A DNA stretch of 64,000 bases, from contig JAITNH010000003.1 of assembly GCA_031290575.1 (NCBI GenBank), forward strand, positions 1-64,000. Reading direction: 5' to 3'. The notes under the pieces are model-generated. The model had not been told where the DNA came from and did not search any database. It was given only the letters and a program-made list of their open reading frames with translations. Numbering within the stretch: the stretch's first letter is position 1; each line of letters begins with the position of its first letter. The DNA comes from Endomicrobium sp. (GTDB lineage: Bacteria; Elusimicrobiota; Endomicrobiia; Endomicrobiales; Endomicrobiaceae). Made by a program: the position numbers and the translations under genes. Below, piece after piece: positions 1-64,000 of this stretch.

Positions 1-1631
1 AGTATAAAAAATATATTGAAAAGGATGTTGCTTTAGAAAGACGCTTTCAACCAATTTTCGCTGGCGAACCATCTATCGAAGATACTATTACAATTTTAAG
101 AGGTATAAAAGAGAAATACGAAGTGCATCATGGTGTAAAAATAAAAGATTCAGCACTGGTAGCTGCTGCAACATTAAGCGCAAGATATATAACTGATAGA
201 TATCTGCCAGATAAAGCAATAGATTTAATTGACGAATCTGCAAGTAGATTGAGAATAGAAATAGATTCTATGCCTACGGAACTTGATACCGAAGAACGTA
301 AAATCAGACAGCTTGAAATTGAGAAACAAGCTGTAAAAAAGGAAATTGATGTTGCATCAAAAAGCGTTTTGTAAATATAGAAAAAGAGATAGATAAATTA
401 AAACAAAATTTTTTCAAAATGAAAATTCACTGGGAAAAGGAAAAATATTTAATTTCAAAGATTAGACAATTTAAAGCAGAACTTGAATGTATAAAAACTA
501 AAGAGCAGCAAGCTGAAAGGGATGGGGATTTAAATACTGTTGCAGAAATTCGTTATGGAAAAATACCGCAAATGCAAAAACAACTTGAAGAAGAAAATAA
601 AGAACTTCTTAAATTGCAGAAAGAAAAAAAATACTAAGAGAAGAAGTTGGCGAGGAAGATATTGCTGAAATTGTAAGTAAGTGGACAGGAATACCGGTTG
701 TGCGCGTGATTGAGAATGAAACGCAAAAGCTTCTTAAAATGGAAAATAAACTTCATGAAAGAATTGTTGGTCAAGATGAAGCTATATCTGCAGTATCAAA
801 TGCTGTACGACGTTCTCGTTCTGGACTTTCGGATTTCAATAAGCCTATAGGCACATTTTTATTTCTAGGGTCTAACAGGTGTTGGAAAAACTGAATTAGC
901 AAAAGCACTTGCGGAATTGTTGTTTGATGATGAAAAAAATATAGTGAGGATCGATATGTCAGAATATATGGAAAAACATAGTATATCACGCTTCATAGGT
1001 GCTCCTCCTGGGTATATTGGATTTGAAGAAGGTGGACAGTTAACGGAAATCGTAAGAAGAAGACCTTACTGTATAGTTTTATTTGATGAAATTGAAAAAG
1101 CAAATCCAGAAATATTTAATGTTATGCTTCAAATATTTGATGACGGTAGACTTACAGATGGACATGGAAGAACAGTTGACTTTAAAAATACTATTATTAT
1201 AATGACTTCAAATATAGGTTCAGAATATATTCAGAGATACAACGATTATAATGAGATGAAGAATAAAGTTATATATGATATAAATAATTATTTTAGATCT
1301 GAATTTTTAAATAGAAATAATATTTCAAAATTTAAAGGAGCATGAATTAAATAAAATTATAGATATACAAATTAAATCTTTTGAGAATCGTCTTGCTGAG
1401 AAAAAAGTAAATATAGAATTGACAAATAAAGCAAAAGATTTTATCTCATCAAGAGGATATAGTTCTGCTTTCGGAGCTAGATCCTTAAAAAGAGCTATAC
1501 AAATGTATTTGTTAAATCCTCTTTCTTCGAAGCTCATTTCCATGGAATTTAAGGAAGGAGATAGCATTATTATAGACGCTCAAAAGAAAAATATAGATAA
1601 TTTAGAATTTAAAAAGAAATGTATAAATTAA
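1..1631 (+). pseudogene. clpB: ClpB-type AAA+ disaggregase, frameshifted, 5' end outside window
   Basis: Fragments in different frames line up, in order, with the second half of ClpB. They are the end of the first ATPase domain (ALERRF, then DKAIDLIDE near 209-236), the coiled-coil middle domain (about 290-640), the second ATPase domain with a Walker A region near 870-895 and [12 protein letters not shown] near 1085, and the C-terminal small domain (SSRGYSSAFGARSLKRA near 1447-1495). I see frame breaks near 360, 635, 872 (inside Walker A) and 1322, so no full-length protein can be made. The break near 1322 also removes a few residues after LNR. Decay is light: most residues between breaks are still canonical, so inactivation looks recent. 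A second, more eroded copy lies at 17050-18705 on the other strand. ClpC is a less likely identity because of the long middle domain. Confidence 0.88.
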
Positions 1632-1727
1632 TAGTAGAACAATAATATTATTAATTTATATGAAAAAGTTTAAAAATTGACGTGGTAAATTTATTTTTGT
1701 TACAATAAGGTCTATCGATTTTCAAGT

Positions 1728-1801
1728 GTCTCTGTAGCTCAATTGGATAGAGCAACTGCCTTCTAAGCAGTAGGTTGCGTGTTCAACTCACGCCGGAGAC
1801 G
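1728..1801 (+). tRNA. tRNA-Arg, anticodon TCT
   Basis: The acceptor arm GTCTCTG pairs over 7 bp with the 3' strand ending at 1800 (one T-G pair). The D arm starts TAGCTC, the anticodon stem ACTGC/GCAGT encloses the loop CTTCTAA giving anticodon TCT, and the T arm contains GTTCAAC. The discriminator base is G1801. The CCA end is not encoded. It lies just downstream of the broken clpB and 17 nt before tRNA-His, so the two tRNAs are probably co-transcribed. Confidence 0.93.
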
Positions 1802-1818
1802 TTCTTTTTTTATATTTT

Positions 1819-1893
1819 GGTGGCTGTAGCTCAATTGGATAGAGCATCGGTTTGTGGAACCGATGATTGCGGGTTCAAGCCCCGTCAGCCACC
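1819..1893 (+). tRNA. tRNA-His, anticodon GTG
   Basis: A 7-bp acceptor stem (GTGGCTG/CAGCCAC) is preceded by G1819, which can pair with C1893. This is the extra G-1:C73 pair typical of tRNA-His. The anticodon stem TCGGT/ACCGA encloses TTGTGGA, giving GTG. The T loop is TTCAAGC. No CCA is encoded. It follows tRNA-Arg by 17 nt. Confidence 0.94.
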
Positions 1894-2666
1894 CATAGTT
1901 AAACGTAATGTACATTAAATTTAAGTAAATGGTTTATATAAATTGATTGTTTTAAAATTTTTTTAATATCGGATATTCTGCTTACTTTTACTTTTTAGAT
2001 ATTTATATTATTTCTGTGTTGGTTGTTTTCAAATTAAAGTTTACAGCAATAATAAACGAATGTTATTTTTTGAAAGCACATATACTTTATTTCAAAGTAT
2101 AAAAGCATAATTGTGAAATGATATATAGATAAGATATTGTTGCTACGATTTCTATTTTAGCTAAATTGACGTGCAGTCCACATAAAAGAATCAGTAATAA
2201 AAAATTTTAAAGAATGATACTCTCACATACATATGTATTACATAAAAAGTGCAATACATTAAATTTTGAAAAATGATGCTATTAACATGTGATATATCAT
2301 AAATAGTATCATGAGAAGATTTTCACTGTCAAGTTAAAAGATTAATACAATAGTTATACCAATCAAATATTTGAATATTAATTTCTCAAACGTATATATA
2401 TCTAATGAAATATCTACAAAGTAAAATAAAATATTGTTGCAACACTTATTTATTAGGAAACCTATTGAAAATAGTTAGCAAAAACATATTAGCTGTGTTA
2501 TGAACATTATGCTATAATAAGTACGTATTTAAAACTAATAGTTGATATCTAATCTGTAATATAATATATTTTTGTTTAAGCATAAAAATTTAAAACTATA
2601 TTTCATCTAAAGAATACATCATAGTCGAAACACAAATTGATATTAGATAGCGTTATGACGATTACT
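1894..2666. other. AT-rich gap without recognisable genes
   Basis: About 770 bp between tRNA-His and the CAT-anticodon tRNA. Stops are dense in all frames and no stretch reads as a recognisable protein. I see no rRNA, tRNA or strong hairpin. It looks like decayed sequence. Confidence 0.6.
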
Positions 2667-2738
<72 letters not shown>

Positions 2739-2883
2739 TTTAAAGTTATGGTTTTATAAATTCACGTCAAACATTGTATTGTTAATGATACTTGTTTTAA
2801 TCTTGAATTATAAAAATCAAATAAAATATGTATATATTTTCAACTATAAATCAATAGATGTTTTGCTTTTTTTATATTTATAT

Positions 2884-2912
2884 TTGAAAAAAAAAAATGG
2901 AAAATGTAATAT
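2884..2912 (+). promoter_or_regulatory. Putative sigma-70 promoter of aroB, start site at the ATG
   Basis: A -35 TTGAAA at 2884-2889 and a -10 TAATAT at 2907-2912 are separated by 17 bp. The aroB ATG begins at 2920, seven bases after the -10 box, so transcription would begin within about a base of the start codon. No Shine-Dalgarno sequence is present. The resulting mRNA would be leaderless. Confidence 0.6.
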
Positions 2913-2919
2913 ATGAGTC

Positions 2920-4020
2920 ATGAAAAAGCTAATAACTGTAAAGTTGGAAAATAGTAAATATAATATTGTTATCTCACAATCAAATAATGATTTTTTCTCA
3001 TACTTTAAAAAAATAAGAACATTTTTTATTGTTACTGATAGTAATGTCGCAAAACTACATTTGAAGTATTTTGCAAATTTATTAAAGCAACATGGCTTTA
3101 ATATCAAAACGGCCGTTATCGGTTTTGGAGAAACGGGGAAGAGTATAAAAAATTTGTCTTTTTTATATAGCAAAGCTCTTGAAGCAAATATAGATAGAAA
3201 AAGTTGTGTAATAGCTTTTGGGGGTGGGGTAGTCGGTGATATTGCAGGATTCTTTGCAGCCACGTATATGCGTGGTATAGATTTGGTTCAAATACCTACA
3301 ACGCTATTAGCAATGACAGATTCTTCTGTTGGTGGAAAAACCGCAATAAATACAAACAAAGGCAAAAACATTGCAGGAGTGTTTCATCAACCAAAACTAG
3401 TGTGGATTAATTCCTCCTTTTTACAAACACTACCTGTAGAGCAAATAAAAAATGGCTTTGCAGAGGTTATTAAATATGCTTTCACATTTGACAAAGAGCT
3501 GTACATATACTTGTTTGACATGTTTGAAAATGAAATTATATCATCTCAAGATCTCAGTTATATAATATACCAAAGTTGTTCCTATAAAGCCAAAATTGTT
3601 GAAAAAGATGAAAAAGAAATCACTGGACTAAGAGCAATTCTAAATTTTGGGCATACTTTTGCACACGCACTTGAAACAATAACACATTACAAAAAATTTT
3701 TACATGGAGAAGCGGTCGCAATAGGAATGGTTTTTGCGGCAAGACTTTCTTTGGAATTAAAAATATGCAAACAGGAAACATATAAAAAAATAGAAAAACT
3801 TTTACATTTGGCAACTTTTAATTTAAAGATAAAAGGCAATGCTACACATTTTTTATCACTTATGAAAAAAGATAAAAAATCTATTGACGGAAACATTAAA
3901 TTTATTCTAATAAAGGATATAGGTAAACCAATAAATACTTATGTGAAAGATAGTATCATTTTAAATGTTTTAAAAAATTTTCTGAGAGAGCAATCAAATG
4001 AAAAAAATACTTGTTCTTAA
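2920..4020 (+). CDS. aroB: 3-dehydroquinate synthase
   Basis: Second step of the shikimate pathway: cyclises DAHP to 3-dehydroquinate using NAD and a divalent metal in the cytosol. The 366-residue length is typical. Visible motifs are the NAD-binding GGGVVGD (101-107), PTTLLAMTDSSVGGK (126-140) with substrate-contacting residues, NGFAEVIKYAF around 178-188, and the metal-binding LNFGHTFAHALE (241-252) and LHGEAVAIGM (261-270). The ATG is used because a good promoter ends seven bases upstream and no earlier start is possible after it. The end overlaps aroQ by 23 bases, so the two consecutive shikimate enzymes are translationally coupled. All key residues look intact. Confidence 0.95.
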   Translation: MKKLITVKLENSKYNIVISQSNNDFFSYFKKIRTFFIVTDSNVAKLHLKYFANLLKQHGFNIKTAVIGFGETGKSIKNLSFLYSKALEANIDRKSCVIAFGGGVVGDIAGFFAATYMRGIDLVQIPTTLLAMTDSSVGGKTAINTNKGKNIAGVFHQPKLVWINSSFLQTLPVEQIKNGFAEVIKYAFTFDKELYIYLFDMFENEIISSQDLSYIIYQSCSYKAKIVEKDEKEITGLRAILNFGHTFAHALETITHYKKFLHGEAVAIGMVFAARLSLELKICKQETYKKIEKLLHLATFNLKIKGNATHFLSLMKKDKKSIDGNIKFILIKDIGKPINTYVKDSIILNVLKNFLREQSNEKNTCS

Positions 4021-4429
4021 TGGCCCTAACATAAATATGCTTGGAGTAAGGGAACCTAAAATTTATGGCAATATCACTCTTCCAGAAATTGAAAAAAGAC
4101 TCACAGAATTTGCGAAAGAGTTCAAAGTTGAAATCGAATTCTTTCAATCAAATCATGAAGGCATAATTATAGATAAAATTCAAAATAGTTTAAATAAAAT
4201 TTCAGGAATAATTATCAATCCGGCAGCTTTTACACATACATCTTTAGCCATAAGAGATGCTCTGACTTCTGTTTCCATACCAACAATAGAAGTGCATATT
4301 TCTAATATATATGCCAGAGAAGAGGCTAGACACAAGTCCTGCATTGCATCAATAGTTTTAGGACAAGTTGTTGGTTTTGGTATTGATGGATACATTTTTG
4401 CATTAAAAAAATTGGCAACAATGGAATAA
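3998..4429 (+). CDS. aroQ: Type II 3-dehydroquinate dehydratase
   Basis: Third shikimate step: trans-dehydration of 3-dehydroquinate to 3-dehydroshikimate; type II enzymes are small dodecamers. The 143 residues carry the family motifs in order: LNGPNINMLGVREPKIYG near the N terminus with the catalytic Tyr, QSNHEGIIIDKI, INPAAFTHTSLAIRDAL with the catalytic His-containing loop region, and EVHISNIYAREEARHKS. It starts inside the end of aroB and is followed at once by a strong hairpin terminator, so aroB-aroQ forms a two-gene operon. Confidence 0.95.
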   Translation: MKKILVLNGPNINMLGVREPKIYGNITLPEIEKRLTEFAKEFKVEIEFFQSNHEGIIIDKIQNSLNKISGIIINPAAFTHTSLAIRDALTSVSIPTIEVHISNIYAREEARHKSCIASIVLGQVVGFGIDGYIFALKKLATME

Positions 4430-4459
4430 TTTTTTTTAATTTATCTCGAAGCTTAATAG

Positions 4460-4495
4460 AAAAGACCCCAAAAGGAAATTCCTTTGGGGTCTTTT
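4460..4495. terminator. Bidirectional intrinsic terminator between aroQ and the cold shock gene
   Basis: An inverted repeat with arms beginning AAAAGACCCC and ending GGGGTCTTTT, about 16 bp of stem with one bulged A and a central GGAAATTCC. A-run on one side and T-run on the other suit both converging genes: aroQ (+) ends at 4429 and the csp gene (-) ends at 4513. Confidence 0.85.
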
Positions 4496-4512
4496 AGTTG
4501 TTAGAGGTAAGA

Positions 4513-4716
4513 TTAGATCTTTTTTATGTTTGCTGCTTTAGGACCCTTGTCTGAACTCACAACTTCAAATTCAACACTATCACCCTCGGCTAACGATTTA
4601 AAACCATCAGACTGAATAGCTGAATAGTGTGCAAAAACATCGCCCGATCCATCGTCATTAGAAATGAATCCATACCCTTTCTGATCATTAAACCACTTCA
4701 CTTTGCCTTGTGCCAT
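4513..4716 (-). CDS. Cold shock domain protein (CspA family)
   Basis: A 67-residue single cold shock domain, an OB fold that binds single-stranded RNA and acts as an RNA chaperone. RNP1 reads KGYGFIS and RNP2 reads DVFAHYS, with the opening KVKWFN typical of the family. I chose the ATG at 4716 because AAGGAG sits eight bases upstream and the family starts here; a frame open to 4746 would add ten unrelated residues. It is monocistronic, ending against a shared terminator. The 5' leader carries a short hairpin (4736-4754) that could influence translation, as leaders of csp genes often do. Confidence 0.95.
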
Positions 4717-4735
4717 TACTGCAACTCCTTGTTTT

Positions 4736-4754
4736 TTATCCGTCACACGGATAA
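4736..4754 (-). promoter_or_regulatory. Hairpin in the cold shock gene leader
   Basis: A perfect inverted repeat TTATCCGT-3 nt-ACGGATAA lies 20 bases before the csp start codon and just upstream of its Shine-Dalgarno sequence. It may be a leader structure or an operator. No function can be assigned from sequence alone. Confidence 0.4.
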
Positions 4755-4863
4755 CTAAATTACAATCACAATTTACGAGATTGCTTTGTTATTGTAGTAA
4801 ATAATTGTATACTTGTCAAATATAAATATGATTATTTTATCAAAAACAGCAAAAAAGGAACAT

Positions 4864-5916
4864 ATGAAAAAAAAACTTCTACAAATATTCCATAATAAAA
4901 TCGAAAACATTCTTTTCACTAACATAAAAGAAACTTTTTACCTTACAGGTGCAAATTTTGATGGATTTTGGCTTCTATTTGTAAAATGCAAAATACATAT
5001 ATTGTGCTCTAAAATGATCGAAGGTCAAATTAGAGATTTTTTTGTAAACCAAAACATACAAATACATATAGACACCCCTTTTTATCAAACTGTTATAAAA
5101 ATTTTAAAACAAAATAAAATTAATAGAATATTAATTGATCCGAAATATATGAATGCAGCAGATTTTATTTTGATAAACGAAAAATTGAATCAAGAAAAAA
5201 TTAGCATCATAAGAAAGATTAACATTTTAAACAGCCTGCGTATTATAAAAAATGAAGATGAAATTATAAATATAAAAAAATCATGTAGTATTGTGTCTAA
5301 TATATGCAATATAATTAAGAGCGAGCTGAAACCAGGATTATGTGAACTTGATATTCATTATAGAGTATTAGAATTATTCGCTAAAAATCGTGTAACAGAG
5401 AGTTTTACACCTATAATTGCCTCCGGCATAAATTCTGCCAATCCACACCATAAAAGTTCATTCAGAAAAATTACTAAAAATGATATAATAATGATGGATA
5501 TAGGATGTACATATAAAGGATACTGTTCAGATTTGACACGCACTTATTTTTTAGATAGAATAGGTAAAAGTGATGGTCGCAAGATAATTTGGGATACTGT
5601 AAAGCGTTCTCAAGATTGTATTTTGAAAAAAATAAGAGCGGGGTTACGATTATCTTGGGCAGATGAAACTGCGCGAAATATTGTAAAAGAAGCCGGGTAT
5701 GGAGATAGGTTTATTCATAGTACCGGACATGGAATTGGAATAGAAGTTCATGAAATGCCTTCGTTAACTTTGGATGTCGAAGGTGTTTTTTTGCCGTGTA
5801 TGGTAGTTACTATTGAACCAGGAATATATATTGAACAACTGTTTGGTGTAAGAATTGAAGATACGATATTAATAAAGGAAAATGGTTGTGAAATATTGAC
5901 CTTGGCAGCATATTAA
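4864..5916 (+). CDS. M24-family metallopeptidase (Xaa-Pro aminopeptidase-like)
   Basis: Predicted cytosolic aminopeptidase that removes N-terminal residues before proline. The protein is 350 residues. An N-terminal creatinase-like domain (about 1-120) precedes a pita-bread catalytic domain. The five metal ligands of the family are present: D212, D223, H289, E318 and E332, in contexts MDIGCTYKGYCSDLTRTY, HSTGHGIGIEVHE, TIEPGIY and VRIEDT. The ATG at 4864 is chosen because AAGGA lies just upstream; a TTG 51 bases earlier lacks such a signal. It precedes efp by 13 bases, a common pairing in bacteria. Methionine aminopeptidase is excluded by the extra N-terminal domain. Confidence 0.88.
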   Translation: MKKKLLQIFHNKIENILFTNIKETFYLTGANFDGFWLLFVKCKIHILCSKMIEGQIRDFFVNQNIQIHIDTPFYQTVIKILKQNKINRILIDPKYMNAADFILINEKLNQEKISIIRKINILNSLRIIKNEDEIINIKKSCSIVSNICNIIKSELKPGLCELDIHYRVLELFAKNRVTESFTPIIASGINSANPHHKSSFRKITKNDIIMMDIGCTYKGYCSDLTRTYFLDRIGKSDGRKIIWDTVKRSQDCILKKIRAGLRLSWADETARNIVKEAGYGDRFIHSTGHGIGIEVHEMPSLTLDVEGVFLPCMVVTIEPGIYIEQLFGVRIEDTILIKENGCEILTLAAY

Positions 5917-5929
5917 ATTAGGAGATATA

Positions 5930-6487
5930 ATGATTTCCACATCAGATTTTAAAAATGGAATCAATATTTTAGTTGATGGAGAACCTTATCAAGTTATGTG
6001 GTTCCAGAACCATAAGCCTGGTAAAGGTGGGGCTGTAATGCGAGTAAAACTTAAACATCTTAAGAGGGAATGTACAATAGAACGCACCTTCAAGTCAGGT
6101 GAAAAAGTTGAAGTTTTAAATCTTAACAAACAGAAGAAACGGTTTTTATATAAAGAAAACACAGACCTCAACTTTATGGACATGAATACTTACGAACAGA
6201 TAAGTGTCCCTTCAAAATTTTTGGGCAAAATGATAAATTTTCTGAAAGAAAACCTTGAAGTTGAGGCCATATATCTTGAAAACGAACTCATCGATATCGA
6301 GTTGCCTATAATTATAGAAATGACAATAACTGAAGCAGAACCTGGAATCAGAGGGGATTCTGTTACAAATCTTACAAAAATGGCAAAGCTTGAAACTGGG
6401 GCAAATATTCGCGTGCCACTTTTCATAAAAGAAGGCGATGAAATTAAAGTTGATACAAGAACTGGAGAATATATAGGAAAAGTTTAA
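5930..6487 (+). CDS. efp: Elongation factor P
   Basis: Promotes peptide bond formation at polyproline stalls by entering the ribosomal E site. The 185 residues span the usual three beta-barrel domains. The loop that is post-translationally modified in many bacteria reads HKPGKGG, with Lys32 at the tip (equivalent to E. coli Lys34). That implies a Lys-type rather than Arg-type EF-P, but no modifying enzyme gene is visible in this window. The C-terminal domain is well conserved (GDSVTNLTKMAKLETG). A GGAGAT Shine-Dalgarno lies six bases before the ATG. It is close behind the peptidase gene, so probably co-transcribed. Confidence 0.96.
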   Translation: MISTSDFKNGINILVDGEPYQVMWFQNHKPGKGGAVMRVKLKHLKRECTIERTFKSGEKVEVLNLNKQKKRFLYKENTDLNFMDMNTYEQISVPSKFLGKMINFLKENLEVEAIYLENELIDIELPIIIEMTITEAEPGIRGDSVTNLTKMAKLETGANIRVPLFIKEGDEIKVDTRTGEYIGKV

Positions 6488-6600
6488 GAAATAAAAGTTT
6501 TAACAATGGTCATGCTTTAACGACGGATAATAGAATAAGAATTGTTTGTTTGTTGTTATATCGTTGTGTGTTTTGTTGCTGAGATCAAGTAGGTGTACAA

Positions 6601-7026
6601 ATGAATTTACAAGAAATCAAAGATTTTTTAAAATCAATAAAAAATACCGATATTGAAGAAATGCAATATCAAAGCGGTGGAGTTTCTTTATATTTTAAAA
6701 GAACAGATGTAGAACCAGTACTACCACCTATCGTAAAAGAAATTATCACAAACCAATCAAAAAAAGAAGAAAAGCAAACTCCTCTTGTAGTTATTAAATC
6801 AACAACAGTAGGAACCTTTGTAAGTTCACAGAGCGATGATGTTCACACTCTCATTAAAGAAGGTGACACAATAGTAATAGGGCAAAGAATTGGACAAATC
6901 GAAGCAATGAAAATCATCAAAGACATAAATTCTAGTATTAATGGTAAAATAGTAAAAATCTTTGTTTCAAATGGTCAACCTGTTGAGTACGGACAAGAAT
7001 TGTTTTTGGTTGATACAGGTAAATAA
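6601..7026 (+). CDS. accB: Biotin carboxyl carrier protein of acetyl-CoA carboxylase
   Basis: Carries the biotin that shuttles CO2 from biotin carboxylase to carboxyltransferase in malonyl-CoA synthesis, the first committed step of fatty acid synthesis. The 141-residue protein has a family N-terminal segment (MNLQEIKDFLKSI), a Lys/Glu-rich linker (about 43-60) and a C-terminal biotinyl domain with EAMKI, where Lys104 is the biotin attachment site. TAGGTG precedes the start. It is followed by accC with a 61-base gap that is almost filled by a perfect hairpin (7026-7065). Confidence 0.94.
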   Translation: MNLQEIKDFLKSIKNTDIEEMQYQSGGVSLYFKRTDVEPVLPPIVKEIITNQSKKEEKQTPLVVIKSTTVGTFVSSQSDDVHTLIKEGDTIVIGQRIGQIEAMKIIKDINSSINGKIVKIFVSNGQPVEYGQELFLVDTGK

Positions 7027-7065
7027 TAAACAAAATAATAAGACTTATCTTATTATTTTGTTTAT
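7026..7065 (+). promoter_or_regulatory. Perfect 18-bp hairpin between accB and accC
   Basis: Arms at 7026-7043 and 7048-7065 are perfectly complementary over 18 bp with a 4-base CTTA loop. The left arm begins at the last base of the accB stop codon. There is only a weak T-run after it, and accC's Shine-Dalgarno (GAGGAG) follows 12 bases later. It may act as an attenuator, an RNA-processing site or an mRNA-stability element between two subunits needed in different amounts. Confidence 0.6.
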
Positions 7066-7087
7066 AGCTGTTGCGAGGAGAAATATA

Positions 7088-8437
7088 ATGTTTAAAAAAA
7101 TTTTGATTGCAAACAGAGGTGAAATAGCCTGCAGAGTTATAAGAGCCTGCAGGGAACTAGGTATTAAAACTGTTGCTATTCATTCAGAAATCGATAGAGA
7201 AAGCATGCATGTAAAACTTGCCGATCAAGCTATATGCATAGGATATGCAAGTGTTTCCGAAAGCTATCTGAATATTCCAAGTATTATAGCTGCTGCGGAA
7301 ATTTCTAATGCGGATGCAATTCATCCAGGTTATGGGTTTTTATCTGAGAACACTTATTTTGCAGAAGTTTGCGAAGCCTGTAAATTAAAATTCATTGGAC
7401 CTTCAAAAGAGTCAATAGAACAAATGGGAGATAAAATTTCAGCTATAGAACTTATGAAAAAACATGGGGTCCCAACTATTCCTGGGGAAAATGGCCCTAT
7501 AAATGCCAACGAACCAAAGATTTTTGAAATTGCAAAAAAGATAGGATATCCAGTTATCATTAAAGCAACCGCAGGTGGAGGAGGAAAAGGCATGAGAATA
7601 GTTGTATCAGAAGAAACTCTTCAGAATGCTGTAATTATGGCACAAGTAGAAGCCAAAGCTTCTTTCGGAAACCCTAATGTATATATGGAGAAATATATAG
7701 AAGAATCTTATCATATAGAATTTCAGGTGCTTGGCGATAAATATGGTAGAACTGCGTATCTGCCAGAAAGAGATTGTTCTATACAAAGAAGACATCAAAA
7801 ACTTATCGAAGAAAGCCCTTCTTCGTTAATAAATGAGACCTTAAGAAAAAAAATTGGCAAGGCTGCAAGAAATGTTGCCGCAGCTATTAAATATGTCACA
7901 GTTGGCACTGTAGAATTTCTTGTAGATAAGAAGGGTCGTTTTTATTTTATGGAAATGAATACAAGAATTCAGGTGGAACATCCTATTACTGAAATGATTA
8001 CGGGTATAGACTTAGTAAAAGAACAGATAAAACTTGCAGCAGGTGAAAAACTTTCAATAGTTTCGGAAAAAATTAAAATTTTAGGCCATGCTATAGAGTG
8101 TAGAATAAACGCAGAGGATCCTGATAAAGATTTTATCCCTTCTCCTGGAAAAATTGGAAAGCTATTTTTACCAGGAGGACCTGGAATCAGATTGGATACT
8201 CATGTTTATTCAGGATATACAATATCACCTTTCTATGACAGTTTAATTGCAAAAATCATCGCTTTTGCTAAAGATAGAAACGAAGCAATTATTAGAATGC
8301 AAAGAGCCTTAAGGGAAATAGAAATAGAGGGCATTAAAAATACGTCTTCTTTACATAGTAAAATTATGGCAAATGAAATATTCCGCAAGGGAAGTGTCAG
8401 TACCAACTTTCTTACAAAACATATATTTGGAAAGTAA
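7088..8437 (+). CDS. accC: Biotin carboxylase of acetyl-CoA carboxylase
   Basis: ATP-dependent carboxylation of biotin on AccB. The 449-residue length matches the bacterial enzyme. ATP-grasp features are clear: N-terminal ILIANRGEIACRVIRAC, the glycine-rich ATP loop KATAGGGGKGMRIV, FMEMNTRIQVEHPITE with the catalytic Glu/Asn/Arg residues, and a C-terminal domain with HAIECRINAEDP. The ATG at 7088 has GAGGAG seven bases upstream; the frame is open further upstream into accB, but those residues are not family-like. The carboxyltransferase genes accA/accD are not in this window. The stop codon lies inside a terminator hairpin. Confidence 0.97.
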   Translation: MFKKILIANRGEIACRVIRACRELGIKTVAIHSEIDRESMHVKLADQAICIGYASVSESYLNIPSIIAAAEISNADAIHPGYGFLSENTYFAEVCEACKLKFIGPSKESIEQMGDKISAIELMKKHGVPTIPGENGPINANEPKIFEIAKKIGYPVIIKATAGGGGKGMRIVVSEETLQNAVIMAQVEAKASFGNPNVYMEKYIEESYHIEFQVLGDKYGRTAYLPERDCSIQRRHQKLIEESPSSLINETLRKKIGKAARNVAAAIKYVTVGTVEFLVDKKGRFYFMEMNTRIQVEHPITEMITGIDLVKEQIKLAAGEKLSIVSEKIKILGHAIECRINAEDPDKDFIPSPGKIGKLFLPGGPGIRLDTHVYSGYTISPFYDSLIAKIIAFAKDRNEAIIRMQRALREIEIEGIKNTSSLHSKIMANEIFRKGSVSTNFLTKHIFGK

Positions 8438-8456
8438 ATTTCCAAATATATGTTTT
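8416..8456 (+). terminator. Intrinsic terminator overlapping the accC stop codon
   Basis: Perfect 18-bp stem (8416-8433 with 8439-8456), 5-base loop, followed by a short T-run. The accC stop codon (8435-8437) is in the loop, so the last codons of accC form the left arm. It would end the accB-accC transcript before gmhA. Confidence 0.75.
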
Positions 8457-8485
8457 TATATAAAACCAGTAATTATACATAAACC

Positions 8486-9064
8486 ATGAAAATAAAAGAA
8501 ATTATTAAAAATTTAATCAATGAAAATATAGAAGCAAAAAAGAAAATGCTTAAGCAAATTCAGATTACATATATTTATGATATTGTCAGCAAAATCGTAG
8601 AAACGTATAAAAATAAGAAAAAAATAATTATTTGTGGAAATGGTGGTTCTGCTTCTGATGCTTTGCATTTTGCAGCTGAAATGGTTGTACGTTTTGAAAA
8701 AAACAGAAAAGCATTACCTGCTATTGCTTTGTCTGAAAACATATCAACACTAACTGCCATTGGCAATGACTTTAGTTATGACTATGCTTTTAGTCGTCAA
8801 CTTGAAGCATTTGCACAAGAAGGTGATGTCTTTATCGCAATATCAACAGGAGGAAATTCAAAAAACGTTATACAAGCTTTAAAATATGCTAAAAAACTTG
8901 CCATATTTACAATAGGTATTACAAATTGCAATGGAGGCGAAATGAAAACTATGTGCGATTTATGTTACTGTGCTCCATCAAAAATTACATCAAGAACGCA
9001 AGAATGCCATATACTTTTAATACATATAATCGCAAAACTCGTCGAAGAACAGATATCTAATTAA
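8486..9064 (+). CDS. gmhA: Sedoheptulose-7-phosphate isomerase (phosphoheptose isomerase)
   Basis: First step toward ADP-heptose, the inner-core sugar of lipopolysaccharide. The 192-residue SIS-domain protein has IIICGNGGSASDALHFAAE, FIAISTGGNSKNVIQAL, and a C-terminal QECHILLIHIIAKLVE segment, all typical of GmhA. The N-terminal helix (1-45) matches the family's extension before the SIS fold. No Shine-Dalgarno precedes the ATG, and a terminator lies 29 bases upstream, so it must have its own promoter, possibly with little or no leader. Its presence suggests heptose-containing LPS, but no other heptose gene is visible here. DiaA is a related alternative; the context does not favour it. Confidence 0.85.
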   Translation: MKIKEIIKNLINENIEAKKKMLKQIQITYIYDIVSKIVETYKNKKKIIICGNGGSASDALHFAAEMVVRFEKNRKALPAIALSENISTLTAIGNDFSYDYAFSRQLEAFAQEGDVFIAISTGGNSKNVIQALKYAKKLAIFTIGITNCNGGEMKTMCDLCYCAPSKITSRTQECHILLIHIIAKLVEEQISN

Positions 9065-9179
9065 ATTAATTTATGCTACTGCTTTATTGGACTTATACAC
9101 GCATACATATAAGAAAATACAAATTTCACCAATCTTAACATTTTTTATTTTATATCAACATCATTTTCAAAAAGACCTT

Positions 9180-9431
9180 TTATATATAATTCATATTGTA
9201 ATCATGTACAACCATTCTGTGTGTGAAATGCATCAAAAACAAAAAGTTTTTTAATATATACAACTCTTTTAAGTATGCCTTTGGTGCTTCATCCTCAAAA
9301 ATAATATTTAAAAAATGCGAATTTGTAAAAAAAACATGAAATACGCAAAAATAGACATACATTTTATTCATACTAGAAAAAATATCCTTCAAGTAAATAC
9401 TCAAGTTTAGCAAAAAAACATTATCAACCAT
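9180..9431 (-). CDS. Unrecognised small reading frame (83 codons)
   Basis: I do not recognise this protein. It is rich in Phe, Tyr and Leu, with one more polar stretch (EDEAPKAYLKELYILK) that looks protein-like. There is no clear ribosome site; the start codon lies at the centre of an 18-bp perfect palindrome (9422-9439). It sits downstream of the MCE gene on the same strand and in the interval where the dominant coding strand switches. It may be a real small gene, the end of a decayed one, or chance in AT-rich DNA. Confidence 0.25.
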   Translation of the reverse strand: MVDNVFLLNLSIYLKDIFSSMNKMYVYFCVFHVFFTNSHFLNIIFEDEAPKAYLKELYILKNFLFLMHFTHRMVVHDYNMNYI

Positions 9432-9439
9432 GGTTGATA
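9422..9439. repeat. 18-bp perfect palindrome
   Basis: TATCAACCATGGTTGATA is fully self-complementary with no loop. It lies in the gap where + strand genes give way to - strand genes and covers the possible start codon of the 83-codon frame. Its shape fits a dimeric DNA-binding protein site. No second copy was noticed in the window. Confidence 0.5.
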
Positions 9440-9498
9440 GTCACCGCAACAATCATATAAAATATTATGTTTTTTGTTTTTATAATTTTAAGAACAAT

Positions 9499-10818
9499 TT
9501 ATTTTGAAACAGCTGTAGCAATATTTGCAATTCCGAGCAACGACGCTAAATCTTTATCATCAATCGCAATCCTAATATACGGTTTAACAGCAATACTATG
9601 TGTAATATCTTCAACAGCAACCCCTAAAGATAAATATTTTTCTATCCCAAATCTTACTCCTATATCCATTGTAGGACCATATTTATCTCTTGAAAAATCA
9701 CGTATATTTAAATGAGCCTGTAATCCTTTACACTGAGTATATATAGGCTTAGAAGAATAATATCCAAAACCAAAACCAGCCTTGCCTTTTATTAGACCCC
9801 CATAAATTTCAGCATTTCCAACTATAAACCCTAATAAAGCTTCTAATTTGTTTGCATTATCCCTATCGTTGTCATTTAGTACAGAACAACTATCACCTAC
9901 ATTTGAAAGTCCTATATAATAAAACTTGTTATTATCTGGCATTACATTTATACCAACATCACTTATAAGTTTTCGATTCTTAAAGTTATATCCTTCTTTA
10001 ATCTCCCAATTTAAATGAAACTTATCTGTTTTTTTAATTTTATCACTAAAATTTTTAATAGTTTCTCTTGCAGATGCTACAGTCTCTTTTAAATCTTTAC
10101 CCATTTGTTCATCACTTATAAGAGATGATATTATGCTATTCCCATCACGTATACTAGCAATTAATATATCGAGAGTTGTTACTATGTTTTTAACTGATAA
10201 GATAATATCTCTTAAATCTTGCTTATTATACATAGAAATTATTGCAAGATCTGCAGAAAACTTATTAAAATTATTTATTATCTTTGAAATCATATCATCT
10301 TGAGAAGCGAAACTATCCAAAATGTTTTTGAGAGAATGTATAGCATCAGATAAATTTATTATCATACCACCATGTCTATCATCACCTAATGCTTTATTAA
10401 TATTATCAAAAATATTGGTTAAAATCGACTCCAAAGATTGATTTTGTCCTGTCAATATATAATCACCACCTTTAAAAACTCCATAGCTTGCATCGCCAGG
10501 AATGATTTCAATATATTTTGTCCCAATAATACCAGAAGAAACAATACGTACTGAAAGATTTTGATATAAAATAACTTTTTTATTTATCGAAAGTTTTAAT
10601 TTAGCTTTTGAATTATCTAAAGAAATACTTTTTAAAATTCCCACATCTACACCTGATATTTTAACTTTAGCTTTTCGAGTAAGCCCAGAAATATTGTCAA
10701 ATTTCACATAAATATCATGAGTACTTTTTAAAGAGAGAGCTTCAATTGCGATAATAGAAACAATTATTGCAAAAAATCCTATCAATATGAAAACCCCTAA
10801 TTTAAACTGATTATTCAT
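9499..10818 (-). CDS. MCE-domain protein of an Mla-type lipid ABC transporter, with C-terminal beta-rich domain
   Basis: Membrane-anchored lipid-binding component that works with mlaE and mlaF, encoded just upstream, to move lipids between the inner and outer membranes. An N-terminal transmembrane anchor (about 6-28) is followed by one MCE domain (about 35-115, ending IGTKYIEIIPGD), then a long helical region (about 130-265). The remainder (about 275-439) alternates hydrophobic and polar residues with many Gly and Tyr (for example KAGFGFGYYSSKP), like beta-barrel segments attached to MCE proteins in some other phyla. At 439 residues it is far longer than E. coli MlaD (about 180). Its start overlaps the mlaF stop (ATGA). 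Confidence 0.85.
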   Translation of the reverse strand: MNNQFKLGVFILIGFFAIIVSIIAIEALSLKSTHDIYVKFDNISGLTRKAKVKISGVDVGILKSISLDNSKAKLKLSINKKVILYQNLSVRIVSSGIIGTKYIEIIPGDASYGVFKGGDYILTGQNQSLESILTNIFDNINKALGDDRHGGMIINLSDAIHSLKNILDSFASQDDMISKIINNFNKFSADLAIISMYNKQDLRDIILSVKNIVTTLDILIASIRDGNSIISSLISDEQMGKDLKETVASARETIKNFSDKIKKTDKFHLNWEIKEGYNFKNRKLISDVGINVMPDNNKFYYIGLSNVGDSCSVLNDNDRDNANKLEALLGFIVGNAEIYGGLIKGKAGFGFGYYSSKPIYTQCKGLQAHLNIRDFSRDKYGPTMDIGVRFGIEKYLSLGVAVEDITHSIAVKPYIRIAIDDKDLASLLGIANIATAVSK

Positions 10819-11585
10819 ATTTTACCCATTTGAAAAGTTCTATCTATAAATATAGGGCCATAATTTGATCCTTTGATAAATTGTCTCACATATTCGTTTT
10901 TAGTATTTTGCATCTCTTTCGGAGTGCCATTAAAAATTATATTACCCTTGTAAAGCATAATTATTTTATCCGCAATTTTATATGCAGACTTCATATCGTG
11001 CGTTACAACAATGGAAGTAACATGTAAATATTTCTTTAAGTTCATTATAAGATTATTTATAACATTTGACATTATAGGATCAAGATCTGCAGTTGGCTCA
11101 TCATATAAAATATAATCTGGTTGATACGCAATAGATCGAGCAATACCAACTCGCTTTCTCATACCACCTGAAAGATCTGATGATTTTAAATGGTCAATAT
11201 TTTCCAAACCAAGCATTGATAAACATTGCCTAACTCTCAATTTTATCTTACTTTCCGTAAGAGAAGTTAATCTTCTTAATCCAAACGCAACGTTTTCAAA
11301 AACACTAAGAGAATCAAAAAGGGCACCTCCTTGAAATACATAGCCCATCTTTTTCATGATTTCATTCAAATCCACAGAAGAACATTTTGTTATATCTGTA
11401 CCATCAATTTTTATAGAACCTATATCAGGTTTAATAAGACCAATTATAGTTTTTAACAAAATACTTTTACCTATTCCTGAAGGCCCTATAACGACAACGA
11501 TTTCACCATCATAAACTTCAAAACTAACACCACATAACACTTGTTTAACACCAAATCGTTTGTAAACATTATCTATTTTTATCAT
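10815..11585 (-). CDS. mlaF: ATP-binding subunit of Mla-type lipid ABC transporter
   Basis: Cytosolic ATPase of the MCE transporter. In 256 residues it has Walker A GPSGIGKS, Q-loop GYVFQGGALFDSLSV (the GALFDSL form is typical of MlaF), the ABC signature LSGGMRKRVGIARS, Walker B ILYDEPTADLDP and the H-loop VVTHD. I start it at the ATG at 11585 (MIKIDNVYKRFG); an in-frame TTG at 11633 would add 16 non-conserved residues. It lies between mlaE and the MCE gene, four-base overlap with the latter. Confidence 0.93.
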   Translation of the reverse strand: MIKIDNVYKRFGVKQVLCGVSFEVYDGEIVVVIGPSGIGKSILLKTIIGLIKPDIGSIKIDGTDITKCSSVDLNEIMKKMGYVFQGGALFDSLSVFENVAFGLRRLTSLTESKIKLRVRQCLSMLGLENIDHLKSSDLSGGMRKRVGIARSIAYQPDYILYDEPTADLDPIMSNVINNLIMNLKKYLHVTSIVVTHDMKSAYKIADKIIMLYKGNIIFNGTPKEMQNTKNEYVRQFIKGSNYGPIFIDRTFQMGKI

Positions 11586-11639
11586 TTTTTTATTGTATAA
11601 ATTTATATTAATAATTTGAACAAATACCAACAAGACATA

Positions 11640-12440
11640 TTATTTTATTTTCAATGAAATTAATAAAGATGTTAAAAAATAATCTAAAGTTAAAATAAAA
11701 ACAATTGAAGACATTACAGAACTTGTAGTGGCTCTACCCACACCTTCCGCTCCACCTTTTGCGTTAAAACCTTTATGGCATGCAACTATTGCTATAATTA
11801 ATGCAAAAAAAAACGATTTTATAAAACCGTGCAAAAAAGTTAGAATCGTCATAAAATCTAAAGATTGTTCCAAATAAACACTTGTAGAAATATCCCATAT
11901 ATTCGCACTGATAAGCATTCCGCCATATATCCCAATTATATTCGCAATAACCGTAAGCAATGGAAGCATAAAAAAACAAGCTAAAAATCTTGATACAGCA
12001 AGAAACTCTATAGGATTTGTGCCAAGTGTACATAAAGCATCAAGTTGTTCAGTAACCTTCATTGTTCCCAGTTCTGCTGTAATCGCAGCACCAACTCTAC
12101 CAGTTACGATTATAGCTGTAAGAACAGGACCTAGCTCTATAACCAAAGAAAACCCTGTCACCGTACCAACATATATAGGTTCATTAAAAATATTCGTAGT
12201 TGCAGTGCCTACTTGAAGAGCCAAAACCATCCCTGTAAAAAAAGACGTAAGTACAATTATAGGAGCAGATCTCCACCCAACTTCAACCATTTGTATAACA
12301 GTACTTTTCAAAGAAATTTTTCCTTTAAATATACATGACACCGTATCTACTGCCATTATAAAAGCTATTCCCAAACCTTCAAAGGTTCTTTCAGTGGCTT
12401 TTCCAACTTTTATTAGTTTGATTTTAATTTTTTTTAACAT
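11640..12440 (-). CDS. mlaE: Permease subunit of Mla-type lipid ABC transporter
   Basis: Inner-membrane permease of the MCE transporter. The 266 residues include an N-terminal amphipathic segment and five or so hydrophobic segments, with the family motif LGPVLTAIIVTGRVGAAITAELGTMKVTEQ (residue contacts for the ATPase) shown here in part: VGAAITAELGTM and EQLDALCTLGTNP. The ATG at 12440 is preferred: the 48 bases upstream in frame lie inside the end of alr. No MlaB or MlaC gene is visible nearby, so the complex may consist of E, F and the MCE protein only. Confidence 0.93.
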   Translation of the reverse strand: MLKKIKIKLIKVGKATERTFEGLGIAFIMAVDTVSCIFKGKISLKSTVIQMVEVGWRSAPIIVLTSFFTGMVLALQVGTATTNIFNEPIYVGTVTGFSLVIELGPVLTAIIVTGRVGAAITAELGTMKVTEQLDALCTLGTNPIEFLAVSRFLACFFMLPLLTVIANIIGIYGGMLISANIWDISTSVYLEQSLDFMTILTFLHGFIKSFFFALIIAIVACHKGFNAKGGAEGVGRATTSSVMSSIVFILTLDYFLTSLLISLKIK

Positions 12441-12450
12441 TTTATATAAA

Positions 12451-13617
12451 CTAAACAACAATTCTTGGCACACGAGAAGATATGGCACAAGTTACCTCAT
12501 AATTTATTGTGTTTTGAATTTTAGCAAGCTCATCAATATTTATTTTTTCCTTCCCCTGGTTTCCTATCAACACTACTTCATCACCAATTGAAACGCCTTT
12601 TACACCAGTCACATCTATAACCGTCATATCCATCGTAACTCTACCAGCAATAGGGCAACGTTTCCCTCCAACTAAAACATCTCCTTTATTAGATAGCAAT
12701 CTACTATAACCATCACCATAACCCACTGGAATTGTAGCAACAACTGAAGCTCTATTTGTGACAAAAGTTCTTCCATAACTTATACTAAATCCTGCGGGAA
12801 CTCTTTTTAAGAATATTATTTTAGCTTTCCAGGAAAGCACTGGTTTAAGTTTTAGAAATCGATCAGCATGTTTAAAAGGACTGAGTCCATAAAGACTCAG
12901 TCCAGGACGTACCATATCAAGATGAGTATACTTATTTTTAAACAATGCCGCTGAATTAGCAGAATGCGCAACAAACTTTAAACCCAAATTTGCACGTGCA
13001 AATTTAACGATTTTCATAAAAATATCAAGTTGAGCACGCGTAAATACAGGATCAATATCTGCCACAGAATAATGCGTATACATGCCAATCATATTCACTT
13101 CAGGAGTTTTTGCAATTTTTTGTAATATTGAATACGCGTTTTCAGGCAATGCACCAATCCTGCCCATACCAGTATCTATCTGCAAATGAAAATTGATTTT
13201 TTTATTCAACTTTATAGCCAAATTTTCCATGGTTACAATACTGGCCATTGTAGAAAACGTAAGAGTCAAAGAGTGCGCTAGTGCAATTTGCAAATTTTCA
13301 AAAGAACAAATGCTTCCCAAAATTAGAATATTGGTTTTTATACCTGCTTCCCTAAATTGTATTCCCTCTTCAAGAGAAGAAACAACAATCCAAAGTATAC
13401 CAGCTTTTTGTGCTTCCTTTGCAAGTTCGATCCCACCATGTCCATAAGCATTAGCCTTAATAACCGCCATAATTTTAGTATCTTTTGCAATATATTCTTT
13501 GATTTTTTTCAAATTAAAATGAAAATCACTCTTATCAATTTCGACCCATGTCTGTCTAAAAAAAACTTGTGATCTTTTGTTTGCCACTATTTCTACATGA
13601 GATAGTTGTTTTTTCAT
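12451..13617 (-). CDS. alr: Alanine racemase
   Basis: PLP enzyme making D-alanine for peptidoglycan. The 388-residue protein has the PLP lysine motif VIKANAYGHG near residue 53, the barrel-domain MVRPGLSLYG, the second catalytic Tyr in ISYGRTF, and VTMDMTVIDV in the C-terminal domain. A short N-terminal extension precedes the family start. AGAGGA lies nine bases before the ATG, and dnaB ends six bases upstream, so the two are co-transcribed. A 10-bp-arm hairpin lies inside the gene at 12878-12903. Confidence 0.95.
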   Translation of the reverse strand: MKKQLSHVEIVANKRSQVFFRQTWVEIDKSDFHFNLKKIKEYIAKDTKIMAVIKANAYGHGGIELAKEAQKAGILWIVVSSLEEGIQFREAGIKTNILILGSICSFENLQIALAHSLTLTFSTMASIVTMENLAIKLNKKINFHLQIDTGMGRIGALPENAYSILQKIAKTPEVNMIGMYTHYSVADIDPVFTRAQLDIFMKIVKFARANLGLKFVAHSANSAALFKNKYTHLDMVRPGLSLYGLSPFKHADRFLKLKPVLSWKAKIIFLKRVPAGFSISYGRTFVTNRASVVATIPVGYGDGYSRLLSNKGDVLVGGKRCPIAGRVTMDMTVIDVTGVKGVSIGDEVVLIGNQGKEKINIDELAKIQNTINYEVTCAISSRVPRIVV

Positions 13618-13623
13618 TTATAA

Positions 13624-14991
13624 TTAATCCTCTAATTTTTTGGATTCATCAGAGAATTTTGTATATTCACCCTCGAAAATTAAATTTATATCACCTATAG
13701 GCCCATTTCTCTGTTTAGCTATTATAAGCGTTGCTTTTTTTTGCAAATCAGGCTCCTCTCTATTATAATACCCATCTCTGTAAAGCATAGCAACAACATC
13801 GGCATCTTGTTCGATTGCACCGGAATCTCTTAAATCAGAAAGCTGTGGTCTATTATCTTTTCTGCCCCTATCTTCAGTTCTTCTTGAAAGCTGCGACAAA
13901 ACAATAACAGGAATATCTAAATCCTTAGCTAAAGCTTTAATAGATCTTGAAATATCTGAAACTTCTTGCTGACGAGATTCAAATTTTCTTCCAGAGCCAT
14001 GTATAAACTGAATGTAATCTACTATTACTAAAGCAAGAGAATTTTGATTTGCTTGAAGTTCTATTGCAAGTTTTCTTGCTCTTGTCCTAAGCTCTATAAC
14101 ACTTATATTAGAATCATCATCAATAAAAATTGGTGCATCTGCGATTTTTTTAGCAGCATTTGTAAGTCTTGGCCAATCTGCACTATTATATAGTCCATTT
14201 CTCAATTTACCAGCATTGACTCTTGCTACAGAAGCAAGAAGTCTAGACATTAACATTTCTTCTTTCATTTCAAGAGAGAAAATAGCAACAGGTTTTTTTT
14301 CCACAATTGCTACATGTTCTGCAATATTTAATGCGAGTGCCGTTTTTCCCATAGAAGGCCGTGCCGCTAAAATTATGAGCTCTGAAGGATGAAGACCTGC
14401 TGTTTTAGCGTCAAAATCTACAAAACCCGTTGAGAGTCCAGAAATGTTTCTTGGATTGGAATGAAGCCTTTCAAGTTTTTGAAGCATGGGATTTACAAGC
14501 TTAGAAACACTTGTAAGTCCTTTTTTTCCTCTTTGTTGTAAAATACTGAACAAAGCCTCCTGCGATTTATCTAACATTTCTCCAGGAGAATTTTGCTCAT
14601 TAAAAGCATCGCTCACCATCGTAGAACCAATACTAATAAGCTGTCTTGAAATCGATTTATCACGTACAATAGAAGCATAATGCTCTACATTTGCAACTGT
14701 CTGAACAAAATTAATCAAAACTGTAAGACAAGACGCACCGCCCAATTCAGTGAATTTTCCACTTTTTTTAAGAGCTTCTGAAACCGTAAACAAATCAACA
14801 GGCTGATTTTCAATATATAAGCCACGAATTGTTAAAAAGATTTGTTTATGTGCCTCTTTATAAAAATCATTTTCATCTATTAAATCTACAACTTTTAAAA
14901 CAGCTTCTTTCTCTATAAGCATCGAACCCAAAATAGCCATTTCTACATCTATAGCCTGAGGTGGAACTCTTTTTAATATATTCTTTTTCAT
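13624..14991 (-). CDS. dnaB: Replicative DNA helicase
   Basis: Hexameric helicase that unwinds the replication fork. The 455-residue protein has the N-terminal helical domain (PPQAIDVEMAILGSML), a linker, and a RecA-like domain with Walker A ARPSMGKTALA (about 210-220), SLEMKEEMLMSRLLA, VIVDYIQFIHG (Walker B) and QLSRRTEDRGRKDNRPQLSDLRDSG. No intein is present at the usual sites. It lies in the conserved rpsF-ssb-rpsR-rplI-dnaB order seen in many bacteria. Confidence 0.97.
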   Translation of the reverse strand: MKKNILKRVPPQAIDVEMAILGSMLIEKEAVLKVVDLIDENDFYKEAHKQIFLTIRGLYIENQPVDLFTVSEALKKSGKFTELGGASCLTVLINFVQTVANVEHYASIVRDKSISRQLISIGSTMVSDAFNEQNSPGEMLDKSQEALFSILQQRGKKGLTSVSKLVNPMLQKLERLHSNPRNISGLSTGFVDFDAKTAGLHPSELIILAARPSMGKTALALNIAEHVAIVEKKPVAIFSLEMKEEMLMSRLLASVARVNAGKLRNGLYNSADWPRLTNAAKKIADAPIFIDDDSNISVIELRTRARKLAIELQANQNSLALVIVDYIQFIHGSGRKFESRQQEVSDISRSIKALAKDLDIPVIVLSQLSRRTEDRGRKDNRPQLSDLRDSGAIEQDADVVAMLYRDGYYNREEPDLQKKATLIIAKQRNGPIGDINLIFEGEYTKFSDESKKLED

Positions 14992-15105
14992 CTATATAAC
15001 ACGCCTACTATCAATTTAATATAATCAACAGTTTTTAATTTTATATATTCGATAAATCAAAATTACAATATCTTCTTATGTTGCAATACAAAAAATAATT
15101 ACCTT

Positions 15106-15549
15106 TTATTCACTTGTAACAGAAAGCTTTATCTTTGCCGCAACTTCAGGATGAAGCCTTACATTTATTTCATAATCCCCAAGTTCTTTTATGTTCTCTG
15201 GAAGAAGAATATCATGCTTATTAATTTCAAATCCTTTTTCTTTAAAAATCCTTGAAAGATTTATTGCAGTTATTGAGCCAAAAATTTTACCATTTTCTCC
15301 AATTTTTACCTTCACTGCAAACTTAAATGCTTCCATTTTTAAAGCAATCTCTTTTGCAATATCGATGATCTCTCTTCTTTTTTTTTCAAATCTTACTTTT
15401 TCTCTAGCCCAAGCTTTGAGATTTTTGATAGTAGCTTCCATGGCAAGCTTTCGCGGAACAAGATAATTTCTTGCAAATCCCGCTGAAATCTCTTTTACAT
15501 CCCCTTGACGGCCAACATTCGCAATATCAAACATCAATATAACTTTCAT
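15106..15549 (-). CDS. rplI: 50S ribosomal protein L9
   Basis: Large-subunit protein at the base of the L1 stalk. In 147 residues it has the N-terminal RNA-binding domain with GRQGDVKEISAGFARNYLVPR, a connecting helix, and a C-terminal domain with GKIFGSITAINLS. The strong Shine-Dalgarno GGAGGTGAA immediately precedes the ATG. It is part of the rpsF operon. Confidence 0.97.
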   Translation of the reverse strand: MKVILMFDIANVGRQGDVKEISAGFARNYLVPRKLAMEATIKNLKAWAREKVRFEKKRREIIDIAKEIALKMEAFKFAVKVKIGENGKIFGSITAINLSRIFKEKGFEINKHDILLPENIKELGDYEINVRLHPEVAAKIKLSVTSE

Positions 15550-15597
15550 TTCACCTCCTTCCTACTTAATTTTTTAACGAGAAGATAAAATATATAA

Positions 15598-15900
15598 TTA
15601 ATTTACCGTAAAGGGCAAAAGGGCAAGCATTCTTGCCCTTTTAACTGCTGTACCAAGCTCCCTCTGATGCTTTGCACATGTACCAGTTATACGCCCTGAA
15701 AGTATTTTACCTTTTTCAGTTACAAACGCACGGAGTAAACTTACATTTTTATAATCTATTTCAACTTTATCAGCACAGAACCGACAAACTTTTTTTCTTA
15801 CAGGGCCACCTTTTCTGAATTTTCCACCAGTACGATTTTGAGTTTCAGTTAAAGAGCTTTGAGATCTTAACTGTCCTACTGGCCTTTTTATATATGGCAT
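15598..15900 (-). CDS. rpsR: 30S ribosomal protein S18
   Basis: Small-subunit protein that binds S6 on the platform. The 100 residues have a basic N-terminal extension (about 1-35) and the conserved core [20 protein letters not shown] and [20 protein letters not shown]. The CxxC plus C and H indicate the zinc-binding form of S18. A GGAGG ribosome site precedes the ATG. An 11-bp-arm hairpin overlaps the last codons (15617-15642). Confidence 0.97.
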
Positions 15901-15920
15901 TATTTTCTTCCTCCAAACGT

Positions 15921-16373
15921 TTAAAACGGTATATCCTCATAATCATCGTCAGTAAAATTATTAAATTGTTTCTGTGATTCATCCACATTGTTCATTACCG
16001 CATTATCATGTTTTAGTATTGAAAGGTACTGCACCCTAGAAGCCACAACTTCTAAACGGCTTCTTTTAGTTCCATCAGCTTTTTCCCATTTATTTGTCTG
16101 AAGCCTACCCTCTATATGAACAGGCAAACCTTTTTTTAACCGTTCACCACATCTTTCAGCCTGATCTCCCCAAACAACAACGGGAACGAAAGTTGGATCA
16201 CCATCCTTCCATTCGCCAGTGATAGAATCTTTCATTCTTTTGCTGAGAGCTATATCAAATGAACAAACCGCTTTTCCTGTACTTGTACGCTTCAGCTCAG
16301 GATCTTTCGTAAGTCTACCTAGCAGCATAACACTATTTTGTTCTGGTAAGCGAAAACGATTCTGTTGATTCAT
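15921..16373 (-). CDS. ssb: Single-stranded DNA-binding protein
   Basis: OB-fold protein that coats single-stranded DNA in replication and repair. The 150 residues include the SSB core ([50 protein letters not shown]) and the acidic tail ending in DDDYEDIPF, the motif that recruits repair and replication proteins. It lies between rpsF and rpsR as usual. Confidence 0.97.
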
Positions 16374-16385
16374 ATTTATTTGTTC

Positions 16386-16733
16386 CTATATCTTGTTGCA
16401 ATCCGCTGTTGATTGTTCTACTTTTGAATCGGATTTTACAACATTTTTTTTCTTTTCGATTTTAATTGTTAAAAATCGTACAACTGAATCAGTAAATTTA
16501 AACAAATTTTCAAGTGTACTGATTATTTCACCACCACCGCTAAATTCCATATAAATATAATTTCCTTCTCGAAATTTATTAATGGAATAAGCAAACCTCT
16601 TCTTGCCAAGTTGCTGAATCGCTTTGATCGTTCCTTTCAAAGCTTCAATCGCTTTAACTATTTTTGTTATGAGTTCATCTGTTTTTTCTGCTGATAATTC
16701 TGGAGAAACAATAAACGTACTTTCATACTTCAT
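16386..16733 (-). CDS. rpsF: 30S ribosomal protein S6
   Basis: Small-subunit platform protein that pairs with S18. The 115 residues have YESTFIVSPELSAE at the start, QLGKKRFAYSI in the middle and VRFLTIKIE near the end, then a charged tail. It heads the nine-gene string running down to the MCE gene. The ribosome-binding region is a run of eight G residues (in the mRNA) followed by TG, ten bases before the ATG. Confidence 0.96.
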   Translation of the reverse strand: MKYESTFIVSPELSAEKTDELITKIVKAIEALKGTIKAIQQLGKKRFAYSINKFREGNYIYMEFSGGGEIISTLENLFKFTDSVVRFLTIKIEKKKNVVKSDSKVEQSTADCNKI

Positions 16734-16742
16734 TTTAATACA

Positions 16743-16750
16743 CCCCCCCC
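16743..16750 (-). promoter_or_regulatory. Homopolymeric G8 ribosome-binding region of rpsF
   Basis: The mRNA strand reads AGTGGGGGGGGTGTATTAAAATG, shown here only as the G8 at 16743-16750. A run of eight identical G-C pairs is striking in this AT-rich DNA. Slippage could change the Shine-Dalgarno spacing, but no evidence of variation is available. Confidence 0.45.
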
Positions 16751-17049
16751 ACTTTTTATAAATACCTTAAACTCTATGTTCTTCGAAGAACCTAACTGAC
16801 ACATATTACTAACAGAATACCAACACAACTTGAAAGCAGTGCATTATACAAAATAAATATCTTTTTCAAAAATTATGCTTATATTTTATATTTTTACTTC
16901 AAAAATTTTCTTATTGCTAAAGAAACTAACACAAGCAAACCATCAACATTTTTCAAAAATTTACATAACGCCATAAACGTATATAATTCTATTAATATTC
17001 TAATAAATTAAATGTATTAGCCAAATTATACTATTTTTTAAATCTCATA

Positions 17050-18705
17050 CAATTTTTTACTTGCTTAAATTCTTCAGAAATCAATAAATTGGATCATATC
17101 CTTTTGAAAAAATAAAATTTTTTGCCTCATTTGTTAGCTTTACATATATATTTTTTTTACAATACACCTTTCAACAGATTTAATTTAAGTCTACCATCAT
17201 CAAAACAACTGGAGCATAAATATTAAATACTTCAAAGATTTGCTTCTCAATTTCATCAAATAAAACTGCACAATAAGGTCTCCTTCTAACCACTCCGTTA
17301 ACTGTCCTCTTTTTTTCAAATCCAACATATCCCGGAGGAGCTCCTATAAGACATGATACAATACACTATGTTTATATATTGAAGTGTAACTCTTACTAAT
17401 TTTACTATCATTAAACAAAAACTCTACAAAAGTCCTCGCAGGCTCAGTTTTGTAAACACCTTGTAGAACCTAAAAACAAAAAAGGAACCTTATATGGGGC
17501 TGGAATCGGAAAGTCATGAACGAGAACGTCACACTGCATCTGTTACTACAGGATATTGCTTCATCTGACCAATAACCCTTTTTGTGCTTATCTTCCTCCC
17601 CATTCTAAGAAGCTTTATGTATTTCGGATTCATCATACGTGCAAATAGATGCCCCCTGTCCATTTACTTATGATTTGGCAATATCTTTTTTTCATCAGCT
17701 TCTTTTTTAACATTTTTTTCTTTTTTGTAACTCAAAAAGCTTTTTATTTTATTCTTCAAGATTTTTTTTGCGTTTGAAGAATTTTTCCATAACGAATTTC
17801 TGCGACCGTATTTAACCATCATTTTCTTTCAGCTTTTTATTCTTCTTTCATATCTTCAATTTTACCTTAACTGCTCTTATTTCTACAATCAAAAGATCTC
17901 TCATTTTTCGAAATGGGTTTTATTTCAGCAGAATCATGCTTTAATTTGTTTATCTCTTTTTCCATATTCTCGCGACGTTCCTTCGACGCAACACCAGTTT
18001 CTTTCTTTAAAGTTTGTTTTAATTTCAAACGTCTAAGTTTATACTCTAAAACATCAAGCTCCATAGGCATAAAATCTATTTCTATTCTCAATCTACTTGC
18101 AACCTCAACTAAATCTATCACTTTATCAAACAGATATCTATTTATTATATATCTCAAACTCAATTCTATCGCCATAACTAAAAGCTGAATCTTTATCTTT
18201 ACATCATGTGCACTTCATATCTTTTTTTATGCCTCCTAAAATCAAAACAGCATCTTTAATAGTAAACTCGGCAATAAAAAACAGGTCTAATCGTCTTTCT
18301 AATGCAATATCTTTTTTAAGCAGATCTGCACCAACAACGGTATGCAATTCATCAATAAAAAGAATTACTCTTCTAACAACTATTGAATGTTCTTTAAGAA
18401 CAACCTTAAATCTATCTCCAAACCCACCTCTATATTTTGCACCAGCTATCAATGCTCTAATCTAAAACTACAACTTTTTTTATTTTTTAAGCCTTTCCGC
18501 GGGGAACATCCACCCACCCAAAAAATCATACAATATGCCAAACCTTTCACTATAGCAGTTTTGCTACAGAGTTTATCTTATTCCATAAAATGAGTCTATT
18601 TTTCTACATATTGCTAAATCTGTTAAGTCTTTACCACACTTTAACGTCAAATTTGCATATCAGACAAAGCCTCTTGTGATTTAATTATAAATTGGAAAGA
18701 TTCAT
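17050..18705 (-). pseudogene. clpB: Second ClpB-type gene copy, heavily eroded with internal deletions
   Basis: Reading the - strand across frames recovers ClpB landmarks in order. They are an N-terminal start with IKSQEALSDMQ (near 18670-18690), CGKDLTDLA (near 18640), KTAIVKGLAY (near 18550), [15 protein letters not shown] (near 18440), [14 protein letters not shown] (near 18370), then [14 protein letters not shown] (near 18080), a middle-domain stretch, APPGYVGFE (near 17340), [15 protein letters not shown] (near 17280) and LTNEAKNFIFSKGY (near 17110). A complete gene would be about 2.6 kb; here the same span is about 1.65 kb. One loss is visible right after VVGA, where some 40 residues including the pore loop are missing. 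Stops and frameshifts are frequent. It is clearly older than the copy at 1-1631. Confidence 0.82.
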
Positions 18706-19670
18706 AATAATTTCTTCTTTTAACCAAGTGTCTTTAAAATACTTGCACACGTTTATAAATCTTAAACTTATATACAATATCAACACAGCAAAGACTTACT
18801 GAAAATGAATTTTATTCATATAAAAATTTATTAAAGCTTAACATATTCATATAATTCTAACATATAAAATTCGCTATATACGAAAACATAAGTATGCATA
18901 TCTATTATCTCTTCTATATTAAACCTTTCAGCAACAAACCTTAAAATAACATCGTATAGCTAGCTTAAAGATTTTTTTATATGGTCAGGCAATTCATTTT
19001 TTCTATTTTTTACTTCTTGTGTATCACGAGAATGCATCAGAATTTCATCATATTAAAACTTATCAACAGCCATCTTCCCAAAATATTTTTTCTTGCCAAA
19101 AAAAGTTTTTTATCTTTTAATTTTATTCTTTTCAATTTAATGTATCATTAAAGCACAATCTAGACCAATACTCTACAGCTACAGACATATTTTTATATTA
19201 TCAATACGTGCATCATTGCTTTTGAATTTAGAATCGAGAATTAATGAAACACTAGCAACACAAATAATAATTTTTAAATTTTATCATTAGAAACACCATA
19301 ATTCAAATTAAAAAAACATAAATACCATAGAGGGTATCTAATCATAATTTTTAACAAAAAGAAAAATATGTAAAATTTAAAATTATTATGTTCATTGTTT
19401 TCTTGTCTTTTCCAAACAGTGAGACAAATAAGGAATTTGCCACTGTCATCGATTCCCGATAAATACATTTCTTCAAAAGCCTAATCCTAAAATTGATTTA
19501 TGATTGTTTTATTTCACTGTTTTCTCTTACAAAAAAATCAAAATCACTTACAAACTTAATACTTATACTTATTAAAACATAAATATTTTATACTCAAAAC
19601 ACCTATACATTATTATGCTTGCTTATATTATGCCAAAATCAACATTATCCCCAAAACAAACATATAAATT
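18706..19670. other. Decayed, gene-free stretch upstream of the clpB remnant
   Basis: No intact gene is seen. On the - strand near 18960-19080 there is a protein-like stretch interrupted by stops (fragments KMAVDKF, YDEILMHSRDTQEVKNRK, LPDHIKKSL) that I cannot assign. The remainder is AT-rich with dense stops. It is most likely further pseudogene residue. Confidence 0.5.
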
Positions 19671-20501
19671 CTAAATTTTTTTAAAATTTTCCTCTGCCAA
19701 ATATGAACTGCGAACATATCTCCCAGAAACAACTTGTTTTATACCTATTGAAAATGCGAAATCTTCTATTACTTTAAATTCTTCTGAAGTATATTCCTTG
19801 ATCACGGGATAATGATTTTTTGTTGGAGCAAGATACTGTCCTATCGTAAGGATATCAATATCTAGATTTTTTATGTCTTTAATGGTTTCAAAAATCTGCA
19901 CCTGAGTTTCACCAAAACCAACCATTACACCTGTTTTAACCTTAAATCCAGCAAACTTCGCATACTTTAAAACCTTCAAAGAACGCTTATAATTAGCACC
20001 TTTTCGCACTTTATCATATAAAACAGGCACTGTTTCCAAATTATGTGAAAAAATATCAGGTTTGGCATTTAAGACAATATCAATAAACTTCGTAACACCT
20101 AAAAAGTCTGGAGCAAGAACTTCTATTTTTATATTTGGAATGAAAGATTTGATCTCAACAATTGTCCTTGCAAAATGTTCAGCACCTTTATCATACAAAT
20201 CATCTCTTGTTACAGAAGTCACAACAACATAAGAAAACCCAAATTCCTTAATTATTTTTGCTATTCTTAAAGGTTCGTTTATATCTATAGGTTCAGGATT
20301 ATATTTTCCAACAGCACAAAAATCACATTTTCTTGTACAGTTTTTTCCTAATATAAGAAAAGTTGCTATTTTTTTCTTAAAACACTCGCCCATATTGGGA
20401 CATTTGGCATTTTGACATATTGTATTAATGCCATTAAATTCAAACTTTTTTTTCAGTGCTACTACATCTGCAATAATAATTTTTTTCTTTTTTTGTTTCA
20501 T
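19671..20501 (-). CDS. lipA: Lipoyl synthase
   Basis: Radical SAM enzyme that inserts two sulfurs into octanoyl groups on lipoyl domains. The 276 residues carry the auxiliary cluster motif C29-x4-C34-x5-C40, the radical SAM motif C55-x3-C59-x2-C62 (CTRKCDFC), VVVTSVTRDDL, EVLAPDF, and the C-terminal RSSY that ligates the auxiliary cluster. All ligands are present, so it looks active. The partner octanoyltransferase lipB is not seen beside it. The gap upstream (20502-20818) has a protein-like 40-codon stretch out of frame with lipA that I cannot identify. The start ATG has no strong ribosome site. Confidence 0.95.
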   Translation of the reverse strand: MKQKKKKIIIADVVALKKKFEFNGINTICQNAKCPNMGECFKKKIATFLILGKNCTRKCDFCAVGKYNPEPIDINEPLRIAKIIKEFGFSYVVVTSVTRDDLYDKGAEHFARTIVEIKSFIPNIKIEVLAPDFLGVTKFIDIVLNAKPDIFSHNLETVPVLYDKVRKGANYKRSLKVLKYAKFAGFKVKTGVMVGFGETQVQIFETIKDIKNLDIDILTIGQYLAPTKNHYPVIKEYTSEEFKVIEDFAFSIGIKQVVSGRYVRSSYLAEENFKKI

Positions 20502-20818
20502 TTTTCATAAATTTCACTTGCTCTTGATTATCACAAAAAAATAAATCAAAATGAGTAAGCAAATATATAACATTATTATTTGTTTGTAAAATTTTACTTC
20601 TTAATGCTTGATGCTTTTTTCATCCATCACAGTCCAATTAAACTTCTTTAATTTTTATAATCTTATTTTTGCAACAAAAATAACACAATCATATCTACCG
20701 AACTTATAAAATAAAAAAGAAATTACATATAAATCAGTCACAAAAACAGAACATACTTAACTCTCATAAATACAGCTTCAACTTTTCCACCCAAAAACAC
20801 AGTTATCTCTGTACAAAA

Positions 20819-22375
20819 TCAATGCTTGAAATGACGCATTCCAGTTATCAACATGGCCATATTTCTATCATCCGCAGCTTGAATTGACTCATTATCTTTT
20901 ATTGAACCTCCAGGCTGTATTATTGCAGTCACACCTATTTTAAAAGATTCTTTAACAACATCAGGGAACGGAAAAAAAGCATCTGATGACAAAACAAGGG
21001 GAAATATTTTTTCATCTAATCCATGTTTAACATTTTTCATTTTTTCTGCTGCTATTTTTAATGAATCAATGCGACTCATTTGACCAGCGCCCACTCCCAC
21101 AGTCTGTCTGCCTCTTACAAGGACAATAGCATTAGATTTAACATATTTTGAAATTTTCCATGCGAAATCCAAGCTATCATTTTCTTTCCTTGTGGTTTGG
21201 CGTTTTGTTATAAGCTTTGTTCCAATCAAAAGTCGAGTATCCATATTTTGTACAAGCATTCCACAAGATATCATCTTATACTCAATAACATTTTTTTCTT
21301 CTTTATACGGTTTTTTTTGTATTAGAAGTCGAATGTTTTTTTTCTTCATTAAAATATGCAATGCCTTCTTAGAATAATCTGGAGCTATTACACATTCAGC
21401 AAATAATTTGCTAATTTCTAAAGCACTGTCTTCTTCAATAGGCTTATTACAAGCCACCACGGCTCCGAAAGCACTAATAGGATCACAACTTAACGCTTTC
21501 AAATAAGCATCTTTTACATTAATATTTTCAGCACACCCACAAGGATTATTATGTTTAATAATGGCACATACTGGATTATCAAACTCATGTACTAAACGCC
21601 ATGCAACATCCAAATCAAGATAATTATTATATGATAATTCTTTACCATGCATCTGTTTTGCAGATATTACTGCTGTATTGTCAAGTTCTATATTGTTTGA
21701 ATACACAGCAGCGTCCTGATGAGGATTTTCACCATACCTCAATTCCGAAATTTTTTTCAATGGAACTACAACTTGCATGGGAAACTTCTCATAATTTAAA
21801 TAAGTTGAAATTAAAGAATCATAATACGCCGTATAACAAAAAGCTTTTGCTGCTAAATTTAATCGGAAATCTTGCGTAATAGAACTATTTTTTAGATTTT
21901 CAATAATAGAGCCATAATCGTTCACATTAGATATAACAATTACATCTTTATAATTTTTTGCTGCCGCTCTCAAAAGGGCCACTCCACCTATATCTATGTT
22001 TTCTATAACATCCTGAATTATATTTTTATCTTCTGGTTTTGGTATTTTCTTTATCATTTCTTCAAAAGGATACAAATTTACAACAACCATATCTACTGTA
22101 GATATATTATGATGTTTCAATTCTTGAATATGATCTTCTTTGTTTCTAACTGCAAGAATTCCAGCATGAATTTTTGGATTTAATGTCTTAACCCTGCCAT
22201 CCAAAATTTCCGGGAATCCAGTAACATCAGATATTTCTTGGCAATTAATAGAGTTTTTTTTCAATATTCTAGCAGTGCCACTGCTAGAAATTATATTCCA
22301 ATTAAAAGCTTTTAATTCTTTTGCAAAATCTACTATTCCAGTTTTGTCTGATACACTAAGCAATGCTGTTGCCAT
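20819..22375 (-). CDS. purH: Bifunctional AICAR formyltransferase / IMP cyclohydrolase
   Basis: Last two steps of de novo IMP synthesis. The 518-residue protein has an N-terminal cyclohydrolase domain (about 1-195; SVSDKTGIVDFAKEL, TLNPKIHAGILA, NLYPFEE) and a C-terminal transformylase domain with RYGENPHQDAAVY, IKHNNPCGCAEN and LSSDAFFPFPD. The second ATG (22375) is chosen because GAGGAA is spaced properly before it; the first ATG at 22381 abuts that sequence. It stands alone, away from the main purine genes at 51-64 kb. A 23-base palindrome lies inside the gene (22267-22289). Confidence 0.96.
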   Translation of the reverse strand: MATALLSVSDKTGIVDFAKELKAFNWNIISSSGTARILKKNSINCQEISDVTGFPEILDGRVKTLNPKIHAGILAVRNKEDHIQELKHHNISTVDMVVVNLYPFEEMIKKIPKPEDKNIIQDVIENIDIGGVALLRAAAKNYKDVIVISNVNDYGSIIENLKNSSITQDFRLNLAAKAFCYTAYYDSLISTYLNYEKFPMQVVVPLKKISELRYGENPHQDAAVYSNNIELDNTAVISAKQMHGKELSYNNYLDLDVAWRLVHEFDNPVCAIIKHNNPCGCAENINVKDAYLKALSCDPISAFGAVVACNKPIEEDSALEISKLFAECVIAPDYSKKALHILMKKKNIRLLIQKKPYKEEKNVIEYKMISCGMLVQNMDTRLLIGTKLITKRQTTRKENDSLDFAWKISKYVKSNAIVLVRGRQTVGVGAGQMSRIDSLKIAAEKMKNVKHGLDEKIFPLVLSSDAFFPFPDVVKESFKIGVTAIIQPGGSIKDNESIQAADDRNMAMLITGMRHFKH

Positions 22376-22594
22376 AACCATTTCCTCATTTTTAAATAGA
22401 AATATTCTTTATACTACAAATCCTTTATCGTACACAGAGAGAAGACCCCCTCACCCTATTATTCATCTCATATTTTTTTAATATTTAAATTCTAACAACT
22501 TCGAAAAATATTTTTTCTATTTTTACAAATATTACCAGATTCATTAATACAATAATCGTAAAACAAATAGACTATTTATAGAACACTTTTACTA

Positions 22595-23641
22595 TTAATA
22601 GCTAATTAATTCATAATCTCTGCTGCCAAGATCAAGTTTTTCTGCATATCTCAGCTGTATTGTTGAATCAATCTCAGGATATATTTCTTTAAAGAAATTC
22701 ATTCCAAAAGCTTTATTTATCAAATCTAAACTTGCTTGATCAACAGCTACAGGATCAACACCAGCAATAATTCCAACATCAGGCATAAGAGGCATATTTT
22801 TGGGCAAAGAAAAACAATCACAAAACTTACTTATATGATTCAGGAAACTTATATACCCGCTTTTTTTATTCTTTAGAACCCCAGCAGCATGTTCAACTAT
22901 TTTTTCCTGAACTGTTAAAGAATTTTCATCCCACTTTAATCCAAATACATTAGATATGCAATTCACTATACATTGGCCACAGCCAACACACTTTTCCTTA
23001 TCCATGACTATTTTGTTATTAACAAGTGATAACGCTTGTTGATAACAAAATTTAACACAATTGCAACAACCAACACAACGCTCAAGATTTACCGTAGGTT
23101 TTGAAGAATTATGCATAGCGTACTTGGCTGCTTTACTTCCGCAACCCATACCTATGTTTTTTAAAACTCCACCAAATCCTGATATTTCATGACCTTTAAA
23201 ATGACTCATAAACATAAATCCATCTGCGTTATATATTTCATGGGCTATTGCAACCGCTTGAAAATGTTTTAAATTAACATCAACTTTTACCTCAGCATTA
23301 CCTTTTAATCCATCTGCAATAATAATCGGACATCCACATTTATCAATACTAAAACCATGTTTATTTGCAATGAGAAGATGATGATAAGCATCAGATCGTT
23401 TCCCAACATAAATTGTACTGGCATCAGTTAAAAAAGGATATCCTGCCTTTTCTCTAATAATTTTTACAACTGGCAGTACATATTCAGGTTTAATATATCC
23501 CTCATTGTTTTCTTCGCCAAAATGCATTTTTATTGCTATAAAATTTTTTGATTTCACATGAGTAAAAATGCTCGTTATCTTTAAAAAACTATATAGCTCA
23601 TCTCTTCTGTTCCAAGGAAGAAAATATACTTTCCCTGCCAT
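22595..23641 (-). CDS. DUF362-family protein with two [4Fe-4S] ferredoxin motifs
   Basis: The 348-residue protein has a DUF362 body (KNFIAIKMHFGEENNEGYI, GVLKNIGMGCGSKAAK) with an inserted two-cluster ferredoxin segment: CVGCCNCVKFC and CVGCGQCIVNC. The function of this family is unknown; a role in electron transfer or in handling metal cofactors has been assumed from the clusters. The ATG at 23641 is chosen because GTGAGGT lies upstream; an upstream frame of 15 codons has no family similarity. It is 12 bases downstream of the RluA-like gene's end region on the same strand order lipA side. Probably cytosolic, as no signal peptide is seen. Confidence 0.85.
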   Translation of the reverse strand: MAGKVYFLPWNRRDELYSFLKITSIFTHVKSKNFIAIKMHFGEENNEGYIKPEYVLPVVKIIREKAGYPFLTDASTIYVGKRSDAYHHLLIANKHGFSIDKCGCPIIIADGLKGNAEVKVDVNLKHFQAVAIAHEIYNADGFMFMSHFKGHEISGFGGVLKNIGMGCGSKAAKYAMHNSSKPTVNLERCVGCCNCVKFCYQQALSLVNNKIVMDKEKCVGCGQCIVNCISNVFGLKWDENSLTVQEKIVEHAAGVLKNKKSGYISFLNHISKFCDCFSLPKNMPLMPDVGIIAGVDPVAVDQASLDLINKAFGMNFFKEIYPEIDSTIQLRYAEKLDLGSRDYELISY

Positions 23642-23697
23642 TTTGAACCTCACTCTACATCTCCAAACAATATGCAAACAAAGCAAAACAATAATAA

Positions 23698-24420
23698 TTA
23701 GCTTCCGTATTTACAAAGTTGTTTTAATGTGATTTTAAAATCTTTTGGCAACGACACTTCAAAGATTTTTTCTTCATTACTTCCTGGCAATGTTAATGTT
23801 AATGCAACTGCATGAAGAGAAAGTCTTGAAATAAGTGGCTTTTCTAATTTTCCACTTTTAAATTTATAACCATGCTTAAGATCTGATAAAATTATAGGAT
23901 TGGAAGTGCCGTATTCACTATCTATTGCTAAAGGATGTCCAAGGCTCCAAAAATGTACTCTTATCTGATCCTTTCTTCCTGTAAGAAGCAAAATCTGAAC
24001 CAAAGTATAACTTCTAAAACGTTTTAAAATTTTAAAACTAGTTACTGACGCTCTGCCTTTCACTATATCAGCAGATACATTATTTCTGACAGAAATAAGA
24101 ATTGGTTTATTTATTGTGCCTTTGTCTTCTTCTAAAACACCCGATACCAAAGCAATGTATTTTTTACAAACTTTCGAATTTTCAAACTGCAATCTTATAT
24201 CTCTATAGGCCTGTAAATTCTTTGCAAATACTAAAACACCGGTGGTATCACGATTTATACTATGAATCACCCATACATTCTGCTTTAGCTGTTTCTTCAG
24301 CATACCAGCAAGCGTTTGATTCTCGCGGACACCTAGAGCTGAGATAACAGAAATCCCACTTCTTTTGTTTACAACTACAATATTTTTATCTTCATAAATT
24401 ATATCTATTTCTTTTTTCAT
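23698..24420 (-). CDS. RluA-family pseudouridine synthase homologue, catalytic Asp replaced by Asn
   Basis: The 240-residue sequence aligns throughout with RluA-type 23S rRNA or tRNA pseudouridine synthases: IIYEDKNIVVVNK at the start, YIALVSGVL, LLTGRKDQIRVHFWSLGHPLAIDSEYG, and LHAVALTLTLP near the end. The catalytic motif, HRLDxxTSG in the family, reads HSINRDTTG here, so the catalytic Asp is Asn (codon at 24253-24255) and the preceding Arg is Ser. The adjoining NKPxG motif is also altered (NKRSG). The frame is otherwise intact. Either it is a very recent loss of function or it has another, perhaps RNA-binding, role. Start: the ATG at 24420; an upstream TTG is weaker. Confidence 0.85.
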   Translation of the reverse strand: MKKEIDIIYEDKNIVVVNKRSGISVISALGVRENQTLAGMLKKQLKQNVWVIHSINRDTTGVLVFAKNLQAYRDIRLQFENSKVCKKYIALVSGVLEEDKGTINKPILISVRNNVSADIVKGRASVTSFKILKRFRSYTLVQILLLTGRKDQIRVHFWSLGHPLAIDSEYGTSNPIILSDLKHGYKFKSGKLEKPLISRLSLHAVALTLTLPGSNEEKIFEVSLPKDFKITLKQLCKYGS

Positions 24421-24471
24421 TTTCAAAACTACCCAATTAGTATTAAACGTATCAATACTGTTTAATGATAT

Positions 24472-26475
24472 TCATATGGTTGCTTTATTGATTTTAACAA
24501 GTTTCTCAAATTCTTTCTCATAAAGAATGCTTATACCTAACTCTTTAGCTCTTTCAAATTTTGAACCAACATTTGCACCTACAAGAATATAATCAATATT
24601 TTTGCTTACAGAAAAAGCAATTTTACCACCAAAAGAACTTATAATTTCACAAGCTTGTTCTCTCGTATAATTTTCAAGCTCTCCAGTTAAAACAAACGTT
24701 TTATTTTCAAACAATGTCAATAATTGGACAGTTTCAGGCTCAAGCATATTTACACCTGCAACAATAAGAGCATTCACAATATTGCGAACGTTTTTATTTT
24801 CAAAAAATTCTTTTAAAGATAATGCCAAAACCTCGCCAATTCCTGGAATTTTTATAAAATCTTCAATTCTAGCATTAAATAAAAACTCCATATTTCTAAA
24901 TCTATTTGCAATTATCATTGAGGCTTTTTCACCTATATGACGTATTCCTAAAGCGAATAACAATCTATATAAAGGCTGTTTCTTACTCTCAACAATACTT
25001 TTCAGAAGGATATTTGTTTTTTTTTCTTTAAATAGATTCAAAACAATAAAATCGTCATAAGTTAAACTATAGATATCTGCAAGAGTTTGTATTTTTTTCT
25101 TTTCAAGCAACTGATCTATTAATATTTTACCAAAACCATTAATATCCATTGCATTTCTGCTTACAAAATGTATTAAATGTCCTCTAAATTGTGCAGAACA
25201 TTCTGGATTAACACATCTATATGCAACTTCTTTAATTCCTTTAACAATTAAACCATTGCACGACGGGCAAATAGTTGGAGGTTTAAAAAAACCTTTTTCT
25301 CTTTTTTTTATAACTTTTACTATTTTTGGGATAACATCACCTGCACGTTCTATTAAAACAACATCGCCTTCATTAACATTAAGTCGTTCGATTTCTTTAA
25401 AATTATGAAGCGTTGCATGAGATATGGTAACACCTGCAAGTATAAAAGGATCAAGGAGTGCGGACGGTGTTACTATTCCACTACGTCCAACCTGCATTTG
25501 AATTTTATTTAATCTTGTTGTTGCTTGTTTTGCGGGAAATTTAAATGCTATAGCCCACCTGGGACTTTTATTAGTATACCCCAATTCATTTTGCAACAAT
25601 AAGCTATTTACTTTAATTACAAGACCGTCGATCTCATATTGTAATGAATCTCTTTTGACCAACATAATATCTATAAAATCTACTATTTTCTCTAAAGAAT
25701 TACATATCTTAAAATCATTTTGCACTAGAAACCCGCACTCTTTGCAATATTTCAAGAAGTCAGACTGTTTTTGAAATCGCTTACCATCAATTCTGGCAAA
25801 TGAATGTCCAAAAAAACTAAGTTTTCTTTTAGAGGTAATTTGTATATCTTTATGTCTCAAAGAACCAGAAGCAGCATTTCTAGAATTAGCAAATTTTTGT
25901 GCATTCGCTTTAATCATATCTTCATTCATTTTTTTGAAGTTATATTTAGATATATATACTTCACCTCGAAGCTCAAAAAAAATCGGAGGAGGAATTATTT
26001 TAAGCTTATGCGGAATATCTTGAATCACTTTAATGTTTTCAGTTATATCTTCACCAATCTCGCCATCACCACGAGTTGCACCTGTAATCAAATTACCATA
26101 TGAATAAATTAAATTTGCACTTACGCCATCAATTTTTGGCTCAACAATAAATTCAATATTATCAGTATTCAATTTTTTCATAATTCTTTCGTGCCATTTT
26201 GCCATTTCCTCATAAGAATAAGTATTGTCTAATGAAAGCATTGGTAAGGAATGTTTAACTTGCTTAAAAGCTGACAATACGAAACCTGATACTTTTCGCG
26301 TAGGAGAATTTAACGATATAAAAAAAGTATTTTTTATTTCAAGATTCTCAAGCTCTTTTACAAGACCATCATATTCACCATCAGATATTTCAGAATCATT
26401 TTTAACATAATAAAGATTATTGTGTCTTGTAATTTCTTTTCTTAAATACTCAATACGATGCTGAATATTTTTCAT
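24472..26475 (-). CDS. ligA: NAD-dependent DNA ligase
   Basis: Seals nicks in replication and repair using NAD. The 667 residues show the complete domain order: Ia domain (YYVKNDSEISDGEYD), the nucleotidyltransferase with the adenylated Lys in EPKIDGVSA, the OB fold with GDVVLIERAGDVIPKI, the zinc finger (CPSCNGLI and RCVNPECSAQF), helix-hairpin-helix motifs (ALGIRHIGEKAS, IPGIGEVLA) and a C-terminal BRCT domain (FVLTGELENYTREQA). Length matches E. coli LigA (671). It looks functional. Confidence 0.97.
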   Translation of the reverse strand: MKNIQHRIEYLRKEITRHNNLYYVKNDSEISDGEYDGLVKELENLEIKNTFFISLNSPTRKVSGFVLSAFKQVKHSLPMLSLDNTYSYEEMAKWHERIMKKLNTDNIEFIVEPKIDGVSANLIYSYGNLITGATRGDGEIGEDITENIKVIQDIPHKLKIIPPPIFFELRGEVYISKYNFKKMNEDMIKANAQKFANSRNAASGSLRHKDIQITSKRKLSFFGHSFARIDGKRFQKQSDFLKYCKECGFLVQNDFKICNSLEKIVDFIDIMLVKRDSLQYEIDGLVIKVNSLLLQNELGYTNKSPRWAIAFKFPAKQATTRLNKIQMQVGRSGIVTPSALLDPFILAGVTISHATLHNFKEIERLNVNEGDVVLIERAGDVIPKIVKVIKKREKGFFKPPTICPSCNGLIVKGIKEVAYRCVNPECSAQFRGHLIHFVSRNAMDINGFGKILIDQLLEKKKIQTLADIYSLTYDDFIVLNLFKEKKTNILLKSIVESKKQPLYRLLFALGIRHIGEKASMIIANRFRNMEFLFNARIEDFIKIPGIGEVLALSLKEFFENKNVRNIVNALIVAGVNMLEPETVQLLTLFENKTFVLTGELENYTREQACEIISSFGGKIAFSVSKNIDYILVGANVGSKFERAKELGISILYEKEFEKLVKINKATI

Positions 26476-26512
26476 AATTATTAAACTTTAATATTGAACT
26501 TGTTACAGATAA

Positions 26513-26950
26513 TCACAGTAAAACCATTTTATTTTTTTTAATTTTTTGGATTCTTATAATTTTAAATTTATCTAAAATACCATTAACAAATTTACTTGAA
26601 TCTTTAGTGGAATATTTTTTAGAAATTTCAATAGCTTCATCTATTATAACATTTATAGGAGTATCAGGAGTCGCCATAATTTCATAAGCCGCAAGACGTA
26701 TAATGTTTCGATCAACTACCGCCATTCTTTCAATTTCCCAATTTTTTGCGTACTTTCTAATAAGAAAATCTATATCATCCTTTTTATCACAAACACCTTT
26801 AAACAAATTCACACTAAATTCTCTATAAATTTCAATTCTCGGAAGACACTTCTCAAAAGAATCATATACAACATCAATTGAAGCATTACAATTATCTACT
26901 GTATAAAGCATTTGTAAAGAACATTCCCTTGCTTCTCTTCTTGAACTCAT
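26513..26950 (-). CDS. nusB: Transcription antitermination factor NusB
   Basis: RNA-binding component of the rRNA antitermination complex. The 145-residue helical protein has SSRREARECSLQMLYTVD at the start, ERMAVVDRNIIRLAAYEIM in the middle and PINVIIDEAIEISKKYSTKDSSKFVNGILDK (shown in parts: INVIIDEAIEI and SSKFVNGILD) at the end, all characteristic. I use the ATG at 26950; the frame runs open to 27022 but those residues are not family-like. No clear ribosome site precedes it. Confidence 0.92.
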   Translation of the reverse strand: MSSRREARECSLQMLYTVDNCNASIDVVYDSFEKCLPRIEIYREFSVNLFKGVCDKKDDIDFLIRKYAKNWEIERMAVVDRNIIRLAAYEIMATPDTPINVIIDEAIEISKKYSTKDSSKFVNGILDKFKIIRIQKIKKNKMVLL

Positions 26951-27137
26951 ATAAACATTTGGTCCATAATAACATCGCCTCTCTAGTAAGATAAAATCCA
27001 TAAAAACAAAGAAAACATTCAATTACGTCTTTTTATTATCTCTACAATATAAAAATACTATTTTTCAAGAAAACAGATCAAACAATTAAATAAAATGCAC
27101 AAAATCATGATCATGCTGGAAATATGGCTGACAACGT

Positions 27138-28169
27138 TTAATATGCAAGCTGACCACAAGCAGCATTTATATCTATACCTTTTGCTTTTCTTATATTGGT
27201 TTTAAATCCGTTAAATTTTAATATATTCTTAAATTTTTGAACTGTTTCCCACTTAGGTGTCTGGAAACCAGTACCTGACACAGGGTTAAAAGGTATTAAA
27301 TTTACTTGAACATTTGAATCTAAAAGTTCATGATATCTTAATAATCTTGCAAACTTATGTGCAACAATAACAGAATCATTTATTCCTTTAATAAGAATAT
27401 ACTCTATTGTAAGACGTGATTTTGTTTTTTTGATATAATACTTACCTGCGTTTAATATATTTTCTATCTTAAAACCAAAATTATTTGGAATTAATTTTTT
27501 TCTTTGTTTTTCATCAACAGAATGCAAAGAAATGGCGAGACGAATGCCAAAATCAGCATCAGCAAGTTTTTTTATTGCTGAAACAATACCTATACTTGAA
27601 AGTGTTATATGCCTCCTGCCTATAGCAAATTCTTTACTTGATAAAAGTGAATTTAAAACAGAAGTAATATTATTCAAGTTTAGGGTAGGTTCTCCAATAC
27701 CCATAAATAAAACCCTAGAAACTTTTTCATCAATATCATTTTCAATCTGCAAAATTTGTTCTATCATTTCTCCCCTTGTCAAATTTCTGGCAAATTTAAA
27801 TTTGCCAGATGAACAAAAAGTACACATTACAGGACACCCTATTTGCGACGAAACACACACAGAATTTCTGTTTTTTCCAGGGAGAAAAACAGCAAAAAAA
27901 TATTTATCATCTATAGTTTGGAACGTATATTTAATTGTTCCATCAATTATAGATTTCTTTTTTTCTACCATCTTTAATACTCTTAATAAAAATCTTTTAT
28001 CAAGATCTCTTCTCAAATCTTTTGATATATTTGTAAATTCTTCAAATGAAGCAACCTTTTTTGAATAAACCCATTCAAGTATTTGGTCAACTTCATAATC
28101 TTTTTCTATCACAGATTTTATAGTTGATCTAAACTGCGCATTCGTTAAATCTAATATATATTTTTTCAC
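27138..28169 (-). CDS. rlmN: 23S rRNA (adenine-2503-C2) methyltransferase
   Basis: Radical SAM enzyme that methylates A2503 of 23S rRNA and some tRNAs. The 343 residues include the radical SAM triad C112, C116 and C119 (GCPVMCTFC), [11 protein letters not shown], and the C-terminal catalytic Cys338 in AACGQL that pairs with a second conserved Cys. It starts with GTG behind GGAGAT and overlaps the pgi stop by four bases, so the two are coupled. A 24-bp perfect palindrome lies in the coding sequence at 27786-27809. Confidence 0.96.
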
Positions 28170-29824
28170 ATATCTCCGCTACATTTTTTATTGGATTTGA
28201 AAATTCTTATTAAATTTTTTGTTGAATTATCATGCTTATTATCTGCAAACCCTTTTAACTCAGGCAAAATAACATTTGCCAAAACTTTACCAAGTTCAAC
28301 ACCCCATTGATCAAAACTATTAATACGCCAAATAACACCTTGGGTAAATATTTTATGCTCATATAATGCAATTAGTGCTCCAAGTGTCTTTGGTGTAAGA
28401 TTGTCAATTAGAATACTATTAGTAGGTTTATTACCTTCAAATACTTTGTGAGGTGTCAGAGCCTCTATATCTTGAAAAGAAACCCCCGCTGTTATAAGGT
28501 TTCTAACAACTTGCTCTTTTGTAAGTCCAAACGCCAAGGCTTCAGTTTGAGCAAAATAATTTGCCATAAGTTTTTCATGATGATCATCAATTTTTTCAAG
28601 AGGATTTATAAAACCTATAAAATCACAAGGAATAAATTTTGTTCCCTGATGAATAAGCTGATAAAAAGAATGCTGTCCATTTGTGCCAGGTTCGCCCCAA
28701 ATTATATACCCAGTTTCATAATTTACTCTATCACCTTCAATATTTATAGCCTTACCATTACTTTCCATATCCGCTTGTTGCAAATAAGCAGGAAATCTAT
28801 GCAAATATTGACTATAAGGCAAAACTGCATGAGTTGAAGCATTAAAAAAATTGTTATACCAAAATCCTAACACAGCCATAATTATAGGTATATTTTTTTC
28901 ATATGGAGCATTCAAAAAATGTTGGTCTATGTAATATGCACCATCTAAAAATTCAATAAAATTATCAAATCCTATAGAACACATAATAGACAAACCTATT
29001 GCGGACCAAAGCGAATATCTGCCACCAACAAAATCCCAAAATTCAAACATATTATTTTCATCAATTCCAAACTCTATAACTTTTTTTACATTTGTTGAAA
29101 GTGCAGCAAAATGATTTACAACAGCCTTATGTCCAAGCTTGTTGCTAATCCAACTTTTCGCAGTTGAAGCATTGCTAATCGTTTCAAGAGTTGTAAAAGT
29201 TTTTGAAGCAATTATAAAAAAAGTTGTTTCAGGATTTAATTTTTTTAGTACTTCAAATATATCTGTTGCATCAATATTAGAAACAAAATGAACGTCAGGT
29301 CCATCAGCATAATATTTTAAGGCTTCGCAAACCATTTTAGGCCCTAAATCCGACCCACCTATGCCAATGTTCACAATATCTGTAATTTTTTTACCAGTAG
29401 CTCCAAGAGATTTGCTATATCTTAAACCATTGGCAAACCTTTTCATTTTTGCAAATACTGCATTAATACAAGGCATTACATTCTTTCCGTCAACATAAAC
29501 TGGCAAATTGCTTCTATTTCTCAAAGCAGTATGTAAAACAGCTCTTTTTTCTGTCCAATTTATTTTTTCCCCCGCAAACATTTTTTTTGCATATTCATTT
29601 ACTTGCATATATTTTACAAACTCCATTAATAACCTGAAAGTATTAGAAGTTATAATATTTTTTGAGTAATCAAAAGTGATACCTATATCATTATCACGTA
29701 TAGAAAATTCATTAAATCTATTTTCATCTTTAAACAAATCCCTCAAATGATTTTTTTTTACATCTTCATAATTATTTTTAAGATTTTGCCACTGTATAGT
29801 ATTTTCAAGTTCAAACTTATTCAT
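28166..29824 (-). CDS. pgi: Glucose-6-phosphate isomerase
   Basis: Interconverts glucose-6-phosphate and fructose-6-phosphate. The 552 residues match the long bacterial form: [48 protein letters not shown] with the catalytic Glu, [16 protein letters not shown] with the catalytic His, and [15 protein letters not shown] with the catalytic Lys. The ATG at 29824 is preceded by AAGGAG; an upstream in-frame start adds seven residues across that site. It is coupled to rlmN. It suggests use of hexose phosphate, as does the phosphohexomutase at 41.7 kb. Confidence 0.96.
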
Positions 29825-30037
29825 TTCACTCTCCTTGCTCAGCAATTCACTTCATAACAAAATCTAAAAAAATAAACAACTATAATTACTCTTTTTATTG
29901 TTTTTTGAATTCTACATATATTTTTGTTTGCATAAAAACTTCTGTATCACGCTCATATATACAGTGGTTCTATAAAATCAATTTTTGATTACAACATCAC
30001 AACAACACATACACTTTTAATATGATAGAATTTGAAT

Positions 30038-30796
30038 ATGATAATTGAAAGTCCTCAAAACCTAATCTTTAAATATGTGCTTAATCTAAAAGAAAAGAAA
30101 TATCGAGACAAAGACTCTCTGTTTCTTGTTGAAGGCAAGAAACAAGTTGGGGAAATTTCAAAAAATTGGAACATAAAACAAATCCTTATATCCGAAAAAT
30201 ACAAAAATGATATCCCCGTGTTTTTTAAAAATGTTATAACATTTTCGGAACATTTGTTCAGTAAATTAACAACAACGCAATCCACACAAGGTATATTGAT
30301 GGTTGTCGAGAAAAAACGTTATGATATTATAGAAACTATCAAAAATTCCGGGCTGTTTATAATACTAGAAAATATTCAAGATCCTGGCAATCTTGGTACG
30401 ATTATTCGTTCTGCAGACACATTTGCAGTAAAAGCCATATTTGTATCAAAGGGAAGTGCCGATATATACTCTGATAAAACCATAAGAGCAACGATGGGAT
30501 CAATATTTCATTTGCCTGTTATAGACAATATTGATATTGAGAGCACATTAAATCTTATGAAAAAAGAGAGAATCACTGTTTTTGCTACATCGCTAAAAAG
30601 CAAAAAATATCTAAACAACATTAAAATCCCAAACAAAAGCGTCTTTATAATAGGCAATGAAGCAAATGGCATCAAAAACAAAACAGAAAACTTAGCAGAT
30701 GATCTTGTTAAAATATACATGCCAGGCAATTCTGAATCTTTAAACGCTGCCATAGCAGCTTCTATAATTATGTATGAAGCATCAAAAACAAAGTAA
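30038..30796 (+). CDS. TrmH/SpoU-family RNA 2'-O-ribose methyltransferase
   Basis: SPOUT methyltransferase acting on tRNA or rRNA ribose. The 252 residues have an N-terminal substrate-binding domain (about 1-95) and the SPOUT domain with motif 1 QDPGNLGTIIRSADTF, motif 2 IIGNEANGI and motif 3 SESLNAAIAASIIMYE. The target is not predictable. The ATG at 30038 lacks a ribosome site; a -10-like TATGAT at 30021-30026 lies twelve bases upstream, so the leader may be only a few bases. It is a lone + strand gene among - strand genes. Confidence 0.88.
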   Translation: MIIESPQNLIFKYVLNLKEKKYRDKDSLFLVEGKKQVGEISKNWNIKQILISEKYKNDIPVFFKNVITFSEHLFSKLTTTQSTQGILMVVEKKRYDIIETIKNSGLFIILENIQDPGNLGTIIRSADTFAVKAIFVSKGSADIYSDKTIRATMGSIFHLPVIDNIDIESTLNLMKKERITVFATSLKSKKYLNNIKIPNKSVFIIGNEANGIKNKTENLADDLVKIYMPGNSESLNAAIAASIIMYEASKTK

Positions 30797-31141
30797 TAAT
30801 ACTATATTTATACACCTACTTTGCTACAGAAAAATCAAAAAAAACACATAATTCATGTAATCAAGATTTTTACTTTAAAATCTACACAATCCATTAACCA
30901 ATTAACCATATAATATCCAACAAATCTCAATAACACTCCAAAAATTAATTTTTGCGATTTATATAGTAAATTATAAATAAATATTAACATCAAAATCTTA
31001 TCAGCATTATCAAAAATTTAAAAATATCGCAATAATCATTGTTAAATTGCTACTATCTCTTCTAGTATCACTTTTTTAATTTCACATCACACCTTGATAA
31101 ATGCACAAAATCCTTCTAAACACTGTTTATTATCAACAATC
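30797..31141. other. Gap between converging genes
   Basis: About 345 bp between the methyltransferase and rubrerythrin genes, which converge. No open frame, RNA gene or convincing terminator hairpin was seen. Confidence 0.5.
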
Positions 31142-31726
31142 TTAATTTTTAAAATTTTGGGTCAACTCTTCCATATAAGCTTTGGAATGTAGACAAGCAG
31201 GACATTTTTCCAAAGCCTCCTTACTTTCATATACATAACCACAATTACGACATTTCCACATTGTTTTCACATTCTTTTTAAAGATCATATCATTTTCTAA
31301 ATTATTCAACAATTCCAAATATTTTGATGCATGATACCGTTCAGCTACAGCAATTCTCTTAAAACATTCTGCTATCTCGGAAAAACCTTCCCCATCGGCA
31401 ATTCTTCCTGCTTCAGGATAAAGATTTGTATATTCTTCACTTTCCCCCGCAACGGATAATCTTAAATTTTCAATAGTATTACTAATAATACCAGCAGGAA
31501 AAGTTGCTGTAATCTGAACCGCACCTCCTTCTAAAAATTTAAAAAATCTTTCAGCGTGCTCTTTCTCGTTATCTGCAACTTCAGTAAAAATTGCAGATAT
31601 TTGTTCAAAACCATCTCTTTTTGCCTTCGAAGCAAAATAAGTATACCTCATTCTGGCCTGCGATTCACCTGCAAATGACTCCAATAAATGTTTTTCTGTT
31701 TTTGTGCCTTTGATCGATTTTAGCAT
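31142..31726 (-). CDS. rbr: Rubrerythrin
   Basis: Reduces hydrogen peroxide in anaerobes. The 194-residue protein has the ferritin-like diiron domain (LLESFAGESQARMRYTYF, EVADNEKEHAERFF, AEIAECFKRIAVAERYH) and a C-terminal rubredoxin-like domain (WKCRNCGYVYE...CPAC). The ATG at 31726 is preferred to an upstream TTG; GAGGT lies ten bases before it. It is last in a string of oxygen-defence genes and probably takes electrons from the rubredoxin encoded at the head of that string. Confidence 0.96.
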   Translation of the reverse strand: MLKSIKGTKTEKHLLESFAGESQARMRYTYFASKAKRDGFEQISAIFTEVADNEKEHAERFFKFLEGGAVQITATFPAGIISNTIENLRLSVAGESEEYTNLYPEAGRIADGEGFSEIAECFKRIAVAERYHASKYLELLNNLENDMIFKKNVKTMWKCRNCGYVYESKEALEKCPACLHSKAYMEELTQNFKN

Positions 31727-31824
31727 AATCAAAATACCTCACCTAAAGATATATTTTCATTCAACTTTCTATATTTTAACTTTATTAAACCATCTTGCTC
31801 AAACACACTATAATTTTCAATAAC

Positions 31825-31935
31825 CTATTTTTTTTCTTTCCATCTATTTTCAAATAAACAATAAGCTACAGGGTCCACATCATCGTAATCATGACACCAG
31901 AAACAAACTTTACCATTAATATAGAAACACTTCAC
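31825..31935 (-). CDS. Candidate 36-residue Cys-containing protein between FprA and rubrerythrin genes
   Basis: I do not recognise the family. From a GTG at 31935 the frame encodes a peptide with four Cys (CFYINGKVCFWCHDYDD, then AYC) and a charged end (FENRWKEKK). The composition, with CFWCH, DYDDVDP and NRWK, is far more protein-like than chance in this AT-rich DNA. The CxxC suggests metal binding. There is no clear ribosome site, and an in-frame TAA directly precedes the GTG, so it could instead be the surviving 3' end of a longer gene. It lies on the same strand as and between fprA and rbr. Confidence 0.42.
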   Translation of the reverse strand: MKCFYINGKVCFWCHDYDDVDPVAYCLFENRWKEKK

Positions 31936-32007
31936 TTACAAATCAAAAATATACAGCAAGACAAAAGAGCTTAACATAGAACAAGAATCATCAATAACAA
32001 AAAATAT

Positions 32008-33201
32008 TTATTTTTCATCTTTAATTTTTAAAGCAAAGGCTTTACCTATTTCAAAACATTTTTCCAATTCTTCCCCGGTAGGATTAAAAACAACTCTTAA
32101 AGATGATCCAAATAACGTAACGTCAACAAGAGTATTTTCAATATCTTTCACGGCTTCACCGCTCCATCCATAAGAACCAAATGCAAAAGATTCATGACCT
32201 TTGGCCTTAGATCCTTTAAGAAAATGTAAAAACCCCGCAATAACAGGAAGCATTTTCCCATCATATGTTGACGAGCCAAAAATCCAACCTTTTGAGTCAA
32301 GCATATAGGAAGCAATGTTTGTCCTATCATTTTTCGTTACATCAAATAAAACGTGCTCAACACCTTCTGAACTTATTCCTTCAACAATTTTCTTAGCCAT
32401 TTTTTCAGTAGAATTCCACATTGTCTCATAAACTATAGCAATCCTATTTTTACATGAATGAGATGACCAGTATATATATTTCTGCATAATTTGATATACA
32501 TGTTTGCGCCATACAAGTCCATGACTTGGTGCAATAAGCTCAATATTAAGATTTAACTTATCCATAGCATTAAGTTTTGAAGTAATAAGCACACTAAAAG
32601 GCCAAAGTATATTTGCATAATACTTTTGTGCCTCATCCATCAAAGTATAAAAATCGACTTCGTCATCAAAAACATTGCAGGTAGCATAATGTTGTCCAAA
32701 AGCATCATTAGAAAATAGAATTTTATCATATACAGAATACGTAAACATACTATCTGGCCAATGTATCATCGGTACATCTATAAATTCCAAAGTCCTCTTA
32801 CCAATATTTAGATTTTGTCCTGATTTTACAACATTCCAATCACAGACTATTCCATAGTATTTTAAAAGACCCAATCTTGCCCTTTCGGTTCCATAAATTT
32901 TTGCATTTTGACATATCTTTAATATTTCCGGAAATGCACCTGAATGATCCGGCTCGATATGATTAATAATTATTGCATCTATCTTTGAAGGATCAACAAT
33001 AGTTTTTATGTTGTCTATTAATTCTTTTTCAAAATCTTTACATACTGTGTCAATTAAAGTGATTTTCTCATCAACAATTAGATACGAGTTGTACGTAACC
33101 CCTCTTTTTGTCACATACGAATGACCATGAAAACACCTTTTATTCCAATCTACCACACCAACCGCATAAACACCATTTTTTATCAATCTAGATAATGCCA
33201 T
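32008..33201 (-). CDS. FprA-family flavodiiron protein
   Basis: Cytosolic enzyme that reduces oxygen to water, or NO to N2O, using electrons from rubredoxin. In 397 residues it has a metallo-beta-lactamase-like diiron domain with HIEPDH (H81, E83, D85, H86), IHWPDSMF, FSNDAFGQH and APSHGLVW, followed by a flavodoxin domain (IVYETMWNSTEKMAKKI onward) that binds FMN. The ATG at 33201 follows AAGGAG by five bases; the frame is open upstream but without family similarity. It follows the zinc-ribbon peptide gene by 34 bases. No fused rubredoxin is present, so the separate rubredoxin gene at 35.3 kb is the likely partner. Confidence 0.95.
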   Translation of the reverse strand: MALSRLIKNGVYAVGVVDWNKRCFHGHSYVTKRGVTYNSYLIVDEKITLIDTVCKDFEKELIDNIKTIVDPSKIDAIIINHIEPDHSGAFPEILKICQNAKIYGTERARLGLLKYYGIVCDWNVVKSGQNLNIGKRTLEFIDVPMIHWPDSMFTYSVYDKILFSNDAFGQHYATCNVFDDEVDFYTLMDEAQKYYANILWPFSVLITSKLNAMDKLNLNIELIAPSHGLVWRKHVYQIMQKYIYWSSHSCKNRIAIVYETMWNSTEKMAKKIVEGISSEGVEHVLFDVTKNDRTNIASYMLDSKGWIFGSSTYDGKMLPVIAGFLHFLKGSKAKGHESFAFGSYGWSGEAVKDIENTLVDVTLFGSSLRVVFNPTGEELEKCFEIGKAFALKIKDEK

Positions 33202-33235
33202 TAAAACTCCTTTACCATCATACAAAATCACAGCA

Positions 33236-33430
33236 TTAAATATTGCTTTTCTCTGAAACGCAAGTAGGGCACTTATTGTATTCAACAGCGTACTCAGATT
33301 TACATATAGAACATAGTTTTACTTTACTCTTTTCTTTTATGCAACAAGGCTTACAAAATTCAGGGCTCATACAAGCCATCCTCAATTCTTTTTCACAATT
33401 AGGACACGAACAAGCATTATTTATAAACAT
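33236..33430 (-). CDS. Small Cys-rich protein, probable double zinc ribbon
   Basis: A 64-residue protein with eleven Cys. They fall in pairs such as CSCPNC, CKPCC, CSIC and CPTC, as in zinc-ribbon or rubredoxin-like knuckles. I do not recognise a named family. AAGGG lies upstream of the ATG. It begins four bases after the NifU-like gene and is followed by fprA, all on the same strand, so co-transcription is likely. It may bind zinc or iron, perhaps as a metal chaperone or redox partner; that is inference from Cys pattern and context only. Confidence 0.75.
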   Translation of the reverse strand: MFINNACSCPNCEKELRMACMSPEFCKPCCIKEKSKVKLCSICKSEYAVEYNKCPTCVSEKSNI

Positions 33431-33434
33431 ATTA

Positions 33435-33812
33435 TCATTTCCCTTGTTTTATATTATAGTTTTTAACTGCCCTATGCAACGCATCCGCTCCAAGATTAGA
33501 ACAATGCATTTTATTTGCAGGAAGGCCACCCAAAGCCTTCGCAACATCCGCATTTGTAAGATTCATTACTTCTTCCAGTGTTTTCCCTAATGCTATTTCT
33601 GAAACCATAGAAGAAACAGCTATCGCAGCACCGCATCCAAACGTTTTAAATTTAACATCTTTAATTCTATTATCTTCAACTTTTATATAAAAAGTCATCA
33701 TATCTCCACACACAGGATTGCCTACTTCCCCTATGCCATCAGCGTCTTCTATTTCTCCAACATTTCGCGGATTTGCAAAATGATCCATAACTTTTTCTGA
33801 ATAAAACGCCAT
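33435..33812 (-). CDS. Fe-S cluster assembly scaffold (IscU/NifU N-terminal type)
   Basis: Scaffold on which Fe-S clusters are built from Cys-derived sulfur. The 125-residue single-domain protein has the three cluster Cys of the family: GNPVCGDMM, TFGCGAAIA and KMHCSNLGA, and the Asp after the first. The start is the ATG at 33812, five bases after GGAGG. It is downstream of a NifS-like gene, as usual, but that partner lacks its PLP lysine, so sulfur may come from another desulfurase. Confidence 0.93.
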   Translation of the reverse strand: MAFYSEKVMDHFANPRNVGEIEDADGIGEVGNPVCGDMMTFYIKVEDNRIKDVKFKTFGCGAAIAVSSMVSEIALGKTLEEVMNLTNADVAKALGGLPANKMHCSNLGADALHRAVKNYNIKQGK

Positions 33813-33879
33813 CACCGCCTCCAGTATTCTACAACATTTTTGATAAAATAAACAAACAATAGCATCACAAGGATTATCT

Positions 33880-34029
33880 TTATACTTGCAACAACATCTG
33901 ACGTTCGTTATCTACAAAAACGATACTACATAATATATATTCGGATATTTTTATTTTAGGACATTCTTCTACCACTTTGGCTTTATATTTATAAGTAGTA
34001 GTATTTTTAATATCATCGATCAAAATCAT
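33880..34029 (-). CDS. Candidate 49-residue protein coupled to the NifS-like gene
   Basis: The ATG overlaps the NifS-like gene's stop codon (TAATG), the usual layout for translational coupling. The frame runs 49 codons with a plausible composition (MILIDDIKNTT at the start, AKVVEECPKIKISEYILC in the middle, two Cys) and ends 68 bases before the NifU-like start. I recognise no family. It may be a small accessory protein or the head of a gene that has lost its remainder. Confidence 0.38.
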   Translation of the reverse strand: MILIDDIKNTTTYKYKAKVVEECPKIKISEYILCSIVFVDNERQMLLQV

Positions 34030-35255
34030 TAATCACTTAAATTTACTCTAAAATCTATTAATTTTCTTTTGCCTGTCCGCATAAAGTATGAATATAACGG
34101 AGATATATTTCTTAATTTTTTAACAATTTTTGGAAATTCTTCTAAAATATAATTAATATCTTCTTCTGTGTTAAACCTTGACAAAGTAAACAAAATTGAA
34201 CCTTGTCCTATACTAACATCAACATCCATAGCACTAAGAACGTGCGAAAGTTTAAGATTCTTGTTAGAACATGCAGATCCACTCGCAGCCATAATACCTT
34301 TGGCATCTAAAAGTAGAAACATCGCTTCCCCTTCAATAAATTCTATCGAAAAATTTACATTCCCAGACAAACGATTATCACGTGCACCATTTAAGTAAAT
34401 ATATTTTATTTTTTTTGGAAGTTCTCTAATCAACTTATCTCTTAACATCTTAATACCATCATTTTCTTTAGCACCTTCTTCTTTAAAGATCTCGCATGCT
34501 TTTCCGAAACCAACAATCGCAGGCAAATTCTCAGTACCTGAACGCTTAGAATTTTCTTGGATACCACCATCTATTTGAGGAGTAATTGCTACACCTTTTC
34601 TAAGATACAAAGCAGCTACACCCTTAGGTCCACACATAACAGAAGGCGAAAAAGTCAAAGCGTCAACGCCTAAACTCTTAACATCTACGAAAATTGCCCC
34701 ACAAGAAGCAACTGCATCCGTATGGAAAATAATGAAATCATTTACTTCGCTATTTTTAACTATTGAAGCTAGTCTTCTGATATCTTGTATCGTACCGATT
34801 TCTGGGTTTGCATGTTGTATAGATACCAAAACTGTATCTTTCCTTAGCAATTTTACAAGTTCAACCTCAATTACTTTACCTTGTTTATCAACAGGAAGAT
34901 ATGTTACATCAAAATTTTCGGACCGTAATCTTTCAACAGAATTCAAAACTGAAAGATGTTCAATTGCAGAAACAATAATATGCTTTCCTTTATTTTTCAA
35001 AGCATCAGCAATGCCTTTAATCGCTAAATTATTTGATTCAGTAGCACAAGAAGTAAAGATAATTTCTTCATTGTTTGCATTAATCAAATTTGCCACTTGA
35101 TGCCTCGCTATATCAAGAGCTTCTTTTGAAATAGAACCTAATGAATAAATACTTTGAGAATTACCATAATATTCAAAAAAAAATGGCTTCATTACATCAA
35201 AAACTCTATCATCAAGTCTGCTATTTGATTGATTATCTAAATATATCTGTTTCAT
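34029..35255 (-). CDS. NifS/IscS-like protein lacking the PLP-binding lysine
   Basis: By full-length similarity (408 residues) this is a class I cysteine desulfurase homologue, a PLP enzyme that supplies sulfur for Fe-S clusters. Retained features are His100 (AIEHLSVLN), ATESNNLAIKG, HTDAV, RSGTENLPAIVGFGKA and the sulfur-accepting Cys329 in ASGSACS. The PLP lysine motif, SxHKxxGPKG in the family, reads SPSVMCGPKG, with Val206 in the Lys position (codon 34638-34640) and Ser for His. The Gln after HTDAV is also lost (HTDAVA), the start has LDNQSNSR instead of a NATT-like motif, and NNEIG reads NPEIG. Internal aldimine formation is therefore not possible in the normal way. The frame is intact and lies between rubredoxin and the scaffold gene. 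Confidence 0.9.
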   Translation of the reverse strand: MKQIYLDNQSNSRLDDRVFDVMKPFFFEYYGNSQSIYSLGSISKEALDIARHQVANLINANNEEIIFTSCATESNNLAIKGIADALKNKGKHIIVSAIEHLSVLNSVERLRSENFDVTYLPVDKQGKVIEVELVKLLRKDTVLVSIQHANPEIGTIQDIRRLASIVKNSEVNDFIIFHTDAVASCGAIFVDVKSLGVDALTFSPSVMCGPKGVAALYLRKGVAITPQIDGGIQENSKRSGTENLPAIVGFGKACEIFKEEGAKENDGIKMLRDKLIRELPKKIKYIYLNGARDNRLSGNVNFSIEFIEGEAMFLLLDAKGIMAASGSACSNKNLKLSHVLSAMDVDVSIGQGSILFTLSRFNTEEDINYILEEFPKIVKKLRNISPLYSYFMRTGKRKLIDFRVNLSD

Positions 35256-35273
35256 AAATATCTTTTTTTGAAT

Positions 35274-35432
35274 TTATTCTTTTTCAAAAACTGTTTTTGG
35301 TGCACTACAAACAGGACATACCCAATTCTCGGGAAGCTGTTCAAAAAGCGTGCCAGGAACAACACCATCTTCAGAAATACCTATATTGGGATCATAAAGA
35401 TATCCACATACAGAACATTTTCTTTTCTCCAT
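35274..35432 (-). CDS. Rubredoxin
   Basis: Small one-iron electron carrier. The 52 residues have both iron-binding knuckles, CSVCGYLYDP and CPVCSAPK, and the conserved WVCP. AGGAGAGGT precedes the ATG at 35432; an upstream frame adds 11 residues that overlap this site. It heads a string of eight same-strand genes and is the likely electron donor to FprA and rubrerythrin. Confidence 0.95.
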   Translation of the reverse strand: MEKRKCSVCGYLYDPNIGISEDGVVPGTLFEQLPENWVCPVCSAPKTVFEKE

Positions 35433-36175
35433 ACACCTCTCCTTATTTTCTACATTAAACAACAATTATAATAATCATTTCATTCTTCTAAAACTACTAC
35501 AAACAACAGTTATCAACTTTCTTAATCTATATTTAACCTTTGTTCTACGTTTTTATTATAGTTTTAGATTTAATTTTATGTTATGCATATTTTTTCAAAA
35601 TTATTATTGATGGATTGATTTAAAGGTATACGATTGTTGTTACAAACCATATATTCAAAAACTGCTGTGCTATCCATAATACAGTTATTTCTTTTATACC
35701 ATTTAACATCATTATAACATTAATAATTACATTCTTAACTGCTGCATTCTATAATTCTATACTAAATTTAGATATACTTAAAAGCAAGAGCTTAACATTA
35801 TCAAACAACATTTTTATTGCAACATATCCATCATATAAATCTACTTTTAGCAAATTATTAAACAATACCTACAAATAACATCGTATCATATTTTAAAACC
35901 ATCATATACAGTAAAATTTGTGCTATCCATTTTATGGTACCACTGACAATAACCATAGATGTAATTCTTTACCTTATACATCAATATAAATTATTCTATT
36001 AAATTCTTTAGCCCTACTCATCACATATCATCCAAAATATTTTTCTTCATCTAACATATTCGTACCATTACTATTTCCAAACTACAATTAACTAATAGTG
36101 CCCATCAAACAAATAAGATTCTTTCTTTTGCTTAAAATACTCATATAAGTCAATATAAATATTTAAAACAAGATA
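35433..36175. other. Long AT-rich gap upstream of the oxygen-defence string
   Basis: About 740 bp between obg and rubredoxin. No recognisable gene or RNA. The 11-mer GTGCTATCCAT occurs twice, at 35667-35677 and 35930-35940. On the - strand a few protein-like fragments separated by stops (such as RAKEFNRIIYIDV near 35990) suggest a decayed gene, but I cannot identify it. Confidence 0.45.
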
Positions 36176-37438
36176 TTATCTTTCAAAAATATATTCAAAA
36201 TCATTAATTTTAACAACATCGCCAAATTTCGCACCCATTTTTTTAAGTTCAACTTCCAAGCCCATTTTTTTAAGAATATTTTGATAACGTCTCAACGCTT
36301 CATCTTCACCAAATCTTGTCATTTTTGTGAGTGTTTCAATTTTAGCACCCGTAACCACAAAAACATTGTTTTCATTAATGTTGATTTTAAATTCAGGGTC
36401 ATAAACATATTTTTTTACAGGCACTGTTTCTGCTACTTCTTCAGAACTTAAATTAATTGGTTTTTCAAGCATTTTTACAATCTCTTTAAGTAAAGCATTA
36501 ATACCTTCGCCTGTCATTGCAGAAATTTTAAATAATTTTTTAATTTTAAGATGTTTTTCAAAAAAGCTGATACAGCCATGAAACTTTACCAAATCAACTT
36601 TATTTAAAACCACTATAATATGCTTCCTTGCAAGATATTTTGAATATTTTTTCATTTCACTATTAATTATTTTATAGTTATCATAAGGAGTTTTTCCATC
36701 AAAACCACTTATATCTATTATGTGCACAAGAACTTTCGTACGTCTTATATGCCTTAAAAAATCGAGTCCCAAACCTTTGCCATTATGAGCACCTTCGATT
36801 ATACCTGGAATATCAGCAATTATAAAACGTTTTCCCTCATAATTAACAGACCCTAAATTGGGAGCCAAAGTTGTAAATGGATAATTAGCAATTTTAGGTT
36901 TAGCAGATGAAATTTGCGATAAAAGTGTTGATTTTCCGGCATTTGGTAAACCTACAAATCCCACGTCTGCAATTAAACGAAGTTCGAGATCTATTTTTGC
37001 AGTTTCTCCAGATTCACCATTTTCTGCAATTCTAGGTGCCGGATATCTCGCTGTTTTAAAAGAAGAATTACCTCTCCCGCCTCTACCACCATTAACAATC
37101 AAAATTCTTTCTCCTGAAATTTTTAAATCAGCTAAAAGCTCGCCATTTTTAGTAATAAAAGTTCCTACAGGAACTTTTATTACTAAATCCTCGGCAGATC
37201 TGCCAAACTTATTATTTATAGAACCCTTTTGACCATCTTTTGCCTTAAATTTTGGTCTATACGATAAATCTAGAAGAGTTATTTTATGAGAATCAGCTTC
37301 AAAATATATACCACCTCCCTTCCCACCGTTACCACCATTTGGGCCACCATAAGGAATATACTTTTCCCTTCTAAAAGATATGCACCCATCGCCTCCGTGT
37401 CCAGCTGTAAGGAAAATACTAACCTTATCTATAAACAT
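36176..37438 (-). CDS. obg: Obg-family GTPase
   Basis: Essential GTPase linked to 50S assembly and stress control. The 420 residues contain the glycine-rich Obg fold (GGDGCISFRREKYIPYGGPNGG shown in part as SFRREKYIPYGGP), the G domain with VGLPNAGKSTLLSQ (P loop), ADIPGIIEGAH and VLNKVDLV, and the C-terminal OCT domain (about 335-420). Gene order obg-rpmA-rplU on the same strand is conserved in bacteria. A 40-base perfect hairpin lies in the coding sequence at 37148-37187. Confidence 0.97.
   Translation of the reverse strand: MFIDKVSIFLTAGHGGDGCISFRREKYIPYGGPNGGNGGKGGGIYFEADSHKITLLDLSYRPKFKAKDGQKGSINNKFGRSAEDLVIKVPVGTFITKNGELLADLKISGERILIVNGGRGGRGNSSFKTARYPAPRIAENGESGETAKIDLELRLIADVGFVGLPNAGKSTLLSQISSAKPKIANYPFTTLAPNLGSVNYEGKRFIIADIPGIIEGAHNGKGLGLDFLRHIRRTKVLVHIIDISGFDGKTPYDNYKIINSEMKKYSKYLARKHIIVVLNKVDLVKFHGCISFFEKHLKIKKLFKISAMTGEGINALLKEIVKMLEKPINLSSEEVAETVPVKKYVYDPEFKININENNVFVVTGAKIETLTKMTRFGEDEALRRYQNILKKMGLEVELKKMGAKFGDVVKINDFEYIFER
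37148..37187. repeat. Perfect 18-bp-arm inverted repeat inside obg
   Basis: Arms at 37148-37165 and 37170-37187 match perfectly over 18 bp with a 4-base loop. On the coding strand it spans the codons for LVIKVPVGTFITK, a conserved part of the Obg fold. It would form a strong mRNA hairpin. Confidence 0.7.
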
Positions 37439-37711
37439 TTACTTACTTTTATTTTTTTTGTCATCTTATAACCCATTTATACTTTCAACATACAACATCC
37501 TAAAAACATATTCAACCATTATCTAATAAATATGTATATGATTTATATAACCTTATAAAACAACTAAAATATAAGAACCCATGACAGGCAAAACCATATG
37601 TGTATTTCCTGTTCGCAATAACACTAGCACATAATACAAATTAAAATACACAACTTAAAACACAACTAACTAAAGTAAGGCAACAAAATAACACTCATTT
37701 TTTTTCAAAAT

Positions 37712-37963
37712 TTATTTTTCAATATTTACATAACATCTATTACCAGTTTTTCTAATAAATTTAACTCTTCCTGTTATTTTTGCAAAAATAGTATTATCTT
37801 TTCCCATACCAACATTTATTCCAGGATGATATTTCGTTCCTCTCTGACGCACTATTATCGCCCCAGCAAAAGCCTTCTGATCTCCATATATTTTTACACC
37901 TAATCTTTGACCATGTGAATCACGGCCATTAGTAGATGAACCTTGAGCTTTAACATGAGCCAT
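37712..37963 (-). CDS. rpmA: 50S ribosomal protein L27
   Basis: Protein at the peptidyl transferase centre. The 83 residues include [20 protein letters not shown] and [13 protein letters not shown], with the normal N terminus (MAHVKAQGS, no cleaved extension of the Firmicutes type). GGAGAGAG precedes the ATG. It lies between rplU and obg on the same strand. Confidence 0.97.
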
Positions 37964-37995
37964 TTTACTCTCTCCTAACTAACAAAATTTTGCAT

Positions 37996-38316
37996 CTAAA
38001 AATTATCGTTTATTTTTGTAATCTCTAATTCTGTTAGATATTGACGATGACCTTGAAGTTTCTTATAGCCTTTTTTTGGCTTTTTCTTAAATACTAAAAC
38101 TTTGGTAGCCCTCTTCTGTGCTATAACCCTCGCAACCACTTCAGCACCTTCTACTAAAGGCCTGCCAACAATTGTTCTTTCGGCATCTACAAACAAGAGA
38201 ATCTCCTTAAGAACAATTTCCTGCCCTACTTCCGTATTGTTAAGCTTCTCCACTACCAAATTTATACCTTCTTCCACTCTGTATTGTTTACCACCAGTCT
38301 TAATTATCGCATACAT
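37996..38316 (-). CDS. rplU: 50S ribosomal protein L21
   Basis: Large-subunit protein; 106 residues from the ATG at 38316 (MYAIIKTGGKQYRVEEG). The C-terminal KKPKKGYKKLQGHRQYLTE is typical. The frame continues open upstream into the aminotransferase promoter region, but those residues are not part of the family. It is divergent from the aminotransferase gene, 74 bases apart, and leads rplU-rpmA-obg. Confidence 0.96.
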   Translation of the reverse strand: MYAIIKTGGKQYRVEEGINLVVEKLNNTEVGQEIVLKEILLFVDAERTIVGRPLVEGAEVVARVIAQKRATKVLVFKKKPKKGYKKLQGHRQYLTELEITKINDNF

Positions 38317-38390
38317 TGACACACCCCTTTTTACTTTGTAAAATTTACAAAAATCAAAAGCGTTTGTCAAATTCAATATGGAGGGATGCG

Positions 38391-39575
38391 ATGCACATTT
38401 CAAAAAGAGTTCAGTCTATTAAATCATCTCCGACCCTTGCAATTGACGCAAAAGCAAAAGCACTTAAACAACAAGGAGTTAATGTTATTAATTTTGGTGT
38501 GGGAGAGCCTGATTTTGACACACCTCAAAACATAAAAAAAGCAGCTGTAGATGCGATAGATACGGGTTTCACAAAATATTGTCCAGTTGCGGGAACTCCG
38601 GAAATAAAAAATGCGATCATAAATAAATTTAAAAGAGACAATGAACTTACGTATATACCTGAAGAGATTATAGTTTCAAGCGGAGCAAAACAATCGCTTT
38701 ATAATCTTTTTCAATCTATAATTAATGACGATGATGAAGTTATAATTGCTGCACCATACTGGGTCTCTTATACTGACATGGTTATTCTTGCTGGTGGAAA
38801 ACCAGTAATAATTAAAACCACCGATAATGATAATTTTAAAATGACATCTGAAAATATAGAGAAAGTTTTAACATCAAAGACAAAAGCTGTTATAATTAAC
38901 TCCCCGTCAAACCCCACAGGCGTTACATATTCAACAAAAGAACTTAGAGCAATAGCACAAATATGTTTGAAAAATAAAATTTTAATAATTTCAGATGACA
39001 TATATGAAAAACTTATTTATGATAATTTTAAATTTTCATCCATTGCAAAATCTACTGCAGAAGCAAAAAACATAACAGTTGTAATAAACGGCGTTTCAAA
39101 GGCCTACGCCATGACAGGTTGGAGAATAGGCTATGCTGCTGGCCCTAAAAATATTATTACAGCAATGTCAAAAATACAAAGTCAATCCACATCAAACGCT
39201 TCCTCGATATCAATCAAAGCCGCTGTTGAAGCATTAAATGGAACTCAGAGACATGTTGGTTCTATGAGAAGTGAGTTTGAAAAAAGAAGAGATTATATTG
39301 TCAAAAGACTTAATACAATAGCAGGCGTTGTATGCAGAAAACCAGAAGGTGCTTTTTATGTTTTTCCAAATATCAAATCTTTCATTGGAAAAACCATTAA
39401 TGGAAAAATTATTAATACGGATATTGATTTTGCAAACTATTTGCTTGATAATGCCAAAATTGCAGTTGTACCAGGATCTGCATTCGGGGCCGAAGGGTAT
39501 ATAAGACTTTCTTATGCAACTTCTATTGAAAATATTAGCTTAGGTATTAACAGATTTGAATCAGCAGTAAAATAA
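38391..39575 (+). CDS. Class I pyridoxal-phosphate aminotransferase (aspartate aminotransferase-like)
   Basis: Transfers amino groups between an amino acid, probably aspartate, and 2-oxoglutarate. The 394 residues have INFGVGEPDFDTP near the start, INSPSNPTGVTYS, ISDDIYEKLIYD, and the PLP lysine in NGVSKAYAMTGWRIGYAAG. These features fit subgroup I-gamma aspartate or prephenate aminotransferases; substrate preference cannot be fixed. GGAGGG precedes the ATG at 38391; the frame is open upstream to 38316 but that part overlaps the rplU leader. Confidence 0.92.
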   Translation: MHISKRVQSIKSSPTLAIDAKAKALKQQGVNVINFGVGEPDFDTPQNIKKAAVDAIDTGFTKYCPVAGTPEIKNAIINKFKRDNELTYIPEEIIVSSGAKQSLYNLFQSIINDDDEVIIAAPYWVSYTDMVILAGGKPVIIKTTDNDNFKMTSENIEKVLTSKTKAVIINSPSNPTGVTYSTKELRAIAQICLKNKILIISDDIYEKLIYDNFKFSSIAKSTAEAKNITVVINGVSKAYAMTGWRIGYAAGPKNIITAMSKIQSQSTSNASSISIKAAVEALNGTQRHVGSMRSEFEKRRDYIVKRLNTIAGVVCRKPEGAFYVFPNIKSFIGKTINGKIINTDIDFANYLLDNAKIAVVPGSAFGAEGYIRLSYATSIENISLGINRFESAVK

Positions 39576-39685
39576 CTTAAATCTAAACTGAAAACACAAC
39601 GTAAATATTTTTAATATTTTAAATAATTTATGTATGAAATGTACAACTTTGTATAGCACTAAAAATTATTCATAGAGTATAGCAG

Positions 39686-39757
39686 ATGAAAAATCTTGAA
39701 TACGAATGGAGAGTAGAAAAAACTGGGCCTGTCCCAGCGATGATGAAACTTTTATAA
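39686..39757 (+). other. Short protein-like frame between aminotransferase and hisS
   Basis: A 23-codon frame from an ATG reads MKNLEYEWRVEKTGPVPAMM and ends on TAA, running into the end of hisS from the opposite strand. It looks protein-like but is too short to assign; it may be a gene remnant. A small hairpin CTGGG/CCCAG lies within it (39723-39737). Confidence 0.2.
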
Positions 39758-40996
39758 ATCGTTAATCAAGATTTCTGTTTGATTTCTGTTTTTCATGTTT
39801 TTTATCAAAACTTTACCGTTTTCAAATTCTGTTTTAGCAAATATTATTGTTTTCGATGATTGTATTTTATCTGCAAATTTCAGTTGGCTTGTTAAACTTT
39901 TACCGTTTGTTGGCCCAAAAACAGATATATCCTTGTTGTTCTTTAAGCCGTTTCGCATAATTCTTATTGCAAAATTAAAAGCTTCATTAAAAAGCTTCTG
40001 ATCAGCAATAGCTATAAAAATCTTTTCTGGATTTTGAAAATTATCAAAAAATCCAGCATTTTGTGATGCAAGCAATACTCTTTCAGAACCTAATGCAAAT
40101 CCTACTGCTGCAATGTTTCGACCTCCAAGTTCTTTAACAAGATTATCATACCTTCCTCCTGCAGCAAGAACATCACGAGAAGAACCAAAAAAATCAGAAT
40201 GAATTTCAAAAACAGTTCTTGTATAATAATCAAGTCCTCTTACAAGTTTCTCGTCAACTATGTAGCTACAATTCACATCGTCTAACAAAGATTGTATTAA
40301 ATTAAAATTATCTTTACAGTTGCCACACAAATAATGAGATATTTGAGGCACTCCGATAAATTTACTTGAATCCACTTTACAATCAAGAACTCTTAAAGGA
40401 TTTTTCTCCAATCTTTTCACACAATCATCGCATAAACCCTTAACAGAATTAAAATGCTTAACCAATGCATCTCTGAAAAGAGGCCTACACTTATCACAAC
40501 CTAAAGAATTAATACGTACACTTATTCCTTTTATACCAACAACAGAAAGCAAATCATGTGCAAGCAGAATAATCTTCGCATCTGCAGCTGGAGATGAGCT
40601 ACCATAAAATTCTGCCCCTATTTGATAAAATTGCCTGTATCTACCTGCTTGGGGACGTTCATAGCGGAACATTTCGCCAATATAGAAAAATTTTCTCTCG
40701 GGATAAATGTCCATTCTGTGTTCAATAAAAGCTCTTACTAAAGAAGCCGTTCCTTCAGGACGCAAGGCAAGCTTTTTCCCATTTCTATCTTTAAAAACAT
40801 ACATCTCTTTTTCTACAACATCAGTATTCTTTCCCATCGATCTTATAAAAAGAGAAACATCCTCAAAAATAGGAGTCCTTATTTCTTCAAAACCATACTT
40901 TTTAAATACCTCTTTGGATTTTTGCTCTAACAAACTCATACCCAAAGCATTTATTCCAAATATGTCATGTGTTCCTCTTTGCGCTTTATATTTCAT
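39752..40996 (-). CDS. hisS: Histidyl-tRNA synthetase
   Basis: Class II synthetase that charges tRNA-His, whose gene is at 1.8 kb. The 414 residues start AQRGTHDIFG and include class II motifs (IRTPIFEDVSLFIRS, ALRPEGTASLVRA, FRYERPQAGRYRQFYQIG), the His-specific LVRGLDYYTRTVFEI and AAGGRYDNLV, and a C-terminal anticodon-binding domain. GAGGG lies before the ATG. Confidence 0.97.
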   Translation of the reverse strand: MKYKAQRGTHDIFGINALGMSLLEQKSKEVFKKYGFEEIRTPIFEDVSLFIRSMGKNTDVVEKEMYVFKDRNGKKLALRPEGTASLVRAFIEHRMDIYPERKFFYIGEMFRYERPQAGRYRQFYQIGAEFYGSSSPAADAKIILLAHDLLSVVGIKGISVRINSLGCDKCRPLFRDALVKHFNSVKGLCDDCVKRLEKNPLRVLDCKVDSSKFIGVPQISHYLCGNCKDNFNLIQSLLDDVNCSYIVDEKLVRGLDYYTRTVFEIHSDFFGSSRDVLAAGGRYDNLVKELGGRNIAAVGFALGSERVLLASQNAGFFDNFQNPEKIFIAIADQKLFNEAFNFAIRIMRNGLKNNKDISVFGPTNGKSLTSQLKFADKIQSSKTIIFAKTEFENGKVLIKNMKNRNQTEILINDL

Positions 40997-41029
40997 ATCT
41001 TTTTAGCCCTCAAATCTTGCTTAAATTCT

Positions 41030-41683
41030 TTATTTTTTACATTGTACATCCATACCTATTACACCAATAGAAATAATAAACTGAAAAGCCTGTTCCATGG
41101 TATGTTTTGAATAAATTACATCTTCATCTTTAAATAATAATAAAAAACCCGTAGTTGGATTTGGAGTTGTAGGCATAAAAGCACAGATATACTTTTCCCC
41201 TTTAATCATCTGTGTACCTGTTAAAAAAGCAACACTATACACATCTTTATTTGGATAACGTACAAAAATTACCTGTTTAAAACTCCTCTTACTATCAGTA
41301 CCGAATACAAAACTCACAAACTGTTTCGTTGCTGAATGAACACTTCCCAAAATAGGCAATTTTTCAATCAACTTCTCTATAAAGGTTAAAATGCTTTTTC
41401 CAAAAACCCTATTTGTAATAAATCCTAAAACCAATATACTCACAATTGAAATAAAAAAACTAGAAAGCTTCGCTATAACAAGGACCCAATATTTATCAAC
41501 AACATAATAACTAACTATTGGAAAAGTGAAATTACTTATCCATTTAAAAAGAACAGCAACAATAAAATATGTTAACCATAGCGGTATTATAACAACTAAC
41601 CCAGTTATTAAATATGTCTTGATTAAAATACCTAATTTTCTAGTTATACTATCCTTACCCTTATATTGTTTTTCTTCTTCCAT
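41030..41683 (-). CDS. DUF502-family inner-membrane protein
   Basis: The 217-residue protein has two N-terminal hydrophobic segments (about 22-48 and 66-92 from the ATG) and a soluble part with FVRYPNKDVYSVAFLTG and AFMPTTPNPTTGFLLLF, diagnostic of DUF502. Function is not known. The ATG at 41683 has AAGAGG upstream and overlaps the end of the phosphohexomutase gene by 23 bases, implying coupling. Confidence 0.88.
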   Translation of the reverse strand: MEEEKQYKGKDSITRKLGILIKTYLITGLVVIIPLWLTYFIVAVLFKWISNFTFPIVSYYVVDKYWVLVIAKLSSFFISIVSILVLGFITNRVFGKSILTFIEKLIEKLPILGSVHSATKQFVSFVFGTDSKRSFKQVIFVRYPNKDVYSVAFLTGTQMIKGEKYICAFMPTTPNPTTGFLLLFKDEDVIYSKHTMEQAFQFIISIGVIGMDVQCKK

Positions 41684-43103
41684 AAACAAACCTCTTGCCT
41701 GCTCTTAAAAGTTTATTGAGTTTTATTTGAGAATCAGCCTCTGCATACATTCTTACCATTGGTTCTGTTCCTGAAAATCTAAATCCAATCCACATACTAT
41801 CATCTAAAATAAATTTATAACCATCTACTGTTACAATTTCCCTAATTTTTATCCCAGCGATACTATTAAACATTCCTTTTTTCAAAGTATTTAAAAAAGC
41901 ATTCATGTCTTCTACCGATAAATAAAAACCAAAGCTTGATGTTAAAACTTCTCCTGTAAATTTTTTGATTTCTTTTAGTAATTCATTTACAGATTTTTTA
42001 CTCATAACAACAGCTTCTGCCATTAAAAGACATGCTAAAATTCCATCCTTTTCAGGAACATGGCCCCTTATTGTAAGACCACCTGATTCTTCGCCACCTA
42101 TAATAAATTTATGAGGATTATTTGTCATAACATCACCAATATATTTAAATCCAACCTGAGTTTCAATAACATCAACACCTATTTTTGCAGCAAGCTTATC
42201 TATCAAATGCGTTGTCATAATGTTTTTTGCTACTATCCCAGTCCAACATCTGGTTTTATTTAAATGATACAACAAAATAGACATAGTTTGATTTGGAGTT
42301 ATAAAGCTTCCATCTGAATCTATAATACCAAACCTATCAGCATCACTGTCTGTAGAAAATCCTAGCTTATAAGACCCGCACTTAACTATGCAAATAAGTT
42401 CAGTAAGATTTTTTTCTGAAGGTTCTGGTACTCCGCCACCACCAAACATTGTATCTCTATTTTTATTTATTGTTGAATTACATATGTCTGCATCATCAAG
42501 CAAGGAGTCAAGATAGTTGTTCCCTGTTCCATGCAAAACATCAACTGCAACTTTAATATTTGATTTTTTTAAAGCCTTAAAATTTACAAGCTCTTTTATT
42601 CTTTTTATATAAGCATTACGTGGATTATGTATCTTTATAAGCTTGTTTCTTATTCCTAGATTAAAAGTAATAGATTTTATATTTTCGCTCTGTATCGAAA
42701 TACAATATTTTTCTATTTTTTGTGTTGTTTCAAAAAGAGCTGATCCTCCCCATTTAGTTGAATATTTTAACCCGTTATATTTATAAGGATTATGACTTGC
42801 TGTAAAATTAATACCTCCAGCAAGTTTAGAATATATTATGTCATAAGCTATTACAGGCGTTGGCGTAGGTCTTTTACAAAACAAAGTTTTTATACCATTT
42901 CCAGCTAAAATTTCTGCAGAAGATTTTGCAAAATCTTCTGACATAAATCTTGTGTCATAACCTACGATTACGGTAGGAACAGATTTTTTTTTATATTGAT
43001 CATTAATAAGATTTGCTATAGCTTGTGTGACAATGGCAACATTAGCATATGTAAAATCTTTAGCAATAATACCCCTCCAACCAGACGTCCCAAATTTAAT
43101 CAT
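41661..43103 (-). CDS. Phosphoglucomutase / phosphomannomutase family protein
   Basis: Alpha-D-phosphohexomutase that moves phosphate between C6 and C1 of hexoses for sugar-nucleotide synthesis. In 480 residues it has the phosphoserine motif TASHNPYKYNG, the metal-binding DSDADRFG, the sugar-binding GGEESGGL and the phosphate-binding RFSGTEPMVR. Substrate (glucose or mannose) is not predictable. AAGGAAAA precedes the ATG. A 24-bp palindrome is embedded at 42917-42940. Confidence 0.93.
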   Translation of the reverse strand: MIKFGTSGWRGIIAKDFTYANVAIVTQAIANLINDQYKKKSVPTVIVGYDTRFMSEDFAKSSAEILAGNGIKTLFCKRPTPTPVIAYDIIYSKLAGGINFTASHNPYKYNGLKYSTKWGGSALFETTQKIEKYCISIQSENIKSITFNLGIRNKLIKIHNPRNAYIKRIKELVNFKALKKSNIKVAVDVLHGTGNNYLDSLLDDADICNSTINKNRDTMFGGGGVPEPSEKNLTELICIVKCGSYKLGFSTDSDADRFGIIDSDGSFITPNQTMSILLYHLNKTRCWTGIVAKNIMTTHLIDKLAAKIGVDVIETQVGFKYIGDVMTNNPHKFIIGGEESGGLTIRGHVPEKDGILACLLMAEAVVMSKKSVNELLKEIKKFTGEVLTSSFGFYLSVEDMNAFLNTLKKGMFNSIAGIKIREIVTVDGYKFILDDSMWIGFRFSGTEPMVRMYAEADSQIKLNKLLRAGKRFVYGRRKTI

Positions 43104-43509
43104 ATTTATTTTCCTTCTTTATTGTTTCTTTGCAATTTTCATTTTGATACTTTGTTAGTACACCATAAGTAACATTTCGCTGAATATCAGAATTAGAATT
43201 CAAAACACAAAGGTAAACTTTTTAGATAACCAAATAAAGCCTTCAAATTCATAAAACATATAAATCAGAACATACGCATATCAATCAACTGCTATGACAC
43301 TCTCAAAGATTACTATATTATTATCAATTTAATTTACAAATTTTGCATTAACTTTGATAAAATAGGCAAAATGTATAAAAATTCATAAACTTCTTATCAT
43401 TCATCTATCTCTTGCGTTCGCAACCTCTTATAGTAAAAATAATGCTAAATCATGTAATGCTACCAAAATGATAATTAAAAATACCAACTTACTTAAAATT
43501 TTATCAAAT
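43104..43509. other. Gap between divergent phosphohexomutase and PBP1A genes
   Basis: About 400 bp of AT-rich DNA. An open frame (+) runs from 43468 into PBP1A, but its first 27 codons overlap the promoter and are not protein-like. No RNA gene was recognised. Confidence 0.5.
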
Positions 43510-43539
43510 TTGACACTTAAAAACAAAAAACGATATAAT
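43510..43539 (+). promoter_or_regulatory. Consensus sigma-70 promoter immediately before PBP1A
   Basis: -35 TTGACA (43510-43515), 18-bp spacer, -10 TATAAT (43534-43539): both boxes are exact consensus. The start codon at 43549 is nine bases after the -10 box, so the leader would be about three bases and no Shine-Dalgarno is possible. Confidence 0.72.
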
Positions 43540-43548
43540 CCGTTTGTT

Positions 43549-45645
43549 ATGAAACAAAATAAGCAAAAGAGATTTCCTTTCATAAAATTTTTCATAATTA
43601 CAATTATTATCGCTTTTTTAATAATTGCTAATGGTAAACTCATCGCAAATTTTATAGATAGCCTTCCATCGATACAACAACTTTGGAACTATACTCCTAA
43701 CCTATCTACTAAAATTTATGATAAAGACAACAACTTAATATTCGAATTTTTTACTGAAAGACGCATTCTTGTGCCTATAAGTAATATTCCTGTTAATTTA
43801 CGAAATGCCTTTATATCTATTGAAGACAATGATTTTTTTAAGCATTGGGGGATTTCCACAAAGGGAATTATTCGTGCTTTATTAAAAATGCTCTTAACAT
43901 GGAAATTTGCAGAAGGCGGCTCTACAATAACTCAACAACTTGCAAAAACTATATTCCTAACACGTGACAAAACATTAATCAGAAAAATCAAAGAAGCTAT
44001 TTTAGCCATACAACTTGAAAAAAATTATTCAAAAAATGAAATTTTACAACTTTATATAAATCAAATATATTTTGGCAACGGAGCATACGGTGTTCAGACG
44101 GCATCAAAAATATATTTTAATAAAGATGTATGTAATCTAAATCTTGCTGAATGTGCAACCCTTACAGCTATACCAAAATCTCCAAACTATTATAATCCAT
44201 TTAAAAATGCAAAAGCCTCTTTGAACAGAAGAAACCTTGTATTACTAAGAATGAGAAAGCTTGGATATATTACAAAAAAGCAAGAAAAAGAAGCCTTAAA
44301 AATAGCTTTGCCAATAAAAGAAAATATTATAAAAGAAGAAAAAGGGCATTATTTTATGGAATTTGCAAGAACAGTGCTTGAAGCAAAATATGGAACAAAT
44401 ACTTTATTTAAAGCTGGCCTTTCAATTTATACAACTCTTGATATGCAAATTCAAATAGCAGCAGAAAAAACTATCGAAGAAGCTCTTGCAAAGTTTGATG
44501 CTGACAAATTAAAATTTTTCAAAAAAACAAAAAACAACCCTATTAAAGTACAAGGTGGGCTTATAGCCATTGATCCTCAAAATGGTGCAATAAGAGCAAT
44601 GGTTGGAGGACGAAATTTTAAAGAATCACAGTTTAATAGAGCAACTCAAGCAAAAAGACAGCCTGGGTCTGTTTTCAAACCATTTGTATACCTCGCAGCA
44701 ATTGAATCCGGATTAACACCTGCAAGCATTCTTAAAGACGAACCTATGGTATTTATCTATAATGGAAACTCTTGGGATCTGATTTCAAGAGATATAACAG
44801 CACTTGAAAGCATCGCAGAAGCACTTCCTGAAAACTGTTTAATCGACAAAAACAAAGTTTGGATTCCTATGAACTATTCTAAAAATCATAGAGGTTCAGT
44901 AACTTTAACAACTGCACTTGCTTTGTCTATAAACACTTGTGCAGTTGAAACAATTATGAAGGTAACTCCCGCAAAAGTTATAGAACATGCGAGAAATTTG
45001 GGCATAACAACACCTATGTCAGATTCTCCATCTCTCGCTTTAGGAGCAAGCGATGTGATTTTACAAGAAATAGTTTCAGCATTTGCAACTTTTGCATCCG
45101 GTGGTATAAAAACAACTCCTTACGTTATAACAAAAATAGTTGACAATGATGGTAAAATCTTGGAGCAAAATATTCCGGTGCAAAAAGAGGTTCTTTCTCC
45201 ACAGATCTGTTTCATTTTAAATAATTTACTTAAAGTAGTTATAGAAAATGGTAGTGGCTGGTATGCAAAGAACCTAGGAAGACCTTGTTGCGGAAAAACA
45301 GGGACAACAAATAATGCAAGTGATGCTTGGTTTATAGGGTACACTCCGCAACTTGTTGCAGGTGTATGGGTAGGCTATGACAATTATTCAATATCACTTG
45401 GTAATGGAGTAACAGGAGGAATGCTGGCTTGTCCTATATGGACGCATTTTATGAAAAAAGCTTTGGAAGGTAAACCAATACTGGATTTTATACAACCAGA
45501 AAATATTGAATGGGCTTTGATCGATCAAAGTACAGGGCTTCTTGCATTAAAGAAAACAGAAAGAACATTTCTGGGGGCATTTATAAAGGGGACAACACCA
45601 ACACATCACTGTCAAACAAGTTCAAATAATAATGACAAAATTTAG
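43549..45645 (+). CDS. Class A penicillin-binding protein (PBP1A type)
   Basis: Bifunctional peptidoglycan glycosyltransferase and transpeptidase at the inner membrane. The 698-residue protein has a cytoplasmic basic tail, one transmembrane segment (about 11-28), the GT51 domain (EDNDFFKHWGIS with the catalytic Glu, GGSTITQQLAK, KNEILQLYINQIYFGNGAYG) and the transpeptidase domain with SVFK (active Ser in RQPGSVFKPF), SIN in LALSINTC, and KTGTTNNASDAWFIGYTP. Start: ATG at 43549, because the promoter lies directly upstream. It is a lone + strand gene, convergent with rng. Confidence 0.95.
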   Translation: MKQNKQKRFPFIKFFIITIIIAFLIIANGKLIANFIDSLPSIQQLWNYTPNLSTKIYDKDNNLIFEFFTERRILVPISNIPVNLRNAFISIEDNDFFKHWGISTKGIIRALLKMLLTWKFAEGGSTITQQLAKTIFLTRDKTLIRKIKEAILAIQLEKNYSKNEILQLYINQIYFGNGAYGVQTASKIYFNKDVCNLNLAECATLTAIPKSPNYYNPFKNAKASLNRRNLVLLRMRKLGYITKKQEKEALKIALPIKENIIKEEKGHYFMEFARTVLEAKYGTNTLFKAGLSIYTTLDMQIQIAAEKTIEEALAKFDADKLKFFKKTKNNPIKVQGGLIAIDPQNGAIRAMVGGRNFKESQFNRATQAKRQPGSVFKPFVYLAAIESGLTPASILKDEPMVFIYNGNSWDLISRDITALESIAEALPENCLIDKNKVWIPMNYSKNHRGSVTLTTALALSINTCAVETIMKVTPAKVIEHARNLGITTPMSDSPSLALGASDVILQEIVSAFATFASGGIKTTPYVITKIVDNDGKILEQNIPVQKEVLSPQICFILNNLLKVVIENGSGWYAKNLGRPCCGKTGTTNNASDAWFIGYTPQLVAGVWVGYDNYSISLGNGVTGGMLACPIWTHFMKKALEGKPILDFIQPENIEWALIDQSTGLLALKKTERTFLGAFIKGTTPTHHCQTSSNNNDKI

Positions 45646-45675
45646 TAGATACAAAAAAAAGAAATGATTACTTAA

Positions 45676-47106
45676 CTATTCAAAAACAACCAAATATTCT
45701 TCAGGTGTTACTTCAAAATTTGCTTTTATTTCAAAATCAGCATTAAACAATTCTTTGAGCCTTGCCTTTCTATTTTCGAAATATTCAAAAATATAAGGAT
45801 TCAATTTAATTTTTATTTTACCATGATGCTCACTATCAGTACTCAATTGTGCTATTTCATCACAAACATTAATAAAAATAGATTCCTTAGAAAGCACAAG
45901 ACCCAGACCATGACAAGTAGGACATGTGTCTCCGAGAAGAGAGAACAACGACTCTCTTTTTCTCTGCCTCGTCATTTCTATAAGTCCAAGTCTTGTTATA
46001 GGCCATATTTTTATTTTAGCTTTATCGCCTTTTGTAGCTTCACGAAACACTTTTAAAACTTTATGTCTATTTGCTGGCCTTTTCATATCTATAAAGTCAA
46101 TAACAATTATGCCCCCAATATTTCTAAATCTTAATTGTCTTGCGATTTCATGTGCAGCTTCAAGATTTGTAAGGACAGCAGTATCCTCTTGGGAAGATTT
46201 TGTGGTAAATTTACCACTGTTAACATCTATAGCACAAAGGGATTCTGCTTCCTGTATTATAATATAACCTCCAGATTTAAGCTTTAGTCTATTTGAACGT
46301 AATCTTTTTATTTCTTCTTCAATAGCATACGCTTTAAATATAGGTATCTTACTATCATATAAAATAAGCCTATCAAAAAATTCTGGAGATATTATTTTTA
46401 TAAACTCGCTAGCATCTTTAAGTTCTTTTTGTGAATCTATATGCATCAACACGACATCATCTGTAAAATAATCCCTAATTGTCTGAAATACTATACCTAA
46501 ATCTTTATGTATAAGACTCACAGACTTTGTTTCGCTAAATCTTGCTAGTATGGATATCCAAAGTCTGCTTAAATACTCTATTTCATTTTTAATTTCCATT
46601 TCAAGAGCTTCTTCAGCCTCTGTTCTTATTATTATACCACCAGACACATCTTTATTGATCTTCATAACTATTGCCCTTAATCGCTCACACTCTTGCCTAT
46701 TTTTAATGTTTTTTGATATCCCTATATTGCTACTAAAAGGCATATACACTAAAAGTCTTCCCGGAAGAGAAATATCCATAGTTACTTTGGGCCCTTTGGT
46801 GCCTATAGGCTCTTTGTAAATCTGCACCATGATCTCCTGACCAACTTTAATCATATTTTCAATATTTTTTTCTTCACGTTGTGCTACTATAGCATCTATG
46901 CTGAGATATGCACTTTTGCCAAACCCTATATCTACAAATGCGGATCCAAGTGCTGGCACAATATTTTGAACTGTACCTTTGTAAATGTTATTTAATATCT
47001 TTTCAGACTCTCTTCTTTCAATAAACAAATCAAAAAGTTGACCATTTTCAAATACAGCAACCTTTGTTTCTTCTAGAGTTCTATTTACTATTATTTCCTT
47101 TTTCAC
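45676..47106 (-). CDS. rng: Ribonuclease G/E family endoribonuclease
   Basis: Endoribonuclease in rRNA maturation and mRNA decay. The 476 residues have an S1 domain (about 38-110; IYKGTVQNIVPALGSAFVDIG), the catalytic core with CAIDVNSGKFT and IVIDFIDMK carrying the Mg-binding Asp residues, and the zinc-link CPTCHGLG. There is no long C-terminal scaffold, so it resembles RNase G. It starts with GTG right behind GAGGAAAA. The coding strand includes a 16-bp palindrome at 46202-46217. Confidence 0.94.
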   Translation of the reverse strand: MKKEIIVNRTLEETKVAVFENGQLFDLFIERRESEKILNNIYKGTVQNIVPALGSAFVDIGFGKSAYLSIDAIVAQREEKNIENMIKVGQEIMVQIYKEPIGTKGPKVTMDISLPGRLLVYMPFSSNIGISKNIKNRQECERLRAIVMKINKDVSGGIIIRTEAEEALEMEIKNEIEYLSRLWISILARFSETKSVSLIHKDLGIVFQTIRDYFTDDVVLMHIDSQKELKDASEFIKIISPEFFDRLILYDSKIPIFKAYAIEEEIKRLRSNRLKLKSGGYIIIQEAESLCAIDVNSGKFTTKSSQEDTAVLTNLEAAHEIARQLRFRNIGGIIVIDFIDMKRPANRHKVLKVFREATKGDKAKIKIWPITRLGLIEMTRQRKRESLFSLLGDTCPTCHGLGLVLSKESIFINVCDEIAQLSTDSEHHGKIKIKLNPYIFEYFENRKARLKELFNADFEIKANFEVTPEEYLVVFE

Positions 47107-47255
47107 TTTTCCTCAACTCATTTCAAACACATATTTTTGCGTTACATAATAATATATATACAGCCAGACAGTACAAAAAAAAACAACTTCACACAAACTT
47201 CATCCATTTACCATATGGCAATCAAACTAGTCTTTCATATTTCAGTTAATTTTAG

Positions 47256-49724
47256 TTATAGCTCATAAATCTCAGCATTTTTAATTTCAATATATAACCT
47301 AGTTCTTTCTATAACACGTATTCTAGCATAATCTTCTTTAGTTTTTAAAAGCATTCGCAAAATAATTTCAGGTTTTATAGTTTTATTGCCTCCGAAGCGA
47401 AGTTGTAATCTTAAAATCTCATTTTCACTTTTCAAAGATCTTATTAAAGGCTTAGCATCAATTTCAATTGTTTTGCATTTTTTTATTTTTTCTACTAAAA
47501 TTTTTTCTTGAGACAAAAATTCATCAATTTTTTTTTGCAAAATATACACACCTTCTATCCTGTATTCTGCAACATTGGACAAAACATCCATAGCAGGAAA
47601 ATTAATAGGTATCTTTTCTATACTTAATATTTGAAAACCGTTTGGTAATACCCTAGAAAGTTCGATTTTTATATTTTCAATATCAAGTTTTTGTGTAAAA
47701 TACAGTTCCATATATTCACTCGAGCTTTCATACCCTACAGGAAGAGGTGGCCCATACGACGATTTAATCTGAGGACTAAAACCAGCAGTAAATACTACAG
47801 GAAGATTAGAACGTCTTACGGCTCTTCTAAATACTTCTATCTGTTCCAAGTGCGATATAAATCTAATCAAACCTTTTTTTGAAAAGCGAAACCTTAAACG
47901 CATAACAGGAACAGCAGATAGTGAAACTTTGGGAAGTATATAATTTTCTGGCAAATAACATTGAGTTTCATCAAATTGTCCTATAGCAATATCAGCAGTT
48001 TCATTTATGCCTTTTATGTAATCAGTGTACAAATCATTTTTTGAAATACCAAAATATAAATGTTCCCATGGCAAAATTTCGTTATACTTCTTTTCTCTAT
48101 AAATATAAAAATTTAAGTCTATATTGTTTTCAGCAAGAGATTCATACCATATAGCACTACAAAATTTATCAGCCCACTGATCAAATCTTGCACCTTTTTG
48201 CCAAGCTTTATAAATTACAGAAGAAAGCCGTCTGTCACCTCTTGCAATTAAAGCCTCTAAGACACTTGCCCTATGGTTATGAGCTTTCACTGTTGCGGGA
48301 AGAACTTTGTTTAAAAATTTTATCTTTTGTTCTATTTTATCAGGATCTGCCATGGAAACCCACTGAAATGCAGTTTGTGCTTTAGGCACAAAAGGCGAAA
48401 TTGTAATAACAAAATTTAATCCTTTTGATTTTTTTCTTAAAAGTTTTATAAGATGCTGTATGCTTTCTATATCTTCATATGTTTCTGTTGGAAGACCTAT
48501 CATAAAATAAAGTTTTATAGTTTGCCAACCCATGCTGTTAGCGATAAGCAACGTTTCAAGTATTTGTTTTTCTGAAAGATACTTGCCTATTACGTTACGC
48601 AATCTATCAGAACCTGCCTCAGGAGCAAAAGTAAGCGTAGGTTTTTTACTCCTATTAATATATTGAAGTATTCTAAGTGAATGCTTATTACATCTTAAAG
48701 ATGGCAATGAAATATTAAGATTAGATTTGCTATACAACTGATTTATTTCTATTAATAGCTTATCTAAATATTTATAATCGCTACATGAAAGAGATGACAA
48801 AGTAACTGCCTCAAAACCTGTAGTTTCTATACCTTTCTTTACAAGTTTTAACAATTTATCAAAAGATCTTTGTCGCCATGGATGATAATATTTTGATGCC
48901 TGACAAAAACGACATTGGCCTGGGCATCCTCTCGAAATTTCAATATTTAGTCTGTTATGTACAGTTTCTACAAAAGGAATTATTTTTTTTTCTGGAAAAT
49001 AAGCCTTTTCAAGATTTAAAATCCGTTTTTTTACAATTGGCCGTAAAGTTTCTAATACCGGGACCACAGATTTTATAGTATTATCGTTATTATATTTAAC
49101 ATTATAAAAAGAGGGCACATATACACCTTCTATTTTTGATAAACCTTTTAAGGTTTCTGTCCTGGAAAGATTGTTTTTTTTGGATTTTTTGCAAATATCT
49201 ATTATTTCTTCTATTGCTTCCTCTCCATCTCCCAAAACAAACAAATCAAAAAAATCGCAAAATGGTTCTGGATTTGCAAGAGCAGGACCACCAGCAATCA
49301 CAAAAGGTTCATTGACTTTTCGGTCTTTTGAAAATATTGAAATATCTGATAAATCTAAAATGTTAACAATGTTTGTAGCAACAAGTTCGGACTGAATTGT
49401 AAAACCTAAAATATCAAACTTTTTTAAATCACTATGCGATTCTAACGAAAACAGATTAAGATTCTCTTTTTTTAAAAGATGTTCCATACTGCTATCAGGT
49501 GCGAAAACTCTTTCACAACGAGCAAGTTTTTTCTCATTGATTAGATGATAAAGAATCTCGAGTCCTAAATTGGAAGCTCCGACTTCATAAATATCTGGAA
49601 AACACAAAACCACAGAAAAATCAGACGACATATCTGCAGAATATGAATTTAACTCATTACTTATATATCTTGCAGGTTTTTGTACAAAACTTAATATTTT
49701 GTCAATTTTAGATATTTTTTTCAT
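47256..49724 (-). CDS. B12-binding-type radical SAM protein fused to a DUF2344 domain
   Basis: An 822-residue two-part protein. The first part (about 1-590) has an N-terminal region like the B12-binding radical SAM group and the radical SAM triad in RGCPGQCRFCQA, with later LTFAPEAGSDRLR and KLYFMIGLPTE. The final 220 residues (from about MRLRFRFSKKGLIRFISHLE) are a DUF2344 domain. In many bacteria these are adjacent or fused and lie near rng, rplU and obg, as here, so a role in RNA modification or maturation is often assumed; none is established. The ATG at 49724 follows AGGGGTG. Confidence 0.9.
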   Translation of the reverse strand: MKKISKIDKILSFVQKPARYISNELNSYSADMSSDFSVVLCFPDIYEVGASNLGLEILYHLINEKKLARCERVFAPDSSMEHLLKKENLNLFSLESHSDLKKFDILGFTIQSELVATNIVNILDLSDISIFSKDRKVNEPFVIAGGPALANPEPFCDFFDLFVLGDGEEAIEEIIDICKKSKKNNLSRTETLKGLSKIEGVYVPSFYNVKYNNDNTIKSVVPVLETLRPIVKKRILNLEKAYFPEKKIIPFVETVHNRLNIEISRGCPGQCRFCQASKYYHPWRQRSFDKLLKLVKKGIETTGFEAVTLSSLSCSDYKYLDKLLIEINQLYSKSNLNISLPSLRCNKHSLRILQYINRSKKPTLTFAPEAGSDRLRNVIGKYLSEKQILETLLIANSMGWQTIKLYFMIGLPTETYEDIESIQHLIKLLRKKSKGLNFVITISPFVPKAQTAFQWVSMADPDKIEQKIKFLNKVLPATVKAHNHRASVLEALIARGDRRLSSVIYKAWQKGARFDQWADKFCSAIWYESLAENNIDLNFYIYREKKYNEILPWEHLYFGISKNDLYTDYIKGINETADIAIGQFDETQCYLPENYILPKVSLSAVPVMRLRFRFSKKGLIRFISHLEQIEVFRRAVRRSNLPVVFTAGFSPQIKSSYGPPLPVGYESSSEYMELYFTQKLDIENIKIELSRVLPNGFQILSIEKIPINFPAMDVLSNVAEYRIEGVYILQKKIDEFLSQEKILVEKIKKCKTIEIDAKPLIRSLKSENEILRLQLRFGGNKTIKPEIILRMLLKTKEDYARIRVIERTRLYIEIKNAEIYEL

Positions 49725-49786
49725 AATCCACACCCCTATGAATTGAATTATACACAATTTAAAAACAAAACTAAATCAAATTTATT

Positions 49787-49815
49787 TTTACATTTAAATA
49801 TTATTTTGATAGTAT
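49787..49815 (+). promoter_or_regulatory. Putative sigma-70 promoter of thiE
   Basis: -35 TTTACA (49787-49792), 17-bp spacer, -10 TAGTAT (49810-49815). The thiE ATG at 49824 is eight bases after the -10, leaving at most a base or two of leader. No room for a TPP riboswitch. Confidence 0.55.
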
Positions 49816-49823
49816 TTATATAC

Positions 49824-50465
49824 ATGAAAAAAATAATGCCAAAAGGACTTTATGGGGCCACGGCAGAAAATATGTCTAGTGGCAGAGACAATATTTTTGT
49901 TGTAAAAGAAATGCTTGATGCAGGAATCAGGGTATTGCAATATAGAGATAAAAACAAGACAAAACTTGAAAAATTTAAACAATGTGAAATAATTAGAAAG
50001 ATAACTCTTGATTATAATGCGTTTTTTGTTGTAAATGATGATATAGATATAGCAATAGCAGTACAAAGTGATGGACTTCATGTGGGTCAAACAGATTTGC
50101 CAATAGAATATGCAAGAAATATTGTAGGGCAAAACATGGTTATAGGCCTATCAACACAAAATCATCAACAAGCCGAAGAAGCAACTATCAAAGGTGCAGA
50201 CTATATAGGAGTGGGGCCTATATTTACAACATCAACAAAGACAAATATAGGCAAACCATTAGGCCTTAGTTATCTCGATTATTGTATGAAAAACATGTCA
50301 ATTCCAAAAACAGCAATAGGTGGTATAAAAATTTCTAATCTTAAGCAAATCATAAAATATAATCCGGAAAATATATGCATAATTTCAGAAATTACTTCTG
50401 CGAATAATATAAATCTCACTGTAAAAAAAATAATAAATATAATAAATCAAGGATGTAAAATGTAA
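49824..50465 (+). CDS. thiE: Thiamine phosphate synthase
   Basis: Joins the pyrimidine and thiazole halves of thiamine. The 213-residue TIM barrel has VLQYRDKNK, FFVVNDDIDIA, SDGLHVGQTDLP, YIGVGPIFTTSTKTN and the phosphate-binding AIGGIK. Start: ATG at 49824, with a promoter just upstream; an earlier ATG at 49743 would span it. It is the only thiamine gene here. The stop overlaps a further ATG (TAATG) that opens a 32-codon frame. Confidence 0.93.
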   Translation: MKKIMPKGLYGATAENMSSGRDNIFVVKEMLDAGIRVLQYRDKNKTKLEKFKQCEIIRKITLDYNAFFVVNDDIDIAIAVQSDGLHVGQTDLPIEYARNIVGQNMVIGLSTQNHQQAEEATIKGADYIGVGPIFTTSTKTNIGKPLGLSYLDYCMKNMSIPKTAIGGIKISNLKQIIKYNPENICIISEITSANNINLTVKKIINIINQGCKM

Positions 50466-50563
50466 TGAATATTAATTGCTTAGAATATATGAGCAGTGAG
50501 TTCTGTTCTTACGCTCTCATGTTTGATTTTGGAATCTCACTGATAAGGCCTACAGTTGAGTAA
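50465..50563 (+). other. 32-codon frame coupled to thiE, possible gene remnant
   Basis: The ATG shares one base with the thiE stop. The frame reads plausibly (NCLEYMSSEFC, then MFDFGISLIRPTVE) and then ends. The coupling layout suggests that a second gene once followed thiE, of which only the start survives; a genuine small protein is also possible. Confidence 0.25.
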
Positions 50564-51036
50564 TTATTTTTTTGCATGTTATCTTGTTTTATTTAGTATT
50601 GCTTGTTAAAAATGGTAAACACACTTTCAAAAATTTTTTATATTTACAATTTTAATTATCGCTTTACAACTAGCAATTGCTAACATAATATTTTCAGATA
50701 TTTATTTGCATTGAATGCTTTCCTTAGCAAAAATGTGGTTGTTGAGGAAAGCAAATAAATCACAAATACCTTAATTTTTTTCAAATATAGCTTATAAACA
50801 CAAAAATCCTCAATCCACAGGTTTAAACTTTTGAACATCTCGACCAAAATCTTTGCAAGAAGTATCGCAAATTTATGAAATCCATTTTTAATACCAATTC
50901 TTGGCAATATTTATGTTATTATTCATACAAAAAAAAACGAAGAAAAGAATTCACAAAAGTTGTTTAGCAAACCGTAAACTATATGAAAGCTAAGTCAAAA
51001 CTATACATCATAGCCATATCAAGCTTTATATTGTTT
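50564..51036. other. AT-rich gap between thiE and purB
   Basis: No recognisable gene. A 75-codon - strand frame (50680-50907) begins at TTG, lacks a ribosome site and resembles nothing I know. Confidence 0.45.
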
Positions 51037-52338
51037 TTAAAAATCATTTTTAAATATACGCTTAAATATATATTCTATATTTTTAAATTGCAATTTAAGA
51101 CTGCAAGATTTTTTTATTTCTTCTACAGTCAAATTTTTTCTTATATCATGATTTTTTAAACAGGCCTCTTCAAGCGATATTTTATTATCTTTTGCATCAA
51201 AAGCCGTAGTCTGCACCATCGCATATGCTATTTCTCTTAAGATTCCTTTATTTATAAGATCAAGAAGCAATGCTCCAGAAAAAACAATATCCTTCGTTTT
51301 GTCTAAATTTGATAGCATATTTTTAGGATAAATATTAAGCCCTGCCAGCAAATTTTGCATTCTTACGAGCATATAATGCAACACTATTGATGCATCTGGA
51401 AGCATAATTCTTTCCGTAGAAGAATGACTTATGTCTCGTTCATGCCATAATGCAATATTTTCCATCGCAGTAGACATATAACCCCTAAGCAATCTTGCAA
51501 GTCCGCATATGTTCTCAGAAATTATAGGATTTCTTTTATGAGGCATTGCAGAAGAACCTTTTTGTCCTTCTGTAAAAGGTTCTTCTATTTCCGAAATCTC
51601 AGTTTTTTGCAAATGTCTTATTTCAGTGGCAATTCTTTCAAGACAAGTGCCAACTTGAGCAAGAATCGAAAAATAAATTGAATATCTATCGCGAGGAATA
51701 ATCTGAGTCGAAACAGGCTCCCATTTCAATCCCATTTTATGGCACACATATTCTTCAACACTTGGATCCAAATGTGACATAGTACCTACAGCACCGGAGA
51801 TTTTGCCAAAGCTCACTGTTTCTAAAACAAAATTAAGTCTCTCTATAGATCTCACAATTTCACAATACCAAGAAGCTACTTTTAATCCAAATGTCATAGG
51901 CTCTGCATGCATACCATGAGTTCTGCCAATTATAGGCATCATTTTGCATCTCTTTGCTAATTTAGCCACTATAACAGATAGTTTTCTCGTTTCCTTAATT
52001 AACAACTTCGTTGATTGTCGGAGTTGAAATCCAGTAGCAGTATCCAAAACATCAGAAGAGGTCATTCCTAAATGTAAAAATCTTCCATAAGGACCTATGG
52101 TTTCAGCAACAGCAGTTAAAAAAGATATTACATCATGTTTTACTATGAGTTCGATTTCACTTATTCTTTTAAGATCAATTTTTGCTTTTTTCTTTATCGT
52201 TTCCATGGCTTTTTTAGGAACAGCTCCGATTTTGACCATAGCCTCAACAGCAAAAATTTCAACTTCAAGCATTTTTTGAAATTTAGTTTCATCTGACCAA
52301 ATAGCAGCCATTTCAGGCTTTGTGTAACGTGATATCAT
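51037..52338 (-). CDS. purB: Adenylosuccinate lyase
   Basis: Removes fumarate from SAICAR and from adenylosuccinate. The 433 residues have GRTHGMHAEPMTFGLK with the catalytic His, LGMTSSDVLDTA, and the signature GSSAMPHKRNP with the flexible catalytic Ser loop. GAGGTG precedes the ATG. Its start overlaps the purN end by 26 bases, so purM-purN-purB are coupled. A 12-bp-arm inverted repeat lies just before the signature (51551-51585). Confidence 0.96.
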   Translation of the reverse strand: MISRYTKPEMAAIWSDETKFQKMLEVEIFAVEAMVKIGAVPKKAMETIKKKAKIDLKRISEIELIVKHDVISFLTAVAETIGPYGRFLHLGMTSSDVLDTATGFQLRQSTKLLIKETRKLSVIVAKLAKRCKMMPIIGRTHGMHAEPMTFGLKVASWYCEIVRSIERLNFVLETVSFGKISGAVGTMSHLDPSVEEYVCHKMGLKWEPVSTQIIPRDRYSIYFSILAQVGTCLERIATEIRHLQKTEISEIEEPFTEGQKGSSAMPHKRNPIISENICGLARLLRGYMSTAMENIALWHERDISHSSTERIMLPDASIVLHYMLVRMQNLLAGLNIYPKNMLSNLDKTKDIVFSGALLLDLINKGILREIAYAMVQTTAFDAKDNKISLEEACLKNHDIRKNLTVEEIKKSCSLKLQFKNIEYIFKRIFKNDF

Positions 52339-52927
52339 TTTTCACCTCTATAACTTTTTTTATTGCTTTTGAATATATTTTATGTTCTATCTCTAAAACT
52401 TTCTTTGCAACATCTTGAGGAGTATCATTTTTAAAAATCTGAACATCTTGCTGAATAATTATTGTTCCAATATCGTACTCTTCTTCAACAAAATGAACTG
52501 TCGCTCCCGATTTTATTTCTTTAGCTTTTACAACAGCCTCATGAACATGATATCCATACATTCCTTTTCCTCCAAACTTTGGCAAAAGTGAAGGATGTAT
52601 ATTTAATATTCTACAATGATAGGCATCTATTATTTCATGTCCAACAAGCCTCATATATCCCGCAAGGCAAACAAAATCCACCTTCGCAGCTTGCAATTCG
52701 TATAGAATAACATTATTAAAAGAGGATTCGTTTATGAAATTATTTCTTTCTATACAAACAGTTTTTATATTCTCATCTTTTGCTCTTTCAATGGCATAAG
52801 CATTTGGATTATTCGAAACAACCAAAACAACAGATGCAAGACCTCTTAAAAACCCACTCTTTGTGGAGCTTATTATAGACTGCATATTAGAACCATTACC
52901 AGAAACTAACACTGCAAGGCGTGTCAT
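52313..52927 (-). CDS. purN: Phosphoribosylglycinamide formyltransferase
   Basis: Folate-dependent formylation of GAR, third step of purine synthesis. The 204 residues start LAVLVSGNGSNMQSII, and have the catalytic Asn-His in NIHPSLLPKFGGKGMYG and the Asp-containing HFVEEEYDIGTII. It overlaps purM by four bases. Confidence 0.95.
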   Translation of the reverse strand: MTRLAVLVSGNGSNMQSIISSTKSGFLRGLASVVLVVSNNPNAYAIERAKDENIKTVCIERNNFINESSFNNVILYELQAAKVDFVCLAGYMRLVGHEIIDAYHCRILNIHPSLLPKFGGKGMYGYHVHEAVVKAKEIKSGATVHFVEEEYDIGTIIIQQDVQIFKNDTPQDVAKKVLEIEHKIYSKAIKKVIEVKNDITLHKA

Positions 52928-53886
52928 ATAATTTCAACACCCATTTTGCCTTTCTTAATATAACCTACTATCTTGGCACCATTAAAAAATCTTATTAACA
53001 ACAAAGCAATATCAGAACGCACTACTAAAACCATGCCTATACCCATATTAAAAGTTCTGTAAAGATCTTCATCTTGAATATTTCCTTTTTCCTGAATAAA
53101 CTTAAAAATTTCAGGAGCCTTCCACGATTTTTTCTCAATAACAGCTATTACATTCTTATGTAAAATTCTCCCTATTTTATCATAAAAGCTTCCACCTGTA
53201 ATATGGGCAATACCAACTATATTCTGTTTTTTTGAATTAAATTTTGCAAGAGCCAGAAGAACTTCTTTAACATAAATTCTTGTAGGAGTAAGTAATTGTT
53301 TGGCATATTTTTTTAGCTCGTTATCTGAAAAAACTTTTCTTATAAGAGAATATCCATTTGAATGTGGACCACTTGATGGCAATCCTATAATAACATCACC
53401 TGGCTTTATTTTATCACCACTTATTTCTTTGCCTTTCTCAATTATACCAACCGCAAATCCAGCTAAATCATATTCTTCGCCAGTATAAAATCCTGGCATT
53501 TCAGCAGTTTCCCCGCCTATAAGTTGCGATCCTGATAACTCGCATCCCTTAACTATACCTTTAATAATTTGTTCTGCTTGAACTACATTTAGTTTGCCAC
53601 ATGCCAAATAATCTAAAAAAAACAAGGGTTTTGCACCAACACATATTAAATCGTTTACATTCATAGCCACAAGATCAATACCAATACTATCATGTTTGTT
53701 TAATAAAAATGCAATTTTCAATTTTGTTCCTACTCCATCAGTTGAGGCTACAAGATTATATTTTGTTTCGCAAACAGGGAAGAACCCACCAAAACCTCCA
53801 ATTCTAGGAAATTTCCTCTTAAGTCTTTTTACAAATTCATTGCTAACATCGATATTTACTCCTGCTTTCTTATACGTAATCGACAT
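52924..53886 (-). CDS. purM: Phosphoribosylformylglycinamidine cyclo-ligase (AIR synthetase)
   Basis: ATP-dependent ring closure to AIR. The 320 residues carry STDGVGTKLKIAF, DLVAMNVNDLICVGAKPLFFLDY (shown in parts: VAMNVNDLICVGA), GGETAEMPGFY and GLPSSGPHSNGYSLIRK. AAGGAGAA precedes the ATG. It leads the purM-purN-purB operon. Confidence 0.97.
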   Translation of the reverse strand: MSITYKKAGVNIDVSNEFVKRLKRKFPRIGGFGGFFPVCETKYNLVASTDGVGTKLKIAFLLNKHDSIGIDLVAMNVNDLICVGAKPLFFLDYLACGKLNVVQAEQIIKGIVKGCELSGSQLIGGETAEMPGFYTGEEYDLAGFAVGIIEKGKEISGDKIKPGDVIIGLPSSGPHSNGYSLIRKVFSDNELKKYAKQLLTPTRIYVKEVLLALAKFNSKKQNIVGIAHITGGSFYDKIGRILHKNVIAVIEKKSWKAPEIFKFIQEKGNIQDEDLYRTFNMGIGMVLVVRSDIALLLIRFFNGAKIVGYIKKGKMGVEII

Positions 53887-54530
53887 CTAAATTCTCCTTG
53901 ATAAATACAAAACGCCAATGACTTATTTAAAACAAATTGATACCATTGAAATTAATTAAAACATTACTACAATAGATATATTAACCACGAAAACACCATT
54001 GCAACAACCTTGTGCAGACGCAAAATCACACATTGAAATATACAATATCACAGACAATTGCTGCAAATACAAAAAAATCAATTATTTCTAACACAGTAAC
54101 TATGTTCCCTCGATAAATTTTTAGCAAATATTAAATGGCTTTTTAAAAAAACATCACTGGCAACATTAAAACTATCTAACACATATCACTAACATTAGAA
54201 ATAACTATGGTTAAGTAATCAATAATTAAAATGCTTGGTACATATTCAACAAACATATTCTTAGATTAATAGACAATTCTAAACATTTATTGTGTTTGTT
54301 TTGTAAACATAGAATACACATACAAAAAAACAAAAATCGTACAACAGCCATCGAAAAATGAAATCAATAAAATTATCACACTATAAACTCTCACAACAAA
54401 ACAAACTATTGAAGTTTAAAAAGCAGTTTAATTGCTACACAAATTTACAAAAAACTATTATCTGCAACACAGAGGTTTAACTATTACATATTATTAAAAT
54501 TCTCATGCTATTTAAATTAAGAAATAAATA
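53887..54530. other. AT-rich gap upstream of purM
   Basis: About 640 bp with dense stops in all frames and no recognisable gene, RNA or repeat. It must contain the purM promoter and the pyrE transcript end, but no convincing terminator was seen. Confidence 0.5.
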
Positions 54531-55106
54531 TTACTTTCTACTTCCATGTTTTATTAATTGACTACCATCTTTACACATAGGACATTCCTCTTCTTTATAG
54601 CTATTTATTTCAAGGCTTAAAAGAGAAAACCTTGGAATACCAAAATTAACTTTGCCATCACTTCTATCAACAAGTGATACAACAGCAACAACTTCAGAAC
54701 CAGTAAATTTAAGAGCATTTATAACTTCTCTGGTAGAAAGACCTGTTGTTATAACATCTTCAACAACCAAAATTTTTTCCCATTCCTTTACATTAAAACC
54801 TCTTCTTAAGGACATCAGACCATCAACTCGTTCTGTAAATATAGCACGCACATTAAACGCTCTTCCTACTTCATATCCAAAAACAATTCCTCCAATTGCC
54901 GGAGAAACGATAACATCAAACTCTATATTATTTTCTTTAATTTTATTTGCAAGTTCCCTTGCAAGATACACTGTATCTTTTGGATACTGAAAAATCAAAG
55001 CAGATTGAAAATACATATTTGAATGAAGTCCACTTGATAGTTTAAAATGTCCACTCAAAAGCGCATTTTTTCTTATAAACAAATTTTTAAGCTCATCTTG
55101 CTTCAT
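54531..55106 (-). CDS. pyrE: Orotate phosphoribosyltransferase
   Basis: Adds ribose phosphate to orotate. The 191 residues have GHFKLSSGLHSNMYFQ and the PRPP-binding VVEDVITTGLSTREVI. The C-terminal CPMC is an unusual small addition. AGAGG precedes the ATG. It is the last pyrimidine gene of the region and is separated from pyrF by about 300 bp. Confidence 0.95.
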   Translation of the reverse strand: MKQDELKNLFIRKNALLSGHFKLSSGLHSNMYFQSALIFQYPKDTVYLARELANKIKENNIEFDVIVSPAIGGIVFGYEVGRAFNVRAIFTERVDGLMSLRRGFNVKEWEKILVVEDVITTGLSTREVINALKFTGSEVVAVVSLVDRSDGKVNFGIPRFSLLSLEINSYKEEECPMCKDGSQLIKHGSRK

Positions 55107-55412
55107 TTTTTTCCTCTGATAAATTTAATTTATTGTCTTGTCTTTTAGATGTATTTATTCCAAATATACAAACAAATTCAACCCAATACAAAGAAGCTAC
55201 CTTTCTTTGATTCTCTAATGTTTTGACTCATTTTAAATAAGAATCACATTCATAAATAAAATACAAGTTCAACAGATAAAGATAACGATTGTATAAATTT
55301 TTATATTTATAGGCATAAACAATTTAAATATTATCAAACTAACATACACAACATAATAGAAGCCCCCCCCCAATAAATTAGCTATCTCAACCTGGGCACA
55401 CCTTTGCTACAT
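55107..55412. other. Gap between pyrF and pyrE with a C9 tract
   Basis: About 300 bp, AT-rich, without a recognisable gene. A run of nine C (55363-55371; G9 on the coding strand) stands out. Read on the - strand, an ATG follows nine bases after the G9, but its frame closes within a few codons. Confidence 0.45.
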
Positions 55413-56063
55413 CTATAAACAATTATTTAAAATAGTCTCATAGATAACTCTTGTTACTTCAGAAGGATTATCAGCTTCTATTATTGGTCTTCCAATAACT
55501 ATAAAATCTGCACCGGATTTTATAGCAACCTCAGGAGTTGCCACTCTTATCTGATCGTCACTAACTTTTACAATCCTGATACCTGGAGTAACAACATCAA
55601 AACTTTCCCCACATTCTTTTTTTATGATACTTATTTCAAGTGGAGATGATATTACACCATCAATACCACAAGCTTTTGTAAGTTTAGCTCTTCTTATAAC
55701 TTCTTCGTGAGTTGTAATTTGACTTGTTAGGATCGTTACTGCCCAAATCTTAGGCCTATCATTAACAGATGCAGCAGCTCTAAGCATTTCTTCGCCACCA
55801 ATTGAATGAACAGTTAAGCTAAACACACCCAATCTTTTCGCAGATTCAACAGAACGTTTTACGGTAGCAGGTATATCATGAAATTTCAAATCTAAAAATA
55901 CTTCTTTAGCATTGTCTTTTATCATTCTTATTATCGCATGTCCAGCTTGCAAAAACAATATAGGTCCTATTTTATAAATGTCAACATAGGGACCTGTTTC
56001 TTTTACAAGCTTTTCAGCTGTTTTAAAATCATATACATCTAAAGCCAATATAATCCTCTTCAT
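55413..56063 (-). CDS. pyrF: Orotidine 5'-phosphate decarboxylase
   Basis: Last step to UMP. The 216 residues contain ALDVYDFKTAEKLV, the catalytic Asp-Lys-Asp set in FLDLKFHDIPATVKR, VTPGIRIVK and DFIVIGRPI. AAGGAA precedes the ATG. It follows pyrD by 30 bases. Confidence 0.96.
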   Translation of the reverse strand: MKRIILALDVYDFKTAEKLVKETGPYVDIYKIGPILFLQAGHAIIRMIKDNAKEVFLDLKFHDIPATVKRSVESAKRLGVFSLTVHSIGGEEMLRAAASVNDRPKIWAVTILTSQITTHEEVIRRAKLTKACGIDGVISSPLEISIIKKECGESFDVVTPGIRIVKVSDDQIRVATPEVAIKSGADFIVIGRPIIEADNPSEVTRVIYETILNNCL

Positions 56064-56093
56064 CTTGCAATTCCTTTTGCTAGAGATAGATTA

Positions 56094-57035
56094 TCATAGC
56101 AAAAAATATTTTTCAGGAAAACGACATGCATTATTCGTAAGACCTATTATCTCTCTTACTGATTTTATATTTTTTTCTATTAATATTCCTTCAATTCTAT
56201 CAACAATTTTTATCAAATTCTCCGGAGAAACCAAGCTCGCAGTACCAACGCTAACAGCCGCCGCCCCGGCAAGCATAAATTCAACAGCGTCTTCTCCAGT
56301 TGTTATACCACCACAGCCTATAATAGGTATTTTTATATTTTGATAAGCATCATATACACAACGCACTGACATTGGTTTTATACAAGCACCAGACATACCA
56401 CCTTTAATGGTAGAAAGCTTGGGCTTAAAAGTTTTAATATCTATGGCCATTGCGGGGTAAGTATTTGTAAGCGTTATCGCATCAGCCCCTGCATTTTGTG
56501 CTAGTAATGCAAGTTTAGAAATATCGGTAACCAAAGGTGAAAGCTTTGCAATAACAGGCATATTTGATGTTTTTTTTACAGTTTCTATTATTCTTTGCAT
56601 TAAAAATAAATTATGACAAATTACTTTCTTTTTTAAATTTGGGCATGATAAATTAAGCTCTATTGCTGATATACCACCGTGTATAGCTAATATTTTTGCG
56701 GTTTTGGCACACTCCCTTGCGGATACTCCAGCAATACTCACCATTATAGGTACCCCCAGTTGACCTAGCTTTTTCAAGGGGCCTCCAATAAAAGCTTTAA
56801 CACCAATATTTTGCAAACCTATACTATTTAACATGCCTGAAGCAACTTCAGCAAGTCTCGGCTGTAAATTTCCACAACAAGGCTCAAATGTAATCGTTTT
56901 TGTTACAATACAACCTAGTTTTTTTAAAGAAACTAAATCATCAAGTTCGTATCCGTAACCAAAGGTTCCAGAAGCCGTAAATACCGGATTTTTGAATTTA
57001 ATTCCAGCAAAAGTTACATTTAAGTTTGGTTGCAT
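56094..57035 (-). CDS. pyrD: Dihydroorotate dehydrogenase, class 1B catalytic subunit
   Basis: Oxidises dihydroorotate with FMN. The 313 residues have FKNPVFTASGTFGYG, the class 1 active-site Cys in ELNLSCPNLKK, AKLSPLVTDI and GCGGITTGEDAVEFMLAGA. Pairing with pyrK points to the NAD-linked 1B type. The ATG at 57035 is used; an upstream TTG adds five residues. A 27-codon frame with its own AAGGAG ends three bases before this ATG. Confidence 0.95.
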   Translation of the reverse strand: MQPNLNVTFAGIKFKNPVFTASGTFGYGYELDDLVSLKKLGCIVTKTITFEPCCGNLQPRLAEVASGMLNSIGLQNIGVKAFIGGPLKKLGQLGVPIMVSIAGVSARECAKTAKILAIHGGISAIELNLSCPNLKKKVICHNLFLMQRIIETVKKTSNMPVIAKLSPLVTDISKLALLAQNAGADAITLTNTYPAMAIDIKTFKPKLSTIKGGMSGACIKPMSVRCVYDAYQNIKIPIIGCGGITTGEDAVEFMLAGAAAVSVGTASLVSPENLIKIVDRIEGILIEKNIKSVREIIGLTNNACRFPEKYFLL

Positions 57036-57037
57036 TA

Positions 57038-57121
57038 TTAAATTAACCAAAGATTCTTAAGCGTAAAAGTCCCCATATTAGAAGCATCGCCATTACTCTT
57101 AGTATTTAGTTTGTTATCCAT
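57038..57121 (-). other. 27-codon frame with a strong ribosome site just before pyrD
   Basis: AAGGAG precedes the ATG at 57121. The frame (MDNKLNTKSNGDASNMG then TFTLKNLWLI) stops three bases before pyrD starts, a layout fit for a leader peptide or for coupling. It could also be part of the decayed gene that overlaps it. Confidence 0.35.
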
Positions 57122-57243
57122 TTACTATCTTTCTCCTTCAAGGTTAAATCATAAAATCCCTTCTTTTTAAGTTTGTTCCTCATAAAATCATAATCTGATT
57201 TAACAAACTCATGGCCTCTAATAAAGCAAAAACATGATCATTA
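57106..57243 (-). pseudogene. Unidentified gene remnant between pyrK and pyrD
   Basis: Two protein-like pieces in different frames join end to end: HVFALLEA (near 57220-57240), then HEFVKSDYDFMRNKLKKKG and FYDLTLKEKDSKWITN, ending on TAA at 57106. The upstream part toward pyrK has further stops. I cannot name the family. A one-base frameshift near 57214 explains the split. Confidence 0.4.
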
Positions 57244-57420
57244 AGTTTTCGTGTATCACACTATTACAATTACATCAATCGCAAAAAACTTATGTTTTTC
57301 ACAAATCAATTAAATTATTACATTTACTTTAGTTATTATTTTCATTTTTCCTTAAAATCTTTTTACAAGATTTCAACCATTCAATAAAGTAAAACCATTA
57401 TTCATAAAATACTCTTACAT

Positions 57421-58230
57421 CTATAATTCCACTTCTTCGATTTTAAAAACAGGGCCGTCTTTACACATCATTTTATTCTGTCCATTCATTTTTATAGCAC
57501 AACACTGGCAGTTTCCTAATCCGCAAGCCATTTTTTCCTCAAGAGAAACAAATCCTCTTATGTCTTTTTCTTTAGCAATTTTTAAAACTTTTTTAAGCAT
57601 CAACATCGGACCACACGCAAATAACATACTATTACTTTCAAAACTGTTTGACAATAAGTCTGTAACATAGCCTTTATAACCTTCCGAGCCATCTTCAGTA
57701 GAAACAATAACCTTCCATCGCATTTTTTTAAATTTATCAAAGCATACTAGATCTTTTTTTGAACGTACACCATAATAAAGAGTTCCTTTTTTACCCAATT
57801 TAGTTGCAAGGAAATAAAGTGACGCTATCCCTGTACCACCTGCAACAATAATATAATTTAAATTCTTATAAATCTCCAAACCGCTATACCCTTTACCTAA
57901 AGGGCCCAAAAGTTGAATTGTATCTAAATGAGTTCTTGACAAAATTTCTGTACCCTTGCCAACAACTTTATATAAAAAACTCAAAACATTTTTTTCAATA
58001 TTATGAACACTTAAGGGGCGACGCAAAAAAACACCAGGAATAGCAACCATAAAAAACTGGCCAGGTAAACAGCACTGAATAATATTATCATCTGCATAAA
58101 CTTTTAATTCAAAATAATCTGCATAAACTTCTTTATTGGAAATTATAAAGTAATTTCTATCAAACCTCTTAGAAGATATGTACACATAGCCCTCATCATC
58201 AAAAATTACAAACAAACCGAATTGTAGCAC
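57421..58230 (-). CDS. pyrK: Dihydroorotate dehydrogenase electron-transfer subunit
   Basis: FAD and [2Fe-2S] subunit passing electrons from PyrD to NAD. The up-to-269-residue frame has a FAD-binding domain with VFLRRPLSVHN, an NAD-binding domain with VAGGTGIASLYFLA and FACGPMLMLKKV, and the C-terminal cluster motif CGLGNCQCC...C. The start is uncertain: the frame opens with GTG at 58230, but a GTG at 58185 behind GAGGG would suit the family's usual N terminus better. It is separated from pyrD by 385 bases of decayed DNA, whereas these genes are usually adjacent. Confidence 0.92.
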   Translation of the reverse strand: MLQFGLFVIFDDEGYVYISSKRFDRNYFIISNKEVYADYFELKVYADDNIIQCCLPGQFFMVAIPGVFLRRPLSVHNIEKNVLSFLYKVVGKGTEILSRTHLDTIQLLGPLGKGYSGLEIYKNLNYIIVAGGTGIASLYFLATKLGKKGTLYYGVRSKKDLVCFDKFKKMRWKVIVSTEDGSEGYKGYVTDLLSNSFESNSMLFACGPMLMLKKVLKIAKEKDIRGFVSLEEKMACGLGNCQCCAIKMNGQNKMMCKDGPVFKIEEVEL

Positions 58231-58402
58231 AAATTAACTATCAATATGTTTCACACAAAAAATAACACAGACATCCAATCAGCACATCAAAAAAAACAAG
58301 AAAATTTTGAAATATTTTAAATTTTGACTAAACTTGTCCTACAAATAATAACGATCACATGTATATAGTTTTATAAAAATGTATAATGGAACACAAACCT
58401 TA

Positions 58403-59671
58403 TTATACTTCCCAAACTATATACCCTGCTACTATAGTCATGACAGCACCACCTTTAAAATGTCTTCCAATAAAAGGCGAATTCTTGCTTTTTGAAACTA
58501 TGTTTTCTTTCTTAAATTCATAAGAATATTTTAGATCTATTATGGTAATATCTGCAATACTTCCATTTCTTAAAGAACCGCGTTCTTTAAGATTAAAAAT
58601 TTTTGCCGGATTTGAAGTCATTTTTGCTATTGCTTCTGAAAAACCCAAAATACCTTTATCAACAAGTTCATTTAAAATAAGGCTAAGCACTGTTTCAAAG
58701 CCTATAATGCCAAAAGGAGCTAAATCAAATTCTTTGCTTTTTTCTTCTTGTGTATGTGGAGCGTGATCTGTTGATATACAATCTATCGTACCATCTCTAA
58801 GTCCTTGTTTTATTGCTTCAACATCTCTTTGTTCTCTTAGGGGAGGATTTACTTTTGTATTTGCATCATAAACTTTCACAATATCGTCATTTAAAGTAAA
58901 ATACTGTGGACATGTTTCAGCCGTAACTTTTACACCTCTCTTTTTTGCTTGTTTTACTAAATCAACAGATCCAGCAGTAGAAACATGTGCAACATGTAAG
59001 TATCCACCAGTAAGTTCAGCAAGCATTATATCACGACTCACCATAACTTCTTCAGCCTGTCTTGGAATACCGCGTAAACCCAAAACTATAGAGTTTTTAC
59101 CTTCGTTCATGACACCATTTTTACTTAGCTCTTTATCCTCGCTATGTGAAATAACTGGGAGTTTGAACATTTTTGTATATTCCAAAGTACGACGCATAAT
59201 TTGCGAATTAATTATCGGAAGTCCATTATCACTTACTGCAACAATGCCGGCTTTTTTCAGAATACCGATTTCAGAAAGTTCCACACCATGTGATCCCTTT
59301 GTCGCACAACCTACAGGAAAAACATTTACAATTCCTTCTTTTTGTGCTTTAAGAAGAATGAATTCTACTGTTGGAGCATTATCAATAACAGGATTAGTAT
59401 TTGGCATACAAAAAACCGTTGTTATACCTCCCTTTGCAGCTGAACGTGTTCCTGTTTGGATGGTTTCTTTAGCTTCCTGGCCAGGCTCCCTCAAGTGAGA
59501 ATGAATATCAATAAGTCCCGGAACAGCAATCTTTCCTTCACCATCAATAATATTGTTAGGATTCTCGGAAAATTTTGGTACAATTTTACCATTTTCAATA
59601 AAAATATCACCAACAAAATCTTTCTTTTGATATGGATCAATGATTCTAATATTTTTAATTTGAATACGCAT
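58403..59671 (-). CDS. pyrC: Dihydroorotase
   Basis: Zinc enzyme closing carbamoyl aspartate to dihydroorotate. The 422 residues match the class I (PyrC of Bacillus type) form: GLIDIHSHLREPGQE with metal His, MPNTNPVIDN, VAHVSTAGSVDLV, and ISTDHAPHTQEEK with the catalytic Asp. AGGTGAAG precedes the ATG. It overlaps the end of pyrB by 17 bases. Confidence 0.96.
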   Translation of the reverse strand: MRIQIKNIRIIDPYQKKDFVGDIFIENGKIVPKFSENPNNIIDGEGKIAVPGLIDIHSHLREPGQEAKETIQTGTRSAAKGGITTVFCMPNTNPVIDNAPTVEFILLKAQKEGIVNVFPVGCATKGSHGVELSEIGILKKAGIVAVSDNGLPIINSQIMRRTLEYTKMFKLPVISHSEDKELSKNGVMNEGKNSIVLGLRGIPRQAEEVMVSRDIMLAELTGGYLHVAHVSTAGSVDLVKQAKKRGVKVTAETCPQYFTLNDDIVKVYDANTKVNPPLREQRDVEAIKQGLRDGTIDCISTDHAPHTQEEKSKEFDLAPFGIIGFETVLSLILNELVDKGILGFSEAIAKMTSNPAKIFNLKERGSLRNGSIADITIIDLKYSYEFKKENIVSKSKNSPFIGRHFKGGAVMTIVAGYIVWEV

Positions 59672-60608
59672 TCTTCACCTCAAAGCATTTCTTATATGGT
59701 TTCAAAAGATATAAAACTGCCATTCTTACAGCTATACCGTTTGTAACCTGATCATTGATAACAGCATTCGGACTATCTGCAACATCCGAAGATATTTCTA
59801 TACCTCTGTTCATTGGACCAGGATGCATAATCAACACTCCAGGTTTTGTCATTGCAAGTCTTTCCCGCGTTAGTTGATAAAGTTCAACGTACTCATGAAC
59901 AGATGGAAAAAGATTTTCCTGCTGACGTTCAAGCTGTATTCTTAAAATATTCACAACATCAGCTTTCTTAAGAGCCTCATCTAAATCATAATATACTTTT
60001 ACACCCAAATTCTCAATATCTGTTGGAATTAAAGTTGACGGACCAGAAACTGCAACTTTTGCTCCCATTTTAGCTAACGCCCATATATTTGATTTTGCAA
60101 CTCTTGAATGCAAAATATCGCCTACAAGTAAAACTTTTAAGCCTTTAATTTTTTTCTTTTTCTCATATATTGTGTATAAATCAAGAAGACCTTGAGTAGG
60201 ATGTTCGTGAAAACCATCACCAGCATTTATTATTGATGCATTGAGATTTCTCGCAAGAATATCAGGTGCTCCTGCTAAAGAATGCCTGATAATTATATAA
60301 TCTACTTTCATTGCTTCGAGTGTTTTGCCAGTATCTATCAAGCTCTCACCTTTAACAACACTTGATGTATTTACAGCAATATTCACAACATCAGCAGAAA
60401 GTCTTTTGGCGGCAATCTCAAACGAAGTTCTTGTACGAGTAGAAGGCTCATAAAAAAGAGTTGCAACCGTTTTACCTATCAACGTTGGAGCCTTTTTAAT
60501 AGACCTTGTAAAAAGACTTTTAAATGGTTTCACAGAATCCAAAATAGTTTGCAAATCTTTTTCATCCAAATATCTAAGAGCAAGTAAATCTTTGCAATTA
60601 AGAGACAT
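59655..60608 (-). CDS. pyrB: Aspartate carbamoyltransferase catalytic subunit
   Basis: Joins carbamoyl phosphate and aspartate. The 317 residues have FYEPSTRTRTSFEIAAKRL, INAGDGFHEHPTQGLLDL, MHPGPMNRGIEI. No regulatory subunit (pyrI) is beside it, as expected where pyrR is present. GGGGAA precedes the ATG. Confidence 0.97.
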   Translation of the reverse strand: MSLNCKDLLALRYLDEKDLQTILDSVKPFKSLFTRSIKKAPTLIGKTVATLFYEPSTRTRTSFEIAAKRLSADVVNIAVNTSSVVKGESLIDTGKTLEAMKVDYIIIRHSLAGAPDILARNLNASIINAGDGFHEHPTQGLLDLYTIYEKKKKIKGLKVLLVGDILHSRVAKSNIWALAKMGAKVAVSGPSTLIPTDIENLGVKVYYDLDEALKKADVVNILRIQLERQQENLFPSVHEYVELYQLTRERLAMTKPGVLIMHPGPMNRGIEISSDVADSPNAVINDQVTNGIAVRMAVLYLLKPYKKCFEVKNAYSN

Positions 60609-60619
60609 TTACCATTCCC

Positions 60620-61177
60620 CTATAATGTTAATATTTTACTGCTACAACTGTAAACTGTAACTTTATCTATTCCATCTGTCTCCTTGCAATCAACTTTTAT
60701 AAACTCTTTGCTTTTATATTTTACTCCTATATATTTTGCTTCTATAGGAAGCTCACGAAACCCTCTGTCAATTAAAACAGCAAGTTGGATAGATTTAGGT
60801 CTACCAAAATCCATCAAAAGATCTAAAGCAGCCCTTACAGTTCTCCCAGTATAAAGAACATCATCAATCAAAACTATATTCTTATGATTCATATCAAATG
60901 GTATAATAGTGTCTTTTATAACAGGCATACCAGAATCAAAATTATCGAGATCATCTCTGTGAAGTGTAATATCCAGGGTCCCAAACGGAATTTTAGACCA
61001 ATCAATATCTGCAAGTTTTGAAATAACAAATAAAATTCTTTTTGCTAAAAATACACCTTTATTTTGTATGCCAACAATTGCAAGATCGCTGACATTTTGA
61101 GCATCGTTAAAAATTTTTTCTGAAATCTCATCCACTGCGTTTTGAAAGGTTTTGGTATCAAGTATAATGTTATCCAT
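60620..61177 (-). CDS. pyrR: PyrR: pyrimidine operon regulator / uracil phosphoribosyltransferase
   Basis: In Bacillus PyrR binds leader mRNA in response to UMP and can also act as a uracil phosphoribosyltransferase. The 185 residues have the PRPP-binding NIVLIDDVLYTGRTVRAALD and the basic RNA-facing GTLDITLHRDD. The start ATG directly follows the purE stop. I see no PyrR-type anti-terminator loop upstream, because there is no intergenic space; regulation may act elsewhere. Confidence 0.95.
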   Translation of the reverse strand: MDNIILDTKTFQNAVDEISEKIFNDAQNVSDLAIVGIQNKGVFLAKRILFVISKLADIDWSKIPFGTLDITLHRDDLDNFDSGMPVIKDTIIPFDMNHKNIVLIDDVLYTGRTVRAALDLLMDFGRPKSIQLAVLIDRGFRELPIEAKYIGVKYKSKEFIKVDCKETDGIDKVTVYSCSSKILTL

Positions 61178-61711
61178 TTATTTTTTTAAGTTTTTAATAT
61201 ATTGTTCTATACCATATTTTTGGAGTTTCAAATCTTCTTTAACCGCTTCTTCTGACACTTTGGCTTTGTAAACTTTGAGTTTTTCTCTCAAATTATCATC
61301 ACTGACAGCCATAATTTGTACTGCTAAAAATGCTGCATTTGCAGCTCCGGCTTCACCAATTGCAACGGTCGCTACAGGCACTCCTTTAGGCATTTGAACT
61401 ATTGAAAATAAAGAATCCAAGCTAGAAAGATTTCGACTAATAACAGGAATACCTATAACAGGAAGAACAGTCTCAGAGGCAACAACCCCCGGAAGTGCCG
61501 CTGCCATTCCAGCGGCAGTTATGAAAACTTTTACACCAAAAGAGTGTGCATCGTTAATACATTGCTTTAAATATTTTATAGTTCTATGAGCAGAAGCAAT
61601 GTTTAAACTATGAGACAATTCAAACATCTTCAGTATTTTAATTGTCTCATTTATCAATGGCAAATCCGATCTGGAACCAATAATAATTGATACATCAACT
61701 CTAGTTCCCAT
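61178..61711 (-). CDS. purE: PurE-family 5-carboxyaminoimidazole ribonucleotide mutase
   Basis: Carboxylation step of purine synthesis (N5-CAIR to CAIR, or direct AIR carboxylation). The 177 residues have IIGSRSDLPLINETIKIL, ASAHRTIKYLKQ with the catalytic His, and MPKGVPVATVAIGEAGAANAA. The loop usually GAGGAAHLPG reads AAGMAAALPG, so the second active-site His of class I enzymes is Ala. No purK is visible in the window. It overlaps purD by 11 bases and abuts pyrR. Confidence 0.92.
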   Translation of the reverse strand: MGTRVDVSIIIGSRSDLPLINETIKILKMFELSHSLNIASAHRTIKYLKQCINDAHSFGVKVFITAAGMAAALPGVVASETVLPVIGIPVISRNLSSLDSLFSIVQMPKGVPVATVAIGEAGAANAAFLAVQIMAVSDDNLREKLKVYKAKVSEEAVKEDLKLQKYGIEQYIKNLKK

Positions 61712-62978
61712 TTAAAACCCTCCACGCAATATCGGTTCTATAATACATATTATCAAAATGTATCAAATCAATATTTTTATAGACTTTACTTATTGCACTT
61801 TTCATATCGGTGGCAGTTGAAACAACATTTAGCACTCTACCGCCAGAAGTAACAAATCGACCATTTTCTAACTTTGTAGCAGCATGAAACAACATTATAT
61901 TTTTATCAACAATGTTTTCAAATCCTGTTATTTCAAACCCTTTTTTAATTTTCCCTGGGTATCCACCGGAAGTCAACACAACACATACGGCAACCTCTTT
62001 TTTCCAATTAATTTTAATATCAAAAAGTTTTTTATCCAAAATTGCTGTACAAATATCAATTAAATCCGTATTAAGCAAAGATAAAACAACTTGTGCTTCA
62101 GGATCTCCGAAACGGCAATTAAACTCCAAAACATACGGAGAATCATCGTTCATAATTATTCCAACATATAAAACACCCTTGTAATCAAACTTTTCAGCTT
62201 TCATACCCTCAATAATCTTGTCTACTATAATTTCAACTTTTTTGTTTATTTTCTCTGTCACCAAAGGAACAGGAGAATAAGCACCCATGCCACCTGTATT
62301 AGGACCTAGATCATTATTGTTTAACCGTTTATGATCTTGTGAAACAGGCATCATTGAATAAGATATGCCATCAGTAAATAATAAATATGAAAGCTCAAAT
62401 CCAGAAATATAATCCTCTATAATTATATCCTTTCCAATATCAGCACCAAATTTTTTTTCATTCATTATCTGTACAACAGCATCCTTAGCATCTTCCATTT
62501 TGTTACACACATAAACACCTTTACCAGCAGCAAGCCCGTCTGCTTTTATTACAACTCTTTTATTTTCATCACAATTTTCCAAAAACTTTAAAGCATCATC
62601 AATATTCGAAAAGCTATCATAGCGTGCTGTAGGAATATCATATCTTTGCATAAATTTTTTGGAATATATTTTGCTTGACTCTAATCTGGCTGCATTTTTT
62701 GATGGTCCCACTATTTTCAAATTTTGCGCTCGAAAACAATCCACTATGCCTAAAGACAATGGAACTTCGGGACCAACAAAAGTAAGATCTATTTTATTTG
62801 CTTTAGCAAAAACTGCAAGTTTGTCAAAATCATTTACAGCAATATCCACATTTTCTGCAATCTGTGATATGCCACCATTCCCAGGTGCACAAAATATTTT
62901 TTCTACTTTAGAACTAATTGCAAACTGCCAACACACAGCATGCTCCCGTCCGCCAGAACCTACAACCAATATTCTCAT
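61701..62978 (-). CDS. purD: Phosphoribosylamine-glycine ligase (GAR synthetase)
   Basis: Second step of purine synthesis. The 425-residue ATP-grasp protein starts ILVVGSGGREHAVCW and has PGNGGI, KADGLAAGKGVYV, and LEFNCRFGDPEAQVVL. AGAGGA precedes the ATG. It leads purD-purE-pyrR-pyrB-pyrC, mixing purine and pyrimidine genes in one transcript. Confidence 0.97.
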   Translation of the reverse strand: MRILVVGSGGREHAVCWQFAISSKVEKIFCAPGNGGISQIAENVDIAVNDFDKLAVFAKANKIDLTFVGPEVPLSLGIVDCFRAQNLKIVGPSKNAARLESSKIYSKKFMQRYDIPTARYDSFSNIDDALKFLENCDENKRVVIKADGLAAGKGVYVCNKMEDAKDAVVQIMNEKKFGADIGKDIIIEDYISGFELSYLLFTDGISYSMMPVSQDHKRLNNNDLGPNTGGMGAYSPVPLVTEKINKKVEIIVDKIIEGMKAEKFDYKGVLYVGIIMNDDSPYVLEFNCRFGDPEAQVVLSLLNTDLIDICTAILDKKLFDIKINWKKEVAVCVVLTSGGYPGKIKKGFEITGFENIVDKNIMLFHAATKLENGRFVTSGGRVLNVVSTATDMKSAISKVYKNIDLIHFDNMYYRTDIAWRVLNGN

Positions 62979-63130
62979 TCAATCCTCTGTCTTATTTAAT
63001 TATCAACTCCGTATATGTATTTTAAAATAATACCCAACATACAAATTAAACAACATAAGTAAAAAACTTTTTACATTATCTATATAATTCGTAATAAAAA
63101 TCTAAACAACAAAGAACGAACACGCAGTCA

Positions 63131-63919
63131 TTATTTTACAAAATCGACAGCATTTTGAAAAATTATTTTTCCAAAACCATATTCACTACTATCAATCCTT
63201 TCTTTCGCAGGATGCTGTAATGCAAAAACATATCTCTCAGGATGAGGCATAAGTCCAAAAATATTTCCTTTCGTATTACATATCGCAGCTATTTGCTTAA
63301 CGGAACCATTTGGATCCAAAGGATACTTTGGTTCATCTCCATTTTTTGTAGAATATTTTAAAACAATCTGATTATTTGTATTTAAACTATTCAAGAGTTT
63401 TTTATCGTTCATAATAAATTTGCCTTCACCGTGAGCTACAGGCAAACTAATTAAATCTGGCATATTTTTTGTCCAAATACAATTGGATTCATTTTTAACC
63501 TTTTTCTCAATTTTTAAATAAACCCAACGGCATTCAAATTTGCCTGAATCATTGTAATAAAGAGTAGAGGTTTGTTCAAAAAAAACTGGATCTGGGAGCA
63601 ATCCCATTTTAAGCAAAACCTGAAAACCATTACATATGCCAATAATCGGTTTACCGCTCAAAGCAAATTTTTTAACTTTATCACCAAACTTATTTTTGAT
63701 TTCATTGGCCAATATTTTCCCAGAAGCTATATCATCACCATAAGAAAAACCGCCAGGAAAAACTAAAATATCATATTCAAAAATTTTATCTCTTTTGTCA
63801 TTAAGCGAATTAATATGTATACGTTCTACAAATGCACCACACAACTCGAACGCAGTTTGTGTTTCATAATCACAATTCGTTCCTGCAGTTCTTAAAATTA
63901 ATACCCTAATTTTCTTCAC
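63131..63919 (-). CDS. purQ: FGAM synthase glutaminase subunit
   Basis: Releases ammonia from glutamine for FGAM synthase. The 262 residues have the class I glutaminase triad: Cys in GICNGFQVLLKMG, and His and Glu in LMPHPERYVF, with FPGGFSYGDDIASG. Start: GTG at 63919 with AGGA upstream (KKIRVLILRTAGTNCDYE follows); the frame stays open upstream without family similarity. It is somewhat longer than the Bacillus PurQ (227). The synthase subunit purL is presumably beyond the window edge. Confidence 0.94.
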   Translation of the reverse strand: MKKIRVLILRTAGTNCDYETQTAFELCGAFVERIHINSLNDKRDKIFEYDILVFPGGFSYGDDIASGKILANEIKNKFGDKVKKFALSGKPIIGICNGFQVLLKMGLLPDPVFFEQTSTLYYNDSGKFECRWVYLKIEKKVKNESNCIWTKNMPDLISLPVAHGEGKFIMNDKKLLNSLNTNNQIVLKYSTKNGDEPKYPLDPNGSVKQIAAICNTKGNIFGLMPHPERYVFALQHPAKERIDSSEYGFGKIIFQNAVDFVK

Positions 63920-64000
63920 GTTCTGTCCTATATAAATTTTATAAATTCCAACAATAACTACCAATTAATAGTATTACGCCACGAATTTAAAAGAACTTCA

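Follow-up and report, generated by a model that had tools for sequence, protein, structure and literature searches.

The window analysed here is a stretch of 64,000 nucleotides from a draft Endomicrobium genome of 409,366 bases in 7 contigs, which is rated 34% complete. The Endomicrobium group has been described from the guts of termites and the flagellates living there, according to the part of the literature consulted (PMC8809381). A short gene of the RluA family, lacking an S4 domain, can be found on the minus strand at 23698..24420 (240 codons plus stop). It is recognised as an open reading frame with matches to PF00849 and TIGR00005. The frame runs from an in-frame ATG at 24418-24420 to the stop at 23698, and an alternative TTG start two codons upstream of the ATG would give a 242-residue version of the protein. 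All conserved neighbours lie on the same strand and are supported by synteny: ligA, coding for the NAD-dependent DNA ligase, upstream (24472..26475; NF005932, 775.9 bits), and downstream a gene for a DUF362/4Fe-4S protein (22595..23641; PF04015, 134.5 bits, with Fer4), followed by purH (20819..22381; NF002049, 671.5 bits).

The PseudoU_synth_2 domain (PF00849) is matched at 93.5 bits against a cut-off of 26.8, from model position 1 to 150 of 152, and this match over the whole domain length places the protein in the RluA family. Its score against the NCBIfam model of the RluA subfamily (TIGR00005) is 169.1 bits, below the curated cut-off of 192.7; the match begins at model position 70, the N-terminal part of the model being absent from the short protein. 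The predicted structure has a mean pLDDT of 90.7 and a pTM of 0.88, with an intact pseudouridine synthase fold. In Foldseek comparisons its best match is RluC (1xpi; E 7e-21, TM 0.80/0.84), and it also matches RluA (2i82; TM 0.77/0.86) and the crystal structure of RluD. The intact frame and fold over 240 residues described in the first-pass annotation are thus recovered, and the open reading frame rules out a wrong frame or a split gene.

As to other RluA-family paralogues, the same genome harbors a second PF00849 gene, in which the HRLDKNTTG motif is intact and an S4 domain is present. It is RluD-like by its best equivalog score, which is below the cut-off of that model. A search of the genome for TruA and TruB gave no hits, which says little for a genome rated 34% complete. 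Scans of the window for tRNAs and Rfam families return three tRNAs only. Two broken ClpB-type genes are also present in the window, at 17213-18497 (minus strand) and 3-1595 (plus strand), with TIGR03346 matches in several frames and many stops; apart from the former remnant, the stretch 16734-19670 has no long open reading frame.

The active site departs from the family at several separate codons, all on the minus strand. The catalytic motif of the window protein reads HSINRDTTG (H53, S54, I55, N56 onwards) and aligns without gaps, which rules out a misaligned motif. The catalytic Asp is replaced by Asn at codon 56 (AAT, 24253..24255), where the other 33 orthologues have GAT (20) or GAC (13), and the base-flipping Arg by Ser at codon 54 (AGT, 24259..24261; Arg in 24/33 orthologues). 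At codon 20 (AGA, 24361..24363), Arg stands for the Pro of NKPxG, giving NKRSG (Pro in 26/33). The reading of these three codons bears out the substitutions that the first-pass annotation had reported. Two further departures can be added, namely Asn for Lys at codon 48 (AAT, 24277..24279; Lys in 33/33) and Asp for the His of TGRxHQIR at codon 151 (GAT, 23968..23970; His in 27/33), giving TGRKDQIR. The conserved Tyr88 and the motif-III Arg154 are retained, each being present in 33/33 of the other orthologues. Compared with RluA-family synthases such as E. coli RluA and TruC and the catalytic domains of RluC and RluD, the fold, the domain, the motif order, the Tyr and the motif-III Arg are therefore shared, while Asp is changed to Asn, Arg to Ser, NKP to NKR and RxHQIR to RKDQIR.

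The mutant data reported in the consulted part of one study bear directly on these changes: mutation of the catalytic Asp abolishes the activity of TruA, TruB, RluA and RsuA, RluA is inactive when Met or Lys replaces the flipping Arg, and RluB with Ala at this position retains 0.6% activity (PMC3919597). Because both the Asp and the flipping Arg are gone and such mutants of characterized enzymes fail, the window protein should not isomerise uridine. The absence of pseudouridine synthase activity proposed from the first reading is in this respect a strong and well-supported prediction, given that the Asp mutants of four synthases are dead (PMC3919597).

Regarding the distribution of these residues, a query with the single protein gave no matches against the contigs of the named genomes, and a query with alignment A1 gave 38 loci in Endomicrobium, Endomicrobiellum and Endomicrobiia records. 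Of these, 33 (L105-L137) were used as orthologues; L138, L140, L141 and L142 (outside the genus) and L139 (a broken copy) were dropped. The window protein is 51-69% identical to the other genus copies. Many relatives share the order ligA, short gene, DUF362, purH; the genus copies are considered orthologues because this order is conserved, and the same synteny rules out a paralogue taken for an orthologue. Position 56 is Asp in 33/33 named orthologues, which answers the comparison with related genomes proposed at the outset, and also in 26/26 other rows of alignment A1 (mostly from the same genomes as the 33), in five short homologues outside the genus and in 36 RluD-type copies. Asn56 is accordingly found in 1/34 orthologues, and in one of the 26 genomes of the genus with an open gene; the nearest relatives compared are only 69% identical, and closer ones could alter this picture.

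Sister lineages of the window can be named from its neighbour: on the ligA tree it is sister to L108 (Ca. Endomicrobiellum dinenymphae, HRIDRDTTG) and L111 (Ca. Endomicrobiellum pyrsonymphae, HRIDRDATG), with support of 99/88, and the same placement has a bootstrap of 79% in the tree of a 14-taxon set. In a 15-taxon set without L108 and L111 the window falls next to L125 at 72%, and the tree of the short protein leaves it unplaced. Since Asp is kept in all orthologues, including these best-supported sisters, the loss of Asp is, as judged from the sequences compared, private to the window's own branch.

The flipping Arg is more variable. It is replaced in 9/33 of the other orthologues (Ile in 3, Lys in 3, Ser, Met and Asn in 1 each), which corresponds to about four changes on the tree, the window included. 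Asp56, Tyr88 and Arg154 are intact in all nine. By the mutant data, orthologues with Lys, Met or Ile for Arg are predicted to be impaired, and this prediction is in conflict with their kept Asp (PMC3919597, as consulted in part). In a clade of five species (L133-L137) the Arg is replaced by Met, Ile, Ser, Ile and Asn, respectively, with the Asp kept, and most members have also lost part of RxHQIR in motif III. For L133, L134 and L136 the omega of the short gene is 0.58 against 0.12-0.20 for the three neighbours (pairwise 0.38-0.58), and for the pair L135-L137 it is 0.076. In the isolate Hm464_bin172 the short gene is present twice, as diverged copies (L131 and L132), both with Lys for Arg and both followed by DUF362, with a pairwise omega of 0.125. 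Arg-less copies can thus be either relaxed or constrained, given values of 0.58 in some and 0.076-0.125 in others.

Across the genus, an open short gene can be found in 26 of 41 genomes (27 copies, G006 having two). Among the 15 genomes without it, two have broken remnants, with 7 stops in the main match in G017 and a fragment with 5 stops in G002. In five others (G001, G005, G013, G026 and G061) just 107-282 nt separate the match to ligA from that to DUF362; this is too little to accommodate the gene, which is therefore truly gone. The other eight have no full DUF362 match, G007 and G021 also being without ligA, and represent either a draft gap or a deletion. Presence and absence on the ligA tree can be explained by 2 changes, a figure that does not fix the number of independent losses. 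The short RluA-family gene is plainly dispensable in the genus, given the members in which it is absent or broken.

The neighbouring genes also vary among relatives. In Ca. Endomicrobiellum siamense (L137) the DUF362 match, starting from about position 5699, is in five pieces, which suggests that this gene is frameshifted. In four small genomes (G016, G028, G030 and G033; L174-L177) the match to ligA stops at around residue 579-593 of 667, and the open frames code for 570-587 amino acids. The C-terminal part of the ligase, which we take to be the BRCT domain, seems to have been lost in these genomes.

Selection on the window branch was estimated with codon models written for this analysis rather than with a published program. 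Two taxon sets, comprising 15 and 14 of the 34 orthologues, were used, limited by the loci having neighbours; the 14-taxon set also omits by choice the L133-L137 clade, L122, L126 and L128. With 15 taxa, the window branch has an omega of 0.150, compared with 0.125 for the rest of the tree, and imposing an omega of 1 costs 17.1 lnL units. With the 14 taxa including the sisters, the values are 0.166 and 0.118, at a cost of 19.8 lnL units. All omega values on this branch are rough, as its synonymous changes are almost saturated, at about 3.5 neutral changes per codon. Twice the lnL difference between window and rest is 0.5-1.6. On the same branch omega is 0.087 and 0.099 for ligA, 0.043 and 0.058 for DUF362 and 0.084 for purH. 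The share of the protein tree taken by the window is similar among the genes: with 15 taxa it is 14.8% in the short gene, compared with 16.0% in ligA, 15.5% in DUF362 and 14.6% in purH, and in the 14-taxon set (without purH) it is 20.2% in the short gene, compared with 17.9% in ligA and 19.0% in DUF362. A fast-decaying pseudogene over the branch as a whole is ruled out by these shares, which are like those of the neighbours, and by the omega of 0.15-0.17.

Changes at otherwise invariant sites amount to 6/77 in the short gene, 20/286 in ligA, 24/260 in purH and 12/188 in DUF362, and no excess was found in the short gene relative to these three. Nor was a concentration of changes found in the family core when looked for: positions conserved family-wide changed in 5/53 cases against 25/116 for the others (p 0.08), i.e., they are kept at least equally well. 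With a model in which constraint is followed by neutrality, the preferred length of the neutral tail is between 0 and about 0.1 changes per codon. When the absence of stops is also counted, using for the 14-taxon set the rate computed for the 15-taxon set, a tail above about 0.22-0.27 (roughly 9-11% of the branch) is disfavoured by two lnL units. Neither the disrupted frame nor the neutral evolution that would define a pseudogene is therefore seen, with room for a neutral tail of up to about a tenth of the branch. Selection acted on the short gene for most of its branch, and as a consequence either the loss is recent or the protein has kept a use.

Between these two, the best reading, with a probability of about 0.7, is that a dispensable paralogue in an eroding genome has recently lost its function. 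This reading is favoured because the gene is dispensable, the loss of Asp is private, the genome is eroding and the counterparts in relatives are broken or deleted. In such a case, the stand-alone RluA-family synthase of Endomicrobium would be a dispensable paralogue caught shortly after the loss of catalysis. Selection on the modification would have been lifted in the window lineage, after which R54S, D56N, P20R and H151D would have become fixed at the active site. The frame has so far acquired no stop or frameshift, whereas in relatives this locus has already been reduced to a broken remnant or deleted cleanly. The protein would still fold as a pseudouridine synthase and may have retained RNA binding. 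Pseudogenes and genome reduction toward intracellular life are described for Endomicrobium in the part of the source consulted (PMC8809381); the eroding genes of these endosymbionts provide the same setting, except that the frame of the window gene is still open. The lack of any sign of decay beyond single residues is a point against this reading. Both the recency of the loss and the lack of function are what we infer as likely.

The main alternative is that the protein is retained without catalysis, its fold being selected as an RNA-binding chaperone or as an assembly factor for ribosomes or tRNAs. The open frame, the confident fold prediction, the low branch-average omega and the kept core positions are all consistent with such a role. 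From what could be consulted of the respective sources, E. coli TruA and RluA can still bind their substrates when catalytically inactive (PMC7822408), and for TruB the loss of substrate binding harms growth more than the loss of pseudouridylation (PMC9481147). There is also precedent in the RluA family for the loss of the catalytic Asp: human RPUSD3 has Gly in its place and persists in vertebrates, with no noticeable activity in cells mentioned in the part of the source consulted (PMC12716993). It resembles the window protein in being a family member with a replaced Asp, and differs from it in that the change is Asp to Gly in vertebrates rather than Asp to Asn in one bacterial genome (PMC12716993). 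In trypanosomatids, mitoribosome assembly proteins of the mt-LAF3 type (6yxx, 7aoi and 7am2) have the same fold and sit inside the assembling large subunit; these are distant (18-20% identity) and eukaryotic, and the likeness to the window protein is one of fold only. A literature search restricted to open-licence titles and openings of abstracts returned no natural Asp-less RluA-family protein in Endomicrobium or other bacteria. Against a retained role, a dead form conserved across species is not observed, and persistence after the loss cannot be demonstrated from Asn56 in a single genome. Moreover, the nine Arg-less orthologues keep the Asp, the Tyr and the motif-III Arg, as if catalysis were selected. 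Other members of the genus lack the gene or have it in broken form; for this reason, the balance leans toward a gene on its way out rather than a retained dead enzyme, and a non-catalytic role is judged unlikely. It would be a rather improbable extension of this idea that the window protein is a bacterial pseudoenzyme selected for RNA chaperoning or ribosome assembly and marking the end point of a genus-wide trend of Arg loss, for which the basis is that 9/33 of the other orthologues are already Arg-less, some of them under strong constraint.

It is very unlikely that the Asp codon was misread in sequencing or assembly, or that it comes from a minor strain variant. The genome is a draft in 7 contigs rated 34% complete, and AAT differs from GAT by a single base; on the other hand, Arg54, Pro20, His151 and Lys48 are changed too, at separate codons in an otherwise clean frame, and the codon of the sister lineages is GAC, two bases away from AAT. 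Residual or restored catalysis, by deamidation of Asn56 to Asp or by substitution of another acidic residue such as Asp151, is hardly credible: its one supporting point is that the new Asp151 sits in the conserved motif III, whereas Asn-Arg is not a fast-deamidating pair and the flipping Arg is also missing. The Asp mutants of four pseudouridine synthases, as described in the part of the source consulted, are dead as well (PMC3919597).

An annotation based on the domain only would label the window protein an active synthase. Most likely it is not a novel kind of protein, and instead marks an early step in gene loss of the ordinary sort. If the loss is indeed recent, the gene would represent a snapshot of early gene loss, in which the active site goes first and the frame later, and the locus offers open, broken and deleted states for comparison within one genus. 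If selection has instead kept the protein, bacteria would have their own equivalent of RPUSD3, and the roles of these synthases beyond catalysis could be tested on a natural example.

Follow-up and report, generated by a model that had tools for sequence, protein, structure and literature searches.

A NifS/IscS-like protein of Endomicrobium sp. carries Val in place of the lysine that binds PLP in cysteine desulfurases, and belongs to an old Lys-less clade which spans several bacterial phyla, evolves under enzyme-like constraint and is tied to IscU. The protein is encoded in the window, which here means the whole stretch of DNA analysed (64,000 nucleotides, contig JAITNH010000003.1, positions 1 to 64,000). 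The annotation 'cysteine desulfurase' is probably wrong for the Lys-less genes of the clade. The Lys-less protein is probably a desulfurase fold that no longer carries out PLP catalysis and has been retained to serve IscU specifically. The clade takes in bacteria whose sole scaffold is that IscU and in which SUF is absent. It makes testable whether a desulfurase protein does more than supply sulfur, by ligating the cluster and providing a platform for assembly.

In the literature accessible to the search, Lys-less IscS is described in two archaea only, A. fulgidus and M. acetivorans. No literature on a bacterial Lys-less IscS clade was found by a search covering largely papers outside subscription, so the evidence for novelty is weak. 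Neither A. fulgidus nor Elusimicrobiota is mentioned in one review that deals with bacterial desulfurases. The new points are the broad bacterial Lys-less clade, the His-rich tail of its Elusimicrobiota members and the oxygen-defence operon.

Residues, clade and constraint

The Lys-less gene occupies positions 34029–35255 on the minus strand and has an ATG start and an uninterrupted frame encoding 408 amino acids. Its product matches Pfam Aminotran_5 (PF00266, E 1.1e-65), which corresponds to the class V aminotransferase fold, and scores below every NCBIfam desulfurase cut-off (best TIGR03402, 449.9 bits versus 530.75). Residues 203–212 read S-P-S-V-M-C-G-P-K-G. In the alignment with E. coli IscS, Lys206, the PLP lysine of the family, is replaced by Val206 (codon gtt, 34638–34640, minus strand), His205 by Ser205, Gln183 by Ala183, Asn155 by Pro151 and Arg354 by Leu355. 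His104 (His100 in the window protein), Asp180 (the same number in both) and the loop residue Cys328 (Cys329; codon tgt, 34269–34271, minus strand) are retained. An earlier sequence-only reading had reported Val at the PLP lysine site with Ser before it, Ala for Gln, the kept Cys329 and His100 and the open frame. Every residue named in it was correct; the loss of Arg354 had been overlooked in its list of substitutions, and the strand had been left out.

The residue comparison covered 143 distinct proteins without the lysine and 66 with it (sister set), picked by similarity to the window copy, so that the counts do not represent prevalences. Site 206 of the Lys-less proteins is occupied by Gln (80), Val (43), Pro (6), Glu (5), Ala (4), Ser (2) and by Thr, Ile or Met (1 each, the Met coming from locus L120). 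Lys206 is found in 0/143 of them versus 66/66 of the sister set, and among the best 80 loci in the genome collection the lysine is absent in 78 main matches. Arg354 shows the same distribution (0/143 versus 66/66), Gln183 nearly the same (1/143 versus 66/66), and His205 and Asn155 are usually lost too. His104 and Asp180 are present in all 143 Lys-less proteins and loop Cys328 in all 142 readable ones, the remaining protein ending at a contig edge before the site. The alignment with orthologues and E. coli IscS, which had been proposed as a check, thus found no Lys at the site in any distinct orthologue. Sequencing error at Val206 is excluded on these grounds, and the Lys-bearing orthologues that had been considered as an objection were not found.

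The lysine of the GPKG motif was considered as a general stand-in for the PLP lysine and rejected, because Arg, Val, Pro, Leu, Gln or Ser stands there in 13 of 125 Lys-less proteins. A scan with the pattern QFYGPKG (the Gln variant) gave 2/101 for Chloroflexota and 10/100 for Elusimicrobiota; it is specific, very insensitive and blind to the Val copies, so no prevalence is given. A plasmid search returned distant matches only, all below 60% identity.

The tree was built from 69 sequences after the six changed columns had been taken out. All 35 bacterial Lys-less proteins included form one clade (support 100/99), in agreement with a larger quick tree. Its members come from Elusimicrobiota, Chloroflexota (Dehalococcoidia), Nitrospirota, Aminicenantes, Thermodesulfobacteriaceae, WOR-3 and MAGs labelled Deltaproteobacteria. 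Judged from these sequences, the lysine loss is old and predates the spread of the gene across several bacterial phyla. IscS of A. fulgidus branches close to the bacterial clade with no firm placement, a single origin being recovered in 42% of bootstrap trees.

Comparison of Lys-less and Lys-bearing sets thinned to 75% identity (57 Lys-less sequences) reveals gain as well as loss of residues. N155, Q183, K206 and R354 are lost in the Lys-less set, while two residues are fixed in 57/57 of its sequences: S102, located two residues past the active-site His, where Lys-bearing proteins mostly have Ala, and K335, which closes the Cys loop and aligns with E334 of E. coli, where they mostly have Glu.

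Genus members compared with the window copy mostly give dN/dS values of 0.11–0.23, with up to 0.36 for three fast-evolving reduced genomes, and close pairs give 0.1–0.2; these values are rough, as dS is close to saturation in many pairs, and about 1 is expected for neutral decay. The ratio of dN in the Lys-less gene to dN in the Lys-bearing paralogue of the same genomes has a median of 1.03 (105 genome pairs, with lineages shared). A recently dead or decaying gene could be suspected from the small symbiont genome, from the missing His-rich tail of the window copy and from the loss of the gene in four related genomes. This is nevertheless extremely improbable: the window copy has only 4 changes across 126 near-invariant columns, within the range of other members, and the idea of a very recently dead gene, raised by the sequence-only reading, fails because the lysine was lost before the multi-phylum spread, dN/dS is low (0.1–0.2) and the gene evolves at the same pace as the paralogue. 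Neutral dN/dS, the sign of decay named there, was tested for and not found.

Gene neighbourhood and scaffold complement

The Lys-less gene lies between a rubredoxin gene directly upstream (35274–35465, minus strand, profile match) and an IscU/NifU scaffold gene downstream (33435–33815, minus strand), as had been read from the sequence at the outset. The 126-aa scaffold keeps three Cys and the Asp and His ligand positions and matches TIGR03419 with 204.1 bits (cut-off 187.9). No further NifU_N protein was found in the window's assembly, which is 34% complete. Among genes with enough flanking DNA, iscU is located directly downstream on the same strand in 120/133 Lys-less versus 8/61 Lys-bearing cases (nominal Fisher P 1.7e-26, relatedness being left uncorrected). 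Exactly one NifU_N protein (IscU) is present in 35 of 36 Endomicrobium genomes, and none was found in the remaining one. SufB was not found in 59/60 Elusimicrobiota by a search that was positive in 14/14 controls.

Elusimicrobiota genomes that are at least 90% complete (n = 33) contain a Lys-less copy in 29 cases and a copy of a second type in all 33, either alongside the Lys-less copy or in its place. The second-type copies are about 40–49% identical, and Lys is present in every one read (a subset of the copies of these 33 genomes). A second, normal desulfurase, for which a genome search had been advised, is therefore present in relatives; it was not found in the window's own assembly (409 kb, 7 contigs), which says little at 34% completeness.

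The two genes are far apart in most Endomicrobium genomes. In one genus of the same family (L224–L229), the Lys-bearing gene, the Lys-less gene and iscU follow each other in that order in five genomes; the sixth has the first two in tandem on a contig that ends before iscU. The order in G054 is Lys-less, iscU, Lys-bearing, and all three genes form one row in a separate family (L129). Four genomes (G018, G007, G029 and G038; L175, L176, L177 and L178) keep iscU, and the Lys-less gene was found neither beside it nor elsewhere in them, so that the Lys-less copy is dispensable where the Lys-bearing paralogue remains; these natural losses would lend themselves to comparison. The Lys-less copy is the only one seen in two cases whose completeness is not established, a Dehalococcoidia chromosome and a WOR-3 genome.

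In many Endomicrobiaceae the gene row consists of rubredoxin, Lys-less nifS, iscU, an 11-Cys protein, FprA, desulfoferrodoxin and rubrerythrin. The row of the window is complete except for desulfoferrodoxin: iscU is followed by the 11-Cys protein (33236–33430), the FprA-type flavodiiron protein (32008–33285, profile match) and rubrerythrin (31142–31732, profile match), which ends the conserved row, all on the minus strand. Desulfoferrodoxin, encoded in relatives between fprA and rubrerythrin, is absent at 31733–32007 and was not found elsewhere in the incomplete assembly. Rubredoxin, flavodiiron protein and rubrerythrin in the row point to a possible role during oxygen damage to clusters.

The 11-Cys protein has 64 amino acids, is zinc-ribbon-like and matched no Pfam or NCBIfam family. 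It is conserved in the genus, many Endomicrobium genomes having it in the position after iscU and before fprA (also at L037:6706–6897), and is a candidate metal-binding partner of the gene row. The approximately 700 bases upstream of rubredoxin (35470–36175) contain no convincing gene and possibly represent a decayed one.

Predicted fold and possible functions

The AlphaFold2 model of the window protein has a pLDDT of 90.6, with low confidence in loop 328–334, as expected for a mobile loop. Among known structures, Foldseek ranks those of A. fulgidus IscS nearest to the model (4R5F/4HVK, with a TM of 0.98 when scored by target length; 4EB5 is also near). This protein (PDB 4EB5, 4EB7, 4HVK; D199K mutant 4R5F) likewise lacks the PLP lysine, has Ala at the Gln183 site and Leu at the Arg354 site, and retains His104, Asp180 and the loop Cys. 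Papers citing the original work describe A. fulgidus IscS as having no desulfurase activity and as ligating, through a Cys, the [2Fe-2S] cluster that IscU carries (PMC7585200; PMC5176006). It works with IscU; what the window protein shares with it in this respect is the adjacency of its gene to iscU. It differs in being archaeal and about 45% identical, in having Asp199 instead of Val or Gln at the lysine site, in keeping Asn155 and in having no fixed K335. The likeness is one of residues and fold.

Methanosarcina acetivorans IscS1, which belongs to one of three IscSU pairs, also lacks the catalytic lysine, and a mode of action like that of A. fulgidus IscS has been proposed for it (PMC7585200); this archaeal protein was compared with the window protein by description only. 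E. coli IscS and bacterial NifS (type I) share with the window protein the fold, length, Cys loop and C-terminal SPL(Y/W) helix, but possess the PLP Lys, Gln183 and Arg354 lost in it. IscU docks near the C-terminal helix of E. coli IscS (PMC2854127), and this helix is kept in the Lys-less proteins, where S385 is invariant and P386 nearly so (alignment A1). The K206A and Q183E variants of E. coli IscS are inactive, and K206A retains some PLP (PMC9978102), so the Lys-less pocket may not be empty. The minimal iron-sulfur (MIS) system, MisS + MisU, is similarly a two-gene pair of desulfurase-like and IscU-like proteins without carriers (PMC12442378; PMC12192291). MisS, however, is described as a cysteine desulfurase, whereas the window protein lacks the residues needed for this. 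Set beside MIS-type features, IscU is present and SufB absent in 59/60 genomes, but the desulfurase-like partner is without catalytic residues and the Lys-bearing paralogue is usually encoded elsewhere.

The Lys-less protein is predicted by the model to fold, and would be expected to dimerise, like IscS/NifS. The desulfurase reaction would be impossible for it, since it lacks the lysine that forms the Schiff base, Gln183 as a contact for PLP and Arg354 for the substrate; this inactivity is inferred by analogy with A. fulgidus IscS and the inactive E. coli variants. IscU encoded by the neighbouring gene could dock via the conserved C-terminal helix. The mobile loop of the Lys-less protein could then place Cys329 at the IscU site, where it would ligate the [2Fe-2S] cluster being formed, by analogy with A. 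fulgidus, and sulfur may be supplied by the Lys-bearing paralogue or as free sulfide. A docking platform with a Cys ligand is favoured because of the A. fulgidus-like fold, the precedent of A. fulgidus IscS, the inactive E. coli mutants and the conserved C-terminal helix. In its favour also count the residue pattern, the single clade, the linkage to iscU, the one IscU per Endomicrobium genome with SufB absent, the constraint, the fixed S102 and K335 and the rows that unite Lys-bearing, Lys-less and iscU genes. Against it stand the four genomes with iscU and no Lys-less copy, the PLP left in E. coli K206A and the loose placement of A. fulgidus IscS in the tree. The sequence-only reading had offered a structural partner of the scaffold and a non-enzymatic sulfur acceptor; both remain, the former being favoured. 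No biochemistry on any bacterial Lys-less member was found in the literature searched.

Alternatively, the Lys-less protein could relay sulfur: the Lys-bearing paralogue would make the persulfide and Cys329 would pass it to IscU, perhaps within a heterodimer of catalytic and docking subunits. Retention of the loop Cys in all Lys-less proteins that extend to the site, the adjacency of Lys-bearing, Lys-less and iscU genes in several lineages and the second copy in 33/33 Elusimicrobiota genomes of at least 90% completeness, with Lys in each one read, are consistent with such a relay. It is considered rather unlikely, as the two genes are far apart in most Endomicrobium genomes, direct signs of heterodimers are lacking and the Lys-less copy stands alone in the Dehalococcoidia chromosome and the WOR-3 genome of unestablished completeness. 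A wider proposal, put forward tentatively, is that the desulfurase has been split in several bacterial phyla into a Lys-bearing sulfur maker and an anciently inactivated paralogue with new fixed residues (in Elusimicrobiota, also a His-rich, possibly iron-holding tail). It would be this paralogue that truly docks IscU and takes part in assembly with it, perhaps within a heterodimer that includes the Lys-bearing protein.

Two other functions appear improbable. The protein could still hold PLP or PMP without a covalent bond and catalyse some other reaction, in which His100 or Lys335, one of the newly fixed residues, would act as the base; the invariance of His104 and Asp180, the fixation of Lys at the E. 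coli E334 position in 57/57 sequences of the thinned set and the PLP retained by E. coli K206A (PMC9978102) would allow it. Gln183, Arg354 and usually His205 and Asn155 are, however, also gone, desulfurase activity is absent from E. coli K206A and Q183E (PMC9978102), and it is reported absent from A. fulgidus IscS (PMC7585200). The Lys-less protein could also act as a brake or store, binding IscU and keeping hold of the scaffold or its cluster while assembly is unsafe because of oxygen or a poor supply of sulfur. This would fit the oxygen-defence row conserved in many Endomicrobiaceae, but most Lys-less genes outside Elusimicrobiota adjoin iscU without oxygen-defence neighbours, and blocking the sole IscU of the genus would halt assembly.

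C-terminal tails

Lys-less proteins of Elusimicrobiota have a C-terminal tail that begins with AGPGTDY and continues as H/E/D repeats. At least three His occur in the last 26 residues of 41/71 Elusimicrobiota Lys-less versus 0/48 Elusimicrobiota Lys-bearing proteins. The His-rich tail (AGPGTDY.H.H.H) is absent from the window copy (34029–34070) and from several other copies of small-genome symbionts, where it is counted as lost. Where present, it may, speculatively, hold iron near IscU. Nitrospirota Lys-less proteins (e.g., L075, L088) carry another tail, SPYA.GWG...C, and in these loci the downstream iscU match starts while roughly 15 bases of the Lys-less gene are still to come.
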